Shown here: one piece after another, positions 1-64,000 of the stretch
How the letters are laid out: each line of letters begins with the position of its first letter
How positions within the stretch are numbered: the stretch's first letter is position 1
Assembly: GCA_900321205.1 (NCBI GenBank)
Contig: ONVC01000004.1
Location: forward strand, 1-64,000
DNA from: an uncultured Acinetobacter sp.
Lineage (GTDB): Bacteria > Cyanobacteriota > Vampirovibrionia > Gastranaerophilales > Gastranaerophilaceae
DNA length: 64,000 nucleotides
Reading direction: 5' to 3'
The notes under the pieces: generated by a model
The model's input: only the letters and a program-made list of their open reading frames with translations
The model's database searches: none
Told to the model about the DNA's origin: nothing
Program-made: the position numbers and the translations under genes

Positions 1-1
1 C

Positions 2-754
2 TGTAAAAGACGTGATTTTGGGGCTAACAAAAAAATCGTAAGCATAAACCTTAATCTTATATCCGAAGATTTTGAACTCCAGATTAAAGCCGATGTTAAA
101 GACTTTATTCAGCAATATCTGAATATGCCTTCTGATTACACCGTTAGCAAAGACTGGCTGGAAGAAACAAATGCGATAAAAAATGAACTTTCCGTTGATG
201 AAACCCATTCAAACTGTTTACAATCATCATACGTTTTGGCAACACTTTCCGAGTACACAAGAAGTTTTCAGCCCATAGTTGTAACAGATGTCGGTCAGCA
301 TCAAATGTTAACCGCACAATTCTATAACTTTAACAAACCCAGAAAATTTATAACTTCCGGCGGTTTGGGAACTATGGGATTCGGGCTCCCTGCCGCAATC
401 GGAGCTCACATAGCAAATCCCGATAATCTGGTTTTAAACATAACAGGTGACGGCTCATTTCAGATGAATTTGCAGGAACTTGCAACCTGCAGAGAAAACA
501 GTATTCCGATAAAAATTATTATTATGGATAACGGATACTTGGGAATGGTTCGCCAGATGCAGGAAAAAATATATAACAACCGATATCAGGTTGAAATGAC
601 AAATCCGGATTTTGTAAAAATTGCGGAAGCATATGACTTGTTTGCCATCCGTGTCACTAATAAAAATGAACTAATCCCTGCTATCAACAAAGCTATTGAA
701 CATAAAGGAACAGCTATTGTTGATATTATGATTGACTCTTTTGAAGAGATATAA
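2..754 (+). CDS. ilvB: Acetolactate synthase large subunit, C-terminal part (5' truncated by window edge)
   Basis: The reading frame is open from base 2, so the visible 250 residues are the end of a longer protein that starts outside the window. They cover the middle domain and the thiamine-diphosphate-binding domain of acetolactate synthase, which condenses pyruvate (or pyruvate and 2-oxobutyrate) in branched-chain amino-acid synthesis. Visible hallmarks are DVGQHQM, the GGLGTMGFGLPAAIGA block, and the ThDP/Mg motif GDGSFQMN with the following DNGYLGMVRQ. The C-terminus is short: it stops at IDSFEEI, where the family normally continues for about 20 residues including a P-M-V-P-P-G-type lid segment. 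No such segment appears in the bases just downstream. A hairpin terminator follows directly. leuD, from the same pathway, lies at the other end of the window. Identity is confident from the motifs; the 5' half cannot be judged. Confidence 0.9.
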   Translation, partial: CKRRDFGANKKIVSINLNLISEDFELQIKADVKDFIQQYLNMPSDYTVSKDWLEETNAIKNELSVDETHSNCLQSSYVLATLSEYTRSFQPIVVTDVGQHQMLTAQFYNFNKPRKFITSGGLGTMGFGLPAAIGAHIANPDNLVLNITGDGSFQMNLQELATCRENSIPIKIIIMDNGYLGMVRQMQEKIYNNRYQVEMTNPDFVKIAEAYDLFAIRVTNKNELIPAINKAIEHKGTAIVDIMIDSFEEI

Positions 755-769
755 AACTACCTGTATTCA

Positions 770-795
770 AATTGAATAAAAAAAATTCAATTTTT
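770..795 (+). terminator. Rho-independent terminator of ilvB
   Basis: An 8-bp perfect stem (AATTGAAT / ATTCAATT) with a 7-A loop is followed by a short T-run, 15 bases after the ilvB stop. The stem is AT-only, so efficiency may be modest. Confidence 0.55.
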
Positions 796-803
796 ATTCC
801 CTG

Positions 804-837
804 CAAAAAACGAAAACCACCCAAATAATGAGTGGTT
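804..837 (-). terminator. Terminator for the ribbon-helix-helix gene
   Basis: On the minus strand AACCAC and GTGGTT form a stem closing an 11-base loop, followed by TTTTCGTTTTTT. It lies downstream of the minus-strand regulator gene at 966-1154 and is placed to end its message. Confidence 0.6.
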
Positions 838-867
838 CAAAATTTCCCGATTTCCTTTATTAATCAA

Positions 868-917
868 GCGGATTTTATCCGCCCTTTTCTCCGACAAACA
901 GGACAAATAAACCTGTT
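868..917. other. Two small perfect hairpins in the ilvB/regulator gap
   Basis: GCGGAT-TTT-ATCCGC (868-882) and AACAGG-N9-CCTGTT (897-917) sit between the converging ends of ilvB and the ribbon-helix-helix gene. The neighbouring bases are GC-richer than the surroundings. They could be a structured 3' UTR of the minus-strand regulator message. I see no coding potential. Confidence 0.35.
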
Positions 918-965
918 CGCCTCCTTTTCCCGGCTTCCCGATAAAAGTCTTTATCAGATTAAATT

Positions 966-1154
966 TTAATCCAACAAAGCCTCCAGGATTGCTGCATTCT
1001 TTGTTGCCATTGTACTTGCTTTTACTCTGCTTTTGTACATATAGCTTCTTAGAGCTTCTCTGATAAGCTCTGAACGGGTACGATTTTCTCCGTCTGCAAC
1101 CTGATCAATTCTGTCAAGAAATTCTTCAGGCATTGAAATTAGAACTCTAGCCAT
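966..1154 (-). CDS. Ribbon-helix-helix (CopG/NikR-type) DNA-binding protein
   Basis: This 62-residue protein has the layout of a ribbon-helix-helix regulator. A beta strand (ARVLISMPEEFLDRID) is followed by two helices with the typical R-T-R-S-E-L-I-R-E-A turn, and a short basic tail. Such proteins bind DNA as dimers and act as antitoxins, metal regulators or autoregulators. The start is supported by a good Shine-Dalgarno, AAGGAG, eight bases upstream of ATG. No toxin-like partner gene is adjacent: upstream is a sigma-factor gene in the opposite direction and downstream is ilvB. It therefore looks like an orphan transcription factor rather than half of a toxin-antitoxin pair. No metal-binding C-terminal domain is present, so a full NikR is excluded. 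The target is unknown. Confidence 0.75.
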   Translation of the reverse strand: MARVLISMPEEFLDRIDQVADGENRTRSELIREALRSYMYKSRVKASTMATKNAAILEALLD

Positions 1155-1369
1155 ATATTTCTCCTTTATAGTTTAAGTAATTTTGATATCCTGTATATAT
1201 ATAAAGTCTTTAAAAAAAATAAAATTGCTTTTTTGAAATGTATTATTAAGTTTTGTAAACAAAATCGGAGAAAATTTTTCTTTAGGCAAAAACAAAAATT
1301 TCATCTATATATACGATAACGATTTGAAGAAAAAAAGATAGAATAATAAAGGACAAGGAAGAGAGAGGG

Positions 1370-2191
1370 ATGGATCAGGATACTTCATCTTACAATAAAA
1401 TAAAGCGTGTAACTAATGAAGAACTTGCTGATATGTGGCAGAAGTATTTTGATGACCACAACAACAAGGAATATCGTGATGCCCTTATTCTGCAATATAT
1501 TTATCTGACAAAATACGTTGTCGGCAGAGTTAAAGTATCTCTTCCGCCGACTTTTTCGTTTGAAGATATTTCATCTTACGGTGTAGAAGGCTTGATTGAT
1601 GCCGTTGAAAAATTTTCACCGAAGATGGGTGCAAGGTTTGAAACTTATGCTCTTGTCCGCATAAGAGGAAATATTATTGATAAAATTCGTTCGTCGCAGG
1701 ATTTTCTTCCGAGAAGTGTCAGAAGAAAAATTAAGGATGTAAAAGAAGCCCAGGAAGAACTTAAAGCAAAATTCGGAAGAACGGCAACAAACAGCGAAAT
1801 TGCAAATTATCTCGGTATAGAAAAAGAAAAAGTAGAACAGCTGCTTTCGGAAGACACAACTGTTACTTCTATCTATGAAAAGAAAGGTTCATCTGACGGT
1901 GACATAGAAATAATCGATACCATTCAGGATTCCCGTGAACTTAATCCGCATGAAAAACTTGAAGAAAAAGATGTAAAAAAAGAGCTGGAGGAAGCGTTGA
2001 AAAGATTACCCGAAAGAGAAAGAACTATTATGGTTCTTTATTACCACGAAAACATGACACTAAAAGAAATAGGCGAAGCAATTAACGTTTCCGAATCAAG
2101 AATTTCTCAGCTCCACGCACAGGCTATCATGAAACTTAAAAACCTGCTGAGCGAAAACCGTTCTGAGAGACTAAAAAGAAGCATTATTTAG
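1370..2191 (+). CDS. RNA polymerase sigma factor, FliA/WhiG (sigma-28) type
   Basis: This 273-residue sigma-70 family protein lacks region 1.1. Region 2 is visible at about residues 40-115 (ALILQYIYLTKYVV, FEDISSYGVEGLIDAVEKF, ARFETYALVRIRGNIID). Region 3 is around 120-165, and the region 4 helix-turn-helix is at about 205-255 (LPERERTIMVLYYHENMTLKEIGEAI, SESRISQLHAQA). The arrangement and the short linker with IRGNIIDKIRSSQDFLPRS are typical of FliA/WhiG/SigF-class alternative sigma factors. They direct RNA polymerase to motility, envelope or stress promoters. A purine-rich GGAAGAGAGAGGG lies just before the ATG. No flagellar genes or anti-sigma gene are nearby, so the regulon cannot be named; a role in pilus or surface genes is only a possibility. 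The stop overlaps the converging small gene at 2188-2544 by four bases. Confidence 0.85.
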   Translation: MDQDTSSYNKIKRVTNEELADMWQKYFDDHNNKEYRDALILQYIYLTKYVVGRVKVSLPPTFSFEDISSYGVEGLIDAVEKFSPKMGARFETYALVRIRGNIIDKIRSSQDFLPRSVRRKIKDVKEAQEELKAKFGRTATNSEIANYLGIEKEKVEQLLSEDTTVTSIYEKKGSSDGDIEIIDTIQDSRELNPHEKLEEKDVKKELEEALKRLPERERTIMVLYYHENMTLKEIGEAINVSESRISQLHAQAIMKLKNLLSENRSERLKRSII

Positions 2192-2544
2192 AAGGCATCC
2201 CCTTTATATCCTTCTACGTTGTTTTTGTACCATGTTGATAATTTTTTAAAAAGCTCTAATGAATTTTTAGCCTCATCCAGGAAACAGCCGGGTTTTATCG
2301 GTGTACCGTCTTTTTTAAATTGCCCTATTATGGCAAGTTTGAGTCTGCCGTTTCGGATGCTCTGAGTATCAAACCACCAGCTGTGGTCGTCATTAGTATC
2401 TTCAATATTTTTAATTATACTTTCAAAAGTATCTTTATCAGAACCTGTTAAACTGTTTTCCAGCCTCTCAAAAGCACCCTCTTTAAAAAACGAGCCTTTA
2501 TAACTGGGCACGCTGCAATTACTTTGAATTGAACTAACTCTCAT
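2188..2544 (-). CDS. Hypothetical protein with N-terminal tag motif
   Basis: I do not recognise a family. The start is placed at the ATG at 2544, preceded by GGGGAG nine bases upstream, rather than the GTG 18 bases further up that would swallow the ribosome site. The 118-residue product begins MRVSSIQSNCSVPSYKGSF, one example of the short N-terminal motif (M-x-V/I-x-x-I-x-x-N ... F/Y-K-G) that recurs in this window. The rest is polar with Trp pairs (HSWWFD) and a charged C-terminal helix. No signal peptide or membrane segment is visible. It converges with the sigma-factor gene and overlaps its stop by four bases. Confidence 0.6.
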   Translation of the reverse strand: MRVSSIQSNCSVPSYKGSFFKEGAFERLENSLTGSDKDTFESIIKNIEDTNDDHSWWFDTQSIRNGRLKLAIIGQFKKDGTPIKPGCFLDEAKNSLELFKKLSTWYKNNVEGYKGDAF

Positions 2545-2638
2545 GCTATTATATCTCCCCACGCACTTATTATATTACAAATAATAAAATGCGTCATATA
2601 TTTTTCTTTGTGATATCATGGAGCTTGAGGCGAAATAT

Positions 2639-2989
2639 ATGTTAAGAGAATTTTTACACTCAAAAATACACAGAGCAACCGTTACAGATGCTAATTTAAA
2701 CTATGTTGGTTCAATTACGGTTGATGAAGAGTTTTTAGAAAAAGCAAATATTTTAGAATGGGAAAAAGTCGAAATCCTGAATATAAATAACGGCGAAAGA
2801 TTCCAAACTTATGCACTAAAAGGCAAAAGAGGTTCAAAAGTATTTTGCCTGAACGGTGCCGCTGCAAGAAAAGCTCAGCCCGGAGATAAGATAATTATTG
2901 TAACTTATGCCCAACTGACCGAAGACGAAATTAAAACACACAAACCAACAGTCGTTCAGGTTGGCGAAAATAATGAAATACTGGATTAA
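2639..2989 (+). CDS. panD: Aspartate 1-decarboxylase (pro-enzyme)
   Basis: PanD decarboxylates L-aspartate to beta-alanine for pantothenate and coenzyme A synthesis. It is a pyruvoyl enzyme made by self-cleavage between Gly24 and Ser25. With the start at 2639 the sequence [20 protein letters not shown] leads to YVGSIT, which places the Gly-Ser pair exactly at 24-25. That supports this start over the ATG seven codons upstream, as does the GAGG ribosome site nine bases before it. Later conserved pieces are [11 protein letters not shown] and the [12 protein letters not shown] block. The length, 116 residues, is normal. A 46-codon ORF follows five bases after the stop. A PanE-like reductase lies at 58 kb. 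Confidence 0.95.
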
Positions 2990-2994
2990 AAGTT

Positions 2995-3135
2995 ATGGAT
3001 ATGCGTCCTAAAAGTACAAAAAAGAAAAAGAAATTTACCGTTGACACAAAAAATATGGGTGTCAATATTGATAAAAATGAGTACTACGAGATTACCAAAT
3101 CCAACTCAGCACATCCGGAACAAGGCTTGAGATAA
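2995..3135 (+). CDS. Small ORF (46 aa) downstream of panD
   Basis: An ATG five bases after the panD stop opens a 46-codon frame that ends one base before the converging recG stop at 3137. The product is short and basic: MDMRPKSTKKKKKF, then a polar segment with NMGVNIDKNEYYEIT. No clear Shine-Dalgarno is seen, so translation may be coupled to panD termination. The tight fit between panD and recG argues for a real gene, but with no recognised family it may be spurious. Confidence 0.4.
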   Translation: MDMRPKSTKKKKKFTVDTKNMGVNIDKNEYYEITKSNSAHPEQGLR

Positions 3136-3136
3136 A

Positions 3137-5503
3137 TCAACCCGCACCGAATAAATCGCCGTCATAATTAAGACTTTTTGCATCTTTTAATAAGGGGTAG
3201 TCGTCTATATTATATTTTTTTACAAAATCTATTGCTTCGGCTCTGGCTAGTTCCAGTATTTTAGCATCATTAACAATATCCGCAATAATCATATCAGGAA
3301 GTCCGCTTTGACGAGTTCCTAAGAACTCACCCGGACCTCTTAACTGCAAATCCTTTTCCGCAATAACAAACCCGTCATTTGTCTGAGTCATAATATTCAG
3401 TCTTGCCTTTGTTTCCTGAGAACGGGTTGAAGAAGAAAGAATACAGTACGACTGCAAATCGCTTCTGCCTACACGACCTCTGAGCTGGTGAAGCTGAGAA
3501 AGTCCGAAACGTTCAGCATTTTCTATTACAATAACCGTTGCATTAGGAACATCAACCCCGACTTCAACAACGGTTGTTGAAACAAGAATATCGTACTCTT
3601 TGTTCTTAAACTTGTTCATTACATCTTCTTTTTCGTCATTCCTGAGTTTTCCGTGAAGAAGTCCGATTTTGTATTCAGGGAATACTTCATTCTGCCATTT
3701 TTCTTTTTCAATCGTGGCTGCTTTTGCTGAAAGAGTTTCACTTTCTTCAATAAGAGGGTAAACAATATAAGCCTGTCTGCCTGCTTCAACCTCTTGTCTT
3801 ATCAGTTCTGCAATTTGTCTGCGTGAGTTTGTCATTGTTGTAATAATCGGTTTTCTGCCTTTCGGAAGCTCATCAATTATCGTTAAATCCAAATCACCGT
3901 TCATTGTAATTGCAAGCGTTCTCGGAATAGGAGTCGCAGTCATTGTCAAAATCTGAGGATTTTGTGACTTTTTCCTCAAAGCAAGTCTTTGCTTAACTCC
4001 AAATCTGTGCTGTTCATCAATAACGACTGCGCCTAGGTTTGCAAAATCAACATTATCCTGTATTAAAGCATGCGTTCCGATTGCAATATCAGCCTGACCA
4101 TTTCTCAAATTTATTTCAGAAATCTTACGCTGTTTTTTACCGATACTTCCCAGAAATAGTTCTATTTTTATTCCGAGCGGTGTTAACCAGTTAACCATAT
4201 TGTTGTAATGCTGCTGTGCTAAGATTTCAGTCGGAGCCATAATTGCTGCCTGATATCCGTTTTCTATTGCCGCAAGCAGCATAATCGTTGCAACAACTGT
4301 TTTACCGCTTCCGACATCACCCTGAAGAAGTCTTTGCATAGGTTTTGAAGAGTGTAAGTCGTTCAAAATTTCATTAACTGCCCTCTTTTGTGCCTCAGTT
4401 AACTTAAACGGCAGGCTTTCAATAAACTTCATAACAAGCCCGTCTTTTTTGATTTCCAGAGGGATTGAAGAAATATGTTTATTATTTTCTTCCCTGAACA
4501 AAGCAAGTCTTAACTGAATTAAGAATAACTCTTCAAAAATAAGAGTATATCTTGCCTGGTTTAATTTTTCATTATCTGCCGGAAAGTGGATTTGTTCTAT
4601 TGCTTCGTTTTTTTCCAGCAGATTATATTTTTTTATAATGTGTTCAGGTAATATCGTTGGGATTTCTCCTTTAAAAAGCTGAATAGCACTATAAATAATT
4701 TTTCTTAATGACTTAATATTCAGATTTTCACTCAGGGGATAAATAGGAACTATTCGAGCCAGATTAAGATTTTGGTTTTCGGTTATCTCATAGTCGGTAA
4801 TTGAATACGACGGCTTGTCAAAAGTCAGGCGTCCGTCATAAGAGTTGAACTTAACAAGTCCGGAAACCATTATACCCGAGCCTTTCGGAAACTGGCTTTT
4901 CATTCTCTCGAGCGCATATCTGTTAGCTTTTGAAACAAAAAAGTTTAAATCAATACTGCCTGAGTTATCGCTGATTTTGACCTTCAGAACCCCTAGATTA
5001 TTTTTTGTATTAAACGCTTCAACATTTTTAATCACACCAAAAATAGTAGTGGTTTCACCCAGTTCCAAATCTCTAATCCTTGTTCTTGTCGAATAATCGA
5101 CATGCTTTCTCGGGAAATAGTAAAGCAAATCCGAAACGGTATATATTCCGAGTTTATTCAACAGATAAGCGAGCTTTGGACCAACACCTTTAAGATACAT
5201 TACGTCTGATTTAAGAGTCAGTTTTTTATCTTTGTTATTTTCCTGTTTTGGTTGCTCCAAATCAGATTTTATAACAGACACAAGTCTTTCCAGTGATTTT
5301 TTTCTCTGAAACAAAGTATCCATAGGATAACGCTGAAAATGTTCAAGCAAAATCTGCCATTTAGGATTTTTGGAAGATTTTATTTCCTTACGAAGTTCTG
5401 AACAAATAAACGATGAAAAACTTCTTGTTTTTCCGTTAATATTAATGTACTGATACTTAATCTCTATCTCTATCGCTTTTTTTATCTGCTCTAAATCTTC
5501 CAT
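3137..5503 (-). CDS. recG: ATP-dependent DNA helicase RecG
   Basis: This 788-residue superfamily 2 helicase remodels stalled replication forks and Holliday junctions. Visible parts are an N-terminal extension (to about residue 95), a helix-hairpin-helix-like segment LKGVGPKLAYLLNKLGI and the OB-fold wedge domain (about 130-250). The helicase core follows, with Walker A GDVGSGKT, the DEQH box (VVIDEQHRFGVKQR), TATPIPRT, and the C-terminal motifs STTVVEVGVDVPNAT and QLHQLRGRVGRS, ending in the TRB-type RLNIMTQTNDGFVIAEKDLQLRGPGEFLG region. The N-terminal extension is also seen in cyanobacterial and chloroplast RecG (from memory). The start ATG lies six bases after a consensus TATAAT with no ribosome site, suggesting a leaderless message. 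Confidence 0.95.
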   Translation of the reverse strand: MEDLEQIKKAIEIEIKYQYININGKTRSFSSFICSELRKEIKSSKNPKWQILLEHFQRYPMDTLFQRKKSLERLVSVIKSDLEQPKQENNKDKKLTLKSDVMYLKGVGPKLAYLLNKLGIYTVSDLLYYFPRKHVDYSTRTRIRDLELGETTTIFGVIKNVEAFNTKNNLGVLKVKISDNSGSIDLNFFVSKANRYALERMKSQFPKGSGIMVSGLVKFNSYDGRLTFDKPSYSITDYEITENQNLNLARIVPIYPLSENLNIKSLRKIIYSAIQLFKGEIPTILPEHIIKKYNLLEKNEAIEQIHFPADNEKLNQARYTLIFEELFLIQLRLALFREENNKHISSIPLEIKKDGLVMKFIESLPFKLTEAQKRAVNEILNDLHSSKPMQRLLQGDVGSGKTVVATIMLLAAIENGYQAAIMAPTEILAQQHYNNMVNWLTPLGIKIELFLGSIGKKQRKISEINLRNGQADIAIGTHALIQDNVDFANLGAVVIDEQHRFGVKQRLALRKKSQNPQILTMTATPIPRTLAITMNGDLDLTIIDELPKGRKPIITTMTNSRRQIAELIRQEVEAGRQAYIVYPLIEESETLSAKAATIEKEKWQNEVFPEYKIGLLHGKLRNDEKEDVMNKFKNKEYDILVSTTVVEVGVDVPNATVIVIENAERFGLSQLHQLRGRVGRSDLQSYCILSSSTRSQETKARLNIMTQTNDGFVIAEKDLQLRGPGEFLGTRQSGLPDMIIADIVNDAKILELARAEAIDFVKKYNIDDYPLLKDAKSLNYDGDLFGAG

Positions 5504-5509
5504 ATATCT

Positions 5510-5515
5510 ATTATA
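5510..5515 (-). promoter_or_regulatory. -10 box of recG (leaderless start)
   Basis: TATAAT on the minus strand ends six bases before the recG ATG. Transcription starting about seven bases after the -10 box would begin at the A of the start codon. No clear -35 match is seen. Confidence 0.5.
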
Positions 5516-5590
5516 TCTGATTTTAATTAATTATAATAAATTTTGCTTTTTGTAAATGTCGGTTTTATAATTATGAAAAAGGAGGATTCT

Positions 5591-5788
5591 ATGTATCAAG
5601 TCTATATCGATAAACCGTCATATTTTGAACCTGATATGGCAGGTGAGTTCAAAGAACTTAGCGATGCTGAAAAATTTGCGGAACAGCAAAAAGCTGAAGA
5701 CAGTGAAGTAAGCTATACCATAGAAGAAACTAACGGTTGCGTAAACAGTTACGGCGAACAAATTACAACGGTAGTCAAAAGAGGTTAA
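5591..5788 (+). CDS. Hypothetical small acidic protein
   Basis: A 65-residue product beginning MYQVYIDKPSYFEPDMAGEF. The start is fixed by a strong AAGGAGG seven bases upstream, overriding longer upstream possibilities. The second half is Glu/Lys-rich and helical (ELSDAEKFAEQQKAEDSE), followed by a predicted strand pair. No family is recognised, and there is no signal peptide or membrane segment. It is a stand-alone gene between divergent recG and a bidirectional terminator shared with the converging coiled-coil gene. Confidence 0.65.
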   Translation: MYQVYIDKPSYFEPDMAGEFKELSDAEKFAEQQKAEDSEVSYTIEETNGCVNSYGEQITTVVKRG

Positions 5789-5790
5789 AA

Positions 5791-5824
5791 AAAGAGCGGT
5801 GGTTTAAAAACCATCGCTCTTTTT
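5791..5824. terminator. Bidirectional terminator
   Basis: AAAGAGCG-G-TGGTTT / AAACCA-T-CGCTCTTT forms a long stem flanked by an A-run on the left and a T-run on the right. It serves the plus-strand gene ending at 5788 and the minus-strand gene ending at 5839. Confidence 0.85.
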
Positions 5825-5838
5825 ATATTTTAAAAATT

Positions 5839-6438
5839 TTACTGCATTCTGAAATCCTGTGCATATTCAGGACGCTGGTTTACATAACTGCTGCGCATAA
5901 CCTCTTCGGATTCCATGCGGCGTTTTTCCAGTGCAACCTGACCGTTTTTAACTATTTCCTGCATTTGAGCTAAATTCTGTTCAAGACCGGCAAGTATTTG
6001 TTCAGCCATCGCAGAAGAACCATCCTGTATTCTGATTGCTTCATCAGCTGCCTGAGAACGAATAGCATCTGCTTCTTCAGTTGCTTTTCTCTTAATTTCT
6101 GAACATTCGTTAATTACCTGTTCTTTTATTTTTTCTGCTTCTTTTTTTACGGATCTCAAGACTTCTGATTCGCTTAATAATCTGTTTGCTTCACCCTGAG
6201 CATTTGCAATAATTTTTTCTGCTTTTTGCTGTGCTTCATACTGAAGTTCTTCTTTTCTTCTGAGCAAAGCTCTTGCTTCTTTGATTTCATCAGGAAGAGC
6301 CGCATATAATTTATCCAGTAAATCCATTACTGTATCTTTTTTGACAACAGAATAATATCCGAACGGCGAAAAACCTTTGTCTAATGCGTCTTCTAAATCT
6401 CCCATTAATCCGTATATAATATCTTGTTGTGAATTCAT
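5839..6438 (-). CDS. Coiled-coil protein, DivIVA / V-ATPase-subunit-like
   Basis: This 199-residue protein has a short N-terminal domain (FGYYSVVKKDTVMDLLDKLYAALPDEI, within about residues 27-55) followed by a long heptad-rich Ala/Glu/Lys/Gln coiled coil (about 60-180). The layout 'V-x-K/R-E-x-x-x-D-L-I-D-x-[IL]-x-x-x-L-P-E-E-[IL]-K-x-A' followed by ATP-synthase-b-like helix is a widespread family known to me as DivIVA-like or ATPase-subunit-like hypothetical proteins in Cyanobacteria and Firmicutes; its biochemical role is not established. A ribosome site CGGAGTAGAAG precedes the ATG. The next gene upstream, at 6522-6875, carries a recognisable echo of the N-terminal domain, so the two may be paralogous partners in cell-division or envelope organisation (inference). 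Confidence 0.65.
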   Translation of the reverse strand: MNSQQDIIYGLMGDLEDALDKGFSPFGYYSVVKKDTVMDLLDKLYAALPDEIKEARALLRRKEELQYEAQQKAEKIIANAQGEANRLLSESEVLRSVKKEAEKIKEQVINECSEIKRKATEEADAIRSQAADEAIRIQDGSSAMAEQILAGLEQNLAQMQEIVKNGQVALEKRRMESEEVMRSSYVNQRPEYAQDFRMQ

Positions 6439-6521
6439 CTTCTACTCCGTATATCTATTCTTACGACAATCAATAAAATTGTACACCAGTTTATTTATAA
6501 AAGTCAACGTATATAACACCC

Positions 6522-6875
6522 CTATCCGGCTTCTTCTAACCGTCTGATATCCATTTCCAGATTTTGTTTTATACTCTTTAGCATCACGGTAGCCTCTGCA
6601 TAATCTACAAGGTAGTAGTCCGGTGCCAAAAAGAATGTTTTTTTCGTCAGCTTTGTAAGCCTGTTATAACATGAAACAGACGGAAACATATCCAGCTGAA
6701 GTCTTTTCTTCATTGCTTTTTTAAAAACATCCGGCATTACGGCAAGAGTACAAACCAGTAAATCATCTATTCTGTTCTTTTTTACAAATTTATATTTAAA
6801 AACCGTTAAATCCGCGTTGTCTATTGCTCTTTGCAGTTTTTTAAAATAATCCTGCAACGCAGTAATATCTTCCAT
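6522..6875 (-). CDS. Hypothetical protein related to the N-terminal domain of its neighbour
   Basis: The frame could be extended to 7016, but that would run through the rpe start. The ATG at 6875, preceded by AAGGA, gives a 117-residue product. The segment FKYKFVKKNRIDDLLVCTL followed by AVMPDVFKKAM resembles FGYYSVVKKDTVMDLLDKLY followed by AALPDEIKEA of the downstream gene at 5839-6438. This suggests a diverged duplicate without the coiled-coil tail. The C-terminal half contains APDYYLVDYAEATVMLKSIK and a charged helix. No membrane segment is present in the trimmed form. Function unknown; it is divergent from rpe with about 80 bases between starts. Confidence 0.55.
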   Translation of the reverse strand: MEDITALQDYFKKLQRAIDNADLTVFKYKFVKKNRIDDLLVCTLAVMPDVFKKAMKKRLQLDMFPSVSCYNRLTKLTKKTFFLAPDYYLVDYAEATVMLKSIKQNLEMDIRRLEEAG

Positions 6876-6944
6876 TATCCAAGTGTCCTTATTTTTTTCC
6901 ATTGATATTTTACTAAAAATATCCCCAAATATCAACATGTATGA

Positions 6945-6950
6945 TAAAAT
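6945..6950 (+). promoter_or_regulatory. -10 box of rpe (leaderless start)
   Basis: TAAAAT ends seven bases before the rpe ATG at 6958. An overlapping TATGAT lies at 6940-6945. No Shine-Dalgarno is present between the box and the start codon. Confidence 0.4.
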
Positions 6951-6957
6951 AATATGT

Positions 6958-7605
6958 ATGGAAAGTGTTATTATATCACCGTCTATATTATCTGCGGATT
7001 TTGCAAATTTAAACACGGAAATTCAGTCAGTCAAAGAAGCCGGGGCTCAATGGATTCACATTGATGTAATGGATGGACATTTTGTACCTAATATTACAAT
7101 TGGCGTTCCTGTCGTAAAATCTCTACGAGCAGCAACCGATTTAATTTTAGACACACACTTAATGATAGAAAACCCCGAAAAATATATTGAACCGTTTGCA
7201 AAAGCAGGAGCAGATATCTTAACTTTTCATTATGAAGCATGCGAAAATGCTGACAAAGTCAGGGAAGTTATATCCGGAATAAAAAGTTTCGGAATCAAAG
7301 CCGGCATTTCAATAAAACCGAAAACCGACCCGGGTGAAATTTTCGAGTACCTTCCGCTTGTGGATTTAGTCCTCATAATGACTGTTGAACCAGGTTTTGG
7401 CGGTCAGGAGTTTATGCACGATTGTGCATTAAAAATTCCGCAAATAAAGGAAAACTCACCCGAAAACCTAATCATTCAGGTTGACGGCGGAATCAACAAC
7501 CTTACCGGGAAAGTCTGTAAATCGCTTGGTGCAACCTCTCTGGTTGCAGGAAGTTACATATATGGAAGCGATAATTATAAACAAGCAATTGAGAGCCTGC
7601 TTTAA
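6958..7605 (+). CDS. rpe: Ribulose-phosphate 3-epimerase
   Basis: Rpe interconverts ribulose 5-phosphate and xylulose 5-phosphate in the pentose phosphate pathway. The 215-residue TIM barrel starts MESVIISPSILSADFANL. It shows the conserved HIDVMDGHFVPNITIG, DTHLMIENP, TFHYEA, MTVEPGFGGQ and VDGGIN blocks, which carry the metal-binding His/Asp residues and the phosphate loop. In-frame codons run upstream to 6883, but family alignment and the -10 box seven bases before the ATG at 6958 support this start. The stop overlaps the converging TPR gene by four bases. Confidence 0.95.
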   Translation: MESVIISPSILSADFANLNTEIQSVKEAGAQWIHIDVMDGHFVPNITIGVPVVKSLRAATDLILDTHLMIENPEKYIEPFAKAGADILTFHYEACENADKVREVISGIKSFGIKAGISIKPKTDPGEIFEYLPLVDLVLIMTVEPGFGGQEFMHDCALKIPQIKENSPENLIIQVDGGINNLTGKVCKSLGATSLVAGSYIYGSDNYKQAIESLL

Positions 7606-9188
7606 CCTGATAATTTCTTCACAATATCGTTTATTTCATCATCCCAGGAAATTGCATTTTTCTGCTTAAATATTTCAATACTATTGTACCAGGGAGTTGT
7701 CTTTTCGGAATCAAACCACCTCCAGTCAGCCGAATAAGGTAAAAGAAGGTATGTTTTCACTCCCAATGCACCAGCGAGATGAGCAACACAGGTATCGACC
7801 GTAACAACAGTATCCATTGACTTTAACGCTCTTGCAGTATCGGAAAAATCTTTAAAATCACGTGCCAGGTTAATCATTTTATCGCTGTATTTTTTGTTGC
7901 CGTCAAACGAATCGTTTACCTGAAAAGAATAGGTTTGAATATTGTCTAAATTAAATATCGGCTCAAAAGACTTAACGTGAATTGTTCTGTTTATCATGCT
8001 CCTGCGCCCCGATGAACCTGCTTCCCAGCATAAACCGACTTTCTTTTTGTCACTTTGAATATTCGCAGATTCCGTATCCAAATAACCTTCGGCAAAAGGA
8101 ATATTATCAAAATCCATATTTAATACATAAGCCAAATCCGTTATTCTTATTGCCTGAGTTTCCGGATTTATTTCTTCATAGCTGATAAACTCCGCATCAG
8201 GATAATTCGCTTCAAACAAACATTTCAGAGGCTCTCCGACTGCGGCTTTTATCTTATGTTCTTTTAAAAATGGAAAGTATCTGACAAACTGAATTCTGTC
8301 TCCAAAACCCTGGTCTGCTATAATCACAAGTTCTTCATCTAACGATGTCCCCGGTTTCCAGAGGTTTTTGGTATATTTACCCCCGACACCGCCGGCTCTC
8401 GTACAGATTAAATTATAGCCTTCATGAAACTTTTTCTGAGCCAGATAGCACATGCCCAGTGAAATAAGTCCTGTGTTGTCGTCAGGAAATTTTTGCAGAA
8501 ATTTGCCGTAATACTCTTCTGCTTTTGCATACTCTCCCAGCTTTTGATACGCAACCGCAATATTATAATCCGCATTCTGACTTCCCTGTTCGCCTGCAAC
8601 TTTATAACATTCTATCGCTCGCATATCATCAGAATAAATAAGCTCTTTGAGCAAGCCCAAATGATACCATAATGACGGCTCTATCGGATGCTTTTGCAAA
8701 TATTCTATACATATTTTTTCCGCTTCAAGCATTTTCCCCTGCTGGGTATATGATTTTACAAGATTTGCAACCGATTTCGGATTGTCAGGATAAAGCTCGT
8801 TCATTTTATCGGTTAACTCAATAGCTCTTTTGTAATTCTTTATCTCAAATAAACTCAAAATAAGTTTGTTATATGTGTCGGGATTGTCACCCAAAGTAAG
8901 TGCGTGTTCCAGCGTTTGCACAGCTTCCGCATAAGATTTTTGTTCATATTGCGCAAATCCTAATGCAGTAACAGTACCTACCGTTTCTTTTATTTCACAC
9001 GCTTTTTTTAATAATTCGGCGGCTTTATCATAATTTTTCAAACCGACATAAAATAAACCTGCCGCAGACAACAATGCAGATTCTTCGGGATTATCTTCCA
9101 GAAGTTTAACGTAAACCTCCTCTGCTTCTTTAATCTTGCCCTGATAAGTTAAATTAATCGCATGTTGTAATTTTTCTATATCCATCAT
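7602..9188 (-). CDS. TPR protein with C-terminal glycosyltransferase-9-like domain
   Basis: The first 260 or so of 528 residues are about seven tetratricopeptide repeats (for example AGLFYVGLKNYDKAAELL and VAYQKLGEYAKAEEYYGKFL). The C-terminal half resembles the heptosyltransferase-like (GT9/GT41-like) domain often fused to TPRs in bacteria, with VDTCVAHLAGALGVKTYLLL and PYSADWRWF. Such TPR-GT fusions are generally of unknown substrate, perhaps glycan or protein O-glycosylation. The gene begins at ATGATG overlapping the stop of the yggT-like gene (TTATGATGG), with no ribosome site of its own, so translation is probably coupled. No signal peptide is seen. The assignment of catalysis to the C-terminal domain is inference. 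Confidence 0.75.
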   Translation of the reverse strand: MMDIEKLQHAINLTYQGKIKEAEEVYVKLLEDNPEESALLSAAGLFYVGLKNYDKAAELLKKACEIKETVGTVTALGFAQYEQKSYAEAVQTLEHALTLGDNPDTYNKLILSLFEIKNYKRAIELTDKMNELYPDNPKSVANLVKSYTQQGKMLEAEKICIEYLQKHPIEPSLWYHLGLLKELIYSDDMRAIECYKVAGEQGSQNADYNIAVAYQKLGEYAKAEEYYGKFLQKFPDDNTGLISLGMCYLAQKKFHEGYNLICTRAGGVGGKYTKNLWKPGTSLDEELVIIADQGFGDRIQFVRYFPFLKEHKIKAAVGEPLKCLFEANYPDAEFISYEEINPETQAIRITDLAYVLNMDFDNIPFAEGYLDTESANIQSDKKKVGLCWEAGSSGRRSMINRTIHVKSFEPIFNLDNIQTYSFQVNDSFDGNKKYSDKMINLARDFKDFSDTARALKSMDTVVTVDTCVAHLAGALGVKTYLLLPYSADWRWFDSEKTTPWYNSIEIFKQKNAISWDDEINDIVKKLSG

Positions 9189-9451
9189 AATCCAAATGCA
9201 GCAAGTAACCAGTTAACACCTATTTGCAAAAACTGAAGTGCAAAAAAGGCAATAATCGGTGATATATCAAGCATTCCCCCAATAGGCGGAATAACTCCCC
9301 TGAATATATTCAAAAACGGGTCGGTTATCGAACGTAAAAAATTAAACGGCTGAGAATCCCAGTCAATATTAGGTATCCACGTTAAAAATATTCTGATTAT
9401 CAATATAAGATAGTAAAAATAAAATAACTGATTTATAAATCTTGATATCAT
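9185..9451 (-). CDS. YggT-family membrane protein
   Basis: An 88-residue integral membrane protein with two hydrophobic segments (FINQLFYFYYLILIIRIFL and the C-terminal IIAFFALQFLQIGVNWLLAA). These flank the family signature seen here as TWIPNIDWDSQPFNFLRSI, then TDPFLNIFRGVIPPIGG. YggT proteins (YlmG/CCB3 in cyanobacteria and plastids) are linked to cell division, nucleoid partition or osmotic tolerance. GGGAGAAGAA precedes the ATG. It is the first gene of a two-gene unit with the TPR/GT9 protein. The function here is not shown by context. Confidence 0.85.
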   Translation of the reverse strand: MISRFINQLFYFYYLILIIRIFLTWIPNIDWDSQPFNFLRSITDPFLNIFRGVIPPIGGMLDISPIIAFFALQFLQIGVNWLLAAFGL

Positions 9452-9476
9452 TTCTTCTCCCTAAAATAAATTTACT

Positions 9477-10277
9477 CTAATGTAATTGAGAGTTTTTCTT
9501 TGTATTTCTGCAATCACAGTTGCAATTGTCAGCAGGGATGCGCTCTATCATAGTAAACAACAACTTTTTAAGATTGTCTATGTTACTGTTAAACACTTCT
9601 ATAACTTCACCGTGAGAAACAGGCGGAACGTCACCGACAAGACCTGCATCATAATCAGTAATAAGTGAAATATTAAGCGGACACATATCAGCTTCTTTTA
9701 CAAGATATGCTTCAGGAAATGCTGTCATATTGATAACTTCCCAGCCCTGATTTGTAAAGAATTTTGATTCTGCTTTTGTTGAAAATCTCGGTCCGTTGAT
9801 TACAACAACCGTACCTGATTCGTGAACTGTTATTCCAAGTTCTTTTGCTGTATCAATCGCAATTTTTCTAAGCTCAGGGCAATAAGTTTCAGCAGCTGAC
9901 GGGTGAGTAACAACCGGACCTTCAAAGAAGGTTGATTTTCTGCCGTCTGTCCAGTCAACAAACTGGTCACAGATTACAAAATGTCCCGGCTCAACATGTT
10001 TTTGCAGACTTCCTGCCGCACATGGAGATATAACTCGCTTACATCCAATCTCTTTCATTGCCCAAACGTTCGCCCTGTAATTAATAAGATGAGGTAATAT
10101 TGTATGCTTTCTTCCGTGACGCGGCATAAAAGCAACTCTGTGTGTACCAATCTTTCCGATAAACAAACTATCAGATGGCATACCGTATGGTGTTTCTACC
10201 TGTACTTCCTTAATATCATCCAAAAAGCTGTAAAATCCAGAACCGCCAAAAACACCAATATCTGCCAAGTTTTCCAT
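9477..10277 (-). CDS. mtnP: S-methyl-5'-thioadenosine phosphorylase
   Basis: MtnP splits methylthioadenosine into adenine and methylthioribose 1-phosphate in methionine salvage. The start at 10277 has AAAGGGG upstream and gives MENLADIGVFGGSGFYSFL, the family N-terminus. Conserved blocks are MPRHGRKHTILPHLINYRAN, CAAGSLQ, DQFVDWT, VVINGPRFSTKAES, GWEVINMTAFPEAYLVKEAD and ITDYDAG. The SMTA-type substrate pocket supports MTA phosphorylase over a purine nucleoside phosphorylase. The C-terminus contains a Cys-rich CNCDC stretch, reminiscent of the CXC motifs described in some MTA phosphorylases. A following polar tail (TKKNSQLH) is not usual. Confidence 0.92.
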   Translation of the reverse strand: MENLADIGVFGGSGFYSFLDDIKEVQVETPYGMPSDSLFIGKIGTHRVAFMPRHGRKHTILPHLINYRANVWAMKEIGCKRVISPCAAGSLQKHVEPGHFVICDQFVDWTDGRKSTFFEGPVVTHPSAAETYCPELRKIAIDTAKELGITVHESGTVVVINGPRFSTKAESKFFTNQGWEVINMTAFPEAYLVKEADMCPLNISLITDYDAGLVGDVPPVSHGEVIEVFNSNIDNLKKLLFTMIERIPADNCNCDCRNTKKNSQLH

Positions 10278-10404
10278 ATTATCCCCTTTCTTATTAAACA
10301 AAACTGATATATTTATTCTAGCATAATTATCGGATTTTGCATAATAATCTAAGACAATAAACAGCAGGTTTGTACAAAACAGTTTTCCTTTTAAAAATGG
10401 AAAG

Positions 10405-10433
10405 TTGAAAAAAGGTTAGATATCGTTTATAAT
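10405..10433 (+). promoter_or_regulatory. Strong sigma-70-type promoter of a structured RNA
   Basis: TTGAAA (10405-10410), an exact 17-base spacer and TATAAT (10428-10433) predict a start near 10440, right at the foot of the first hairpin of the RNA downstream. Confidence 0.75.
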
Positions 10434-10439
10434 ATAGAC

Positions 10440-10523
10440 AACAGGGTGGCGGTTTGTCAGACCGGCCAGATACTCTGTTGAAGGCTAAGCGGTATCTACT
10501 TTTTTAAGCAGATGCCGTTTTTA
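10440..10523 (+). ncRNA. Candidate structured RNA / attenuator leader
   Basis: From the predicted start, ACAGGGT (10441-10447) pairs with ACTCTGT (10472-10478). An inner stem, GGC-GGT (10448-10453) with ACC-G-GCC (10461-10467), has a 7-base loop. The 4-base segment AGAT is left unpaired. Then comes a 9-bp terminator hairpin. The bulge-plus-stem sequence AGATAC (10468-10473) is complementary to GTATCT (10492-10497) in the left arm of the terminator, so the first domain and an antiterminator are mutually exclusive. This fits a transcription-attenuating riboswitch for the ABC ATPase gene at 10629, or a free-standing small RNA of about 83 nucleotides. I checked it against the T-box, SAM, TPP, preQ1, fluoride and c-di-GMP classes as I remember them, and it matches none. 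Confidence 0.6.
10489..10522 (+). terminator. Terminator of the structured RNA
   Basis: GCGGTATCT (10489-10497) pairs with AGATGCCGT (10510-10518) with two G-U pairs, followed by TTTTT. It lies about 105 bases before the start of the downstream gene, so read-through would be needed to express it from this promoter. Confidence 0.7.
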
Positions 10524-10628
10524 ATTATGAATAGAATCAAGAATATACTTTTTTGTAAATGAGTAATTGACCTAATTTACTCCTCGCGGTCTATTGACTG
10601 AAAAGAACAAAACAAGAATAATATTTAT
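10524..10628 (+). other. Region between the RNA terminator and the ABC ATPase
   Basis: The stretch contains one more small hairpin (GAGTAA 10561-10566 with TTACTC 10577-10582) and no recognisable Shine-Dalgarno before the ATG at 10629. I see no ORF. It may be the 5' leader of the ABC gene when the upstream terminator is bypassed. Confidence 0.35.
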
Positions 10629-11576
10629 ATGAATAAGCTTTTGGAAATCAAAAACCTAAACTTATTTTTTGGTGAGTATCAGGCATTGTATAACATTAAC
10701 CTTGTGCTAAACAAAGGTGAAATGCACGCATTAGCCGGAGAATCAGGTTGCGGCAAAACTATAACAGCAATGTCAGTTATGAGGCTGTTACCAAAATCTG
10801 CAATCATTAAAAGCGGAGAAATATTTTTTGACGAAGAAAATTTGCTTAATTACAAAGAAAAACAAATGAGAGAAATAAGAGGAAATAAAATTGCACTTAT
10901 TCCGCAAGACCCCATGACTTCTCTGAATCCTTTGTACACAGTTGGAAATCAACTTATTGAATCTATAAGAGCCCACTCACATGTTTCACATCATCAGGCA
11001 AGAAGAAAAGCTAAAGAAGTCCTTGATTTGGTAAAAATTCCGGACAAAGATAATAAACTGAACCTTTATCCTCACGAATTTTCAGGAGGTATGAAACAAA
11101 GAATTATTATCTCAATGGCACTCGCTACAAATGCAAAACTTATTATAGCAGATGAACCTACAACGGCGCTTGATGTTACTATCCAAAAGCAAATTATGGA
11201 TTTAATTGACGAAATAAAAAAAGAGTTTGGAACAACAATTTTGTTAATATCCCACGATTTAGCCCTTGTAAGCAATTATGCCGACACTATCTCGGTAATG
11301 TATTCGGGACATATTGTAGAAGAAGCTCCTGCGGAAATTTTCTTTAAAAATCCGCTCCATCCTTATTCAAACGCTCTTCTTAACTCACTTCCTTCAAGGA
11401 ATCCTGCATTAAAACTCAATACAATTGAGGGCGCACCGCCAAGTATCAGTGAAAAAATTGAAGGCTGCAAATTCCACCCAAGATGCGAATATTGTGATTC
11501 AAAAATTTGCACTACTACCCAGCCGAAACTGGAAGAAAAGGGCGTAAACCATTTTTCTGCCTGCCTAATAAAATAG
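10629..11576 (+). CDS. Oligopeptide/dipeptide ABC transporter ATP-binding protein (DppD/OppD-like)
   Basis: A 315-residue ABC ATPase energising import of peptides or related solutes. It has Walker A GESGCGKT, a Q-loop (IPQDPMTSLNP), the signature FSGGMKQR, Walker B LIIADEPTTALD and an H-loop (LISHDLALV). The C-terminal oligo_HPY extension, with Cys-rich CKFHPRCEYCDSKIC, marks the DppD/OppD branch and may hold a Fe-S or metal site. The usual partners (second ATPase, two permeases, binding protein) are absent: the next gene is a small lipoprotein. It must pair with subunits encoded elsewhere, or serve another role. The structured RNA upstream is a likely control point. Confidence 0.88.
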   Translation: MNKLLEIKNLNLFFGEYQALYNINLVLNKGEMHALAGESGCGKTITAMSVMRLLPKSAIIKSGEIFFDEENLLNYKEKQMREIRGNKIALIPQDPMTSLNPLYTVGNQLIESIRAHSHVSHHQARRKAKEVLDLVKIPDKDNKLNLYPHEFSGGMKQRIIISMALATNAKLIIADEPTTALDVTIQKQIMDLIDEIKKEFGTTILLISHDLALVSNYADTISVMYSGHIVEEAPAEIFFKNPLHPYSNALLNSLPSRNPALKLNTIEGAPPSISEKIEGCKFHPRCEYCDSKICTTTQPKLEEKGVNHFSACLIK

Positions 11577-11637
11577 TACATTAGAAGGATGAAATATTAA
11601 AAAAAAACATTATAATTGTAGTAGAAGAGGTGTAAGT

Positions 11638-11883
11638 ATGAAAAAAGCACTTATTTTTCTCATAATGTTTTCTATGGTTTGTGTATGCACAACTGCCTGC
11701 ACAAAACAAAAAAAGCCTAAAAAGAATATGATTCAGGCTCAGAGAAGATTTGCAAAATATTTAGAGCAACAACAGGGGAATCCTAATGCAATAGACTTAT
11801 CCGAAGGTCCGAGACAAAATTACAACGCAAAATTCGGCCCCAAGAACATCGAATTTGATGTTAAAATAGTTGATCCATACTAG
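11638..11883 (+). CDS. Small lipoprotein
   Basis: An 81-residue protein with a classical lipoprotein signal: MKKALIFLIMFSMVCVC and then the lipobox T-T-A-C, predicting a lipidated Cys at about residue 21. The mature part is basic and polar (KQKKPKKNMIQAQRRFAKYL) with no known domain. A TATAAT at 11611-11616 and GAGGTG before the ATG give it its own promoter and ribosome site. It may form an operon with the two short genes that follow. Confidence 0.7.
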   Translation: MKKALIFLIMFSMVCVCTTACTKQKKPKKNMIQAQRRFAKYLEQQQGNPNAIDLSEGPRQNYNAKFGPKNIEFDVKIVDPY

Positions 11884-11894
11884 CGGAGCGTATT

Positions 11895-12269
11895 TTGAAC
11901 CAACAAAACACTGAAATATTAAATAACCGAAAATTTGTCGGGCGGCTTGTGTATTCCGTTCTGACAGAACGCCGTTGTGTGAGAGAAGCACTTAAACTCT
12001 TCCCTGATTCCATGGATAAAAATATTGAATGCGCTTATCACGCTCTTGTTCACTATGAGGCAGATGAAGATATGAGATATCAGGATATCGAATATAAAGA
12101 AGCACAAAACGATTATCTTGAAGAAATAGCACAAACTCTCTCGGCAGGAAAAGAACTCCCGAGAAATATAATTGCAGACTATGAAGATTATTATAAAGGA
12201 ACTGCAACTATTTGGAAAAATGGCTGGCAGGGATTTTTAAAAGAATTTAAAAGATTTATAAACATTTAA
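11895..12269 (+). CDS. Hypothetical protein
   Basis: A 124-residue soluble, mainly helical acidic protein that I do not recognise. The start is a TTG with CGGAG upstream, 11 bases after the lipoprotein stop. The sequence contains RCVREALKLFPDSMDKNIECAYHALVHYEADED and a C-terminal WKNGWQGFLKEFKRF. No signal peptide, membrane segment or catalytic motif is visible. The spacing on both sides (11 and 10 bases) indicates co-transcription with the lipoprotein and EF-hand genes. Confidence 0.6.
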   Translation: MNQQNTEILNNRKFVGRLVYSVLTERRCVREALKLFPDSMDKNIECAYHALVHYEADEDMRYQDIEYKEAQNDYLEEIAQTLSAGKELPRNIIADYEDYYKGTATIWKNGWQGFLKEFKRFINI

Positions 12270-12279
12270 GAGTAAAACA

Positions 12280-12642
12280 ATGGATAAAAAATTTTCAAGA
12301 GAAGAATATAATGAACTTTATGCAGAGTTTGAGTTTGAAGAAGCAGATAAAAACCATAACGGAGTTATAAGCAAAAAAGAAGAACTTGATGCTCACAAAA
12401 ACGCAAAAATCGGCAGTTTATTAAAACCTATTGTGGGTGAAACACTTGAAGAATACAAAAAAAGAGTAATTGATATTTTAAATAAGTATTCTAAAGTTAC
12501 GAGCGAACATAACGGGAAATTTCAAAAAGTTCGGGAACTTCTTAAACGCAGATGCGAAAACCTTCTCGGAACACGGTATAATATCAATCAGGATGAAACA
12601 GATGTTCTGTATGATGACATAAAAGAAATATTTGAAAAATAA
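12280..12642 (+). CDS. EF-hand-containing hypothetical protein
   Basis: A 120-residue protein with one textbook 12-residue EF-hand loop, DKNHNGVISKKE (D1, N3, N5, G6, I8, E12), at about residues 28-39, flanked by helices. That is a calcium-binding signature, but the family is not recognised. The remainder is helical and basic (KKRVIDILNKYSKV, KFQKVRELLKRRCENLL). It is the last gene of the 11.6-12.6 kb unit and ends at a bidirectional terminator shared with nrdD. Confidence 0.65.
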   Translation: MDKKFSREEYNELYAEFEFEEADKNHNGVISKKEELDAHKNAKIGSLLKPIVGETLEEYKKRVIDILNKYSKVTSEHNGKFQKVRELLKRRCENLLGTRYNINQDETDVLYDDIKEIFEK

Positions 12643-12643
12643 T

Positions 12644-12672
12644 AAAAAGGCAGATATTTTATCCGCCTTTTT
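12644..12672. terminator. Bidirectional terminator
   Basis: AAAAAGGC-A-GAT...ATC-C-GCCTTTTTT gives an A-run/stem/T-run structure between the converging EF-hand gene and nrdD. Confidence 0.8.
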
Positions 12673-12697
12673 TAATCTTATTATTCATCCATTTACT

Positions 12698-14986
12698 CTA
12701 CATAGATTTTCTGTCTGCAATTTCTTCCATTTTGTGGTCTGCAAGACGAGAATCGCCTTTTACACGAGAGTATGAAAGGTATCCGTTCATACGGTCAATT
12801 TTTGTAAGGTTACGGCTTCCGCATTTTGGACATACATCCATGTTAAGTTCTTCGTGACCGCAATCATCACAATAAGAAAGTGAAAGGTTAACACCTTCGT
12901 AGAAGCCCATATCCATTGCTCTCAGTACAAGAGTTTTAACTGCATCTGTATTATAATCAAGCGGATATTTTACGTATTGAATCTTACCACCGTTCATCAA
13001 ATCCCAGAATCTCTTTTCAAGGTCTTGTTTCTGAATAGGTGTAATATCTTCACTTACGTGGCAATGGAAACTGTTTGAAACGTATGGTTTATCAGATACG
13101 TGAGAAACAACACCGTATTTTTTGCGGAATTGTTTTACCTGTAAACCGCAGAGGTTTTCAGCCGGTGTACCGTAAAGTGCATACATATTACCGTCTTCTT
13201 TTTTGAACTGATTTACTTTTTCGTTAATGTATTTCATAACATCAATTGCAAACTGACCGTCTTCAACAAGTGATTTTCCGTTATACAGTTCTTGTAATTC
13301 GTTCAATGCAGTAATACCGAATGATGCTGTTGCTGATTTAAGCAGCGGTTTAATCTTGTCGTGAATGCCCAGATGACCGCCCAGAAATCCGCCCTCGCAG
13401 TATGCCAACGGGTTAACTGATGCCTTCATTTCTCCTAAGTATTCATAAGTTCTGATATGAAGTTGTCTGATAAGTTCCATATAGTAATCAAGAACTTCAT
13501 AGAAATCTCTGCTTTCTTTCTTAGCCTTAGCATAAATCATAGGTAAGTGTAAGCTGATTGCACCGATATTGAAACGACCGACAAAAATCGGTTTATCATT
13601 TTCATCAGCCGGCTCCATACCGCCTCTTTCATACCATGGTGATAAGAATGCTCTACAGCCCATCGGAGAAACAACTCTGCCGTATTTTTTGTACATTGAA
13701 GCAACGTAACCTTCTCCTGAAAGTGATAACCAGTCAGGGTACATTGCTTTTTTAGAACATTCAATACCTGCTTCAAACAAATCGTAATTGACTTTGCCTT
13801 CACCGTGTAAGTTTTCGTCATATAAGAAAACGATTTTTGGGAATAATACCGGTTTTTTATTACCTTTCTTACCTTGACCATGCATACGGATTTTTAACAT
13901 AGCCATCGTTGCCATTTTCTCGTACTGTTCAGTACCAAGTCCTGCTGTAACAGTAATAAACGGATAGTCACCACGGGATGATGCAACAGTATTAAATTTG
14001 TATTCCCAACCCTGGAATCCTTGTTCAAAATCCTTTTGAACGTCATTTAAAGCAGCCTCTCTTGCTTTTTCAAAGTCCAGTCCTAAGCATAAATATTTTT
14101 CATTTTGTCTTTCAAAAGTTTTTTCAGCGTACGGTGCCAAAATTTTATCAACCTCAGGAACGGTAAAACCGCCGTACTGCTGGCTTGCAGCAGCCATTAC
14201 GATATCACCGATTACGTCAAATGCAACGTCAAGTGATTTTGGTTCGTTATACCAGAGGTTACCCATTTCAAAACCGCCCTTAAGAACTGACGCAACATCA
14301 AATAAGCAACAGTTCATTGTATCACGTCTTGCAGACATATCATGGATATAAATATAACCGTCTCTGATTGCCTGAAGTTCATCAACAGTTAAGAAAAACT
14401 TTTTATAAAGCTCTTTGTTAAGTTCGTTGAATATCAAAGAACGTTTTGTAGAAACTAATGTTGAATCAGCATTGGAGTTTTCTTTATCACCAATGTACAT
14501 AATTCTTTGAGATTCCTGATAAACTTTATCCAGCATATGAACAAAGTCTTGTTTATAGTTTCTGTAATTTCTGTAACTTTGTGCAACGCTCGGATTAAGA
14601 GCTTCCAAAGCGCCTTCTACAAAATTGTGCATTTCAGCAATAGTAATTTCGGTCTTTCCGCTTTTTGCAATATTAACTTCTACAAAATCACAGATATTTT
14701 TAATTTCTTCTTCGCTTAATTTTACCAAAACACGAGTTGCGGATTTAGATATAGCGTTAACAATTTTAGAGTCATCGAAGATTTCTCTTGTGCCGTCTTT
14801 TTTGATAACGTGAATATTTTCAAGTTTTACAGGCTTAATTTGTTGTGCCTGCAATTGTGCAATCTGAGAGATAAATTCTTTGTTCGGCATTCCCGAATTA
14901 TGCATAACATCTGTAGCAACACCCGCAGTTGCTCTTGATGATGAGAATTCTACTACATTTCCTTCTTTGTTTAAACTGTTTTGCAT
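12698..14986 (-). CDS. nrdD: Anaerobic (class III) ribonucleoside-triphosphate reductase
   Basis: NrdD reduces NTPs to dNTPs without oxygen, using a glycyl radical made by NrdG. The 762-residue protein has an N-terminal ATP-cone (about residues 55-150: VIKKDGTREIFDDSKIVNAI). The catalytic barrel includes DMSARRDTMNCCLFD, SLHLPMIYAKA, NLCGLQVKQFRKKYG and SNSFHCHVSEDI. A zinc site with two CxxC pairs (CDDCGHE, CPKCGSR) is at about 710-730, with the glycyl-radical loop near RMNGYLSYSRV at about 738. No nrdG is adjacent. AGGAGG lies 12 bases before the ATG. No NrdR box is recognisable upstream. The enzyme implies an anaerobic life style. Confidence 0.93.
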   Translation of the reverse strand: MQNSLNKEGNVVEFSSSRATAGVATDVMHNSGMPNKEFISQIAQLQAQQIKPVKLENIHVIKKDGTREIFDDSKIVNAISKSATRVLVKLSEEEIKNICDFVEVNIAKSGKTEITIAEMHNFVEGALEALNPSVAQSYRNYRNYKQDFVHMLDKVYQESQRIMYIGDKENSNADSTLVSTKRSLIFNELNKELYKKFFLTVDELQAIRDGYIYIHDMSARRDTMNCCLFDVASVLKGGFEMGNLWYNEPKSLDVAFDVIGDIVMAAASQQYGGFTVPEVDKILAPYAEKTFERQNEKYLCLGLDFEKAREAALNDVQKDFEQGFQGWEYKFNTVASSRGDYPFITVTAGLGTEQYEKMATMAMLKIRMHGQGKKGNKKPVLFPKIVFLYDENLHGEGKVNYDLFEAGIECSKKAMYPDWLSLSGEGYVASMYKKYGRVVSPMGCRAFLSPWYERGGMEPADENDKPIFVGRFNIGAISLHLPMIYAKAKKESRDFYEVLDYYMELIRQLHIRTYEYLGEMKASVNPLAYCEGGFLGGHLGIHDKIKPLLKSATASFGITALNELQELYNGKSLVEDGQFAIDVMKYINEKVNQFKKEDGNMYALYGTPAENLCGLQVKQFRKKYGVVSHVSDKPYVSNSFHCHVSEDITPIQKQDLEKRFWDLMNGGKIQYVKYPLDYNTDAVKTLVLRAMDMGFYEGVNLSLSYCDDCGHEELNMDVCPKCGSRNLTKIDRMNGYLSYSRVKGDSRLADHKMEEIADRKSM

Positions 14987-15422
14987 ATGACCGATAAACC
15001 TCCTAATCGTAAGTTGAGTAAGGTTAGCTATTTTATTTCTGTAATTAACTACCTCTATTATGAGAATAACATTCTCTTTCCCAAATCTAATCCACTATAT
15101 AAATGATAATTCAAAAAAGTCTTGTAATCAAAATTTTAATAAAACTTATAAAATGGCTGGAAAACAGTAATAACAAGGTGTTTACATTTTGAAATATTAT
15201 TAATTTTGTAACAGTTTTAGCATGAATTTTTGTAAAATTTCTTGACAGTTTTTGTAGCTCTTATAAATTGTTAATCTTACACTTCCTAAATAAAAACAAT
15301 CAAATTTTATAAGCATGCCTTTTTCAAATAAATTTGTTTTTAGGATTATTCAACAAAATATGTATTTTGATGAAAAAAGTTTAATATTATTATTTTAATT
15401 TATCTATTCTGATATTTTGAAT
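14987..15422. other. AT-rich intergenic region upstream of nrdD
   Basis: About 435 bases without a supportable gene. A promoter-like pair on the plus strand, TTGACA (15242-15247) with TAAATT (15264-15269), points toward the palindromic element but no gene follows. The nrdD promoter should lie near 15000-15120 on the minus strand, but I cannot choose a convincing box. Confidence 0.3.
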
Positions 15423-15773
15423 GTTACTTTCTTTGACCGCAAAGAAAGTAACGGAAAGAAACTCCCCAAGCTCGTACTACGCTCACTAATCAATGGTAAC
15501 GTTCGACCTGCAACCTGCCAATCCCTCAAACAGCACTTGCTCTGTTACTGTCTCACTAACATTGATTGTTCGCTGCGTAATGCTTGGGTAAAAAATAAAG
15601 GGGTTGGGGCATAACGGAATGAGCAAACAATGTAGGTGAGACAACAACAAAATCGGCATTGTTTGAGCATAGCGAGTTTGCCGATTTCTGGTCGAACCGT
15701 ACAAATGTTTAGCGAATGAAGTTCGAGCCCCAAGAGTTTCTTTTACCCTTTCTTTGCGGTCAAAGAAAGGGTA
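15423..15773. mobile_element. MITE-like long palindromic element
   Basis: The unit is bounded by two hairpins of the same sequence in opposite orientation: GTTACTTTCTTTG-accg-CAAAGAAAGTAAC (15423-15452) and TACCCTTTCTTTG-cggt-CAAAGAAAGGGTA (15744-15773). Each is a perfect 13-bp stem with a 4-base loop. The interior is an imperfect inverted repeat over nearly its whole length: GAAACTCCCCAAGCTCG against the complement of the right side, and TGTCTCACTAACATTG against TGTCTCACCTACATTG. The element is GC-richer than its surroundings and carries no real gene; the short ORFs inside are by-products. This fits a non-autonomous element moved in trans. I cannot see a target-site duplication with certainty. 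Confidence 0.65.
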
Positions 15774-15825
15774 TATAATAAAAAAATAAACATATCAAAA
15801 TACATATTTTGTTTTGGTGTAAAAA

Positions 15826-16317
15826 TTAACAATTTATCCAGTCTATCAGATTTCTGATTTCGCCGAAATTAAAATCTTTTAATATATTTTGAGTATCAAG
15901 ATTTTCCTTTATAGGATTAATTTCTATTTCGCCGTCTTTATAAACTTTGGTATAATTTTTACCTTCATTTGCACAGTAAGGAACTTTGACAACTTCACCG
16001 TGACAAATATATGCAAGTCCGTGAACTCTGCAAACAATCGGACGATATGGGTAAACTGAACACTTTTTATCAATCAAAAACGGACAAGCTCCGCCTTTTA
16101 CTATGTTTTTTATATTGTTTTGAACGGTAATTTTGTTCTTATCACTAAGTTTTGCATATCCCTGCATTAAATACTCAAGCTCAATCTGAGACATAGGATA
16201 ATCACCTGTTTCACAACATGAAGAACAACCCAAACAACAATTAATATGCTCTTTGTGGTATTCAAAATACTGATGCAGTCTTTTATCTAAGTCAACTAAA
16301 AAAACTTCGTAATTCAT
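15826..16317 (-). CDS. YkgJ-family cysteine-cluster protein
   Basis: A 163-residue protein with the Cys pattern of the YkgJ/Fe-S-oxidoreductase-like family (putative zinc- or iron-chelating). It has CCLGCSSCCETGDYPM near residue 27, then GGACPFLIDKKCSVYPYRPIVCRVHG (given in pieces: CPFL, C-x-x-Y, R-P-x-x-C-R) and a late PYC. The activity of this family is not established. The gene stands alone between the palindromic element and the smpB gene group. Confidence 0.8.
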   Translation of the reverse strand: MNYEVFLVDLDKRLHQYFEYHKEHINCCLGCSSCCETGDYPMSQIELEYLMQGYAKLSDKNKITVQNNIKNIVKGGACPFLIDKKCSVYPYRPIVCRVHGLAYICHGEVVKVPYCANEGKNYTKVYKDGEIEINPIKENLDTQNILKDFNFGEIRNLIDWINC

Positions 16318-16387
16318 CGTTTAACACTAACCGGACACGAAAGAAACGCAATATAAGAATCTTATTTTCCGTCTCTATTTGTTTTAT

Positions 16388-17053
16388 TTAACCCTTGCCA
16401 CGGCGAAAACGTGACCAAAAACTTTTTGATTCATGACTTTCAAGTTGTTCAATTCGTTTTGACAATTCTTTGTTATGTTCAAGAAGTTCTTTTACCTGCT
16501 GAGCAAGGATTTCATTATCTCTTTTATACCCGCCTGCCTCTATAAGTTTTTCAGTCAGGTTTGTTTTTGTAATATCATCACTTATTTTTTTTGCAACCGC
16601 TTCTGCCAGCATTTGAAGAGTCTGGCTGGATACATCAAGAGTAAAACTTTTGCCCTGAACCTGAGGCTGTGCTGCGGCTTCTTCTTCCAGCTGTTGTTTA
16701 GCCTCCTGCACGGCAATATTATTAGCAGCTTCTTCCAAACCACCGACTATTTCATCCCCGTTTTCGTCTAATATTACCGGTTGAACGGGTTTGGGAGGCT
16801 CATCATATTTCTCCACACGAGCTTCTATTTTGGCAAGTTTTGCTATTATCTGCTCATCAGTAAATCCCTGTGCTTTCAGAGAAATACCGCGTTTTATTTT
16901 TTCCAGCGCAAGTTCGTCATAAAACTCAAGTCCGTTTTCATCTTCATAGATAGCTTCTATACGCCAGTCCTCGAGAAACAAATCAAGCGAATGCTTGTCT
17001 ATGTAATAATTTTCAGTATTTAAACTTTTTAAAATTGATTCTCTGTTAAACAT
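16388..17053 (-). CDS. Protein with MerR-like N-terminal helix-turn-helix and C-terminal coiled coil
   Basis: A 221-residue protein. Residues about 12-65 (YYIDKHSLDLFLEDWRIEAI ... YDELALEKIKRGISLKAQGF) look like a winged MerR-type DNA-binding module. A Pro/Glu-rich linker and a C-terminal coiled coil (about 160-205) ending in a basic FWSRFRRGKG follow. The start at 17053, not 17059, is chosen because GAGGAT then sits at proper distance. It follows smpB by 10 bases and is probably co-transcribed. The gene at 42502-43029 next to recA has the same HTH-plus-coiled-coil layout, so these may be chromosome-binding structural proteins rather than classical MerR sensors (inference). Confidence 0.55.
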   Translation of the reverse strand: MFNRESILKSLNTENYYIDKHSLDLFLEDWRIEAIYEDENGLEFYDELALEKIKRGISLKAQGFTDEQIIAKLAKIEARVEKYDEPPKPVQPVILDENGDEIVGGLEEAANNIAVQEAKQQLEEEAAAQPQVQGKSFTLDVSSQTLQMLAEAVAKKISDDITKTNLTEKLIEAGGYKRDNEILAQQVKELLEHNKELSKRIEQLESHESKSFWSRFRRGKG

Positions 17054-17063
17054 CCGCATATCC

Positions 17064-17510
17064 TCATCTTTTTACGAGCCTTGCGATATCCCGTTCCTGC
17101 GTTTTCTTTGTAATCGCTTCGCGTTTATCGTAAATCTTTTTACCTTTTGCCAACCCGATTTCTATTTTAGCAAAACCATGAGATAAAAACAATTCCAAAG
17201 GAACAATTGTTACACCATCTTTTTTCACTTTGTCCTGAATTTTTAGTATTTCCCTTTTTTGCAACAGAAGTTTTCTCACTCTGTCCGGCTTATGATTAAA
17301 ACGATTGCCTTGTTCGTATGGTGAGATATGCATTCCGTATAAAAACATTTCATTATCTTCAATCTTTGCGAAAGAATCTTTAAGATTAACAGTTCCTTTC
17401 CGTATGGATTTTATTTCCGTACCGGTTAACACCATCCCTGCGATAAACTTGTCAAAAATCAAAAAATCATGAAAAGCTTTTCTGTTTGTAGAAACAACTT
17501 TTTTATCCAT
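17064..17510 (-). CDS. smpB: SsrA-binding protein SmpB
   Basis: SmpB binds tmRNA and delivers it to stalled ribosomes for trans-translation. The 148-residue protein shows STNRKAFHDFLIFDKFIAGM, LTGTEIKSIRKGTVNLKDS, HISPYEQGNRFNHKPDR, RKLLLQKREI and the C-terminal GKKIYDKREAITKK with basic tail. The start at 17510 is favoured because TATAAT at 17517-17522 lies exactly six bases upstream, with no ribosome site; an in-frame TTG six codons earlier would precede the likely transcription start. No tmRNA gene is seen in this window. Confidence 0.95.
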   Translation of the reverse strand: MDKKVVSTNRKAFHDFLIFDKFIAGMVLTGTEIKSIRKGTVNLKDSFAKIEDNEMFLYGMHISPYEQGNRFNHKPDRVRKLLLQKREILKIQDKVKKDGVTIVPLELFLSHGFAKIEIGLAKGKKIYDKREAITKKTQERDIARLVKR

Positions 17511-17516
17511 ACGGAT

Positions 17517-17522
17517 ATTATA
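17517..17522 (-). promoter_or_regulatory. -10 box of smpB (leaderless start)
   Basis: TATAAT on the minus strand ends six bases before the smpB ATG. A weak -35 (TATACA) lies 17 bases further upstream. Confidence 0.5.
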
Positions 17523-17578
17523 TTCCAAAACGTGGTAAATGTATAGAAGGGGTAAGTGTATAAAATTTGTGTCCGGTT

Positions 17579-18694
17579 TTAAGTTAAACTTCTTATAAGT
17601 TCAGCAATCTCCTTTACTGCATCGGGTTTTGCAAGATAAGATGAGTTCTGCTTTAAATAACTGATTTTTACCGGACTGTTAATAAGTTCTATAACCGCAT
17701 CTCTCAGTCTGTTCGGTTCGAGTTCGGCATCTTCTATATATACACATGCTCCGTTTTCAAGCATTGACTTGGCGTTAATCCTTTGATGGTTAGCGGCTGC
17801 ATGCGGATACGGTACAAGTATCGGCGCAACATTTGATGCACATATTTCCGAGATACTCAGAGAACCCGCTCTTGAAACTACAATATCGCTGGCTTTTAAT
17901 ACAGATATCATATTATCAAAATACGGTTTTACCATAAGATTTTTATCCTGTTCCCACATAGGATATATCTGCTTTAAATATTCGGTAATTTCTGCATAGT
18001 TTTTCTTTCCCGTCTGGAAAATCACCTGCAAACCAAGCTCCTGAGAAAACTCCTTCAAAAGTTCAACAGCAGCATTATTAATGGATTTCGCACCCTGCGA
18101 ACCACCCATTATGGCAAGAACCATTTTTGAGTTATCCAAATTAAGTTCTGTCTTCGCTTTTTCCTTTGTCAGAGTTTTAAACTGCTCTCTTATAGGATTC
18201 CCTGTAACTATCGTATGTTTATTAGGAATAAATTTTTTAGCTTTTTCAAATGCGAGTGTTACATATCTTGCCCGTCCGGAAAGTTTTCGCGTAACAAGTC
18301 CGGGCATTGCATCACAATCATGCATTACATAAGGAGTTTTTGTTATTCTGCACGCAAAAACCATAGGTGCCGAAACATACCCGCCTGTTGCAAAAACCGC
18401 CTGAGGTTTATATTTTTTTATATATTTTATTGAATACAGTATTGCCTTTACAAGTTTTACTCCCCACCAGAAAAACTTCGGATTTAATGTTCTCGGCATA
18501 CTTTTAACGCTTACGTGAAGAAACTTGTATCCCTTTTTTGAAGCAAGTTCGTATTCCATGTTACGTTTATTACCTACATAATAAACTTTTGCCCCGTCTG
18601 ATGTTAACTCATCAGCAATAGCTAGTGCAGGGTAAATATGACCTCCGGTACCGCCTCCGGTAACGAAGTATTTGTTATTGTAAACTTCTGACAT
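17579..18694 (-). CDS. murG: UDP-GlcNAc:lipid I N-acetylglucosaminyltransferase MurG
   Basis: MurG makes lipid II on the inner face of the cytoplasmic membrane. The 371-residue GT28 protein has GGGTGGHIYPALAIADEL near the N-terminus, ATGGYVSAPMVFA, a GNPIRE motif, MGGSQGAKSINN, SRAGSLSISEI and PYPHAAANHQ. These are all donor- and acceptor-site landmarks. The ATG at 18694 is preferred over a TTG six bases up because AGGAAG is then well spaced. The start overlaps the end of ftsW by 20 bases. Order murD-ftsW-murG on one strand is the usual dcw-type arrangement. Confidence 0.95.
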   Translation of the reverse strand: MSEVYNNKYFVTGGGTGGHIYPALAIADELTSDGAKVYYVGNKRNMEYELASKKGYKFLHVSVKSMPRTLNPKFFWWGVKLVKAILYSIKYIKKYKPQAVFATGGYVSAPMVFACRITKTPYVMHDCDAMPGLVTRKLSGRARYVTLAFEKAKKFIPNKHTIVTGNPIREQFKTLTKEKAKTELNLDNSKMVLAIMGGSQGAKSINNAAVELLKEFSQELGLQVIFQTGKKNYAEITEYLKQIYPMWEQDKNLMVKPYFDNMISVLKASDIVVSRAGSLSISEICASNVAPILVPYPHAAANHQRINAKSMLENGACVYIEDAELEPNRLRDAVIELINSPVKISYLKQNSSYLAKPDAVKEIAELIRSLT

Positions 18695-19817
18695 TACCAA
18701 ATCTTCCTTTTGTAATATTATCTTTTGATATATTTAAAATTATTCCGACCATCCATAACGATACCATAACGGAAGAACCGCCATAACTTATAAACGGCAT
18801 CGGAATACCTGTTGCCGGAACAAATGAACTTGCGACAAACATATTTGTAAAACCCTGGAAACAGAGCGAGAAAGTAAGCCCCAGAGCAAGCAGTTTACCG
18901 TACATATCCTGACACCTTGCCGCTATTGTAAACCCTCTCTGAAGTATTGTCCAGAACAAACATATAATAAGCAGACAACCGATAAACCCGTGTTCTTCAC
19001 CGATTACCGCATAAATAAAGTCAGTGTGCGCTTCCGGAAGCCATGCCAGTTTTTGTTTTGAACTTCCGTAGCCGACTCCGCACAAACCGCCTGACGCAAA
19101 TGCAACAAGTGATTGTATAATATTATATCCTGCTCCTAATGGATCTGACTCCGGATGAAGCCAGGTTGTAATTCGAGAGGACTGATACCCTTTAAGACCT
19201 TTTAAAAGCAATAAAGGTATCATCAAAGATGCATAGCCGAGAATCAGCTTAAAAGAACCTCCTGCACATAAGTATATGGCAACAGATGTCGCAAGGAGCA
19301 AAATTACCATACTCAAATTCGGCTGAATAAATATAAGGCAAACCATTATAAGAATCGGAACGAAAGCCTTTGTGATTTTTTTCTCATCCAGAAGTATTGT
19401 ATTTTTTGTAAATACGGCAGCCAGAAGCATTACAACGGCAGGTTTGGCAAATTCTGACGGCTGAAGACTCATAGGACCTATATTTATCCATCTTTGGGCA
19501 CCGTTTACCGTAACACCTGCAATCTTTACAAGAACAAGCATTATTATTACAAAAAGAGCAAACGGCATTGTATATGTAAGAAGTTTCTTGTAGTGAAAAT
19601 TCGATAAAAATTTTAAACCGATAAAACCTATAATTACGCCGATTACCTGCTGAATAAGAAATCTCGCGGGATTAACTCCCATCTCTACACACTTCGGAGC
19701 ACTTGCGGAAAAAATTGCCATCAATCCGATTACAACAAGAAAAACTACCGCAATAAGCAGCGGTCTGTCTGATTGCATGTTTTGTGAACTGTAATTGTTG
19801 CTATTTGGATAAGACAT
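18675..19817 (-). CDS. ftsW: Peptidoglycan glycosyltransferase / lipid II polymerase FtsW
   Basis: A SEDS-family polytopic membrane protein of about 380 residues that polymerises septal peptidoglycan. It has around ten hydrophobic segments, FSASAPKC after the first one, GAQRWINIGPMSLQPSEFAK, QPNLSM, LAWLPEAHTDFIYAVIGEE and PFISYGGSS near the end. Two starts are possible, 19832 (ribosome site too close) and 19817 (GAGGAG 15 bases away); both lie inside the end of murD, so coupling is likely. FtsW is preferred over RodA because of its place between murD and murG. Confidence 0.93.
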   Translation of the reverse strand: MSYPNSNNYSSQNMQSDRPLLIAVVFLVVIGLMAIFSASAPKCVEMGVNPARFLIQQVIGVIIGFIGLKFLSNFHYKKLLTYTMPFALFVIIMLVLVKIAGVTVNGAQRWINIGPMSLQPSEFAKPAVVMLLAAVFTKNTILLDEKKITKAFVPILIMVCLIFIQPNLSMVILLLATSVAIYLCAGGSFKLILGYASLMIPLLLLKGLKGYQSSRITTWLHPESDPLGAGYNIIQSLVAFASGGLCGVGYGSSKQKLAWLPEAHTDFIYAVIGEEHGFIGCLLIICLFWTILQRGFTIAARCQDMYGKLLALGLTFSLCFQGFTNMFVASSFVPATGIPMPFISYGGSSVMVSLWMVGIILNISKDNITKGRFGNVRSLQ

Positions 19818-21108
19818 ACTGTTTAAAAACATCTCCTCTGTGTTCGTAACTTTTGAACATATCAAAACTTGCACATGCCGGCGACAAAAGAACTACATCC
19901 GGCTTAAGACTTATTGCTTTGTCGATTGCGTTTTCCATACTTGTTTCTTTTATTATATTACTAAATCCGTTTTTTATTAAATTTTCTTCAAATCTCTGAG
20001 TTGCTTCACCGATTAAAAGAACAGTACGAATATGCTTGTTAATTGATTTACACATTTCCGTCAAATCTGTGTTTTTATCCCTTCCGCCCAGAATAAGAGC
20101 CACGTCAACATTGTTAAATGAATCAATTGCAACAATAGAAGCCTCGGGATTTGTTGCTTTAGAATCATTGTAAAAAGTTATCCCGTTCATTTCTCTAACT
20201 TTTTCCAAACGGTGTTCGGGAGGTTTAAATGACATTATTTGCTCTCTGATATCTTCGTTTTTCATTCCGAGAAGTTTTGTAATCGCAATACCGCACATAA
20301 CATTCTGATAATTGTGATGACCAATAAGAGGACAATCGGCAAGAGTAATAATTTCTTCACCTTTAAAATAAATTGCCCCGTCTTTTATGTAACAATCTTT
20401 GTCATCGTCAAACATAACAACATTTTTACATTCTTTTGAAAACTCTGCCAATCTCCCGTCCTGAGCGTTTAGAACTGCATATTCGGGAGTTTGAGAACCA
20501 AGGAATAATTTTGCTTTTGCCTTAAAGTAGTTTTCCAGTCCTCCGTGCCAGTCAATATGGTCAGGAGTGAAGTTTGTCCAGCAGGCAATTTTTGCTTTAA
20601 ATTTTTCTGTCATTTCTGCCTGAAAAGAGCTTACTTCACAAACAAGAAAATCGTGTTTTTCATCTATAAGTGATGTAGGAGGAACGCCGATATTTCCGCA
20701 AACCGGTGCGGAATATTGTTTACTTAATATATGCGAAACAAGGGCCGTTGTTGTTGTTTTTCCGTTTGTTCCGGTTATCACTATAAACGGAATATCCGTA
20801 TTTCTGTAAGCATATTCAATTTCAGAAATAATAGGAATATTTCTTTCTCTCAATTTCTGAAAAATTTCAGACTTAGGAGGAATCCCGGGACTTGTAATTG
20901 CATAGCTTGAACCTTCAATGAAAGCAACCGTATGTCCTCCGGTTTCTATATGAATACCAAGTTCTTTAAGCTCATCTATTTTTGCTTTATATTCTTCCTT
21001 CGGTTCTTTCCCTTCAGTTATATAAACGTCAGCACCTCTTTTATCAGCCGCAATTGCCGCAGAGATACCGCTTTTTGACAACCCCAAAACTAAAACTTTT
21101 TCTTTCAT
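19801..21108 (-). CDS. murD: UDP-N-acetylmuramoyl-L-alanine:D-glutamate ligase
   Basis: MurD adds D-glutamate to UDP-MurNAc-L-Ala in cytoplasmic peptidoglycan precursor synthesis. The 435-residue protein has a Rossmann-like N-terminus (VLVLGLSKSGISAA), the ATP-binding GTNGKTTTTALVSHIL, NFTPDHIDWHG, PPEHRLEKV, FYNDSKATNPEA and LILGGRDK. The C-terminal SPACASFDMFKSYEHRGD is typical of MurD. GGAGAGTGAGAA precedes the ATG. It is the first gene of the murD-ftsW-murG unit and diverges from the M16 peptidase gene. Confidence 0.96.
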   Translation of the reverse strand: MKEKVLVLGLSKSGISAAIAADKRGADVYITEGKEPKEEYKAKIDELKELGIHIETGGHTVAFIEGSSYAITSPGIPPKSEIFQKLRERNIPIISEIEYAYRNTDIPFIVITGTNGKTTTTALVSHILSKQYSAPVCGNIGVPPTSLIDEKHDFLVCEVSSFQAEMTEKFKAKIACWTNFTPDHIDWHGGLENYFKAKAKLFLGSQTPEYAVLNAQDGRLAEFSKECKNVVMFDDDKDCYIKDGAIYFKGEEIITLADCPLIGHHNYQNVMCGIAITKLLGMKNEDIREQIMSFKPPEHRLEKVREMNGITFYNDSKATNPEASIVAIDSFNNVDVALILGGRDKNTDLTEMCKSINKHIRTVLLIGEATQRFEENLIKNGFSNIIKETSMENAIDKAISLKPDVVLLSPACASFDMFKSYEHRGDVFKQYVLSK

Positions 21109-21242
21109 TTCTCACTCTCCGATTGTCTTTAATTTTATTCCAAAAATAATAAAATAAAAAGGGATAATAAATAATACGGCTATGGAAAATAAAAACATAA
21201 TGTATTATTATAAATATAAATAAGAGCAGGAGAGGGAATTAT

Positions 21243-23834
21243 ATGCGTAATATTAAACATCTGATTATACTTTGTGTGTTATTTTTATTTGTTTTAGGAG
21301 TAAACATACCAAATGTTTATGCCGAGAATTTTACAGTTCAGAAACTTCCGAACGGACAAACTCTTGTTGTGTACGAGATTCACAATAACCCGATTGTAAC
21401 AATCGACACCTGGATAAAAACAGGTTCAATCAATGAAACGGACCAAAATAACGGCATATCTCATTTTTTGGAACACTTATTCTTTAAAGGAACAAAAGCA
21501 CATCCGACAGGAGATATCGACAGAATCCTTGAATCAAAAGGTGCAATTGTTAATGCTGCAACAAGCAAAGATTTTACACACTATTATATAACCTTGCCGT
21601 CAGAAGATTTTGATACCGCACTTGATTTACATTCGGATATGCTTCTTAATCCCCAGATACCAAGAAAAGAACTTGAACAGGAAAGAAAAGTTGTTATCGA
21701 GGAAATTTACAAAGATCTGAATAACCCTTCAAGAAAAGTTTATAATAACCTGAATACACTTATGTACACTCATCACCCGTACAGAATGCAGGTTATAGGA
21801 AACGCTGAAAACGTAGGAACTATGAGAAGAGAAGAAATCATAGACTATTTTAATAAGTTCTACTCTCCCTCAAACATGGTAACGGTAATTACAGGTGATG
21901 TTGATACAACCAAAACCGTTGAAAAAGTTCAGAACTATTTTAACCAGCCGTATAAAAAACCCGTAAAACAAACTTTTGTAAAAGAACGTCAGATTCAGAC
22001 CCAAAGACGTAACACAGAATACACGGACACTCAGTCCGGATATATGATGATAGGCTTCCGCGGAGCAGACATAAGCAGCAAACAAACATTTGCACTAGAT
22101 GTACTTGCACAAATTCTTGGCGGAGGCAAATCATCAAGATTATACAAAGATATCAAGGAACAAAAAGGACTTGCATACTCAATATCCGCATCTAACGGAA
22201 GCTTCAGGGATGACGGAATATTATACATAACGGCAAATTATGCTCCTTACGGTTATGAAAAACTTGAAAAAGCTATTTTTAATGAAATCTCGACCATACA
22301 AAAATACGGAGTAACCGAAGAAGAACTCCAAACAGCCAAAAATAAAATTATTCAGGATACATACTATTCAAGAGAATCCACTGCTAATATAGCCTCAGAA
22401 CTCGGTTATATTATGGCGCTTACCGGAAGCTCAAACCTTTATAATAATTACATAGAAGGCATAAAAAAAGTTACCGCATGTGACGTTCAGGCTGCCGCTC
22501 AGAAATATCTCGGCGTAAACAGAAGTGCAGTATCAATTGTTCTACCGGAATCAATGAAAAATGTTAAAAAAGCAGAAGAAAAAACACATACCTATACAAA
22601 AGTTTCCGAAAGCAACGGAACAGCAAAATATCAAATTGATAACGGAGCAACCCTTCTGATAAACGAAAATAAAAACAACGATATTATCGCAATAAGCATA
22701 ATAGCAAAAGGCGGGGAATTTATTGAAAAAATCCCCGGAGAAGGAACACTCGCCGCAAAAGTTATGCTTAAAGGAACAAAAAAATATTCTTCTCAGGAGC
22801 TGGCTCAAATTATGGACGAAAACGGCATAGAGATTAAACCCTCATGTGATGAAGACTTCTTTATTATTGATGTTCAGACTACAACGGCTCAAATAGAAAA
22901 AACGCTTGATGTTTTAAATGAGATACTGAACAATGCTCTGTTTGATGACTATGAACTGGAAAAAACACGAACCGAAATTTTGTCAAAAATCAAACAACGC
23001 AGAGATAATCCTATGAATATTGCGATTGAAAACTTTAAAACTGCTATCTATGAAGGAAGTGTTTACTCTCATACGAACAAAATTCTTGAAAAAACTCTTC
23101 CGTCAGTAACAAGAGCAGATGTTGTTTCATACTATAATAAGGTTCTTGATTCTAAAAATATAATTATATCAATTAACGGAAACGTTAACCCAAAATTAAT
23201 GGCAGAAGCTTTTGGCTCAATGCTTCATCAGTCAACCGCTCCAAAATTTGATTACAAAAACTGCAGTGTGACAAAACTTTCTTCGCCCAAAATGATTAAC
23301 CAAAAGGTAAAAGACATAAAAACATCCTGGCTCTTTATCGGCTGGCAGACAGCAGGAGTACAGAACAAAAAAGATTTTGTGATACTAAAAGTTATAAATA
23401 CAATGCTCGGTTCCGGACTAAGCTCACGTCTTTACAGGAATCTCAGAGAATCAGACGGACTTGCTTATCAGCTCGGTTCGGGGTATTCACCCAAAATGCT
23501 GGGCGGGATATTTATAACATACATCGGAACAAATCCGAAAACGTTAGAATATTCAAGAGAGAAAATGCTCAAAGAAGTTAACAAACTTAAAACAGAGTTT
23601 GTTTCAGATTCAGAACTACAAGATGCAAAAGACAGGCTGAAAGGCGGTTTTATCGTTGCTCTTGAAACAAACTCAGAAAAAGCATCTAATACAGGATTCT
23701 TTGAAGCGTTCGGGTTCGGATACGATTTTTTAAATACTTACATAAAACTAATTGACGAAGTAACAGCTTCAGACATAGTAAAAGTTGCAAACAAATACTT
23801 TACATCAAACGCTGTTCAATCAGACGTAAGATAA
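21243..23834 (+). CDS. Secreted M16-family (insulinase-like) zinc peptidase, two-domain
   Basis: An 863-residue protein with a signal peptide (hydrophobic residues 7-20, likely cut after VYA at 27) followed by two M16 half-domains. The first is catalytic: inverted zinc motif H74-F-L-E77-H78 in NGISHFLEHLFFKGT, with the distal Glu in ERKVVIEEIYKDL. The second, from about residue 460 (GTLAAKVMLKGTKKYSS), lacks HxxEH and is presumably structural. Each half has a matching C-terminal M16_C domain containing the GLAY substrate-binding motif (KGLAYSISA; DGLAYQLGS). It probably degrades peptides in the periplasm. GGAGAGGG precedes the ATG. rimO follows after 58 bases, with its own promoter. Confidence 0.9.
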   Translation: MRNIKHLIILCVLFLFVLGVNIPNVYAENFTVQKLPNGQTLVVYEIHNNPIVTIDTWIKTGSINETDQNNGISHFLEHLFFKGTKAHPTGDIDRILESKGAIVNAATSKDFTHYYITLPSEDFDTALDLHSDMLLNPQIPRKELEQERKVVIEEIYKDLNNPSRKVYNNLNTLMYTHHPYRMQVIGNAENVGTMRREEIIDYFNKFYSPSNMVTVITGDVDTTKTVEKVQNYFNQPYKKPVKQTFVKERQIQTQRRNTEYTDTQSGYMMIGFRGADISSKQTFALDVLAQILGGGKSSRLYKDIKEQKGLAYSISASNGSFRDDGILYITANYAPYGYEKLEKAIFNEISTIQKYGVTEEELQTAKNKIIQDTYYSRESTANIASELGYIMALTGSSNLYNNYIEGIKKVTACDVQAAAQKYLGVNRSAVSIVLPESMKNVKKAEEKTHTYTKVSESNGTAKYQIDNGATLLINENKNNDIIAISIIAKGGEFIEKIPGEGTLAAKVMLKGTKKYSSQELAQIMDENGIEIKPSCDEDFFIIDVQTTTAQIEKTLDVLNEILNNALFDDYELEKTRTEILSKIKQRRDNPMNIAIENFKTAIYEGSVYSHTNKILEKTLPSVTRADVVSYYNKVLDSKNIIISINGNVNPKLMAEAFGSMLHQSTAPKFDYKNCSVTKLSSPKMINQKVKDIKTSWLFIGWQTAGVQNKKDFVILKVINTMLGSGLSSRLYRNLRESDGLAYQLGSGYSPKMLGGIFITYIGTNPKTLEYSREKMLKEVNKLKTEFVSDSELQDAKDRLKGGFIVALETNSEKASNTGFFEAFGFGYDFLNTYIKLIDEVTASDIVKVANKYFTSNAVQSDVR

Positions 23835-23847
23835 GGGGTAAATATAT
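23835..23847. repeat. 13-bp repeat GGGGTAAATATAT, copy 1
   Basis: This exact 13-mer occurs three times in intergenic DNA of the window (here, 27207-27219 and 29552-29564), with a close variant at 17549-17561. Function unknown. Confidence 0.4.
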
Positions 23848-23880
23848 TTTGGCTCTTTGGCAATACTTTTCGTTTTATGT

Positions 23881-23886
23881 TACACT
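23881..23886 (+). promoter_or_regulatory. Promoter of rimO (leaderless start)
   Basis: TACACT ends six bases before the rimO ATG. TTGGCA lies 18 bases upstream of it. No ribosome site is present. Confidence 0.5.
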
Positions 23887-23892
23887 TAGGGT

Positions 23893-25191
23893 ATGAAAAA
23901 GATTGCTCTTATCAGTCACGGTTGTGCAAAAAATCTTGTTGATTCGGAACTCATTTTGGGTATTTTGGCTCAAAACGGATATGAAATTACGCTCAATGAA
24001 GATGAAACAGATATTGTTATTGTGAATACATGTTCGTTTATTTGTGACGCAGAAAGAGAATCTATATCAACCATTCTGGAGCTTGTTGACAAGGGAAAAA
24101 AAGTTATTGTTGCAGGCTGTCTCGCTCAAAAACATCCGGAAGAACTAAGAAAAGAGATTCCTGAGCTTGCCGGAATAGTCGGTGCAACAGATTTTAATAA
24201 AATAGTTGAAGTTATTAAAAATATTGATAAAGATTACGTTTCTGAGGTAAGTGAAAAACCGAATTATATTTACCCAGAAAACGTAGAACGTCAGCAGATT
24301 ACAATGGGCGCAAGCTCTTATATTAAGATAGCTGACGGATGTAATTACCGCTGCGGATACTGTATCATTCCGTATTTAAGAGGTGATTATCATTCAAGAA
24401 AAATGGAAGATATTATTGCGGAAGCAAAAAAACTCGTTAAACGCGGAGTAACCGAAATTATTCTGATTGCTCAGGATACAACCGGTTACGGAATAGATAT
24501 TTATAAAAAACCGATGCTTCCCGGGTTAATTAAAGAACTTAATAAGATAGAAGGACTTGGCTGGCTCAGAATAATGTACGCTTATCCTACAACAATGAGT
24601 GACGAGCTTTTGGATACAATTGCAAAGTGCGACAAAGTTGTTAAATACGTTGATATTCCGCTTCAGCATTCTCATCCTGAGATGTTAAAGCTTATGAACA
24701 GACCTTCCTTTGACTATAGAGAATTAATAAAAAATATCAGAAAACACATCCCGAATGTTTCAATCAGGACAACTTTTATCGTTGGATACCCCGAGGAAAC
24801 GGAAGAACATTTTGAACACCTCAAACAGTTTATTAAAGATATGAAGTTTGACCGTGTTGGGATTTTTGAATACTCACGTGAAAAAGGAACTCCGTCTTAT
24901 AATATGAAACCGAGAGTTCCCAAAAAGACTGCGCATAAAAGATTCAAAGAACTGATGAGTATTCAGCAAAAAATATCTCTCGAAAGAAACAGAAGTTTTA
25001 TCGGCAAAAAAATTCCATGCATAATTGAAGCCTTCTCTGATAATGGAGATGTAGTTGCGCGTTCTCAATACGATGCACCTGAAATTGACGGAATAGTGAG
25101 CATAAAAACCAACAAGCCTGTTGTCCCGGGAGATATTGAACTTGTTAAAATAACAGGTGCAACCGAATACGATTTAATTGGCGTACTATAA
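23893..25191 (+). CDS. rimO: Ribosomal protein S12 methylthiotransferase RimO
   Basis: RimO is a radical-SAM enzyme that adds a methylthio group to an aspartate of ribosomal protein S12. The 432-residue protein has an N-terminal UPF0004 domain with cluster cysteines C11, C47 and C76 (HGCAKNLVDSE, NTCSF, GCLAQK), and a radical-SAM motif C150-x3-C154-x2-C157 (DGCNYRCGYC). It also has YAYPTTM, DIPLQHSHPEMLKLMNRP, TFIVGYPEETEEHF, and a C-terminal TRAM domain (VVARSQYDAPEIDG). GCAKNLVDSE and the Asp-rich features favour RimO over MiaB. The -10 box lies six bases before the ATG. Confidence 0.95.
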   Translation: MKKIALISHGCAKNLVDSELILGILAQNGYEITLNEDETDIVIVNTCSFICDAERESISTILELVDKGKKVIVAGCLAQKHPEELRKEIPELAGIVGATDFNKIVEVIKNIDKDYVSEVSEKPNYIYPENVERQQITMGASSYIKIADGCNYRCGYCIIPYLRGDYHSRKMEDIIAEAKKLVKRGVTEIILIAQDTTGYGIDIYKKPMLPGLIKELNKIEGLGWLRIMYAYPTTMSDELLDTIAKCDKVVKYVDIPLQHSHPEMLKLMNRPSFDYRELIKNIRKHIPNVSIRTTFIVGYPEETEEHFEHLKQFIKDMKFDRVGIFEYSREKGTPSYNMKPRVPKKTAHKRFKELMSIQQKISLERNRSFIGKKIPCIIEAFSDNGDVVARSQYDAPEIDGIVSIKTNKPVVPGDIELVKITGATEYDLIGVL

Positions 25192-25228
25192 AGAGAAATT
25201 TAAACAAACGCACGTAAAGTTATGTAAC

Positions 25229-25265
25229 ATAAAGTCTTCAAAAAGAGCAATTTTGAAGACTTTAT
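25229..25265 (+). promoter_or_regulatory. 15-bp perfect inverted repeat upstream of a hypothetical gene
   Basis: ATAAAGTCTTCAAAA (25229-25243) and TTTTGAAGACTTTAT (25251-25265) are perfect complements around a 7-base loop. They lie between rimO and the gene at 25308. There is no clean T-run after it, so it could be the rimO terminator or an operator; promoter-like TATATA/TACAAT follow. Confidence 0.5.
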
Positions 25266-25307
25266 ATACTTTATATATACAGATACAATGTTATAGGAGA
25301 GTATAAA

Positions 25308-25643
25308 ATGACAAACTACATTCAGATTGACAACATTCAAAACAAACTCTGGAAAAAGTATGCTGAAAAGATTGACAACAGAAAACCTGATGTTAACGAC
25401 CCGAATGACGTTGGCGATGCAGGTGACCTTATGTTAAGCCAGCGTGAAATCGAAAAACTGTCAACAATGATTTCTGAATATTACACGGCTAATCCACAGA
25501 AAAATTCGTTGGGAGAAACGGTTCCTGTTCAGGAGTCGGTAACCAATGCACTAAAAGAAATTTTCGGAAGTACGATAAACTACCTAAAATACAAAGCTGA
25601 CGTGGCTTTAAGCAGTATTAACAAATTCTTTTCAAATATATAA
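25308..25643 (+). CDS. Hypothetical protein
   Basis: A 111-residue acidic protein, unrecognised, with a polar central stretch (PDVNDPNDVGDAGDLMLSQ) and an amphipathic C-terminal helix (FGSTINYLKYKADVALSSI). No signal peptide or catalytic motif is visible. TAGGAGAG lies before the ATG. It stands alone, converging with the GNAT gene three bases after its stop, and is preceded by a striking inverted repeat that may control it. Confidence 0.6.
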   Translation: MTNYIQIDNIQNKLWKKYAEKIDNRKPDVNDPNDVGDAGDLMLSQREIEKLSTMISEYYTANPQKNSLGETVPVQESVTNALKEIFGSTINYLKYKADVALSSINKFFSNI

Positions 25644-25646
25644 TTA

Positions 25647-26231
25647 TTAAACCTGCGAACTATTTTTCTGCCAAACATAATAGTTTATTTCATCAGGACT
25701 TTTTTTAAAACCGTTTTTTATATAAAAGTCTTTGACAGATTTTTCTGGTGACGGAAAACAGGATATTTTATCATTCATTTGCTTTAACATATTTAAAATT
25801 GCCGTACCTATTCCCTTGAACTTTGGCTGCATACTATTTACCAAATCAGGATCAACCTGAAAACGTTCAATGAACATAGATTTGTCTTCAAGTGGGGATA
25901 CCTGAATTAATCCCAGTATGTCATCGTCCTTTATGTTTTCATAATTTGCACTTTGTGAAGTTAAAGCATAGACTTCATGACCTTTATAATACTTGCTTTT
26001 GTTCCTGAGGGCACATGCAACATGATATATATTCAAAGCGAATTTGTCATTAACCCAGCATTTTGAAGCGCTTTCCAGTGCGTTTATATCTCCTGAGTTA
26101 AAAGGGTCAATTTTAACAAAAGAAACTTGCTGGTTTGAGTATCCATGCCTGTCCTTAAGCGCTTTGCCAACATTTTCAAAATTGACAAATTTTGCTTTAA
26201 ACATTGTGCTGTTATATTTCTCTACTCTCAT
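25647..26231 (-). CDS. GNAT-family acetyltransferase-like protein with N-terminal tag
   Basis: A 194-residue protein whose C-terminal half fits a GCN5-type N-acetyltransferase. It has ILGLIQVSPL, FQVDPDLVN, an acetyl-CoA loop-like KFKGIGTAILNMLKQM (Q/R-x-x-G-x-G/A variant) and VKDFYIKNGFKKSP near the end. The N-terminus, MRVEKYNSTMFKAKFVNFE, carries the short motif shared by other lineage-specific proteins here, including the F-K-A end. The substrate is unknown. It follows bioB by five bases and is probably co-transcribed with it. Confidence 0.65.
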   Translation of the reverse strand: MRVEKYNSTMFKAKFVNFENVGKALKDRHGYSNQQVSFVKIDPFNSGDINALESASKCWVNDKFALNIYHVACALRNKSKYYKGHEVYALTSQSANYENIKDDDILGLIQVSPLEDKSMFIERFQVDPDLVNSMQPKFKGIGTAILNMLKQMNDKISCFPSPEKSVKDFYIKNGFKKSPDEINYYVWQKNSSQV

Positions 26232-26236
26232 ACCGC

Positions 26237-27175
26237 TTATGCTTTCATTACCAAGTCAAGTTCGCTGAGCATTTTTTTGTCTTCTTCGGATTTTGAACCG
26301 CAGGTTGTAAGGTAATTTCCGACAAGAAGCGAATTTATACCTGCAATAATTCCTATTTTCTGATTATACTGGCTTAATCTTGTTGTTCTTCCGCCTGCAT
26401 AACGAAGCATTGCTTTCGGTAAAATCATTCTGAATATACAAATTGTTTTCAGGATTTCTTCTTCATCTATTTTGCTTTCATATCCTTCAAGCGGAGTTCC
26501 CTTGATAGGATTCAGAAAGTTAATCGGAACGGTTTTCGGATTAAGCTCTTTAAGAGAAAGTGCCATATCAACTCTGTCTTCTCTTGATTCACCCATACCG
26601 ATAATTACACCACAGCACGCTTCCATACCGTGTTTTGTAATCATTTTAACCGTATTAACCCTGTCTTCAAAGTTGTGTGTTGTACAGATATGACTGTGAT
26701 AATTTTTAGATGTATTAATGTTGTGATTAAATCTTTCAACACCTGCTTCTTTTATTTTTATAACCTGTTCTTCCGAAAGAAGTCCGAGTGACGCACAGCA
26801 GTGAAGTCCGTCAATTGAAGCAACTTCTCTAATCATTTCTAATATTTTTTCAAAATCTTTGCCGGTAGGAACTCTGCCTGAAGTTACTATACAAAAACGT
26901 GTTGCGCCGTTTTCTTTTGCGCTCAGAGCAGCCTTTTTAACAGTTTCAACATCAAGAAGCGGATGACATTCAATCTCTGCGTGGTTGTGCTTTGACTGAG
27001 AACAGTATTTGCAGTTTTCTGAACATTCACCGGTTTTTGCACTTATAATACTGCAAGCTTCAACAGTATTATCAAAATTTTCCACAGTAATTTTGTGTGA
27101 AATATTGATTAACTCTTCAAGCGGTTCTTCATACAGTTTTAAATATTCGTCTTTTGTTAAATTAGTGTAATCCAT
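26237..27175 (-). CDS. bioB: Biotin synthase
   Basis: BioB is a radical-SAM enzyme that inserts sulfur into dethiobiotin. The 312-residue protein has the 4Fe-4S motif C-x3-C-x2-C (GECSENCKYCSQSKHN), CIVTSGRVPTGK, CASLGLLSEEQ, ERFNHNINTS, GVIIGMGESREDRV, PINFLNPIKGTPL and GGRTTRL near the end. The ATG at 27175 has GAGGG seven bases upstream and is chosen over the one five codons earlier. No other biotin genes are adjacent; the GNAT gene follows. Confidence 0.95.
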   Translation of the reverse strand: MDYTNLTKDEYLKLYEEPLEELINISHKITVENFDNTVEACSIISAKTGECSENCKYCSQSKHNHAEIECHPLLDVETVKKAALSAKENGATRFCIVTSGRVPTGKDFEKILEMIREVASIDGLHCCASLGLLSEEQVIKIKEAGVERFNHNINTSKNYHSHICTTHNFEDRVNTVKMITKHGMEACCGVIIGMGESREDRVDMALSLKELNPKTVPINFLNPIKGTPLEGYESKIDEEEILKTICIFRMILPKAMLRYAGGRTTRLSQYNQKIGIIAGINSLLVGNYLTTCGSKSEEDKKMLSELDLVMKA

Positions 27176-27206
27176 AATCAAATCCCTCATACATTTCGGC
27201 CGGGAG

Positions 27207-27219
27207 GGGTAAATATATA
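27207..27219. repeat. 13-bp repeat GGGGTAAATATAT, copy 2
   Basis: This copy lies 32 bases upstream of the bioB start, between bioB and the GH57 gene, which are both on the minus strand. Confidence 0.4.
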
Positions 27220-27276
27220 AAATAAATACCTCTTTCCCTCTTTAAGTATAATATCATAAAAACTTTTTGATAAAAA

Positions 27277-29508
27277 CTACACTCTGCTCATTGAGAGTAA
27301 AACTTCCTGCGGAAGATAAGTGTTTTTTACGGCAGAATCTGTATTAGCCATAAAGAACTCTACTGTTTCACCTTCTCCGACACCCAGTTTATCAAACGGA
27401 ATACATACATCAATCACGTCTTCATAAACCATTTTGATTCCGTCAGGATTATCCAGAGTCCATATATCCGGATGTAAAACAGTTGTCAAACGCAGAGGAT
27501 AAAGAGTATCTTTAATAAGCGTAAGCGTGAGTTCATGTTCAAATTTTTCCATCAGTATCGGATAAGGATTGTCCGTTCTGCTGATTAATCTTATATGAGC
27601 TCTGCTCGATATTTTACTTGCGTTTCTCGTATATATATAAAACTGGTTTATTCTTTCCGCCAGACTCATTTCACCTGTACTTTTATTAACATGAAGTCTG
27701 AAATAGATATTATCGTGGTCACACCCGAAATCTATTTTATCGACATTTTTGTTTTCTCTGAATACAGGACCGTCAAGCAGAGATATACTGCCTGCATTGT
27801 ACCAGTCATCCGAACTGCTGCTTAAACCATCCAGACTTGGCGTAATTGCACGTTTCGGGAATTTAAACGGAGCTTCTATTTTTGTGATTATAGATGTATC
27901 GAGATATTCCGGAGGTTCAAGACCCAGTGTAGTATATACGTGCTTGAGCCTTTCCCTGAACATATAATCAAACAAAAAGTCCTGACCTGAATTATTAGGT
28001 TCTCCGTACCACCAGAACCAGTCACTACCCTGTGCAATAAACAATTCCCGTTTTGCGGCAGGAATGTTCGGATTATTCTTATTCTCCTTCACAAAAGCAT
28101 TCAAATCATCTTTTGTATTCTTTAATGCCGACCAGGCTTTATTCTTTTCCTGTTCGCCTATCCAGTACTGAAAAGTTCTGTCTATCCAGGAGCCGGAATA
28201 AATCTTTTTCAGGCTCTTTTTGTGCCTGTCATTTTCTATGTAATCACTGATTAAAACCGTTTCAAGCGATTCGTCCTGTTCAAAAAGCCCATATAATTTT
28301 TCCAAAAACTCTATACCGTCATTCTGATAGTTTTCCCAACAGTTTTCACAATCTGCCGCTATTGTAAGCAGATGCGTATCATCAGGAGAAACAAGAAGTT
28401 TGTTCTGAATGGTTTTAATTTTTTCATAAAGATCACCTGCCGCCATATCAGAGTTTATACCTGCATATTCAAAGTTAATAAGATGCGGAATAGACCTGTC
28501 TCTGAAAATAACATCAATATCCGATTTTTTTGTCTGATAGTTATAAACCTTCGTAAGTCTGTACGGGTCACTCAAATTGCCTTTAAAATCTCTTACAAAA
28601 TCAAAATTAAGAGAGTTTGACAAAATACCTTCATCTGATATTGTCCATTTTATACCCTGATGAGCGAATACCGCTAAAGTTTTCGGACCTATGCACAGTT
28701 CAGGCGGCCACATACCTTTCGGACGTACCCCGAATATATCCTCTACCCTGTCTAACGCTGCCTTTATCTGGGTTCTTGCATCATCACCCATTCCGAGTCG
28801 TTCGGGAAGTCCTGCGGAAGTCAGACCTGTTTTTGCGGCACTTTTTGCGTCTATAAGAATTGGTAAAATTGCATGATAATAAGGACTTGTTGTAAGCTCT
28901 ATCCTGCCTTCATTTATATATTTTTTTATCGTGGGAATAATTTCACGTATTATTTGTCTCTGGATTTCAAGAATCTCTATCCTGTCATCTCTGGTGTAAC
29001 AGTATTTTTTATCCCAAAGCTCTCTTAATCTGGGATAACGGTCATAATGAATCGGGTCAATCCACACAAGATTAAACACTGCCATCAGGTCAGCGTATTC
29101 CTGAGAATTAAAGTCATCTATACTAAAATTTTCTTTGCTGAAACGTTTTTGATAAAGATTTCTGTACGTTTCATTTTTATAAACCATTGTTTCAAATTTG
29201 GTATTAAAAAAATTATTAAGTATGAACGATTTTTCTTCACTTGAAATATTATCCGTATCGGAAACGGTTATTTCAGAATGAATATCATTAAAATTCTTTT
29301 CGCCATAATCTATAAGTGCATCTAACAGAGCAGGAACAATGTTAAAATTCAGTTTGAGTTTCGGAAATCTATCCAAAAAAAGAACCATATCCAGGTAATC
29401 CTTCACCGCGTGAAGTCTGACCCAAGGCATTAAATATGTTCCCTCCAGCTCATACACAGGCTGATGCATATGCCAGTATATAGCGAGTGACAGTTTTTTA
29501 TCATTCAT
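27277..29508 (-). CDS. Glycoside hydrolase family 57 protein
   Basis: A 743-residue GH57 enzyme. The family acts on alpha-glucans (amylase, 4-alpha-glucanotransferase, branching enzyme). Seen: LAIYWHMHQPVYE at the start (motif 1), ELTTSPYYHAILPIL, GMWPPELCIG carrying the putative nucleophile Glu (motif 3), TISDEGIL, and LTIAADCENCWENYQ with the acid/base Asp region (motif 4). The C-terminal 200 residues are beta-rich, as in GH57 proteins with an added domain (DUF1957/1925-like not resolved). The start is set at MNDKK at 29508; TATAAT at 29519-29524 leaves a leader of only about four bases. It is a likely glycogen- or starch-processing enzyme, specificity undetermined. Confidence 0.88.
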   Translation of the reverse strand: MNDKKLSLAIYWHMHQPVYELEGTYLMPWVRLHAVKDYLDMVLFLDRFPKLKLNFNIVPALLDALIDYGEKNFNDIHSEITVSDTDNISSEEKSFILNNFFNTKFETMVYKNETYRNLYQKRFSKENFSIDDFNSQEYADLMAVFNLVWIDPIHYDRYPRLRELWDKKYCYTRDDRIEILEIQRQIIREIIPTIKKYINEGRIELTTSPYYHAILPILIDAKSAAKTGLTSAGLPERLGMGDDARTQIKAALDRVEDIFGVRPKGMWPPELCIGPKTLAVFAHQGIKWTISDEGILSNSLNFDFVRDFKGNLSDPYRLTKVYNYQTKKSDIDVIFRDRSIPHLINFEYAGINSDMAAGDLYEKIKTIQNKLLVSPDDTHLLTIAADCENCWENYQNDGIEFLEKLYGLFEQDESLETVLISDYIENDRHKKSLKKIYSGSWIDRTFQYWIGEQEKNKAWSALKNTKDDLNAFVKENKNNPNIPAAKRELFIAQGSDWFWWYGEPNNSGQDFLFDYMFRERLKHVYTTLGLEPPEYLDTSIITKIEAPFKFPKRAITPSLDGLSSSSDDWYNAGSISLLDGPVFRENKNVDKIDFGCDHDNIYFRLHVNKSTGEMSLAERINQFYIYTRNASKISSRAHIRLISRTDNPYPILMEKFEHELTLTLIKDTLYPLRLTTVLHPDIWTLDNPDGIKMVYEDVIDVCIPFDKLGVGEGETVEFFMANTDSAVKNTYLPQEVLLSMSRV

Positions 29509-29551
29509 ATCGTAAGTTATTATACATGAATTTAATACTTTCCGCAAGAAA

Positions 29552-29564
29552 GGGGTAAATATAT
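29552..29564. repeat. 13-bp repeat GGGGTAAATATAT, copy 3
   Basis: This copy lies between the divergent GH57 and plsC genes. Read on the minus strand, its CCCC end lies 27 bases upstream of the GH57 TATAAT. Confidence 0.4.
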
Positions 29565-29624
29565 TAGTAAAATACGTTATAATAAAAACTTATGCTAAAA
29601 TGTTAAACAACAAGGAACTGCATA

Positions 29625-30344
29625 ATGGAAAAAGACAAGTTTTACAGCCAAAGGTATGAGAAGGATTACGGTTTTTTAAGAACCATACTCAATAAAATTT
29701 TCTATTTTCTTTTTGTAAGAACTGCCGCAAAGTATATGTATAACTTGAAAGTGGAAGGCAGAGAAAATGTTCCGAAAACAAATCATCTCATTGTTGCACC
29801 AAACCACGTTTCATACTGTGACCCTGAGTTTGTAAGTTATGCTATAGGAAAACTCGTAGCCTATATGGCAAAACGAGAGCTTTTTCACATGGATTTACCA
29901 ATGCCTATTAAATCAATCAATGGCAGAAAATTATTACGATTTCTTGCCTGGCATTTGGGTGCATTTGAAGTTGATAGAGATAACCCAAAACCTTCTACAT
30001 TTAAAACCGTGCGCCGTATTTTTAATACTAAATGGGCATTCGGTATTTTCCCTGAAGGCGGAGTCAGGCAAGACAAAAAAATCCGTGATCTCAAAAGAGG
30101 AGTTGCGTATTTTGCAAAAAAATACAAGGCAGACGTTCTACCTGTTGCGGTTTGCGGTTTCACCTGGTACGCAACAAAACTGTTCCAGAGAAATATGACA
30201 ATAAAAATCGGCAAACCCATTTCTCACACATTAGAAGAAAAAGAAATTTTGAGAGAATGGGCAAGACAAACATCAGAGATGACAGGGTTTGAAAACCTTG
30301 TTGAAGGGCAATTAGCCGAAGATAAAAAATTTGCAGTAAAATAA
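29625..30344 (+). CDS. plsC: 1-acyl-sn-glycerol-3-phosphate acyltransferase
   Basis: PlsC acylates lysophosphatidate to phosphatidate at the membrane. The 239-residue protein has the H-x4-D motif in NHVSYCDPEF, the R-containing block DRDNPKPSTFK, FPEGGVRQDKKI and PVAVCGF, which are the four acyltransferase blocks. A hydrophobic stretch near residue 25 (IFYFLFV) may anchor it. It stands alone; the gene is divergent from the GH57 gene. Confidence 0.88.
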   Translation: MEKDKFYSQRYEKDYGFLRTILNKIFYFLFVRTAAKYMYNLKVEGRENVPKTNHLIVAPNHVSYCDPEFVSYAIGKLVAYMAKRELFHMDLPMPIKSINGRKLLRFLAWHLGAFEVDRDNPKPSTFKTVRRIFNTKWAFGIFPEGGVRQDKKIRDLKRGVAYFAKKYKADVLPVAVCGFTWYATKLFQRNMTIKIGKPISHTLEEKEILREWARQTSEMTGFENLVEGQLAEDKKFAVK

Positions 30345-30405
30345 ATTTTTTGCTAGCATAAATTTATATTTAAATCCCTATCAGCAAAACAAGGAGTATG
30401 TGTGT

Positions 30406-32358
30406 ATGGCAAATTGTGCTAAAATAATAGGTGTTCCACTTATTGCAGGAGGATTCATGCAAATTAATAATACTAATAACCGACAACAAATTGACTTAAA
30501 AGGTGTAAAATATGTAGGGGCAAATAATAAAACAGATGAAAATTACCCTAAAGATAATTCTAAAAAACTAATAGGAGAGCTTGATAAAATGAGTATGATT
30601 AACAACGTTGGCATTTCAAAGCCTGAATTTGAACTTGGTCTGAGCAGAGAAGAACTTTCCAAGCGAACTCATAAAGACTGTCTGACCACAAAGAAAATGC
30701 TTGATATTGATGCGCCGGAATACCTTGCGCTTTCTGACGGCGATAAAGAAGCACTTAAACACTTAACAAAAGCGGCTGCAAGACTGGATAAAGTTGAGAT
30801 GATTTTAGATGACCACAACAACCTTGCTTTCAAAGAATACCTTGAAAAAGAGATTGCAAAAGGTAATGAAGACGCTAAATTAACAAAAATTCTTTTTGAT
30901 GCCCAAAAAGGTATTTTCGCCCTCGACAGAGATTCTAATATGATTAAACTGGCAAAGGGGCTTGAACCTAAAAAAGGTATCGGAGTTTATCCGAGTGACC
31001 TTACAAAAGAAGAGTTCCATACAATCTTAATCAAAATGATGAAGGAAGGAAAAGTAGATGAGGTTGCAAAAATCCTGAATCAGCGTTCTGTTGTTGAAAG
31101 AGATGGTGACGAACTCAAAGCAACCGACTACGTTGATTACTTTAAAGAAGATTTTGAATATATGGCAACTGAACTCGAAAAAGCTGCAGAAACTTCTACA
31201 AATGCCGATTTTAATGAATACCTGAAACTTCAGGCGAAAGCACTCAGAACAGCTGACCCGATGTTAGACGGTTATGCCGATAAAAAGTGGGCAACTTTGC
31301 AGGATACACCATTAGAGTTCACTATTACGAGAGAAAACTATTCAGATGAGATGACTGAATCAGTTGTTGAAAACACTGAACTCAAAAAACTTCTTGATGA
31401 AAACGGCATTGTTCCTGTTTCAAAAGACTGTCTTGGCGGCAGAGTCGGTATAGTTAATAAACAAGGAACAGAAGCAATATTAAACGTAAAAAAATATTTA
31501 CCCCTTATGGCTCAAAATATGCCATATAACGATAAATACGTTCAAAATATTTCCGCGGACAAAGAGTCAAAACAAACAATGGTTGATGTTGACCTTGTCG
31601 GTGTTTACGGTGATGTTGGCGAATACAGGGCAGGAATTACGTTAGCGGAAAACCTGCCAAATGACGATAAATTATCCGTAAAGGAGCTTAACGGCGGAAG
31701 AAGAAATGTTTACCACAGACAAATCCGTCTTATTACATCAGAAGATGCAAAAGAAAAAATGCAAAAAAGACTTGATGCAATCTTAAACAAAGATTTGCAT
31801 AAATTCTACAATGACGAAGCAGACCACTGGTTTACAATTGGTCACGAAAACGGACATTCACTTGGACCTAAATCCGGAACAGAAGGTTTGGGTAAATATA
31901 AATCAATCATAGAAGAAAACAAAGCTGACATGGTTTCACTCGCTATGCTTGATGTTCTTACAGACGCAGGAATGTACACTCGTGAACAAAAAGAACAAAT
32001 GATAGTAACTTATGCGGCAGATAATATGCTCATGGCAAAGCCGACTTTAAGTCAGGCTCACAGAGTTCGTTCCGTTATGCAAAATTACTTCTTTATCAAA
32101 GAAGGCGCAATAACCATTTCTCCTGACGGGGTTCTTGATGTAAATATTGATAAAATGGTTCCGACTGCTCAAAAAATGCTTAAAGAAATCATTGAAGTAC
32201 AGTTGAGCGGTGATTTTTCGAGAGGCGAAAAATATGTTAATGACTATTTTGTATGGACTCCTGAGATGGAAACATTAGCACAAAATATCAAGAAAGTTTC
32301 AAAGACTTTGAACGGTAAAGTTGAATCACCGCTTGCTGATAAACTTATAAGCGAATAA
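30406..32358 (+). CDS. Zinc metallopeptidase-like protein (HENGH), M49/DPP-III-like
   Basis: A protein of about 650 residues with a zinc-binding site H-E-N-G-H-S-L-G-P near residue 480 followed 30 residues later by EENKADMVSL, supplying a third ligand Glu. HExGHxLGP plus downstream E-E-x-K-A-D resembles the M49 (dipeptidyl-peptidase III) and related peptidase families; the exact family is inference. The upstream half is charged and helical. Two starts compete: ATG 30406 with AAGGAG seven bases before it, and ATG 30457 with AGGAGG four bases before it. The latter would give MQINNTNNRQQIDLKGVKYVG, which matches the N-terminal motif seen on other proteins here. No canonical signal peptide is seen. 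It ends at a terminator shared with glnA. Confidence 0.65.
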   Translation: MANCAKIIGVPLIAGGFMQINNTNNRQQIDLKGVKYVGANNKTDENYPKDNSKKLIGELDKMSMINNVGISKPEFELGLSREELSKRTHKDCLTTKKMLDIDAPEYLALSDGDKEALKHLTKAAARLDKVEMILDDHNNLAFKEYLEKEIAKGNEDAKLTKILFDAQKGIFALDRDSNMIKLAKGLEPKKGIGVYPSDLTKEEFHTILIKMMKEGKVDEVAKILNQRSVVERDGDELKATDYVDYFKEDFEYMATELEKAAETSTNADFNEYLKLQAKALRTADPMLDGYADKKWATLQDTPLEFTITRENYSDEMTESVVENTELKKLLDENGIVPVSKDCLGGRVGIVNKQGTEAILNVKKYLPLMAQNMPYNDKYVQNISADKESKQTMVDVDLVGVYGDVGEYRAGITLAENLPNDDKLSVKELNGGRRNVYHRQIRLITSEDAKEKMQKRLDAILNKDLHKFYNDEADHWFTIGHENGHSLGPKSGTEGLGKYKSIIEENKADMVSLAMLDVLTDAGMYTREQKEQMIVTYAADNMLMAKPTLSQAHRVRSVMQNYFFIKEGAITISPDGVLDVNIDKMVPTAQKMLKEIIEVQLSGDFSRGEKYVNDYFVWTPEMETLAQNIKKVSKTLNGKVESPLADKLISE

Positions 32359-32370
32359 CTTTGACAGAAT

Positions 32371-32406
32371 AAAAAATCGGGTGCTTAAAAAGCACCCGAT
32401 TTTTTA
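32371..32406. terminator. Bidirectional terminator
   Basis: AAAAAATCGGGTGCTT-aa-AAGCACCCGATTTTTT is a near-perfect A-run/GC stem/T-run between the converging metallopeptidase gene and glnA. Confidence 0.9.
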
Positions 32407-32420
32407 TTTATAACTCACCA

Positions 32421-33785
32421 CTAGTATCTTGCAAGATATTTATCTATTTCCCATTGAGAAACATAGGTTCTGAAGTTATCCCATTCAATTTCTTTTGCTG
32501 TTACAAACTCCTCTAAGATATGCGAACCGAGGGCGGTTTTTGCAATAAGAGAACGCTGCAAGCAGTCAAGAGATTCTTTCAGACTTCCCGGCAGAGATTC
32601 TATTCTCAAACGTTTACGTTCTTTTTCGGAAAGCTTGTAAATGTTTGATTCAACAGGTTTTGGCGGTTCAATTTTGTTTCTTACACCGTCAAGGCATGCT
32701 GCTAAAATTGTTGCGAATGCTAAATACGGATTACAGCTCGGGTCTGGAGAACGAAGTTCAACACGAGTAGAGACACCCCGTTTTGCCGGGACTCTCAGCA
32801 AAGCACTTCTGTTAGCAAGCGACCATGCCATATAAACAGGCGCTTCGTACCCCGGTACCAAACGTTTGTAACTGTTAACCGTAGGGTTAAGTATTGCAGT
32901 AATGCTTTTGATATGTTTTAACATACCGCCGATTGCATATCTTGCCGTATCTGAAAGCTGATATTCTCCTTTTGCATCAAAAAATGCATTTTTACCTTTT
33001 AAATCTGAAAGAGAAATATTACAGTGCATACCTGAACCGTTGATACCGAACACCGGTTTTGGCATAAATGTTGCATGAAGTCCGTATTGAGCAGCAACAG
33101 CTTTAACCGCAATTCTGAAGGTTACAACATTATCCGCAGTTGTTAAAATATCAGAGTATTTGAAATCGATTTCATGCTGACCGTCAGCAACCTCGTGATG
33201 AGAGGCTTCAATATCAAATCCCATATCCTGAAGCGTGCTTACAATATCCGTACGTACTTCTTCACCCAAGTCATCCGGACCTACATCATAATACCCGGCT
33301 CTGTCATGAGTTTTTGTTGTAATATGACCTTCTTCATCTTTTTCAAAGAGGAAAAACTCTGCTTCCGGTCCGATATTCATAGAGAAGCCCAGTTTTTTTG
33401 CTTCTGCCATAAGTCTTTTTAAATTACATCTCGGACAACCTTCAAACGGTGTTCCGTCTGCGTTATAAATATCACATATTACACGCGCGGAGTTTCTGCC
33501 GTTTTGTTCCTGCCAGGGAAGTATCTGAAAAGTATTTTTATCAGGATAGAAAAACATATCTGATGTTTCTATATTTCTAAAACCCTTTATTGAAGAACCG
33601 TCAAGCATAATTTCATTATTTAAAACCCTGTCTATATGCTCTGATGGTACTGCCAAATTTTTAACCTGACCGTTAATATCAACAAACTGAAGTTTGATAA
33701 ACTGAACGTCATATTCTTCAATCATTTTTTTGATATCTTCGTCTGTATAGTGCCGCCCGCTTAATGGCTGATGCATAAATTCCAT
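32421..33785 (-). CDS. glnA: Glutamine synthetase, type I
   Basis: GlnA makes glutamine from glutamate, ammonia and ATP. The 454-residue protein has VQFIKLQFVDINGQVKNLAV, the DGSSIKGF loop, GPEAEFFLFE, YYDVGPDD, EASHHEVADGQHEIDFKY, NGSGMHCNISL, NPTVNSYKRLVPGYEAP and RVELRSPDPSCNPYLAFA. The length and the lack of the NLYDLPPEE-type adenylylation loop (here ESNIYKLSEKERKR) suggest the GSI-alpha branch, feedback-controlled rather than adenylylated (inference). The start at 33785 has GGAGGG six bases upstream; an earlier ATG two codons up abuts the ribosome site. Confidence 0.95.
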   Translation of the reverse strand: MEFMHQPLSGRHYTDEDIKKMIEEYDVQFIKLQFVDINGQVKNLAVPSEHIDRVLNNEIMLDGSSIKGFRNIETSDMFFYPDKNTFQILPWQEQNGRNSARVICDIYNADGTPFEGCPRCNLKRLMAEAKKLGFSMNIGPEAEFFLFEKDEEGHITTKTHDRAGYYDVGPDDLGEEVRTDIVSTLQDMGFDIEASHHEVADGQHEIDFKYSDILTTADNVVTFRIAVKAVAAQYGLHATFMPKPVFGINGSGMHCNISLSDLKGKNAFFDAKGEYQLSDTARYAIGGMLKHIKSITAILNPTVNSYKRLVPGYEAPVYMAWSLANRSALLRVPAKRGVSTRVELRSPDPSCNPYLAFATILAACLDGVRNKIEPPKPVESNIYKLSEKERKRLRIESLPGSLKESLDCLQRSLIAKTALGSHILEEFVTAKEIEWDNFRTYVSQWEIDKYLARY

Positions 33786-33886
33786 ACTCATCCCTCCGTT
33801 TTCTAATGGTTTAATAATATCTTATTTTAAATAAAAAGGTCAATAGATTATGTATTAAGAATATATTAAATTTTAAATGTAAATAT

Positions 33887-33895
33887 TTGTAACAA
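33887..33895 (+). promoter_or_regulatory. TTGTAACAA box upstream of the giant gene
   Basis: This 9-bp palindrome-like motif lies 67 bases before the start of the 2173-aa gene. TTGTWACAA boxes occur at similar distance before the next two genes (40540-40548 and 42427-42435). Possible operator or unusual -35 element. Confidence 0.35.
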
Positions 33896-33962
33896 ACCGC
33901 ATAAAAACACTCAAGTTTTATGAATGGGTGTCGATAAACATGTTGTTAGTGACAGGTAAGTA

Positions 33963-36900
33963 ATGGAAATAAAGTCAGGTAAATTTTCAAAAGAGATGCA
34001 GGCAAAAATAATGGCTGCGTTCAATAATGATAACAAGATTGATGAGTCAGAGGCTCGTCAGCTCGGGCTGTCAAAAGAGCAGGCTGAAGCTTTAACAAAA
34101 GAATTAAGCGGAGAGAGAGAAAGCAGCACAGATAAAATAGAACTCACCCAAAAAGATAAAGACTTCTGTTATACAATAGTTTTGAACAAAAATGCCGAAG
34201 GAAAAAGCGAAGGGACATTAACCTGGAACGGAGATTCACTTGCCAAAATCAGAACAGTTTATCCGAACGCAAAAACCCCGTACTTAAAAGACGGAGTTGT
34301 TACTATTCTTGACAAAGACGGGAACCCGGTTGCGGATAAAAACGGAAATCCTCTAAAAATAGAATACGTTCAAAAACAAAAAATATTCTCTGAAGAACTT
34401 GCTGAAATAAATGTTTTGGGACATAAAGCGAATCCGATGGAAAAACTGCTCCATCAGGCAGAAATACAGAACGAATTAAACAGACTTAACTCACTTCCTG
34501 ACGCAGAAGAAAGTTACACAGAGATAATGCGTTCAATTGCTTTTGATAAAATGAACAAAAAAGAACAAACAGAAGCAATTTTGAAATGGACCGGTGAAAA
34601 GTTTTTTGCAGCAAAAGAAAACAATGATATTAAGGCTATGAAAGAATATCTGATACAGGGTTTTGGGCTCGCAATGCAAAAAATGGATATGGCAAGTATA
34701 GGCTCAACAAATATCTCGGTAGAGGGGTTTAAAGGATTTCTTAAAACCTGGTCAGGTTTGGATGCTTTTTGTGAATATATTAATAACAAGGTCGATGACG
34801 GCAGTGAAAATCTAACAAAATCAGAAAAAATCTGGGAGTTCACAAAAGGTGTCGGAGATGCCGTTGACCACTTTATAGGAACTCAGGGTGTTGCATTTAT
34901 GGGAACACTGGCTCTTGCGACAGAAGCGGCAGCAGCCGGAGGTATTGGTGAACTCTGGGCAGTCGCAACACAGTCCTACTTTGGTTTTGAAGGCATAGGT
35001 TCAATTGCGGAAGGTTCTTATCTGCTTGCGGAAGCAAATACATCAGAAGAATTTCGTCAGGCAGGCGATATGGTCGGAACTGGTGTAATTATGACTCATG
35101 GTGCGGTTAAGTCCTTTAAAAGTGCTCTGACAGGAAAATTACAGGCAGGATTATCCGTAAATAAGGCTTTAAAAGAAATAAAAAAGGCTAAAACAATTGA
35201 TGAGCTGAAAGAGATTCAGGACAACATGCCGGATTTTCCGTATTCTGAAAAAGAAAAGCAAGTCCTTATGATGGAATGCCTGAAACAGTCAAACAAAATT
35301 ATTACGGAAGGAAGGGAAAACAATACTGCACGCACACTTGAAGGCAGAGCGAAAGATACCGAGCTTACGGAAGTTGCTCCGTTTGCGGAAAGATTAAATG
35401 AAAAAATAACTCCCGAGGATTTGATTCCGGAAAGAAAACAAACAGAGCTTGAAAACGGTGAATTCACGTCAGAAGGCGAGTTTAAATCTGACGGTACAAA
35501 AACTGTTTCGGAAACTCCTTTGGGTAAGTCCAAAACTTATAAACAAATGCCGAACGGAAAAGAACAATTAATAGCCACGACACCAAAAGAACTTGAAACA
35601 CAGATTTTGAACGTAGTCGGAGGCAAAAAGCTCTCTGAAAATGTAAAAAATAATATAGAGAATCTTCTCAAAAATCCTGATATTACAATTAAGGATATCT
35701 CCGAAGTTATTGAAACCCTGAGATACATTCAGCCAACAGCAGAGTACGCAAACGATTTTATCATTCGCGGAATAAAAAAAGTACAAAACTTCCAAAACTT
35801 TAAAGCAAATCTTGATACGTATGCTAAATTTGCAAAAAAAATGTATGACGGATACCTTCAATATGCAAGTGATTATACATGGAATCCGCATAGCCGAAAA
35901 ATTCAAAACTTCCTTAGTGACAGAATGAATCTTGAACAGCTTTTAAAACTTGATGAAATTGAACCCGAAGCATTAAACCGGAATATAGCCAAATTCAAAG
36001 AACTTGGATTTATGCTTAAAGAAGCTGTTTGCTATGACAGAACAAGTTTTAATGAATATATGCTCAAATCTCACAGCGACAAATATTTTGAAAGACTGGA
36101 TTATATAGACGAGTTCAATAAAAAACAGTACAAAGAGTTACCTCCGTCAGATGATAAATACTATACAAACATAGTAACCAAAGGCGGTTTGGAAGATGAC
36201 GCTAATTTTGCCGTTATAAAGAAAAACCTTGAAGCGTACAGAAGTTCCCTTTCTTATACCGGCGGTTCAAGCAGTCTTTTATACAACAGCAGCACCAAAG
36301 AAGCAGAATGGATTACAGATTTTGAAGCAAAAATTCCTGAGGAAAAAAGAATGCTTGCTTATGACAACTATCATTGGATGGTAAGAGAAGGACAAGCAAA
36401 AGAAGTTGTTGATAAGTATGCGGAGTTTATTAATGCTCTTCCGACAGAAATGCTTGATGGTTTAATATCAGTCCGTTCAAGTTATCCCGCAAAATACGAT
36501 GTTGTTTTTGATAAATTCCACCACTTTAAATATGGACAAAAAGAATCTCAGACAGAAACTCTTAATGAGCTTATAACAAGAGCCAAAATCTTAGCCAAAG
36601 TTCCAAATCTTGCAAATTACAGAGGACACCGGGACATGGATTCTTTTCTTGTTTCAGATTTCCTTACGAAAACAGAATTTAAAAATTCAGCCAAAGTATT
36701 AGAGTTTGTTGAAAATGCAGAGCCTTACGCACTTTCAAAATACAGAATGAATACAGAATACAATAGTAGAGATAAATCTTTTAGCGAAATCATGAATGAA
36801 GCCGACCTGGATTTATGGACAGAGAACGCAAAACTGCATCATGAACTCAATCCTGCATACAGAGAACACCTTAACTCAAGAGAATCACTTCCCGTAAAAG

Positions 36901-39900
36901 GCGGATTTAATGAAAATTTTGATTTTAACTATGATATCCCGACAGAAGAGTTTAAAGCAAGAATCAACGCAATAAATGAATACACAGATAAACTTGATAT
37001 GAAAACCCTTGATTACATATATGTAGGACGAATAAAACCTGAAAAACGGATTTTGGACACTCTGACTCAGTTAAAACCCGAGGTTATCCAAAATATTGAT
37101 GCATACAGTTCAGGAACATATATCAATGAGCTTGGTGAATACTCGGATAACGGTTTGAAAAATTTTATAACTTTTGCAAACAAATATTCTAATGAAACAG
37201 ATTTAATCCGTAATATTAAAAATCAAAAGTTCAGAAAAATATTGGACGGCTTGTCAGAAAATGAGATTAGTATTCTTAACAAATATGTTCTCACTCATGA
37301 ACAACCTTCTTACTTTGACCCTGATACAGAGATGATTAAAAAACGTATTGCATCAATCCCTGACAAAGTCAAAAAATATTATCATGATAATGACAATTTC
37401 CTTCTTGACAAATACACCGGAGACAGATTGTTTAACGAAGACTGCAGCTTAAAAGAAAATAGTCCGTTTGAATACCTGAATACATTATCAGATACTGAAC
37501 TCAAAGCTATCGGAACAAAAGCCATTTCTGAGTTTGTTGACAGAAACGGACATAGTTGGAACGGAGTTAAAGAATTTGACCCAGCAAGGCTGAAAGCACT
37601 CACAGAACTTCCTGAACCACTGCTTACAAAACTTGAAGGGGGTAATAAATACGCTTTACTAACAAGCGATGAATATATTATTGACGTACAAAAAATTACC
37701 TCAAGATATAATGAGCTTGTTAAATATAATCGTTTTGAAAAAATCAGCGGAGATATGGCAAAAGATTTCTGCACAATGCCCGATTATTCATACAATATGA
37801 TTATAGAATGTTTAAAAAAACATAATGATAAACTCTCGGAAGATTCTTTTTATGATATTTATCAATTAATGCCTAAAAATACTGATTTTAGCCCAAAAGA
37901 AATAAATTATATAAGAGAAAAACTTATAAACAATCCTGCAAATAATCCGAATGATATCGGATATGAATTACGCTTCCTTTACAGCAGGTACTCCACTCTT
38001 ACAAAACCGGAAAATATGCCTTTCCAGAAAGAAGTTTTGGAAAATCTTATAGAAAAGGGGCATAAAGATAATGTGACAATTGGCACAATACTAATCTGTA
38101 TAGGCCGCGGAGAAATTGAAACGGCAAAAATCGTATATGACTGTGCTCTGACAGCCTGGGAAGACCCTGCCGTAAATCCGGCTAACGTGGGAGAGTTGGT
38201 ATCGAATATATCAGACAAGTGCGAAGAGTTTGCACAAAAAGCATTCCACCACCCTAAATTTATGGGCAAAAAAGATCATTTACCTGATATTTTGCGTAAT
38301 TTAAACGAATATAATAAAAACCTGGCATATTTTTTATATCTTGAATCTGACAAATTCAAAGTTGAAGACGGCAACAGAATATTACGTAATGTAACAAAAG
38401 AAAACAACTATTTTATTGAACAATTATGCAAAGAAGGCGGCTTGACAAATAATGCAATCGCAACAGTTGCAGCTTACACTCAGAAAGAAAAAGGTAATTT
38501 GGGAAAAGCTGAAAAACTTCTGACCTCAGAGGATATGAAAAAATGGGCAGAAGAAAATATTAATAACGGTGTTGACCTGGAAACAATAACTCATCTCGGC
38601 AGAACTCAAAAGAAAATATATACGGATAAGCGTATTGCACAGGAAACGCTTGATTCACAAGCAAAAAAAGAAGCCGCAAGAACCATGCAGCAACAAAACG
38701 TAAAAGAAGAAGTTTTAGCAGATGTTGATGCTGTTGAAACAATAACAAAAGCACTTATGGAACTCAATGTTCCCGAAGGAATGGCAAAAAATGCTTACGC
38801 TAAACTTTGCGTTGACTCTAACGGAAATGTTGATAAAGTCAAGCTTGATGCTGCAAAATCTCTTATAAAGGCATACGGGTTCTATACTAGAGTTAACAAA
38901 AAAGGTCAAACAGCAATAAATCCTAATTTGACACCAAAAGACATTACGGAAATCTTTAAACTCGCAACCGGTGACAAAATGTCTGCACAAAACGGAATGT
39001 TCAGACCGCATGTTATAAAAGACATCATTGCACTCAAAGAATGCGGAATAGATGACATAAAATTTGCAATGAATCTTGCAGCTGTTAAAAACATGGGCCT
39101 AATTGAAATGAAAGCCCGATTTAAAGGCGAAACCAGACAAGATTTAGCAAGAAGAATAGATGAAGGGGTAAATAATGAAGTAACACAAGCTCTCAAATCC
39201 CGAGGTATTGACCTTGAAGCAATAAAAGAAAAAGCTCTGACTTCAGACAAAAAGATAGCAGATATGACTGTAAAAGAAGGTCAGGGAAGCGCAGAAGTGC
39301 GTTCGCTCGATGCTGTTGTAGGAACAGAAAGACTTGTTTTGGGCAAATTTAAAGACAAGTTAGACCCCGAAATATGGCAATCAAAAGAAGCTTTCCATAA
39401 TTGGGCAGAGCAAAAGCTTGAAGATATGACCGACTGGGAAAAACATCCGGAATACAAATCCGTAGATTTTCCTAATTATAACACGCCAAGACAAAACAGA
39501 CTCCGGGAATGGGTTGATTTTCTCAAATCCGATGAAAGCGGAGTAAAAGATGATGTATTTGCTCAAATTCTCTTCCTGGACGGCATAATAAAAGAAATGA
39601 AACCTGATAACGCTTATACTCCACCGGCTATTTCAAGAGAAATTTTTGAACATGTGTATAACGAGCTTCTTGCAGGAAACACAAATGTATCTATTACAAA
39701 AGAATATGCGGAACTAAACCGCAAAAAAGCAATAGAAAAATACGGAACTCCGACCGTTAGCGAAGACGGAACCGAAGGCACCTGGGTAAAAATTCCGCAA
39801 AGCAAAAGAGGAGAGCCTTTGTATGATGAACACGTTGCAATGGTTCAGTCACTTGCCGAGGGTTCAGCTTGGTGTCTGAGGTTTGAAAATGCCCACGGAT

Positions 39901-40484
39901 ATTTACAACAGGGAGATATACACTTCTTTGTCGATGCAAACGGCAACTCTCAAATTGCTATTGATGTCCTTCCTGACGGAAAAATATATGAAATGCAAAG
40001 AAGATATAAACAAGACGGCACTGTTCCTGTACCGTACGTTGTTCCTATTGCTAAATATATTGAAGAAAACGGCTTTACAGGCAGAGAAAATCAGATTAAA
40101 GAAGCACTAAACGCAAAACCGGAATTTGACAGACGAAAATCCGAATATACAAAAATGCTTGAAGAAGGCAATGCACAAGGCATATTTAAGGAACTGGGTA
40201 TTAACGTATCCGTAAAAGAAGACGGAACATATTTAATTGACAGTTATACAGCGTTCGTGCCCAATACAAAATATACTCTGTTTGACCTTGGAATCAATGA
40301 AGACAGACTTTTTGAAAATGTCTCAGAAATAAGATTCGGAATGGGGTTAGAGGGTTCTGCGCTTAAGTCAGCTCCAAAACTTAAAAAAGTCGGTTATACC
40401 ATATCTTTTGGAGACAATAAAGCAAACGATTTAAGCGGACTGGAAGAAATTAACGGCAAAAAAATAAGCTGGGATAAACATTAG
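33963..40484 (+). CDS. Giant 2173-residue protein of unknown function
   Basis: I do not recognise the whole protein. Residues 15-40 (FNNDNKIDESEARQLGLSK) resemble a single EF-hand/dockerin-like calcium loop. About residues 306-360 form an Ala/Gly-rich hydrophobic region that could enter a membrane. The long middle is charged, helical and without clear repeats. Near residues 1955-2040 is a compact domain with a Trp-Cys pair (EGSAWCLRF), then GYLQQGDIHFFVDANGN and IAIDVLPDGKIYEMQRRY. It is reminiscent of PcfJ-like or other large-polyvalent-protein domains with W-C ... G-D ... I-x-E-[IM]-[QR] spacing. The last 60 residues look leucine-rich-repeat-like (SALKSAPKLKKVG, NDLSGLEEINGK). AGGTAAGT precedes the ATG. 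Effector, adhesin or polymorphic-toxin roles are possible but unproven; no signal peptide is visible. Confidence 0.75.
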   Translation: MEIKSGKFSKEMQAKIMAAFNNDNKIDESEARQLGLSKEQAEALTKELSGERESSTDKIELTQKDKDFCYTIVLNKNAEGKSEGTLTWNGDSLAKIRTVYPNAKTPYLKDGVVTILDKDGNPVADKNGNPLKIEYVQKQKIFSEELAEINVLGHKANPMEKLLHQAEIQNELNRLNSLPDAEESYTEIMRSIAFDKMNKKEQTEAILKWTGEKFFAAKENNDIKAMKEYLIQGFGLAMQKMDMASIGSTNISVEGFKGFLKTWSGLDAFCEYINNKVDDGSENLTKSEKIWEFTKGVGDAVDHFIGTQGVAFMGTLALATEAAAAGGIGELWAVATQSYFGFEGIGSIAEGSYLLAEANTSEEFRQAGDMVGTGVIMTHGAVKSFKSALTGKLQAGLSVNKALKEIKKAKTIDELKEIQDNMPDFPYSEKEKQVLMMECLKQSNKIITEGRENNTARTLEGRAKDTELTEVAPFAERLNEKITPEDLIPERKQTELENGEFTSEGEFKSDGTKTVSETPLGKSKTYKQMPNGKEQLIATTPKELETQILNVVGGKKLSENVKNNIENLLKNPDITIKDISEVIETLRYIQPTAEYANDFIIRGIKKVQNFQNFKANLDTYAKFAKKMYDGYLQYASDYTWNPHSRKIQNFLSDRMNLEQLLKLDEIEPEALNRNIAKFKELGFMLKEAVCYDRTSFNEYMLKSHSDKYFERLDYIDEFNKKQYKELPPSDDKYYTNIVTKGGLEDDANFAVIKKNLEAYRSSLSYTGGSSSLLYNSSTKEAEWITDFEAKIPEEKRMLAYDNYHWMVREGQAKEVVDKYAEFINALPTEMLDGLISVRSSYPAKYDVVFDKFHHFKYGQKESQTETLNELITRAKILAKVPNLANYRGHRDMDSFLVSDFLTKTEFKNSAKVLEFVENAEPYALSKYRMNTEYNSRDKSFSEIMNEADLDLWTENAKLHHELNPAYREHLNSRESLPVKGGFNENFDFNYDIPTEEFKARINAINEYTDKLDMKTLDYIYVGRIKPEKRILDTLTQLKPEVIQNIDAYSSGTYINELGEYSDNGLKNFITFANKYSNETDLIRNIKNQKFRKILDGLSENEISILNKYVLTHEQPSYFDPDTEMIKKRIASIPDKVKKYYHDNDNFLLDKYTGDRLFNEDCSLKENSPFEYLNTLSDTELKAIGTKAISEFVDRNGHSWNGVKEFDPARLKALTELPEPLLTKLEGGNKYALLTSDEYIIDVQKITSRYNELVKYNRFEKISGDMAKDFCTMPDYSYNMIIECLKKHNDKLSEDSFYDIYQLMPKNTDFSPKEINYIREKLINNPANNPNDIGYELRFLYSRYSTLTKPENMPFQKEVLENLIEKGHKDNVTIGTILICIGRGEIETAKIVYDCALTAWEDPAVNPANVGELVSNISDKCEEFAQKAFHHPKFMGKKDHLPDILRNLNEYNKNLAYFLYLESDKFKVEDGNRILRNVTKENNYFIEQLCKEGGLTNNAIATVAAYTQKEKGNLGKAEKLLTSEDMKKWAEENINNGVDLETITHLGRTQKKIYTDKRIAQETLDSQAKKEAARTMQQQNVKEEVLADVDAVETITKALMELNVPEGMAKNAYAKLCVDSNGNVDKVKLDAAKSLIKAYGFYTRVNKKGQTAINPNLTPKDITEIFKLATGDKMSAQNGMFRPHVIKDIIALKECGIDDIKFAMNLAAVKNMGLIEMKARFKGETRQDLARRIDEGVNNEVTQALKSRGIDLEAIKEKALTSDKKIADMTVKEGQGSAEVRSLDAVVGTERLVLGKFKDKLDPEIWQSKEAFHNWAEQKLEDMTDWEKHPEYKSVDFPNYNTPRQNRLREWVDFLKSDESGVKDDVFAQILFLDGIIKEMKPDNAYTPPAISREIFEHVYNELLAGNTNVSITKEYAELNRKKAIEKYGTPTVSEDGTEGTWVKIPQSKRGEPLYDEHVAMVQSLAEGSAWCLRFENAHGYLQQGDIHFFVDANGNSQIAIDVLPDGKIYEMQRRYKQDGTVPVPYVVPIAKYIEENGFTGRENQIKEALNAKPEFDRRKSEYTKMLEEGNAQGIFKELGINVSVKEDGTYLIDSYTAFVPNTKYTLFDLGINEDRLFENVSEIRFGMGLEGSALKSAPKLKKVGYTISFGDNKANDLSGLEEINGKKISWDKH

Positions 40485-40539
40485 GCAATATCTCAATAAA
40501 TTTTGTTCACAGCTATGCTTTCGTTTTTTATGTTTCATT

Positions 40540-40548
40540 TTGTAACAA
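40540..40548 (+). promoter_or_regulatory. TTGTAACAA box upstream of the HEIMH protease gene
   Basis: Same 9-bp motif as at 33887, here 62 bases before the start codon. Confidence 0.35.
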
Positions 40549-40610
40549 TTCTACTGAATACTCTCAAAAAATAATTTTAAGAGTTTTTGATTAAACAGGA
40601 TGGTTTAATC

Positions 40611-42395
40611 ATGATTTCAGTAAACAGTATAAGCAGTAACAATATAACATTCAGAAGTGCAGGCAAACTGGCACAAAAAATTATTAACAAAAAAACAAAA
40701 ACCATTTCATATGCACCTGCCATAGTTTCGGGAAGCATTTTTACCGGATTTGCTTTGCAGGCAAATTTCAATCCGATAAAAATAAGAGAGCAGGCTAAAA
40801 GATATAACGAAAAAGAGCCCTCCGATTATGAAAACTTTCGGAATGACCTTATAAACAGAATCATGGAAACAAATAAAAAAAATCATGAAAAAGAAAAATC
40901 AGAAGAAGAGTTAAAACCTGAAGATTATAAAATACCCGATTCTGCTGAAATGGAAAAACATCGTTTACCTGATTTTAGCGAATTAAATCTTGATGAAAAT
41001 TTATATGACGATTTCATCAATATGGACCACACTCCCGTTATATTAGCTAACTTCAAAAAAGAAGCCGCAATAATTAAAAATAAACAGCTCAAAACGATTA
41101 CTGAAACAATTTGCAGAAAAAAACAGCTCAACCGCTCTTTATTAAATTATATAAGAGATATTGATGCCGGTCTTTACAATATCACAGATGCAAAAATTCT
41201 AAAACATGTGAAAGCAGAACTGAAAAAACTTGCCGATATAAATTATGATACCGAACACTATGACAAGCCTGAAACCGGAGAATGGGACTTTTTCTTTGCA
41301 TTAGACAGTGTTGCGGCAATAGTTGATACCTATAACACAATGAAAGGAAAGTATTCAAGGTATAAAACAGGCGAGATATTTACCAAAGATGTCTTTATGG
41401 AAAAGAGCAAACCTGCTGCTTACGTGCAAAATTTCAGACAATACGCTCCGGAAAATTATAATAGTTTTATAAAAGCATTATATACAGAAGGTGTTAACAA
41501 ACACTTTTTGGTTACAGATTTTGAAAGTACTCAAAAAACAGAAGCACTTGAAACACTCTCAAAGAAAAAAGAATTGCTTGATTATATATATGACAAATAC
41601 TATGTTTGCAAAATAAAAAATGCCAAAACAAAAAGACTGTGCAGAGAAATAAGTGCCAAATACGGAACTCATGTTTTATTATCAAACAAAACTAAAAATA
41701 TAAACAATGCTTTAACGATAATAAGAGATGAATTTGAGAACTGGACAAAAGCAAGCGAAGGGAAAGCAAAATTACCCGCAATACTGGATATGAATGTTTG
41801 CGATAACTCATACGTTGACAGTTCTGCTTATACGGATATAAGAGGAAATATCCATTACAAAGGTGCAAGATTAAACACACCTGCAATTCTCAGACATGAA
41901 ATAATGCATCTTAACGAACCGTCTTTATTCGGGAAATACAGTGCCGACACTGAACTTGCCAAACTTATTCGTTCAATCATTGCATCAAAAAAGGTTGATA
42001 TTAACGGTACAGAAAAAGAGGTTCTCGACTGGGAAAATTGCAAATACAAAGAAGAGTTTCTGAAGGCGGGTATTAGCACTGAACATATAGAATATGCTTA
42101 TACTAACAGAAATGAGTTTTTAGCCGTTGCCGCAGAAGGTGATTTGAGTCAATATTCACCGGAGTTCAAAGAAATTTTAATGAAAATCGGAATGCCTGAG
42201 TTTGTATTTAATCTGCCGTTAGATGACATTACTGTTGAAGAAAATGTGGAGAGAGTAAAAGATATTCTTGAAGAACATCCGAATGCAAATTATGACCAAC
42301 TCGTTAAATATGTTGAAGAAAAAAAGGCTCAGGAACTAAGTCCCAGAGAAAAACTACTTAATGCAATTTTTGGGAAAATTTTTGGTAAAATCTAA
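40611..42395 (+). CDS. Putative zinc metalloprotease (HEIMH) with N-terminal tag
   Basis: The start at 40611 gives MISVNSISSNNITFRSAGKL, a clear copy of the shared N-terminal motif, followed by a hydrophobic stretch (APAIVSGSIFTGFALQA). AGGATGG lies eight bases upstream. In the 594-residue product a zinc site H429-E430-I-M-H433 (ILRHEIMHLNE) is followed about 75 residues later by NRNEFLAVAAEGD. This resembles gluzincin-like HExxH ... N-E-F-x-A proteases of the anthrax-lethal-factor/ATLF type. The N-terminal 380 residues are charged and helical without known domains. The substrate is unknown. It sits between the giant gene and the recA region. Confidence 0.65.
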   Translation: MISVNSISSNNITFRSAGKLAQKIINKKTKTISYAPAIVSGSIFTGFALQANFNPIKIREQAKRYNEKEPSDYENFRNDLINRIMETNKKNHEKEKSEEELKPEDYKIPDSAEMEKHRLPDFSELNLDENLYDDFINMDHTPVILANFKKEAAIIKNKQLKTITETICRKKQLNRSLLNYIRDIDAGLYNITDAKILKHVKAELKKLADINYDTEHYDKPETGEWDFFFALDSVAAIVDTYNTMKGKYSRYKTGEIFTKDVFMEKSKPAAYVQNFRQYAPENYNSFIKALYTEGVNKHFLVTDFESTQKTEALETLSKKKELLDYIYDKYYVCKIKNAKTKRLCREISAKYGTHVLLSNKTKNINNALTIIRDEFENWTKASEGKAKLPAILDMNVCDNSYVDSSAYTDIRGNIHYKGARLNTPAILRHEIMHLNEPSLFGKYSADTELAKLIRSIIASKKVDINGTEKEVLDWENCKYKEEFLKAGISTEHIEYAYTNRNEFLAVAAEGDLSQYSPEFKEILMKIGMPEFVFNLPLDDITVEENVERVKDILEEHPNANYDQLVKYVEEKKAQELSPREKLLNAIFGKIFGKI

Positions 42396-42426
42396 ACAAA
42401 CAAAACAAACGTCCTTTCGTAAATAT

Positions 42427-42435
42427 TTGTTACAA
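42427..42435 (+). promoter_or_regulatory. TTGTTACAA box upstream of the MerR-like gene
   Basis: Third copy of the TTGTWACAA motif, 66 bases before the ATG at 42502; the overlapping TACAAT could instead be a -10 box. Confidence 0.3.
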
Positions 42436-42501
42436 TTTGTAGAAATTCTGTTTTTTATTTAATAGAATGTAAGAGGAGAAAGATAGAGGGGATTTTTGGG
42501 C

Positions 42502-43029
42502 ATGAATAACAATTCAAACAACAGAGTACTTTTACCAAATGACGTCAGAAGATTACTTAATGTTGATAACAGAGAGATAGTTGAATTATGTAAAAAAACT
42601 TCTGTTAACCCTAAGAAAAACAAACTCGGTCAAATATATTTTTCTGTTGATGAAGTAAAAAAACTGAAAAGTGCAAAATCCTCAATTTTAACAGGAAATG
42701 GAATAAAAAAAATGAATAAAAACGAAACTTTACCCGTTATGACAAAACCGAATTCACAGGCTGTTGTAAATGGCTTATTAGAAACTTTAAACAGAATGGA
42801 AAATAATATTACGTCATCGATGACAAAACTTATTGATGAAAAACTTGAAGGAATGGATGATGTTGTATTAGAACTCGTTCGCTGTAAAACAGAAAATGAA
42901 AATCTTAAAAATAAAGTAAATGAACTTAATAAAGAAAATTTCAAACTTAAAAATATCCTAAGCAGCTTCAAACCTTTATTTGCAGGATTTTATATAAAAA
43001 AAGAAGAAGAAAACAACATTTTATTGTAA
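42502..43029 (+). CDS. MerR-like HTH plus coiled-coil protein
   Basis: A 175-residue protein starting MNNNSNNRVLLPNDVRRLLN. Residues about 8-55 look like a MerR-type helix-turn-helix (DVRRLLNVDNREIVELCKK, IYFSVDEVKKLK). The C-terminal 90 residues are a coiled coil with strong heptads (RCKTENENLKNKVNELNKEN). The layout matches the gene at 16388-17053. It ends 33 bases before recA and may share its transcript. DNA-binding regulator or nucleoid-associated protein; the target is unknown. The ATG at 42502 is preferred to a TTG two codons upstream. Confidence 0.55.
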   Translation: MNNNSNNRVLLPNDVRRLLNVDNREIVELCKKTSVNPKKNKLGQIYFSVDEVKKLKSAKSSILTGNGIKKMNKNETLPVMTKPNSQAVVNGLLETLNRMENNITSSMTKLIDEKLEGMDDVVLELVRCKTENENLKNKVNELNKENFKLKNILSSFKPLFAGFYIKKEEENNILL

Positions 43030-43062
43030 TGACTTATTTTAAGTCATTTTAAGGAGTTTAGC

Positions 43063-44085
43063 ATGGCAGTAAAAGAAGAAGAAAAAGCCGCTGTGTCTGA
43101 TGAAAGACAAAAAGCATTAAGGCTTGCTATCGATAAAATAGAAAAAGATTTCGGTAAAGGCGCAATAATGAAACTTGGCGATAAGCCGTCAGTCAGCGTT
43201 GAAACCATCCCGACAGGAGCCCTTGCGCTTGACGTTGCTCTTGGCGTAGGCGGAATCCCGAGAGGACGTATTATTGAAGTTTACGGTCCTGAATCTTCCG
43301 GTAAAACCACTCTTGCTCAGCATATTGTTGCAGAATGTCAGAAAAAGGGCGGTATTGCAGCATTCGTTGATGCCGAGCACGCACTTGACCCTGAATATGC
43401 AAGAAATTTGGGAGTTAATATTGATGAGCTTTTAATTTCTCAGCCTGATACAGGTGAGCAGGCGCTTGATATTACGGAAGAACTTGTACGTTCAGGTGCA
43501 GTCGATATTATCGTTGTTGACTCCGTTGCAGCACTTGTTCCGAAAGCTGAAATTGAAGGTTCAATGGAGGACCAGCAAATGGGCTTGCAGGCTCGTTTGA
43601 TGTCAAAAGCATTAAGAAAACTAACCGGTATTATCGGTAAAACAAATACAACGGTTATTTTCATAAACCAGTTAAGACAAAAAATAGGTGTTATGTACGG
43701 AAACCCCGAAACAACAACCGGTGGTAACGCACTTAAATACTATGCGTCTGTCCGTATGGAAATAAAGAGAGTAGAAGGCTTAAAAGGTGACGGCGAAGAT
43801 GTCGGTAACCACGTTCGTGTAAGAGTATTAAAAAACAAAGTTGCACCTCCGTTCAGAACTGCAGAGTTCGATATCATATTCGGTAAAGGCATCTGCAAAA
43901 TCGGAAACATCTTAGACGTAGCTGTTGATTTGGATATTGTTAAAAAAGCAGGTGCATGGTTCAGCTTTAATGATGAAAAACTCGGTCAGGGAAGAGATAA
44001 GGCAAAAGAATTTTTAGCCGCTAACCCTGATATTCTGAATACGATTGAAAAACTTGTCAGAGAAAAACTTGCGGAGAATGCTTAG
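43063..44085 (+). CDS. recA: Recombinase RecA
   Basis: RecA forms filaments on single-stranded DNA for homologous recombination and triggers LexA cleavage. The 340-residue protein has Walker A GPESSGKT at 75-82, [14 protein letters not shown], the L1 loop ([18 protein letters not shown]), [26 protein letters not shown] (L2 region, quoted in parts: [15 protein letters not shown]), and [15 protein letters not shown]. The C-terminus is short and lacks a long acidic tail. AAGGAG lies six bases before the ATG. The gene follows the MerR-like protein and ends at a clear terminator. No LexA-type box is visible in the short gap. Confidence 0.97.
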
Positions 44086-44118
44086 AAGCAAGTTTATATT
44101 TAATAAAGTTAATATTTC

Positions 44119-44153
44119 AAAAATGGAAGCAAATAACTTGTTTCCATTTTTTT
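44119..44153 (+). terminator. Terminator of recA
   Basis: AAAATGGAA-g-CAA / TTG-t-TTCCATTTTTTT forms a stem followed by a run of T, about 35 bases after the recA stop. Confidence 0.8.
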
Positions 44154-44179
44154 GACAAAAATGAACAATATTTTATAAT
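44152..44179 (+). promoter_or_regulatory. Promoter of the secreted-protein gene
   Basis: TTGACA (44152-44157), a 16-base spacer and TATAAT (44174-44179) give a near-consensus promoter. It starts right at the end of the recA terminator and leaves a leader of about 37 bases. Confidence 0.65.
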
Positions 44180-44222
44180 AATCGTTTCAATACATGAAAT
44201 AGTATAATTGAAGGAGTAGGAA

Positions 44223-44879
44223 ATGCGGTTATTTCTGTTTATCTTAGTTGTTTTATTAACTTTACAAAGTTGTTATGCTCTTGATAATTCAAAGAACTTA
44301 CAAACGGACGAAATTGTTACTAAATACACTTTTGAAGACTCAATGAGCGGAAAAGTAGTAAAAATTGAAAAAGGAACTACCCTCCCTATTACCTTGCAGA
44401 CTTCAATAGATACTTCAACGACACAAGAGCATGATGAAGTAGCTGCAACTTTAAATGAAGATTTAAAGATTGACGGAGCAATTGTTGCTAAACAAAACAG
44501 CGTACTTTATGGAAAAGTCGTAAAGGCTAAAAAAGCTTCAAATTGTATGAGGGGCGGAAAAGTCAAAATAAAATTTGATAAACTTGTTACAACAGAAAAT
44601 AAAACATATGAAATAGCTACTAAAACAATAGATTTTGTAGTATCGTCAGAAGACAAAATAATGACAATCGGGCAAACCGCAATTCAGATAGTTTTGATGG
44701 CATTATACGGTGTTGCAACCTGTGGAGTCGGGGCTGTTGTTATTGGTATATGTTTTTTTGCAACTCCAACGGGGCTCTTTCCTGTCTTTACCAAAAAAGG
44801 AACAGATGCTGTAATACCTGCTTCTACTGAGATTGAGGTTTCTCTCAACGATTCATTAAACGCAATAGCTACTTATTAA
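44223..44879 (+). CDS. Secreted or membrane hypothetical protein
   Basis: A 218-residue protein with a signal peptide (hydrophobic residues 3-15, possible cut after YALD region; the LQSC sequence is a poor lipobox). A beta-rich domain from about 55 to 145 follows (KGTTLPITLQTSIDTSTTQE, KIDGAIVAKQNSVLYGKVVK, KVKIKFDKLVT). It loosely resembles VirB10/TrbI-type barrels, which also place 'P-x-G-S-x-x-x-G-x-V' strands. A hydrophobic segment at about 160-190 may span the membrane. No conjugation genes are near, so the resemblance should not be read as function. GAAGGAG precedes the ATG. Confidence 0.6.
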   Translation: MRLFLFILVVLLTLQSCYALDNSKNLQTDEIVTKYTFEDSMSGKVVKIEKGTTLPITLQTSIDTSTTQEHDEVAATLNEDLKIDGAIVAKQNSVLYGKVVKAKKASNCMRGGKVKIKFDKLVTTENKTYEIATKTIDFVVSSEDKIMTIGQTAIQIVLMALYGVATCGVGAVVIGICFFATPTGLFPVFTKKGTDAVIPASTEIEVSLNDSLNAIATY

Positions 44880-44906
44880 ATTCAAGTTTACATTAGTTAA
44901 TCATTA

Positions 44907-44932
44907 TTGACTTTTCTTCAAATTTCTATAAT
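44907..44932 (+). promoter_or_regulatory. Promoter of the Fur/PerR-family gene
   Basis: TTGACT (44907-44912) and TATAAT (44927-44932) are 14 bases apart; an alternative TAATAA two bases later gives 16. The operator begins nine bases downstream, over the likely start point. Confidence 0.5.
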
Positions 44933-44940
44933 AATGATAA

Positions 44941-44955
44941 TGATAATAATTATCA
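44941..44955 (+). promoter_or_regulatory. Fur-type operator (perfect 7-1-7 inverted repeat)
   Basis: TGATAAT-A-ATTATCA matches the 7-1-7 Fur box known from Bacillus (TGATAATnATTATCA) base for base. It overlaps the probable transcription start of the Fur-family gene, which argues for autorepression. Confidence 0.8.
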
Positions 44956-44975
44956 TTTATTGGGAAGTTGAGGTT

Positions 44976-45416
44976 ATGAGGAATTCAAAGCAAAAAGAAA
45001 TCATTTTGCGTGCGCTTGGTGAACACCGTGTTCATCCGACTGCCGATGAACTTTATAATTACATTCATCAGGAGTATTCGGATATCGGTGTTGCAACGGT
45101 TTATCGTAATCTTAATAAATTTGCCGAAAAGGGTATTATCAGAAAAATTATCGGTTTAGATGGTTCTTCTCACTTTGACAGTTGTTTAGAACCGCACTTC
45201 CACTTTATTTGCAGCTGCTGCGGAAGGATATACGACATTCCTATGGTTGCAGGAAAAGACTTAATCGCAAAAGCTGAAGAGTTTACTGACTGCAAAATAA
45301 CCTCTATGAACATGACATTCAGGGGTATTTGCAAAGAATGTAAGAACAAGCATGACAGCGAATTTGTTTTTGACGAAAACGAAACAGAAATGCTGTTAGC
45401 TGCAAGTACGTCATAG
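44976..45416 (+). CDS. Fur-family transcriptional regulator (PerR/Fur-like)
   Basis: A 146-residue metal-dependent repressor. The N-terminal winged helix is seen in ILRALGEHRVHPTADELYNY and VATVYRNLNKFAEKGII. The metal-binding hinge contains HFDSCLEPHFHFIC, followed by zinc pairs CSCCGR and CKECKN. The HFD ... P-H-x-H-F-x-C-x-x-C-G-x-I pattern is closer to PerR (peroxide sensing) than to iron-sensing Fur, while the operator is of Fur type, so the sensed signal is uncertain. The start at 44976 follows GAGG closely; the longer upstream reading would run through the operator. pflB follows with its own promoter. Confidence 0.85.
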   Translation: MRNSKQKEIILRALGEHRVHPTADELYNYIHQEYSDIGVATVYRNLNKFAEKGIIRKIIGLDGSSHFDSCLEPHFHFICSCCGRIYDIPMVAGKDLIAKAEEFTDCKITSMNMTFRGICKECKNKHDSEFVFDENETEMLLAASTS

Positions 45417-45463
45417 TACTTTTCTACAATTGTAATTATGACAATTTATATAAGTTAATATTA

Positions 45464-45493
45464 TTGGATTTAAGATATTACAAATGATATAAT
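45464..45493 (+). promoter_or_regulatory. Promoter of pflB
   Basis: TTGGAT (45464-45469) and an extended -10, TGA-TATAAT (TATAAT 45488-45493), with an 18-base spacer. Confidence 0.5.
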
Positions 45494-45542
45494 GAAAGTT
45501 CTCACTCTATAAGAAAATAAGTACAAAGGAGATATATTAAAA

Positions 45543-47639
45543 ATGGAAGCAACAATAGAACGATCCGCTGAAAACAAATATTCAACAACTGAGTTTATTG
45601 GCGGAAAGTGGCAGAAAGAGATTAATGTAAGAGATTTTATACAGAGAAACTACACTCAGTATAACGGTGATTCAAGTTTCTTAACAGGTCCAACCGAGGC
45701 AACAAAAAAACTTTGGGAAGAATGCTGCGACCTCTTTAAAAAAGAACGTGAAAACGGCGGTGTTCTCGATATGGACACAAAGATTGTTTCAACAATCACT
45801 TCGCATGGAGCAGGTTATATTGATAAGCCGTTGGAAAAAATTGTAGGCTTACAGACTGATAAACCTCTTAAACGTTCGCTTCAGCCGTTTGGCGGTATAA
45901 GAATGGCAGAAGGGGCATGCAAATCTTATGGTTATGAAGTTGATCCTGAAATCAGCGAAATATTTACAAAATACAGAAAAACTCACAACCAGGGTGTTTT
46001 TGATGCCTATACTCCGGAGATGAAACGTGCAAGACACGCAGCAATCTTAACAGGTCTGCCTGATGCTTACGGAAGAGGTCGTATCATAGGTGATTACAGA
46101 AGAATCGCTCTGTATGGTATCGACAGACTTGTCTACGACAAAATTGAACAGCACAACTCTATTGACGGAGATATGACTCCCGAAAAAATTCAATTGAAAG
46201 AAGAAATCTCCGAACAAATCCGTGCTTTGTGGGAAATGGCAGAACTCGGCAAGATTTACGGTTTTGACATTACACAACCTGCAAGAAATGCACGTGAAGC
46301 TGTTCAGTGGCTATACTTCGGTTACTTGTCAGCCGTAAAAGAACAAAACGGTGCTGCTATGAGTATCGGAAGAACTTCAACTTTCCTTGATATTTATATC
46401 GAAAGAGATTTGCGTGACGGTATTATAACCGAACAGGAAGCTCAGGAACTTATTGACCATTTCATAATGAAATTAAGACTGGTTAAATTTGCAAGAACTC
46501 CTGAATACAATGCATTGTTCTCCGGGGACCCGACCTGGGTAACAGAGTCAATCGGCGGTGTTGGTGTTGACGGAAGACATATGGTTACAAAAAACTCGTT
46601 CAGATACCTTCACACTCTTGAAAATCTGGGTACTGCACCTGAACCGAACTTAACAGTTTTGTGGTCAAAGAATTTACCGCACAATTTCAAGCAGTATGCA
46701 GCACACATTTCAATTACAACCTCATCTATTCAGTATGAAAATGATGATTTAATGAGAACCGTTCACGGTGATGATTATGCTATTGCATGCTGTGTATCAT
46801 CCATGGTTGTAGGTAAAGAAATGCAGTTCTTCGGTGCAAGAGCTAACCTTGCAAAATGTCTTTTGTACGCAATTAACGGCGGTGTTGATGAAAGACTTAA
46901 AGAGCAGGTTGGTCCTAAATACAGACCGATTACATCAGAATATCTTGACTATAACGAAGTTATGGAAAGATATGAAGATATGATGGAATGGCTTGCAGGC
47001 TTGTATGTTAATACTTTGAATGTAATACATTATATGCACGACAAATACTGTTATGAACGCTCACAGATGGCGCTCCATGACAGAGATGTAAAAAGATATT
47101 TTGCAACAGGTATTGCAGGGTTATCGGTTGTTGCCGATTCACTTTCCGCAATCAAATATGCAAAAGTCAAAACAATACGTGATGAAAACGGTATAGTTGT
47201 TGATTATGAAGTCGAAGGAGATTACCCCAAATACGGAAATAACGATGACAGAGTTGACGAAATGGCAGTAGAACTTGTTCACAAGTTTATGAGCATGATT
47301 AGAAAACATACAACTTACAGAAACTCTATTCCTACAATGTCAATTCTGACAATCACATCAAACGTAGTTTACGGAAAGAAAACAGGAAACACTCCTGACG
47401 GAAGAAAAGCAGGTGTTCCGCTTGCTCCGGGAGCTAACCCGATGCACGGCAGAGATTCTAACGGTGCCGTTGCATCACTTGCTTCTGTTGCAAAACTGCC
47501 GTTTAATGATGCACAAGACGGTATTTCAAATACTTTCTCAATCATTCCGAACGCTCTGGGCAAAGATGAAATCTTTATGGGCGATTTGGACATATGTTTA
47601 GACTGCGGTTGCGCAGAGAGAACAGTAGATTTTGAATAA
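45543..47639 (+). CDS. pflB: Pyruvate formate-lyase, catalytic body without glycyl-radical domain
   Basis: PFL converts pyruvate and CoA to acetyl-CoA and formate. The 698-residue protein has the full barrel: [58 protein letters not shown] and the active-site pair Cys416-Cys417 in [10 protein letters not shown]. After [13 protein letters not shown], where canonical PFLs run on into the glycyl-radical loop, it ends in a novel tail, [22 protein letters not shown] (quoted in part: DICLDCGC). No R-V-S-G-Y sequence is present, so this chain cannot carry the radical. The missing domain is the next gene. AAAGGAGATAT precedes the ATG. No pflA activase is adjacent. Confidence 0.93.
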
Positions 47640-47660
47640 TAAATTTAAAGAAGAATGTAG

Positions 47661-47677
47661 GTTGGGTAAAACCCGAC
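47661..47677 (+). other. Intercistronic hairpin in the split pfl operon
   Basis: GTTGGGT-aaa-ACCCGAC is a 7-bp stem (one G-U) in the 64-base gap between the two pfl genes. It has no T-run, so it looks like an RNA-stability or processing element rather than a terminator. Confidence 0.45.
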
Positions 47678-47703
47678 AAAATCCAAAATAAAAGGAGAAT
47701 AAA

Positions 47704-48132
47704 ATGACAACTCAACAAGAAGAAAATTTAATAAACTTACTTGACGGATACGTTGAAAAGGGTGGACATCACCTTAATGTAAACGTATTTAACAGGGAAA
47801 CTTTGCTTGATGCTCAGGCTCATCCTGAAAAATATCCGCAATTAACGGTTCGTGTTTCAGGATACGCAGTTAACTTTATTAAGTTAACAAAAGAACAACA
47901 GGATGATGTTATATCAAGAACTTTCCATAAATCTCTCGGCTCAACTCCGGTTTCTCAACCGATTGAAGCAAAAGAAATCAAAAACAATATTGAAGAAGAA
48001 AGAATTATTGAATATACACCGGAAACACATACCGCACCGAGAACAAGCGTAGGCTCTATGTCCATGCCGTCTGATTTCAGAGGGGTAAACAAAGGAGCCG
48101 GCATTCAGGAAAAAACTTATACAAACGTTTAA
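47704..48132 (+). CDS. Stand-alone glycyl-radical domain of pyruvate formate-lyase (GrcA-like)
   Basis: A 142-residue protein. Residues 10-80 ([60 protein letters not shown]) are the C-terminal glycyl-radical domain of PFL, with the radical Gly at about residue 53 in RVSGYAV. A tail of roughly 60 residues, polar and Pro/Ser-rich, follows ([20 protein letters not shown]). It resembles E. coli GrcA/YfiD, a spare domain that rescues damaged PFL. Here, however, the upstream PFL lacks its own copy, so this protein is presumably an essential subunit. AAAGGAG lies seven bases before the ATG. The partner body ends 64 bases upstream in another frame. Confidence 0.9.
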
Positions 48133-48135
48133 AAC

Positions 48136-48162
48136 TTGACATAAAAGGCTGTATGCTATAAT
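48136..48162 (+). promoter_or_regulatory. Promoter of the serine-leader transcript
   Basis: TTGACA (48136-48141), a 15-base spacer and an extended -10, TGC-TATAAT (TATAAT 48157-48162). The predicted start lies two or so bases before the leader ORF ATG. Confidence 0.65.
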
Positions 48163-48170
48163 CTAAGAAT

Positions 48171-48236
48171 ATGGAAAATTTATACTTTACAACTTCATCA
48201 TCCTCATCCTCCAAGTTGCATTCGGAACTTGAGTGA
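48171..48236 (+). CDS. Candidate leader peptide with six consecutive serine codons
   Basis: A 21-codon ORF, MENLYFTTSSSSSSKLHSEL followed by a final E and TGA. It contains Ser codons TCA TCA TCC TCA TCC TCC in a row. The ATG is eight bases after the TATAAT, so it has almost no leader, like other starts in this genome. The end of the ORF (TCGGAACT, 48222-48229) is complementary to the left arm of the terminator at 48275-48305 and identical in sense to its right arm. That is the geometry of a ribosome-mediated attenuator. It is too short to be found by ordinary gene callers. Confidence 0.55.
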   Translation: MENLYFTTSSSSSSKLHSELE

Positions 48237-48274
48237 TTTTGATGTGTAGTTTTTAAAGTATATGTTAAAGTTTT

Positions 48275-48309
48275 AAGAGTTCCGATTTTTTAAATCGGAA
48301 CTCTTTATT
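48275..48309 (+). terminator. Attenuator terminator before the 500-aa gene
   Basis: AAGAGTTCCGATTT (48275-48288), loop TTT and AAATCGGAACTCTT (48292-48305) form a perfect 14-bp stem followed by TATTTG. It lies 19 bases before the start codon of the downstream gene, whose ribosome site follows at once. The left arm can alternatively pair with 48222-48229 in the leader ORF. Confidence 0.7.
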
Positions 48310-48327
48310 TGCAGATTTGGAGAAAAA

Positions 48328-49830
48328 TTGAAGGTACATAATATAAACAATTTAACATTCAGAGGACCGTTAGACGGCACGTTAACGCAGGTTTTAAGAG
48401 CCTGTGATACTAATGAAATGGTTAACGCAGTCGGGCTTGACGTAGGTTCTATGGTTATCCCTAGATCGTATTATGATACAAAAGCAAGAAATGAATTTGC
48501 AGGCGCAGAAACATTTTTCCGTGAAATAAGCGGTACTTTTATTAACTGTATTTCAGCAGGCTTATTTGCTCAGATTATTTCTAAAATTGCTTCAAAACAC
48601 GTTATGAAGGATGTTAAAACAAATCCTGCAAGCTGGTACTCAAAAGATTCACTGGAAACTCTTAAAGAGGCATGGGAAAAAGGAGGCAAGAATACGGAAG
48701 GATACCTGAACACAGTATTTGAAAACCTTTCGGGTCGTGACGGGCACGAAATTAATGAGTTTAAGAAGATTAACTGGGATAAAATCGAATGGAATGATGA
48801 AAAAATCTGGCAGAGAATTAACTGGAAAGATGAAAAGTACAAAGGTATTCAGAACAAGTTAAGAACCAAAGAAGATTTTATAAAAACATGCGCAGATTTT
48901 ATTCGGGACAAAAATATTACCTCAGATGACAAAAAACAAGTTTTATCAATAATGGACAAGCGACTTACAAACGCTCTCGGCGCCGGAAGAAACGTAACGG
49001 TTAAAATCGGGGATAAAACCCTTGAAACAAGTCTGTGGAATGTTCTAAGAGATACTCAGGACATGGCACGCGATATTTTTACTAACCCAAACGTCAATAC
49101 AGAGAAAGCGTTTGAAAAAATCAGAAAAGTTAACAAAATTAAAGGTGTTGGTGCAATAACCGGCGCATGCCTTCTGGGTCTTACCAACCAGTTTATAAAC
49201 AGAAAGATTACGGAAAAAAGAACCGGCAAAAAAGGGTTTGTCGGAGATGTTGATTTCACTTCTGCTGAACACGAGCACAAGAAAGACAAAACTCTAATCT
49301 TCAAAAAACTCGGGGCAAGTGCCGTAATGCTCGGCATGGTTGCCTCTGTTATGAGAGTGAAAAACTTTAAAGAGTTCGCTAAAAAACTGGAATTTACAGG
49401 ACCTATTACAAGCGGAAATGCAATAAAAACCGTTTATGCCGCAAATATTACAGGAAGGTTTATGGCGGCAGACAACGGAACAGAACTGAGAGAATCTATG
49501 ACAAGAGATTATCTTGGCTTCCTGAACTGGCTCGTATTCGGTGGTTTTGCAGCAAAAGGAGTTGCTAACCTGCTTGATAAAAAAGGTGAAAATTTGTTCA
49601 ATTATTCAAAAGAGGGCAAAGGCTTAAAACACTGGCTCAATGATTTAACTCTCAAAACGCACAATGAAGTCGCAGCAAAAGGCAGAGAATATATAAAGAA
49701 AAATCTCTGGAAACTCAATCTTGCAAACGCATCAGGTATCGCATATTCAGCTATCACCCTGGGCATACTTCTTCCGATGCTTAATGCACACGTTACGAAA
49801 CATAAAGCAGAAAAACAGAAACAATGCTAG
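48328..49830 (+). CDS. Hydrophobic hypothetical protein with N-terminal tag
   Basis: A 500-residue protein, family unknown. The start is TTG with GGAG six bases upstream. The N-terminus MKVHNINNLTFRGPLDGTL is one of the clearest copies of the recurring motif. Hydrophobic segments lie near residues 70-85 (FINCISAGLFAQII), 270-290 (GVGAITGACLLGLTNQF), 328-345 (LGASAVMLGMVASVM), 405-420 and near the end (AYSAITLGILLPML). It is therefore probably membrane-associated, with a charged Trp-rich middle (INWDKIEWNDEKIWQRINW). It is preceded by the serine-codon attenuator, which suggests its expression follows serine or tRNA-Ser charging (inference). Confidence 0.65.
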   Translation: MKVHNINNLTFRGPLDGTLTQVLRACDTNEMVNAVGLDVGSMVIPRSYYDTKARNEFAGAETFFREISGTFINCISAGLFAQIISKIASKHVMKDVKTNPASWYSKDSLETLKEAWEKGGKNTEGYLNTVFENLSGRDGHEINEFKKINWDKIEWNDEKIWQRINWKDEKYKGIQNKLRTKEDFIKTCADFIRDKNITSDDKKQVLSIMDKRLTNALGAGRNVTVKIGDKTLETSLWNVLRDTQDMARDIFTNPNVNTEKAFEKIRKVNKIKGVGAITGACLLGLTNQFINRKITEKRTGKKGFVGDVDFTSAEHEHKKDKTLIFKKLGASAVMLGMVASVMRVKNFKEFAKKLEFTGPITSGNAIKTVYAANITGRFMAADNGTELRESMTRDYLGFLNWLVFGGFAAKGVANLLDKKGENLFNYSKEGKGLKHWLNDLTLKTHNEVAAKGREYIKKNLWKLNLANASGIAYSAITLGILLPMLNAHVTKHKAEKQKQC

Positions 49831-49879
49831 CAAATTTTATTTTTACAAGTTTAGAAATAATATAGAAAGGTGTATTATA

Positions 49880-50314
49880 ATGCAGATAGATAAAATTCAA
49901 AACAGTAACCAAACAAGCTTCGGAATTAAGTATGTAAATAAAAAAGCTTGGAATAAGGATGTTTTAAAGGCTTTTGAAGAGTCAAAAATATTCAGAGGTA
50001 TTAATGCAAAATACCCTGATGCAGAAGTTCGCTATACAAAGATATCAGGCGAGGATAGTATTGGTAATGCTGAAATAATTCATACGCTTCTTATGGATAT
50101 AAAACTAGCCAAAAATAAATTTTTCCGCTGGAATTTATCAAGCCACTCTGAAATGTTCCCTGAACAACATTTAAAATATGAATTGAAAATACTTAATATG
50201 AAAGATATAGAAGAAGGTGCCGTCGAAACGCTTAACCCAACATATAGATTGAACATTAAATACAAACAAAATCCCATAAAAGCATTTTTTCAAAAGATTT
50301 TTCATAAATCATAA
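49880..50314 (+). CDS. Small hypothetical protein with N-terminal tag
   Basis: A 144-residue basic protein starting at the ATG at 49880, with AAAGGTG upstream. The longer in-frame reading would begin inside the preceding gene and is rejected. The first residues, MQIDKIQNSNQTSFGIKYVN, show the same M-x-I-x-x-I-x-N-x-x-x-F pattern as its neighbours. The rest contains HTLLMDIKLAKNKFF and a C-terminal basic helix (PIKAFFQKIFHKS). No known domain. It follows the 500-aa gene by 49 bases. Confidence 0.6.
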   Translation: MQIDKIQNSNQTSFGIKYVNKKAWNKDVLKAFEESKIFRGINAKYPDAEVRYTKISGEDSIGNAEIIHTLLMDIKLAKNKFFRWNLSSHSEMFPEQHLKYELKILNMKDIEEGAVETLNPTYRLNIKYKQNPIKAFFQKIFHKS

Positions 50315-50319
50315 CATGC

Positions 50320-50325
50320 TATAAT
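50320..50325 (+). promoter_or_regulatory. -10 box of anmK (leaderless start)
   Basis: A consensus TATAAT, preceded by TGC (extended -10), ends six bases before the anmK ATG; no ribosome site. Confidence 0.55.
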
Positions 50326-50331
50326 AATTTT

Positions 50332-51456
50332 ATGGCTGAAAAAGAAATAAAGAAAATTATAGGTTTAATGTCCGGAACTTCGTGTGATTCGATTGATGCT
50401 GCATTGTGCGAAGTTTATCCGGATTTATCGGTAAAACTCTTGCAGGGAATCAACTATTCCTACCCTGAACACATTCGGGCAAAAATTTTTCAGGCGTTCA
50501 GAAATGAGCTTTCAGTTAAAGAACTTTGCCAGCTTAATTTTGCTGTCGGCAGATGTTTTGCAGATGCATGTAATGTTTTAATCGGGGAATTCGGAAAACC
50601 TGACTTAATTGCAAGCCATGGTCAAACGATTTACCACTATCCTTTTGACGAAAAAATAGACGGTATTCCGTTAAAAAGCACCCTGCAAATAGGTGAGAGT
50701 TCTGTTATATCAGCCCTGACAGGCTGTATGACTGTTTCTAATTTCCGTGAAAAAGATATCGCAGTTGGCGGTCAGGGTGCACCGCTTGTTTGTTTTGCAG
50801 ATGAAAAATGGTGGGGTAAATATAATATGAATTTTGCAATTCAGAACATTGGCGGAATTTCTAACGTAACGGTTGTATCAAATGAACACGATACTTTTGG
50901 GTTTGATACAGGGTGCGGAAACATAATGATTGATTACTGCGTACAAAAGTTCTTTAATCAAAAATATGATAAAGACGGTTTAATTGCTAATGAAGGAAAA
51001 ATCTGCGAAAGCTGGCTCGATTGTCTGCTTCAGGATGAATATTATTACCTTGAACCGCCCAAAACAACGGGCAGAGAGTATTTTTCGGTTAAGTATATTG
51101 AAAACATCTTAAAAACAGCACCATCTGAACCAAAAGATGTGATTACTACTCTTACGGCTCTCACCGCTAAAACAATAGCGCAGGCATACGAACGTTTTAT
51201 TTACCCTGTTTGCCATATTGATACGGCAGTAATCGGCGGAGGTGGTGCATATAACAAAACAATGATGAAATTCCTGAGAACATATTTACCTCAAAGAACT
51301 GAACTTAAAACGCATGAGGACTTTGGAATTTCTAATAATTATAAAGAGGCTATGGCTTTTGCACTGCTCGGATACTGCAACTATTACGGAATACCGTCAA
51401 ACGTTCCTTCCTGCACGGGAGCAGAAAAACGCGTTGTTTTAGGCAAAATTTGTTAG
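50332..51456 (+). CDS. anmK: Anhydro-N-acetylmuramic acid kinase
   Basis: AnmK phosphorylates and opens 1,6-anhydro-MurNAc in cell-wall recycling. The 374-residue sugar kinase has the phosphate loop GLMSGTSCDSIDAALCEV, SHGQTIYH, LQIGESSVISALTG, DIAVGGQGAPLVCFAD, NIGGISNVTVV, GFDTGCGNIMIDY and VIGGGGAYNKTMM. The start is fixed by the family N-terminus and the -10 box six bases upstream. It fits the peptidoglycan genes (murD, ftsW, murG) elsewhere in the window. Confidence 0.95.
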   Translation: MAEKEIKKIIGLMSGTSCDSIDAALCEVYPDLSVKLLQGINYSYPEHIRAKIFQAFRNELSVKELCQLNFAVGRCFADACNVLIGEFGKPDLIASHGQTIYHYPFDEKIDGIPLKSTLQIGESSVISALTGCMTVSNFREKDIAVGGQGAPLVCFADEKWWGKYNMNFAIQNIGGISNVTVVSNEHDTFGFDTGCGNIMIDYCVQKFFNQKYDKDGLIANEGKICESWLDCLLQDEYYYLEPPKTTGREYFSVKYIENILKTAPSEPKDVITTLTALTAKTIAQAYERFIYPVCHIDTAVIGGGGAYNKTMMKFLRTYLPQRTELKTHEDFGISNNYKEAMAFALLGYCNYYGIPSNVPSCTGAEKRVVLGKIC

Positions 51457-51505
51457 CAAAAAAATGCTTTGATAAGTTTTAAACTTTATACAGGAGAATT
51501 AAACC

Positions 51506-53221
51506 GTGAAAATCATAAGCATTAGTGCTATTAATTCTTATAACAAAACTGACGGCAGAAAAGTTCAGTTTAAAGCAAATCATGTTAAACCAAAGAATGC
51601 AGCTAAAGTTCTCTCCCTTTTAACAGCAGGATGTGGTACAATAATCACAGCATTACAAACAGGAAGGCAAAGGATGGATGAAACCAAAAAGTTTATTGAA
51701 ATAAGAGAACATTTTTCACAAAAACTTGAACCTGCCGTTATTAACTCGGAGAAAAAATGCTGGGACTTTTTTATAAACTCAAATGAAGAAACACAAAAAG
51801 CATATGAAAAAGCCGAGAATGATATGTATGAACTGTACAAAGACAAAACTGTTTATGATTCTCTTAAAAAAATTGATAAAAAAGCCTTACCTCCACACGA
51901 AGCAAAACAATTAAAAGATTTATTAAGAGATTTTGACGAAGAACTTAATACAGGTGAAGCAAAAAAAGCTTTAAGAAAAAAAGAAGCCAATATCGGACAA
52001 AAGTACAATTCTTACGTTCCAATGATTGACGGTAAAGAGATTACAAAAGTTGATATTACAAAAATTTTGCAGACAGAAACAAACCCGGATATCAGAAAAA
52101 AAGCGTATGAAGCCAAAATAAAAGGCGGAGATTTAATAGCTGAAGACCTGATTAAACTTGTTAAAATGCGAAATGAATACGCAAAAACAAAGGGTTTTGA
52201 TAATTATTTTGAATACATGATAAAAGAAGAGTATGATGTTGAACCTGAACTGTTAAACAAGCTGATTGATAATGTATATTCGACCGCCGGGGATAAAATT
52301 AATGCTCTTCAAACAAAAAAATATGCGGAACTCAAAGCCTTTTTCGGAACAGATAAATTAAATGCATACCATTACGGACTTCTTTTAGATTCAAACCCGG
52401 AAAAAGGAGTCAATGAGATTCTTAAAGAAAACAGCATAGAAGCTATCGCAAAAAAAACCTACGCAGGCATGGGGTATGATATAGAAAAACTCCGGCAAGA
52501 AGGAAAAATAACACTCGATTTATATCCGAGAAAAGGCAAAAACACTCACGGATTTTGCTTTGGCGTAGATGCAGGTAAAGACTCAAGAATACTTGCAAAT
52601 CTCACAAATAATGTATATAGTCTTGATACCTTGAACCACGAACTCGGACACTGCATGTACGACCTCGGGCTGTCTCTTGATTTGCCTTTTGTTGACAGAA
52701 CGCCGTCTTCATCTGCCGTAACAGAAGCTATTGCAATGATGATGGGTGATATTATGAAAAAAGAAGATATTCTTAAAGGAATTATCCCGGAAGAACTTCT
52801 TGAGAAGTTTAAGGAATCTTTAAAAGATGACGAAGCACAATTTGTATCAAGAAGTCTGCTCATAATAGATTTTGAACGTACGCTATATAAAAATCCTGAC
52901 GTAAACCCTGCAGAATTGTGGGCAAGTATGAAATCTAAATATTTTAACAGAGATGAATCAGCAGATAATGAATGGGCAACAATTCCACACTACCTCACAC
53001 ACCCCGGGTATTATCAGAATTACTTTCGTGCAACACTTATGAAAGCACAAATATACAACCACCTGAATAAAGTTCTGGGGAATATTACGGAAAACACTGA
53101 AACAGCAGAATATCTTAACAAAAACATCTTTGCTCTCGGAGCATCTGTCGAAGAATATGATTTAATCGAACAGCTTACCGGTAAAAAATTCGGAGCAGAT
53201 GATTTTGTTAAAAATCTTTAA
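51506..53221 (+). CDS. M3-family (oligoendopeptidase F-like) metallopeptidase with N-terminal tag
   Basis: A 571-residue zinc peptidase. H378-E379-L-G-H382 in LNHELGHCMYDLGLS and a downstream ligand Glu in AVTEAIAMMMGD match M3/oligopeptidase F enzymes. Other supporting parts are TNPDIRKKAYEAKIKGGDLI, KTKGFDNYFEYMI and LDLYPRKGKNTHGFCFG. The start is GTG with AGGAG eight bases upstream. The N-terminus, MKIISISAINSYNKTDGRKV then QFKANHV, adds the recurring motif (ends F-K-A) plus a hydrophobic stretch (KVLSLLTAGCGTIITALQTG) not usual for cytosolic M3 enzymes. This hints at export or membrane attachment. Confidence 0.88.
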   Translation: MKIISISAINSYNKTDGRKVQFKANHVKPKNAAKVLSLLTAGCGTIITALQTGRQRMDETKKFIEIREHFSQKLEPAVINSEKKCWDFFINSNEETQKAYEKAENDMYELYKDKTVYDSLKKIDKKALPPHEAKQLKDLLRDFDEELNTGEAKKALRKKEANIGQKYNSYVPMIDGKEITKVDITKILQTETNPDIRKKAYEAKIKGGDLIAEDLIKLVKMRNEYAKTKGFDNYFEYMIKEEYDVEPELLNKLIDNVYSTAGDKINALQTKKYAELKAFFGTDKLNAYHYGLLLDSNPEKGVNEILKENSIEAIAKKTYAGMGYDIEKLRQEGKITLDLYPRKGKNTHGFCFGVDAGKDSRILANLTNNVYSLDTLNHELGHCMYDLGLSLDLPFVDRTPSSSAVTEAIAMMMGDIMKKEDILKGIIPEELLEKFKESLKDDEAQFVSRSLLIIDFERTLYKNPDVNPAELWASMKSKYFNRDESADNEWATIPHYLTHPGYYQNYFRATLMKAQIYNHLNKVLGNITENTETAEYLNKNIFALGASVEEYDLIEQLTGKKFGADDFVKNL

Positions 53222-53224
53222 CTG

Positions 53225-54133
53225 TTATTTTAGCTCTATTCCTTTAATATATCTTGGTCTTGCCTTAACTTCATTAAAAATTTGTCCGAGATATTCACCG
53301 ATTATCCCGAGGCAGAAAATCTGAAGTCCGCCGAAGAACGCAAGCAAAATAACCAGTGTTGCCCAGCCGCTCGGTGTTGTGTGGAATATATATTTTTCAA
53401 ATAATACTTCTAATGCAAGTAAAAAACTGCCCAGCATAGTAATAACACCACACGCTGCAATTATTCTCAAAGGAACAATACTGAATGCTGTAATACCGTT
53501 CAAAGCAAGGCTTGTTAAAGAGAAAAAGTTAAACTTTGAACAACCGAGTGCTCTAGGCTTAACATTAAAATGTACATAAGATGTTTTTAAGCCGATTTCA
53601 TGGAAAAAACCACGCAAAAACAATCCTTCTTCCCTGTATTGTTCAAGAATATCAAGTGCGTGTCTGCTTACAAGCCTGAAGTCAGAATGATTTGGCGGAA
53701 TTTTAACACCTAATATATTCATTAATTTGTAAAAACAAAGTGCTGTATATTTTTTGAAAAAAGAATCTGTTTTTCTGTCGTTTCTGATACCTGAAACTAT
53801 ATCAGCACCTTTTTGGAACTCATCCACAAAAATTTCAATTGAATTTTCATCCTGCTGCAAATCTGCATCAATAGAAACGGCACAGTCGCAGCCGATTTCT
53901 CTGACGCTTTCAAGACCGGCAATAAGAGCCTTCTGGTTACCGTAATTACGGATAAATTTTGTTCCCTTTACTCTAAAGCCATCGTCAACAAGGTAAATAT
54001 AACTGTCATTAGTTATTTTTCCTTTTGAAATAATATTGTCCAAAACACCTAAAAGCGTTTCCACTGTTGACTTTATAACTAACTCTTCATTGTAACATGG
54101 AATAATAATTGCAAGTTTTGATATTTCGCTCAT
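53225..54133 (-). CDS. Glycosyltransferase family 2, GtrB/ArnC/DPM1-like
   Basis: A 302-residue polyprenyl-phosphate sugar transferase-like protein. The GT-A domain has IIPCYNEE, YLVDDG, ALIAGLESV and SIDADLQQDE. Two C-terminal membrane helices follow (VPLRIIAACGVITMLGSFLL; WATLVILLAFFGGLQIFCLG), then IIGEYLGQIFNEVKARP. It should load a sugar on undecaprenyl or dolichyl phosphate. After D50-D51-G52 the usual S-x-D-x-T-x-x-x-I helix (about 18 residues) is missing and the sequence runs straight into RVKGTKFIRNYGNQ. This looks like a compact in-frame deletion that could affect nucleotide-sugar binding. The start at 54133 has GAGAGGA upstream. Confidence 0.82.
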   Translation of the reverse strand: MSEISKLAIIIPCYNEELVIKSTVETLLGVLDNIISKGKITNDSYIYLVDDGFRVKGTKFIRNYGNQKALIAGLESVREIGCDCAVSIDADLQQDENSIEIFVDEFQKGADIVSGIRNDRKTDSFFKKYTALCFYKLMNILGVKIPPNHSDFRLVSRHALDILEQYREEGLFLRGFFHEIGLKTSYVHFNVKPRALGCSKFNFFSLTSLALNGITAFSIVPLRIIAACGVITMLGSFLLALEVLFEKYIFHTTPSGWATLVILLAFFGGLQIFCLGIIGEYLGQIFNEVKARPRYIKGIELK

Positions 54134-54211
54134 TGTAATCCTCTCAAAAATATAATACAATAAAAGGGATAAATAGGAAAGTGTGAATTAATAAGAGAGG
54201 GTTTATAAATT

Positions 54212-55087
54212 TTGGCAGAAACGTTTAAAAAATTTATTCTGAACGCTGACGACTTTGGAATGAGCAAAGCGTACAACACTGCAATTATGGAAGGAGCTCA
54301 AAAAGGACTTTTGAAAAGTACGAGTCTTGTTGCAAACGGAGAGGCTTTTCAGGAAGCAGTTGAAAAAGTAATACCGGCATGTCCGGAATTAGGAGTCGGT
54401 GTTCATCTTAATATTATTGAGGGCAAGGCTTTGACTAAAAATTTAACAGAGCTTACCGATGAAAAAGGGAATTTTAATAACGGTTACGGACAATTAATGT
54501 TAAAGGCTTTTAACCCGAAAAACACGGAGTTTAGAGAACAGATAGAAAAAGAATTTCGTGCACAGATTGATAAAATAAGAAATGCAGGGGTTCAAATTAC
54601 ACATATAGACTCACACGTTCATACACACGCAATTCCGCCTATTTTTGAAATCGTCTGTAAAATTGCAAAAGAATACGGAATAACTCAGATAAGAACGCAG
54701 CATGAACATATTTATTCAGTGCCGGATGCAATGATATATCTTAACTGGACATATCCGCTTAACCTGATAAAAATAGCACTGTTAAATATATTCACAATGA
54801 AAAACAAACCGCTTATACGCAAATACGGATTACGAACAAATAACTTCATAATAGGAGTAGGATATACTTCAATGATGAGCGTATTAACAGTAGCATGCGG
54901 ACTTAATGCTCTCAAAAACAAAAGAAACTTCGTTGCGGAAGCGTTGATTCACCCATGCCGGTATGAAGAAGGCTATATTAACAACCATTTTACCGAATAT
55001 CGTATAACCCAGAGTGAAAAACTTAAAAACAGAATAGAAGAAATGGGGTTTGAAATAACAAATTACCGCATTAAAGACGAACAATAA
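54212..55087 (+). CDS. ChbG/HpnK-family (YdjC) deacetylase
   Basis: A 291-residue member of the YdjC family, metal-dependent deacetylases of acetylated sugars (chitobiose, hopanoid-GlcNAc). The N-terminal NADDFGMSKAYNTAI carries the metal-binding Asp pair. LGVGVHLNIIEGKAL and HIDSHVHTHAIPPIFE supply His ligands. C-terminal HPCRYEEGYINN is also typical. The start is a TTG with AGAGAGGG ten bases upstream. Its neighbour GT2 gene diverges from it, so it may act on the same polyprenyl-linked sugar (inference). Confidence 0.85.
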   Translation: MAETFKKFILNADDFGMSKAYNTAIMEGAQKGLLKSTSLVANGEAFQEAVEKVIPACPELGVGVHLNIIEGKALTKNLTELTDEKGNFNNGYGQLMLKAFNPKNTEFREQIEKEFRAQIDKIRNAGVQITHIDSHVHTHAIPPIFEIVCKIAKEYGITQIRTQHEHIYSVPDAMIYLNWTYPLNLIKIALLNIFTMKNKPLIRKYGLRTNNFIIGVGYTSMMSVLTVACGLNALKNKRNFVAEALIHPCRYEEGYINNHFTEYRITQSEKLKNRIEEMGFEITNYRIKDEQ

Positions 55088-55113
55088 AACAATGATTGTT
55101 TTTAATTACTTAA

Positions 55114-55150
55114 AGAAACGGGCAAATACAAAATGTATTTGCCCGTTTCT
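55114..55150. terminator. Bidirectional terminator
   Basis: GAAACGGGCAAATAC-aaaat-GTATTTGCCCGTTTC is a perfect 15-bp stem with A- and T-rich flanks between the deacetylase and the converging pilin-like gene. Confidence 0.85.
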
Positions 55151-55173
55151 CAATTCTTTTATATCGTCAGATA

Positions 55174-55809
55174 TTAGTTACGCTTTCCGATACCCATTGC
55201 ATATCTTGCTGCATAGTCTGCGTCATCCATACCTTCTTCTTCGTATGCTGACCAGTGACCCGGAACTGCAATACCTCTGCTGATAGTTACAGGATATTGG
55301 TCTTTGATTAAACGGCTTGATTTAGTAATACAACCTTCTTCACCACAAGTTGATAAAAGGTTTGGTCCTTTAGCACCGTTTGTATCAACGTAAATTGTCC
55401 AATAACCTGATTCGTCATATTCAGCGTTACCTAAACAAATAGCAGTACCGTCTCTGAGAACGAAAGTAGGTTCACCGCTACATTGGTTGCTGTCTCCGCC
55501 AGCATAGCCTCCTGAAGACTCTTTACTGACTTGTAATCTTTCATTTAACAAAGAACCCAAAGACTGTGTTCCTTCTTCTACTTTATCATCTAATGAACCC
55601 ACCTCACTGATTGAGTAGTCAAAACCTTCAAGAGCAGAGTTCATTTGACCTGCTTCGTTAAGGGTATTCATAATCTTCTTAAATGCTGTTATTGATTGTT
55701 GTTCAGCTGTATTACTCATTAATGACGGTAATGTCAGTGTTGCAACGACACCGATAATCGCCAAAGTAATCAGAACTTCAGCCAAGGTAAAACCGTTCTT
55801 TTTCATCAT
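55174..55809 (-). CDS. Type IV pilin-like / pseudopilin protein
   Basis: A 211-residue protein with a class III prepilin signal. MMKKNG is followed by FTLAEVLITLAIIGVVATL, cleaved by PilD between G and F, with the conserved Glu at +5 and a hydrophobic helix. The globular part has several Cys (SNQCSGEP, AICLGNAE, STCGEEGCIT) and the segment TIYVDTNGAKGPN, common in GspG/H-like minor pilins of this lineage. The start at 55809 has AAAGGA upstream. No other pilus gene is adjacent. It may be a surface pilin or a type II secretion pseudopilin. Confidence 0.82.
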   Translation of the reverse strand: MMKKNGFTLAEVLITLAIIGVVATLTLPSLMSNTAEQQSITAFKKIMNTLNEAGQMNSALEGFDYSISEVGSLDDKVEEGTQSLGSLLNERLQVSKESSGGYAGGDSNQCSGEPTFVLRDGTAICLGNAEYDESGYWTIYVDTNGAKGPNLLSTCGEEGCITKSSRLIKDQYPVTISRGIAVPGHWSAYEEEGMDDADYAARYAMGIGKRN

Positions 55810-55996
55810 AAAGCGTTCCTTTCTCTTCTTATACACTGTTAGCCTTAAACATACCTACTCTAATTCTAACAAACGTATCTCAAAGTGTCAATATTATTAT
55901 GAATTTTCTTGTACTTTTATGTTCATTGTAAAATAAATTTTGCTTTTTGCCTAAACTCTTAACAATTCTCAACATTTTATTTGTTTGTCTAAAATA

Positions 55997-56032
55997 AAAC
56001 AGAGAGCCAGAAGACAGCTCTCTGTGTTTATT
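55997..56032. terminator. Terminator, probably bidirectional
   Basis: ACAGAGAGC (55999-56007) and GCTCTCTGT (56017-56025) form a stem with T-rich sequence on both sides. It follows the minus-strand secreted coiled-coil gene. Confidence 0.75.
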
Positions 56033-56045
56033 TTTTATGCTTGCA

Positions 56046-56426
56046 CTAAATCATATTCTTTTTGATTTTTTCCTTTGCTTTTTCAATTTCTTTTATTCTT
56101 TTTTCTGTCGCACGAACCTGTTTCTTTAATGCTGCTCTTTCGGACTTAACAAGTCTGTACTGAGAATCAACATCAGCATATTTGGTTTTAACGTTCAAAA
56201 GCTCATTTCTTATATCAGTCTGAGCATTTTCGAGCTGTTGAACAGCGTTTTGTATGTTACCGTTACCAATTGCTTCTTTGTCTGGCACAACATTAACAGC
56301 ACCGGTTGAACCTGAACCGCCATAGGTTGTGTCATTAAAATTAAGAGGCGTAAAAGCATTACCGTCAGCAAATGCTAATCCTGTAAAAGCAAAGAAAACG
56401 CTTAATGTTAAAATAATCTTTTTCAT
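56046..56426 (-). CDS. Secreted coiled-coil hypothetical protein
   Basis: A 126-residue protein with a clear signal peptide (MKKIILTLSVFFAFTGLAFA, cut before DGN). A short Gly/Ser-rich segment (TTYGGSGSTGAVNVVP) and a long coiled coil (residues 58-122, QNAVQQLENAQTDIRNELLN, SERAALKKQVRATEKRIKEI) follow. No known family. AAGGAG precedes the ATG. It may be a periplasmic structural protein. Confidence 0.7.
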   Translation of the reverse strand: MKKIILTLSVFFAFTGLAFADGNAFTPLNFNDTTYGGSGSTGAVNVVPDKEAIGNGNIQNAVQQLENAQTDIRNELLNVKTKYADVDSQYRLVKSERAALKKQVRATEKRIKEIEKAKEKIKKNMI

Positions 56427-56832
56427 ATTAAAATCTCCTTTTAATCGTATTAAAAATATAATACGATATTTTTATGCTTTTTAATATCCTACAATAAATG
56501 TATTCTTTGAGTATTGGGGCAAAAGAAAACAGGTCGGTTAAATCCTTCCTGTTAAGATTTTACACTAGCCGAAATATAAATAGCAATTTCATTGTACAAT
56601 AAAATATTAAAAAACACAAATAATACCGGTAATTTTTCTTAAAAATATATTACAGTCCAAATACAGTATCAGATAGCTGTAACGCACTAAACACAAAACA
56701 ATCCCCGGAACGTGACATTATGCTTGTAATTGTTAAGTTATGTAACGATTATATATATTGTATATAATGTTTTGTCAATTTTCTTTACATTCATGTTTTT
56801 ATAATAGTATAAGAGTTATATAAGAGGACATT
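56427..56832. other. AT-rich intergenic region
   Basis: About 400 bases between divergent genes. I see a small hairpin (AACAGG 56528-56533 with CCTGTT 56548-56553) and promoter-like sequence near 56785-56815 (TTTACA, 18-base spacer, TATAAG) for the gene at 56833. There is no tRNA or ORF. Confidence 0.35.
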
Positions 56833-57330
56833 ATGAATTATCAGTTAAATTCTTATGTAAACAGACAAGAAGCCGAGGCCCTGAAAGAGCTGATATTTAA
56901 GCGTGCAAGAGAACGCGCAGCCACAATGACCGAGGATTTTCAGGCTGATCTCATGAATATTGCAAGAGAATCTTTTGTAAGCAATAAAAACCCGTTCTCA
57001 CAAATTATAACAACAGAAAAAAATAATACCGAAGAAAAAATACAAAATACTGAAAAAACTTCTGCACTCCGCGAATACGTTGAAGTTATGGAAGAAAATA
57101 CGGAAGAAATCGGTTTTCCGATAAAAAATATTCCATCAGGAGCTGTTAATCAAAACAAAATAATTAAAGAACAACTTACAGCTGCCCAGGTTCAAAACAC
57201 AATGGCTGAGGCACGTGAAGGATTATCAAACAAGAAAAGCTTCATGGGTGCACTGGAATTTTTAAACTCGCATGCCGCAGCCTCATTACTAAACAAAAGA
57301 GCAGGGCATGGAGTTAATATTATTGCCTAA
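56833..57330 (+). CDS. Hypothetical protein
   Basis: A 165-residue charged, mostly helical protein that I do not recognise. Its N-terminal half contains QEAEALKELIFKRARERAAT and DFQADLMNIARESFVSNKNP. A Glu/Asn-rich linker leads to a C-terminal segment with SFMGALEFLNSHAAASLLNK. No signal peptide or membrane segment. AGAGGA lies before the ATG. It stops two bases before the converging cytidylyltransferase stop. Confidence 0.6.
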   Translation: MNYQLNSYVNRQEAEALKELIFKRARERAATMTEDFQADLMNIARESFVSNKNPFSQIITTEKNNTEEKIQNTEKTSALREYVEVMEENTEEIGFPIKNIPSGAVNQNKIIKEQLTAAQVQNTMAEAREGLSNKKSFMGALEFLNSHAAASLLNKRAGHGVNIIA

Positions 57331-57332
57331 CA

Positions 57333-58049
57333 CTACCCTATTCTTTTCATCATCTCTTCAACGATAATCCAGTCAGAAGGTTCATCCAATTCATAAAGAG
57401 TGTAAGAAGGAAGCTCAAAAGCCGTAATTTTACCTGACAATCTACATTTGTCACGTTTAATATTTTTAACAGAGTTGATATAGCATGCCCCATTTTCAGC
57501 AATAAGTCCTTCAAAATCCTGTCTGCGGGGACGATTACGATAATCGTAATTTACAGGTTCAAGATTCACTAAATCCCTCTCGTCCTTCGAGAGAGGGTTT
57601 GGGTAATGGATTTTCCTCTCTATCCATTTAAACTGCTTCTCTCTGACACCGGTAAACATAGAATCCGAATCGTTTTTACAGAACTCGTTGTACATGCCGT
57701 CTATGTGTTCCGCTTTAAGCATAGGGGATGTTGCCTGAATAAGAAAGAATAAATCATCATTTCCCATTTCCGATTTGTTTATGTATTCCAGCATGACATC
57801 TTCTGTTGAAGAAGTATCTGCCGCATTGTTCTTATCTCTGTCGTAAACCTCAAGTTTTTTGAACCCGAAACTGAGAACAGTCGATTTTATTTCTTCAGAA
57901 TCAGTCGCAATAAGCAGTTTGTCAATACACTTTGCCTGTTCGGCAGCAAGAGCCGTCCAATAAACAAGCGGCTTGCCATTCAAAAGTTTAATATTTTTTA
58001 AAGGAATTGATTTACTTCCGCCCCTGACAGGAATGAAGGCTATATTCAT
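57333..58049 (-). CDS. Acylneuraminate cytidylyltransferase family protein with palindrome insertion
   Basis: A 238-residue nucleotidyltransferase of the NeuA/PtmB type that activates a nonulosonic or related sugar acid with CTP. It has IAFIPVRGGSKSIPLKNIK (CTP-binding), LLIATDSEEI, LIQATSPMLKAEHI, EPVNYDYRNRPRRQDFEG and ENGACYINSV. Residues about 146-163 (IHYPNPLSKDERDLVNL) do not belong to the family. They are encoded by 57561-57614, which contains the palindrome CCCTCTC-N9-GAGAGGG, and look like an in-frame repetitive-element insertion. AAGGAGGAGG precedes the ATG. The start lies inside the end of the PanE-like gene (38-base overlap). It could supply a sugar for surface glycans; the exact sugar is unknown. 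Confidence 0.82.
   Translation of the reverse strand: MNIAFIPVRGGSKSIPLKNIKLLNGKPLVYWTALAAEQAKCIDKLLIATDSEEIKSTVLSFGFKKLEVYDRDKNNAADTSSTEDVMLEYINKSEMGNDDLFFLIQATSPMLKAEHIDGMYNEFCKNDSDSMFTGVREKQFKWIERKIHYPNPLSKDERDLVNLEPVNYDYRNRPRRQDFEGLIAENGACYINSVKNIKRDKCRLSGKITAFELPSYTLYELDEPSDWIIVEEMMKRIG
57561..57614 (-). repeat. REP/RPE-like palindromic element inserted in frame
   Basis: A 54-base (18-codon) insertion inside the cytidylyltransferase gene contains CCCTCTC (57575-57581) and GAGAGGG (57591-57597), with the flank GGGTTTGGGTAATGG. This resembles the short palindromes found in many copies in some bacterial genomes. The length keeps the frame open. Confidence 0.55.
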
Positions 58050-58917
58050 TATCCTCCTCCTTAATCTTTATTAAGTCGTATAAAACATGATTATATGGAG
58101 TTTGTACGCCATATTTTTCACCTGATTTAATAATTTCTCCACAAAAAATGTCAATTTCAGTCGGCCGCTTTGCCAAAACATCCTGAAACATGGAAGTTTT
58201 TCCTTCGCCTGACATCTTTGCAAAAGAATCAAGGGCATCCTTTTCCAGATTATCCATTCCCTGAATCCCTTTATGTATTGCAATCTGTTTTACTTCTTCT
58301 ATAACATGTTTTGCAAAGTTAACAAAATGTTTATTCCTTCGCATCTCACCAAATTTCATGTTTAAAATTGCAGAAGCCGGATTGGAAAACATATTTAAGG
58401 TAAATTTTAACCACATTGAATATTCAATATCATCAGGAACCTGAAAATCTATACCTGTCCGTATAAAAAAATCTTCTAATTCTTTATCATGTTCAATTAC
58501 AATATCTCCGATACCGTCCTGAGTAACTGAATTACCGGTTCTTTCCGCACTATGCCCGATAAAATATGATTTTAGAACTTTAGCTTTCGGATAAGCTTCT
58601 GAAATTTTTTCTTCAGAAGACACCCCGTTAATGAGAGAGATTATTCTTGTTTTTTCCGAAACAAAATTTTTGATACTTTTTATGGCAGAGTTCAGCCCCG
58701 AAGATTTAGTTGTGACAATAATCAAATCCGCATCAAATTTCTCTGTGGGCAAAATATAATTAAACTCCTGCACAACACCGTTAAAAACAGGGGGCGTATC
58801 TGTATATCTCTGCATACGCTCTTTGTCAACAAGTACAAACAATTCACACTTGTCTCTGAGCTTTACTGCGTAAGTAAGTCCTACTGCTCCTAATCCTATT
58901 AAAACAACTTTTTCCAT
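58012..58917 (-). CDS. panE: 2-dehydropantoate 2-reductase (PanE/ApbA) family protein
   Basis: A 301-residue NADPH-dependent reductase. It has the Rossmann motif GLGAVGLTYAVKL, TTKSSGLNSAI, the conserved INGV, a catalytic-Lys region (WLKFTLNMFSNPASAIL) and KRPTEIDIFCGEIIKSGEKY followed by TPYNHVLYDLIK. PanE makes pantoate, matching panD at 2.6 kb, but this family also contains reductases of other substrates, and the overlap with a sugar cytidylyltransferase gene leaves room for another role. TAAAAT at 58924-58929 lies six bases before the ATG. The C-terminus (EYSLHSCQGRK) runs 38 bases into the next gene. Confidence 0.8.
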   Translation of the reverse strand: MEKVVLIGLGAVGLTYAVKLRDKCELFVLVDKERMQRYTDTPPVFNGVVQEFNYILPTEKFDADLIIVTTKSSGLNSAIKSIKNFVSEKTRIISLINGVSSEEKISEAYPKAKVLKSYFIGHSAERTGNSVTQDGIGDIVIEHDKELEDFFIRTGIDFQVPDDIEYSMWLKFTLNMFSNPASAILNMKFGEMRRNKHFVNFAKHVIEEVKQIAIHKGIQGMDNLEKDALDSFAKMSGEGKTSMFQDVLAKRPTEIDIFCGEIIKSGEKYGVQTPYNHVLYDLIKIKEEDNEYSLHSCQGRK

Positions 58918-58923
58918 ATACTT

Positions 58924-58929
58924 ATTTTA
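58924..58929 (-). promoter_or_regulatory. -10 box of the panE-like gene (leaderless start)
   Basis: TAAAAT on the minus strand ends six bases before the ATG, without a ribosome site. Confidence 0.4.
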
Positions 58930-59060
58930 ATCAAAAGTTGTTATCTTATCAATTATGTGTTAGAATATGCTTGTGGATTTTGTGTTTTTAAGTTCACAAT
59001 AAGAAAAGAGAGTATATCCATAAACGACATTTATCACAGAACAAGAAGGTATTAATACAC

Positions 59061-59312
59061 ATGAAACTTTTAAACAGACTTAAGGTTTTTGAACGCAAAT
59101 ACGTATTTTTAAGATGGGCAACCGGTGCAGAATACGGTAAAATCACGTATGTAGGTGATGATTATATTGAGTTTAATATTATAGATATTGATACCATGGA
59201 GTTTCGTGAAACAACAATAATTAACGCATCTCTTATTTTGGAAGTCATTTTTGGCGGAGCTGATATTTCAAGAATTGTTGCCGAAATATCTTCTATGCTG
59301 CCTGAAGGGTAG
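59061..59312 (+). CDS. Conserved small hypothetical protein
   Basis: An 83-residue protein, MKLLNRLKVFERKYVFLRWA then TGAEYGKITYVGDDYIEFNI. The pattern looks like a small beta-barrel (Sm- or SH3-like) with a C-terminal amphipathic helix (DISRIVAEISSML). I recall similar short proteins in cyanobacteria but cannot name a family. GAAGG lies ten bases before the ATG. Function unknown; it converges with mnmA. Confidence 0.6.
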   Translation: MKLLNRLKVFERKYVFLRWATGAEYGKITYVGDDYIEFNIIDIDTMEFRETTIINASLILEVIFGGADISRIVAEISSMLPEG

Positions 59313-59333
59313 GGGTCAAGAATTTTAATCGTT

Positions 59334-60413
59334 TTACAATACTTCCGTAATTATTCCGCCACCCAGAACTAAATCGCCGTCATACAAAACAACCGACTGA
59401 CCGATGGCAATTGATTTTTGCATATCATCAAATTTAACAATAATTCCGTCACCGTCTTTTGTTACGGTTACCCCGACAGGCTGCTGGGTTGAACGGAATT
59501 TTGCCTGAGTTTTAAAAGTTGTTTCTTTTTGTTCAATTATCCAATTTAAATCAGAGGCTTTAAGAGTATCCTTCATTGTTTTATCTTTCGGACCTATTAC
59601 AACTTCGTTTGTATCTTTTCTGAGTTCAAGAACGTATAAAGGCTCTGTTGAAGAAACCCCGACACCTTTTCTCTGACCTATTGTATAGTTCCAGATACCT
59701 TTATGTTTTCCCAAAACTTTACCGTTAAGGTCAACAATATTTCCTTCTTTTTCTTCAACTCCGAGAAGCTCGTTATAGTCTCCGTAATAGAAATCCTGAC
59801 TGTCCGGTTTTTCTGCAACGGAAAGTCCGTTAGAAGTTGCTATCTCTCTGATTTCCTCTTTTGTTTTTGTTCCGAGGGGAAGATAAATTTTAGCTAACTG
59901 CTCCTGTTTTAGCCTGTATAAGAAATATGACTGGTCTTTCTTCGGGTTTATTCCTCTTTTAAGAATGTATCTGTCACCTGCCTGTTCAATACGGGCATAA
60001 TGTCCTGTCGCAAATTTATCAAAATCAATACCGTTAGCACGTGCAAGCTCAGGCAGAACCCCAAATTTTATCAAGGAATTACACCAGATACAAGGGTTTG
60101 GGGTATGTCCGCTTAAATACTCTGCTTTAAAATTATCCAAAACTATTTTTTCATATTGTTCTGCACAATCAAAAACATAAAACGGAATACCGATTTCAGC
60201 CGCAATTTTTCTTGCACCTTCTATATCTTCTTTCTCGTCAGGGCCGAAGCATGCACCGTGGGTTTTCGGAAGCTTGTCTTTGAGCTGTTCTTTAACCCCT
60301 CTGTCGCCCCATATTGCCATTGTTGCACCAATAACTTCATGCCCCTGTTGTTTAAGCAAAAGTGCCGTAACAGAGGAATCTACGCCGCCTGACATTCCGA
60401 CTAATATTTTCAT
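59334..60413 (-). CDS. mnmA: tRNA-uridine 2-sulfurtransferase MnmA
   Basis: MnmA thiolates U34 of tRNA Lys, Glu and Gln. The 359-residue protein has the PP-loop GMSGGVDSSVTALLLKQQG, the catalytic Cys in HTPNPCIWCNSLIKF, FATGHYARIE, KDQSYFLYRL, PDSQDFYYGDY and GQRKGVGVSS, with a C-terminal beta-barrel. The second catalytic Cys of many MnmAs (about residue 200, in S-Q-D-x-C-F) is Tyr here (SQDFYYGDY), as in some cyanobacterial-type or persulfide-independent enzymes; this deserves attention. GAGGTAAAGA precedes the ATG. nadA lies 26 bases upstream, probably co-transcribed. Confidence 0.94.
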   Translation of the reverse strand: MKILVGMSGGVDSSVTALLLKQQGHEVIGATMAIWGDRGVKEQLKDKLPKTHGACFGPDEKEDIEGARKIAAEIGIPFYVFDCAEQYEKIVLDNFKAEYLSGHTPNPCIWCNSLIKFGVLPELARANGIDFDKFATGHYARIEQAGDRYILKRGINPKKDQSYFLYRLKQEQLAKIYLPLGTKTKEEIREIATSNGLSVAEKPDSQDFYYGDYNELLGVEEKEGNIVDLNGKVLGKHKGIWNYTIGQRKGVGVSSTEPLYVLELRKDTNEVVIGPKDKTMKDTLKASDLNWIIEQKETTFKTQAKFRSTQQPVGVTVTKDGDGIIVKFDDMQKSIAIGQSVVLYDGDLVLGGGIITEVL

Positions 60414-60439
60414 TCTTTACCTCGTTTCAGAAATTAGAT

Positions 60440-61369
60440 TTATGCCACAGAAACAACCGGCTGCGTTATTTCAAACATTTTATCAATACACGCAACTGCT
60501 TTTTGCGACATCTCTCTGTCAAGAGTTATTTCATGCTCTTCTCTTAAAAGAGCGTTATAAATATCATCAAGAGTATTCCATTTCATATTCTGACAAACAA
60601 GCGTGTCTTTCAGAAGATAGAAAGTTTTATTCGGGTAATCTCTTCTAAGTCTGTCAAAAACACCTTTTTCTGTCGCAATAGTATATTCCCTGAACTGAGT
60701 TTTACCTACATATTCAATAATTTCTTTTGTACTTCCGACAAAATCTGCCAGTGCTGAAACAGTATGATGGCATTCAGGATGTGCAAGAATTTTTGAGTTT
60801 GGATGCTCTAATCTTGATTTTTCCATATCTTCTGCACGAAGTCTCAAATGTGTAGGACAGAAGCCGTTATATGTATGAATCTTAACTCTGCCGCCTAATT
60901 GAGCCTCTACCCATTTACCAAGATATGTATCAGGCAGGAATAACACTTCATCAGTACCAATATTTCTGACTACGTTTACAGCATTTGAGCTTGTACAGCA
61001 GACATCACATTCTGCCTTAATCTCAGCTGTTGAGTTTACATAACATACGGAAGGAACGCCCGGATGCATTGCCTTAAACTGTCTTAATGACTCCACGTTA
61101 ATCATATTTGCCATAAAGCAGCCTGATTCAAGTCTCGGTAAAAGAACTTTCTTCTCCGGTGAAAGAAGTTTTGCCGTCTCTGCCATAAAAGAAACACCTG
61201 CGAAAACAATTATATCAGCGTTTGTATCTTTTGCTTTTCTGCTTAAATAAAGCGAATCACCGACAAAATCAGCAACCTCATCTATTTCAACATTTTGATA
61301 ACAATGCGCAAGTATTACCGCATTTTTTTCCTTTTTCAGGGTATTTATTTTTTCGACTATAGTGTTCAT
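60440..61369 (-). CDS. nadA: Quinolinate synthase
   Basis: NadA condenses iminoaspartate with dihydroxyacetone phosphate for NAD synthesis, using a 4Fe-4S cluster. The 309-residue protein has AVILAHCYQNVEIDEVADFV, GDSLYLSRKAK, FAGVSFMAETAKLLSPEK, VLLPRLESGCFMANM (first cluster Cys), YVNSTAEIKAECDVCCTSSN and HPECHHTV (second Cys). The third cluster Cys, expected in the late C-terminal segment, fits LVCQNMKWNTL. The third position is normally in a C-x-x-M-K-x-x-T/N context, as here. No nadB or nadC is adjacent. It is followed by mnmA. Confidence 0.95.
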   Translation of the reverse strand: MNTIVEKINTLKKEKNAVILAHCYQNVEIDEVADFVGDSLYLSRKAKDTNADIIVFAGVSFMAETAKLLSPEKKVLLPRLESGCFMANMINVESLRQFKAMHPGVPSVCYVNSTAEIKAECDVCCTSSNAVNVVRNIGTDEVLFLPDTYLGKWVEAQLGGRVKIHTYNGFCPTHLRLRAEDMEKSRLEHPNSKILAHPECHHTVSALADFVGSTKEIIEYVGKTQFREYTIATEKGVFDRLRRDYPNKTFYLLKDTLVCQNMKWNTLDDIYNALLREEHEITLDREMSQKAVACIDKMFEITQPVVSVA

Positions 61370-61460
61370 ATCCGTTGCCCCGGTTGTTAATTATCTTTTA
61401 TTATTGTATAGACAGTGTTTAAAGTCAATAAAAAGTTATACAACTGAGGGATTTATCTGG

Positions 61461-61466
61461 TATAAT
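61461..61466 (+). promoter_or_regulatory. -10 box of rnhB
   Basis: TATAAT, 23 bases before the ATG at 61490; CGGAAAG lies in between as a ribosome site. Confidence 0.45.
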
Positions 61467-61489
61467 TGTTTACAAAAAACGGAAAGCAT

Positions 61490-62125
61490 ATGTCAGTTAC
61501 GGATTTATTTGAGTTTGACAAACAATTTAACCAAAAGGTTATCGGTACGGATGAAGCAGGCAGAGGTCCGGCAGCAGGCGGAGTGTACGCAGCTGCTGTT
61601 TATTTTCCGGAAATTACGGAAGGACTTATTAAAGACCTTGAAATTCTGAATGATTCAAAAAAACTTACCCCCAAAAAACGTGATTCTATTTTTGACATCA
61701 TTCTGAATAATACACTTAATAAAATTGTTTGTGTTGAAGTCGAAGAGATTGAAAAAATTAATATTCTTAACTCATCACTAAAAGCTATGAATATTGCATG
61801 CTCTTCAATAATGCAGGAAAATGCGATAACACTTATTGACGGAAATAAACTTATTAAAAATTATACTTACCCTCAAAAATTTATCATAAAAGGTGACTCA
61901 AAATCAGCCTCAATAGCAGCAGCAAGCATTTTAGCAAAAGTTTCCCGTGACAGATATATGCTGAAACTTCATGAAGAATACCCTATGTATAACTGGGCAA
62001 AAAATGCAGGATACTTGACCCAAGAACACATTGACGCAATCGATAAATACGGGCTTACGAAATATCACAGACCGTCTTTCCTGAGAAAACATTTTGAGAA
62101 GGCAAAACAATTATCTTTAATCTAA
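61490..62125 (+). CDS. rnhB: Ribonuclease HII
   Basis: RnhB cleaves RNA in RNA-DNA hybrids and single embedded ribonucleotides. The 211-residue protein has the G-T-D-E-A-G-R-G-P active-site motif (VIGTDEAGRGPAAGGVYAAA), DSKKLTPKKRD, LIDGNKLI, KGDSKSASIAAASILAKVSR and NAGYLTQEHIDAI. These supply the acidic catalytic residues and the GRG substrate clamp. The start at 61490 is chosen over a TTG eight codons upstream because it has the ribosome site. The stop overlaps the converging zinc-ribbon gene by four bases. Confidence 0.95.
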   Translation: MSVTDLFEFDKQFNQKVIGTDEAGRGPAAGGVYAAAVYFPEITEGLIKDLEILNDSKKLTPKKRDSIFDIILNNTLNKIVCVEVEEIEKINILNSSLKAMNIACSSIMQENAITLIDGNKLIKNYTYPQKFIIKGDSKSASIAAASILAKVSRDRYMLKLHEEYPMYNWAKNAGYLTQEHIDAIDKYGLTKYHRPSFLRKHFEKAKQLSLI

Positions 62126-62649
62126 ACGAACTTTTTAACTATATTTTCAACTTCTTGTCTTGCATTGTTAGAAGGCACGTATTTTTTGATAAACATCCCC
62201 AAAATGCCAATTGTTTCTTTTGGAACATCTTTTTCTAAAATCTCGTACATAATTTTTGCCTGAGGGGATTCTTCATATTCTTTATCCGATGCTTCTCTTA
62301 TTTTTTCAAGCTCACCGTTATCAAGAAATTTTGCACCGCAGACATTACACAAATCTATTGTAACCGTACCGTTTGCAGCACCCATTTTAACCATTATAGC
62401 ACCGCATGCAGGACAAATTCTGTGTTTTTTTTCATTAACAGGAGCAAATGTTTTTCCTTTTACTTCAGCCAGTATTTCATCTGCATTTTCATCTTTTTCA
62501 TCAAATTTTTCAAGTTCTCTGTTGTCAAATAAAATACCGCCGCATCCTTCGGTACAGATATCTATATTCACGCCGGAATCCTTAATAAAAACTTTTTTCA
62601 TCTCTTTGCCGCAGGCAGGACATTTTATTATTTCTTTTGTATCAGCCAT
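62122..62649 (-). CDS. Protein with two TFIIB-type zinc ribbons
   Basis: A 175-residue protein with two copies of the zf-TFIIB-like module. Each is C-P-A-C-G-x-x-M-x-K ... V-x-I-D-[IL]-C-x-x-C/GC-G-x-x-[FL]-D-N-x-E-L-E-K (CPACGKEMKKVF and CPACGAIMVKMG), at about residues 10-50 and 80-120. The C-terminal part is helical (ILGMFIKKYVPSNNARQEVE). Small proteins of this kind are common and functionally undefined. The start at 62649 has CGGAG upstream; an upstream extension would overlap leuD and is rejected. It is the last gene of the dnaN-leuD unit. Confidence 0.8.
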   Translation of the reverse strand: MADTKEIIKCPACGKEMKKVFIKDSGVNIDICTEGCGGILFDNRELEKFDEKDENADEILAEVKGKTFAPVNEKKHRICPACGAIMVKMGAANGTVTIDLCNVCGAKFLDNGELEKIREASDKEYEESPQAKIMYEILEKDVPKETIGILGMFIKKYVPSNNARQEVENIVKKFV

Positions 62650-62677
62650 TTTATTCACTCCGTTTTTTATTTTTACT

Positions 62678-63172
62678 CTAGCCCAAAACCAAATCGCCGT
62701 TCTTTTTGATATGTTCAATAAGTCCGCCGTCTTCAAGAAGTCTTATCATAACATCAGGTAAAGGTTCAATCATTGTAATTGTACCTTTAGTCAGATTTTT
62801 TAACACACCTTCTTTTATATCAAGTTCAAGCTCGTCACCTGCATCAATACCGTCAGTGTCGCATTCAATAGCCAAAAGTCCGATATTAATAGCATTGCGA
62901 TAAAATATCCTTGCAAAAGATTTTGCAATAACAGCTCCTACGCCTGCTATCTTAATAATCTGCGGAGCGTGTTCTCTTGAAGAGCCAAGTCCGAAATTAT
63001 TACCGGCAACAACAAAGTCGCCTTTAGACATGTTTTTTGCAAAGTTTTCATCAGCATCCTCTAATACGTGCTTTGCAAACTCCTGCAAATCAGACCTTAA
63101 ATGAAATAATCTACCGGGAGCTATGTGGTCTGTTGAAATATTATCTCCGAATTTAAAAGCTTTTCCTCTCAT
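62678..63172 (-). CDS. leuD: 3-isopropylmalate dehydratase small subunit
   Basis: LeuD pairs with LeuC to isomerise isopropylmalate in leucine synthesis. The 164-residue swivel domain has KFGDNISTDHIAPGR, VAGNNFGLGSSREHAP and VIAKSFARIFYRNAINIGL. The length and the 'N-I-x-T-D-x-I' start match the archaeal/HacB-like short form, so homoaconitase or citraconate-type relatives remain possible. GAGGTAAG precedes the ATG; dnaN ends ten bases upstream. LeuC is not in the window; ilvB at its left end belongs to the same amino-acid family. Confidence 0.9.
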   Translation of the reverse strand: MRGKAFKFGDNISTDHIAPGRLFHLRSDLQEFAKHVLEDADENFAKNMSKGDFVVAGNNFGLGSSREHAPQIIKIAGVGAVIAKSFARIFYRNAINIGLLAIECDTDGIDAGDELELDIKEGVLKNLTKGTITMIEPLPDVMIRLLEDGGLIEHIKKNGDLVLG

Positions 63173-63182
63173 AATCTTACCT

Positions 63183-64000
63183 CTAACCTCTCAACTGAAC
63201 AGGCATTACCAGATATAAGTAATCTTCGTCAGAGCAGGGAGCAAATACCGTTGCAGAAAGCGAAGAATTTAACTGGATTTTAATTTCCTCTGCTTCAACT
63301 ATTTTTAAAAATTCAAGAACAAATTTGTAATTAAACGCAATCGCAAGCGGTTCAGCCATGTATTTTGCATCAACTTCATCCTGCGAATTACCTGCCTCAG
63401 GAGAATCACCCGAAAGTTTAAGAGTATTGTCCGCAAACTCAAATTTCACAATACTGTTCTTTTCGTTTACCATTACAGCAACTCTTTCAAGTGCGGAAAT
63501 TAAATCAGACTTGTTAATTACCGCTTCTTTTGGGAAAGTTTGCGGTATAAGCTGATTATATTTAGGGAACTGACCCTGCATAAGACGTGTAATTATGTTT
63601 GTTTTGTCAATTGTAATGACAATCTTTTTTTGTTCTTTGCAAATCTTGATATTGTCAGATTCAACAAGTGTTGCTATTTTGGAAAGTTCTGCAAGAATTC
63701 TTGAAGAAATAAGCATTTCAAACGGATTTTCTTCATCAGTTGATGTATTTTTAACAACTTCTCTTACTCTTGCCAGTCTGTTACCGTCAGTCGCAGCCAT
63801 TTCTAATATATTTTTATTTACCTGACAAACAACACCTGAAAGCAAGTTGTTGGTTTCATATCCTGCCGCAGCAGAAACAACTTGTCTGATAGCTTTTGTA
63901 AACGGCTCCGTTTCTATTTCCATACAGTCGTTTTCGGAAATTTTTTCTTCAACCTGAGGAAACTCGTTTGCAGAAATACCGATTATATCAAATTTTGATT
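63183..64000 (-). CDS. dnaN: DNA polymerase III beta subunit (sliding clamp), 5' truncated by window edge
   Basis: The frame is open to base 64000, so the N-terminal domain (roughly the first 100 residues) lies outside. Visible are KFDIIGISANEFPQVEE, the second-domain PFTKAIRQVVSAAAGYETNN, LSGVVCQ, AATDGNRLARV, the third-domain start SRILAEL, RLMQGQFPKYNQLIPQ, KYMAEPLAIAFNYKFVLEFL and the C-terminal YLYLVMPVQLRG. The M-P-[IV]-x-[LM] ending is typical of bacterial beta clamps. leuD follows after ten bases, an uncommon neighbour for dnaN. Confidence 0.94.
   Translation of the reverse strand, partial: SKFDIIGISANEFPQVEEKISENDCMEIETEPFTKAIRQVVSAAAGYETNNLLSGVVCQVNKNILEMAATDGNRLARVREVVKNTSTDEENPFEMLISSRILAELSKIATLVESDNIKICKEQKKIVITIDKTNIITRLMQGQFPKYNQLIPQTFPKEAVINKSDLISALERVAVMVNEKNSIVKFEFADNTLKLSGDSPEAGNSQDEVDAKYMAEPLAIAFNYKFVLEFLKIVEAEEIKIQLNSSLSATVFAPCSDEDYLYLVMPVQLRG

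Follow-up and report, generated by a model that had tools for sequence, protein, structure and literature searches.

Serine-, cysteine- and histidine-codon leaders point to ribosome-mediated attenuators upstream of membrane-type proteins in Gastranaerophilales

The window, the whole stretch of 64,000 nucleotides analyzed here, comes from a genome of Candidatus Gastranaerophilales. The locus comprises, in order, a glycyl-radical domain gene, a promoter, a short leader open reading frame (ORF), a terminator, and a gene for a 500–amino acid (aa) protein. Its features are as follows:

48136-48162, plus strand: sigma-70–like promoter, TTGACA at 48136-48141 and TATAAT at 48157-48162 (from the sequence and the upstream regions of relatives)
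48171-48236, plus strand: leader ORF MENLYFTTSSSSSSKLHSELE and stop, 21 codons (from the sequence and its presence at 79 of 80 orthologous loci)
48195-48212, plus strand: six putative regulatory Ser codons, TCA TCA TCC TCA TCC TCC (from the sequence)
48212-48217, plus strand: arm 1, CAAGTT, pairing with arm 2 at 48226-48231 (from the fold; 85.8% of cells paired among 47 sequences)
48222-48231, plus strand: arm 2, TCGGAACTTG, the antiterminator strand, within the last codons of the leader ORF (from the sequence and 2:3 covariation)
48235-48272, plus strand: inner hairpin between arms 2 and 3, extending the antiterminator (modelled stalled-ribosome fold, -24.8 kcal/mol)
48275-48288, plus strand: arm 3, the left arm of the terminator, of which 48277-48285 pairs with arm 2 (from sequence, fold, and covariation)
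48292-48309, plus strand: arm 4, the right arm of the terminator (48292-48305), then a T-rich tail (from sequence, fold, and covariation)
48319-48322, plus strand: GGAG ribosome site of the regulated gene (from the window sequence)
48328-49830, plus strand: regulated gene with a TTG start, encoding a 500-aa all-helical membrane-type protein (from the sequence, its orthologs, and an AlphaFold2 model)

Direct reading of the sequence confirms the coordinates that an initial annotation had assigned to the ORF, the antiterminator arm, and the terminator, and the 21-codon ORF with six consecutive Ser codons is present as described. The same annotation called the promoter strong. Both hexamers are there, and a TG one base upstream of TATAAT makes an extended -10, but with a spacer of just 15 base pairs (bp) the word overstates the case. 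A promoter scan limited to spacers of 16 to 18 bp did not list this promoter; comparable TTGACA...TATACT/TATAAT elements occur upstream in relatives, with more usual spacing. The window leader has no Shine-Dalgarno site, while many relatives carry an AAGGA/GGAAA ribosome site at that position. If transcription begins at about 48169, the leader mRNA would be nearly leaderless. Farther upstream, a pyruvate formate-lyase–like gene is apparently split: its 698-aa ORF (45543-47639) stops short of the glycyl-radical domain, and this domain is encoded separately by a 142-aa gene (47704-48132; PF01228, E 6e-23) that has its own ribosome site.

The end of the leader ORF, TCGGAACT at 48222-48229, is complementary to AGTTCCGA at 48278-48285 in the left arm of the terminator and has the same sense as the right arm, in agreement with what had been proposed. 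The terminator stem, described earlier as a perfect 14-bp hairpin, does consist of 14 pairs, with a 3-nucleotide (nt) loop (z = -8.0 versus shuffles). Its T-tract is interrupted (TTTATTT), and a terminator pattern scan did not list it. The initial annotation thus described arms 2, 3, and 4 rightly but overlooked the 1:2 hairpin, in which CAAGTT is complementary to AACTTG at 48226-48231. This pairing completes a 1-2-3-4 plan like that of trp and his leaders. The leader half of the transcript (48177-48266) also folds better than shuffles (z = -4.9), and the inner hairpin draws arms 2 and 3 together, closing the antiterminator loop; relatives have similar hairpins. By energy alone the terminator (-17.6 kcal/mol) would be favored over the bare 2:3 helix (-13.2 kcal/mol), and the switch must therefore be partly kinetic.

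The regulated protein is widespread in the family, and the leader was recovered upstream of its orthologs by DNA search. A terminator kept in relatives while the leader and its Ser codons are lost was the pattern that the initial annotation had set against its own reading. We find instead that 79 of 80 named orthologs, like the window gene, have upstream a leader ORF with a run of Ser or Cys codons; the product of the window gene is at most 94% identical to theirs. An overlapping set of orthologs from genome searches, drawn largely from the same organisms, has the leader in 41 of 41. At nearly all ortholog loci, the leader is followed by the 1:2 hairpin and by a terminator with a left arm that fits arm 2. 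Since this full 1-2-3-4 anatomy recurs, the arrangement in the window is not due to chance. The sole ortholog of the 80 without leader and terminator (L082, 2330-2510) keeps a promoter-like TTGACA...GTATACT and appears to be a natural loss of the switch. One further locus (L137) has the leader and no clear terminator.

Both pairings covary among relatives. The leader arm and the left arm of the terminator were aligned separately, so that the alignment could not favor pairing, and 595 of 630 cells were paired; 2000 reassignments of the arms gave 558 ± 3.3 and never more than 569. Core variants that travel together include CGGAACT/AGTTCCG, CAGAGCT/AGCTCTG, CAGGACT/AGTCCTG, CGAGACT/AGTCTCG, and AGGAACT/AGTTCCT. 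In a 47-row alignment (A2), 97.6% of cells in the 2:3 helix are paired, with double changes at 5 of 8 pairs. Double-change cells number 25, against 4.8 ± 1.7 in shuffles, and paired cells, double-change cells, and covariation score all exceed every one of 500 shuffles and every slid version (in which pairing falls to 57% or less); arm 2 is coding and the relatives are not independent, and these shuffle counts therefore overstate significance and are not probabilities. For the 3:4 helix of the same alignment, the figures are 98.7% and 7 of 8 pairs. The 1:2 helix shows double changes at one pair and is weak or altered in some genomes. The alignment of related genomes thus yields what had been predicted from the window, a conserved codon run (Ser or Cys) together with covarying 2:3 and 3:4 pairings.

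This pattern bears on two readings in which the leader is not translated. The transcript of about 48170-48305 might be a stand-alone small RNA, its C-rich and anti-Shine-Dalgarno–like UCAUCCUCAUCCUCC acting on other mRNAs and the ORF being accidental; its own promoter and terminator and the long hairpin at 48177-48266 would suit such a role. We consider this highly improbable. The C-rich stretch becomes TGTTGTTGCTGT in a clade with Cys leaders, without loss of the reading frame or the codon run; arm 2 retains its complementarity to the terminator, the same gene always lies directly downstream, and no Rfam family reaches the gathering threshold. A T-box, riboswitch, or protein-bound attenuator responding to serine without leader translation is extremely unlikely. 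Such T-box and riboswitch classes share the alternation of terminator and antiterminator, but what is conserved here is a reading frame with its codon run. Moreover, Rfam gives no match at the gathering threshold anywhere in the window, and the weak matches at the locus are at chance level, none of them plausible.

Codon choice within the run is strongly skewed. Among Ser-type runs, 379 of 383 Ser codons are UCN; in long ORFs from these loci, the share is 71%. UCC alone accounts for 55% of the Ser codons in the runs, against a background of 8% in those ORFs. Ser-type runs also hold some UGC, and the Cys clade uses UGY. During serine starvation of Bacillus subtilis, ribosome density rises at UCN and Cys codons and not at AGC/AGU (PMC3862929). 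The leaders thus use the starvation-sensitive codon set known from that bacterium.

The leader is of the Ser type in 67 genomes and of the Cys type in 13, the latter forming one clade. On a maximum-likelihood protein tree, one switch between Ser and Cys suffices (support for the Cys clade, 97/95). This single exchange of Ser for Cys at orthologous loci indicates that it is the codon run that is kept and not an RNA motif. Leader residues outside the run vary freely, and both the length and the amino acid of the run change among relatives. We therefore weighed whether the leader peptide might itself arrest the ribosome in response to a ligand or to secretion, with the Ser/Cys run as part of an arrest motif. 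An arrest peptide, too, could show a short conserved run that is followed by Lys and keeps a nearly constant spacing to arm 2. Such a peptide would nonetheless leave unexplained the free variation outside the run, the changes in run length and amino acid (Ser and Cys here; His elsewhere, see below), the near-exclusive use of UCN among six Ser codons, and the scarcity of the same residue in the regulated product. We regard it as very unlikely.

The element is not confined to one gene. A covariance model searched in 182 genomes of the family found two further kinds of leader beyond those of the orthologs, both of which occur in the genome of the window (G000):

L174 100-400, equivalent to G000:C75 about 10300-10460: Cys-codon leader MKNSFVNNLICCCCKSCC and stop, plus a terminator, in front of a gene paralogous to that for the 500-aa protein
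L206, equivalent to G000:C35 about 2660-2830, minus strand: His-codon leader MTYFYAKHHHTHINPKGLRVLRFL and stop

The first belongs to a paralog subfamily about 45% identical to the 500-aa protein, so that two paralogs in this genome differ in their leaders, one having the Ser type and the other the Cys type. The second precedes a different membrane-type family (MSLVNIISAIGNNNSVYPLLVRDCG...), whose leader is rich in His in almost every readable genome, for example, MLLTTAKFHHIHHSFPKGL and stop in L179; His-codon leaders are also found at L178-L181, L203, and L210-L236. The end of the His leader is complementary to a terminator in many genomes, and the terminator finder failed in several. Searching for the pattern of a His-codon run returned the C35 leader and one further match, on C74. 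No leader for any amino acid was found for the tandem paralogs on C59 or for several other distant paralogs.

A fourth conserved upstream peptide, with the end ...KANAPxVKLMNLxWGL and stop, precedes a related family (IYSTLGNNNSLVPLAIKD) at L238, L239, L242-L244, and L247-L251. It has no clear terminator, and, since its family also shows no clear matching residue depletion, we do not count it among the attenuators. It is perhaps another kind of leader.

The geometry of the Ser/Cys element fits control by ribosome position. Counted from the initial base of the final run codon, arm 2 lies a median of 13 nt away, which is approximately the reach of a ribosome past its A site. We modelled folding at 79 loci, with the transcript extending to the end of arm 3 and an assumed ribosome footprint of 12 nt. 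The expected number of 2:3 pairs averaged 7.8 for a ribosome halted on the final run codon, 2.5 for a ribosome-free transcript, and 0 for a ribosome that had reached the stop; at least five such pairs were expected at 96%, 25%, and 0% of loci, respectively. The corresponding values for the window are 8.8, 3.9, and 0, so that here some 2:3 pairing is retained without a ribosome. Modelled in this way, arm 2 is accessible when the ribosome sits at the regulatory codons and covered when it sits at the stop.

We propose the following mechanism. With ample serine, the ribosome would cross the six UCN codons to the stop and cover arm 2; the 3:4 terminator would then form, and transcription would end before the 500-aa gene. 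Without a ribosome, arm 1 would tend to capture arm 2, and the terminator would form again. When UCN seryl-tRNA is scarce, the ribosome would halt on the last Ser codons and mask arm 1; arm 2 could then pair with arm 3, and transcription would continue into the 500-aa gene. We infer leader translation, stalling, the resulting read-through, and a product that helps to obtain the missing amino acid. UCN choice, the Ser/Cys exchange, the existence of a His version, and depletion of the residue in the product all fit stalling for lack of charged tRNA. To judge from its sequence, the locus has every feature by which a ribosome-mediated transcription attenuator would be recognized, and very probably it is one, sensing charged tRNA-Ser. 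Comparison among relatives, through the conserved run, covariation, codon choice, the Ser, Cys, and His versions, and depletion, thus lends good support to the amino acid attenuator first suggested from the window.

Each regulated protein is poor in the residue that its leader senses. Background long ORFs contain 6.36% Ser, 1.27% Cys, and 1.51% His. Proteins with Ser leaders have 4.42% Ser (UCN making up 62% of their Ser codons versus 74%), while orthologs with Cys leaders have 7.19% Ser and 0.21% Cys, and paralogs with Cys leaders have no Cys in 10 of 10. Leaderless paralogs have 7.69% Ser, 0.58% Cys, and 1.17% His; Cys is therefore low across the whole superfamily, and only the further drop to 0 to 0.21% counts. 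Proteins with His leaders have 0.08% His, with none at all in 18 of 26, compared with 0.90% in a relative of that family without a His leader. The evidence for depletion thus consists of four contrasts between related groups, all in the same direction. A comparable "cognate bias" is known for biosynthetic enzymes, which are low in their own amino acid; this has been explained by the need to synthesize them during starvation (PMC4209129).

The function of the 500-aa protein is less readily assigned. Neither Pfam nor NCBIfam gives a family that exceeds the cut-off, and none of its sequence matches in the PDB is convincing. The AlphaFold2 model (50-sequence alignment; pLDDT 83, pTM 0.83) is all-helical with several hydrophobic helices, and a fold search with it gave weak matches only, to GltPh-like structures (Foldseek E 0.16, TM about 0.1) and to membrane pyrophosphatase (VIA Z 6.2). 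The initial annotation had noted that the controlled gene does not encode a biosynthetic enzyme. A link to amino acid supply may exist after all, though not a biosynthetic one. The genome of the window has serA and a cysK-like gene, so simple auxotrophy for Ser or Cys does not explain the switch. In the same genome, hisD was not found, and the His-leader protein is commoner in genomes without hisD (15 of 26 versus 2 of 14; Fisher P = 0.017). It is possible, if somewhat doubtful, that the proteins assist cells in acquiring the amino acid that has run short; the alternatives are roles in survival or in the envelope during starvation. Several ORFs of the window (40587-42395, 48328-49830, 49881-50314, and 51506-53221), and likewise the paralogs, share an N-terminal motif, roughly I..I...N..F(K/R)(G/A), perhaps a targeting or processing signal of the lineage.

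Leader-peptide attenuators are textbook devices of amino acid biosynthesis operons. Like the enterobacterial trp, his, leu, and thr leaders, the element described here has a short leader ORF in which codons for a single amino acid are repeated immediately ahead of arm 1; its 1:2, 2:3, and 3:4 pairings exclude one another, and it includes an intrinsic terminator. Those leaders control a biosynthetic operon or a tRNA synthetase; this one does not. It would sense serine (cysteine in the sister clade) and precedes a membrane-type protein in Gastranaerophilales, for which we found nothing relevant in the literature on leader-peptide attenuation.

Other systems share single traits with it. Mycobacterial polycysteine ORFs (Canestrari et al. 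2020, cited in PMC13236596; candidates in PMC1262725) are short and often leaderless, carry a Cys run, and lie upstream of a regulated operon. Those operons serve cysteine metabolism, and PMC1262725 reports no conserved terminator hairpin, whereas here an intrinsic terminator and antiterminator precede a gene for a membrane-type protein. The uORFC-8-2 motif upstream of cysS in Rhodobacterales (PMC8632094) has likewise been predicted to act as a ribosome-mediated attenuator and combines a terminator with tandem Cys codons, but these codons number only two, the gene is one for a tRNA synthetase, and the motif belongs to alphaproteobacteria. In sinR of B. subtilis, ribosomes are slowed at UCN (not AGC/AGU) Ser codons and at Cys codons when serine is depleted, but these codons lie inside the regulator's own gene and form no attenuator (PMC3862929).

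What is new here is the amino acid sensed, its exchange between clades, the target, the co-occurrence of three such leaders in a single genome, and the scarcity of the sensed residue in the regulated proteins. The UCN-codon rule of serine sensing in Bacillus is thereby extended to an attenuator, and a change of sensed amino acid through exchange of a codon run (Ser versus Cys, at an orthologous gene) can be traced on a tree. The match between sensed and depleted residue provides an independent test for starvation-induced genes that needs only sequence. We think it close to an even chance that Gastranaerophilales possess a starvation-proof system of amino acid acquisition, in which at least three parallel Ser, Cys, and His attenuators each control their own lineage-specific membrane protein, purged of the sensed residue and belonging to an uncharacterized protein class, and in which replacing one codon run by another lets evolution change the amino acid that is sensed. 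For an unannotated family in a largely uncultured gut lineage, the depletion match suggests a testable function, amino acid acquisition or starvation survival.
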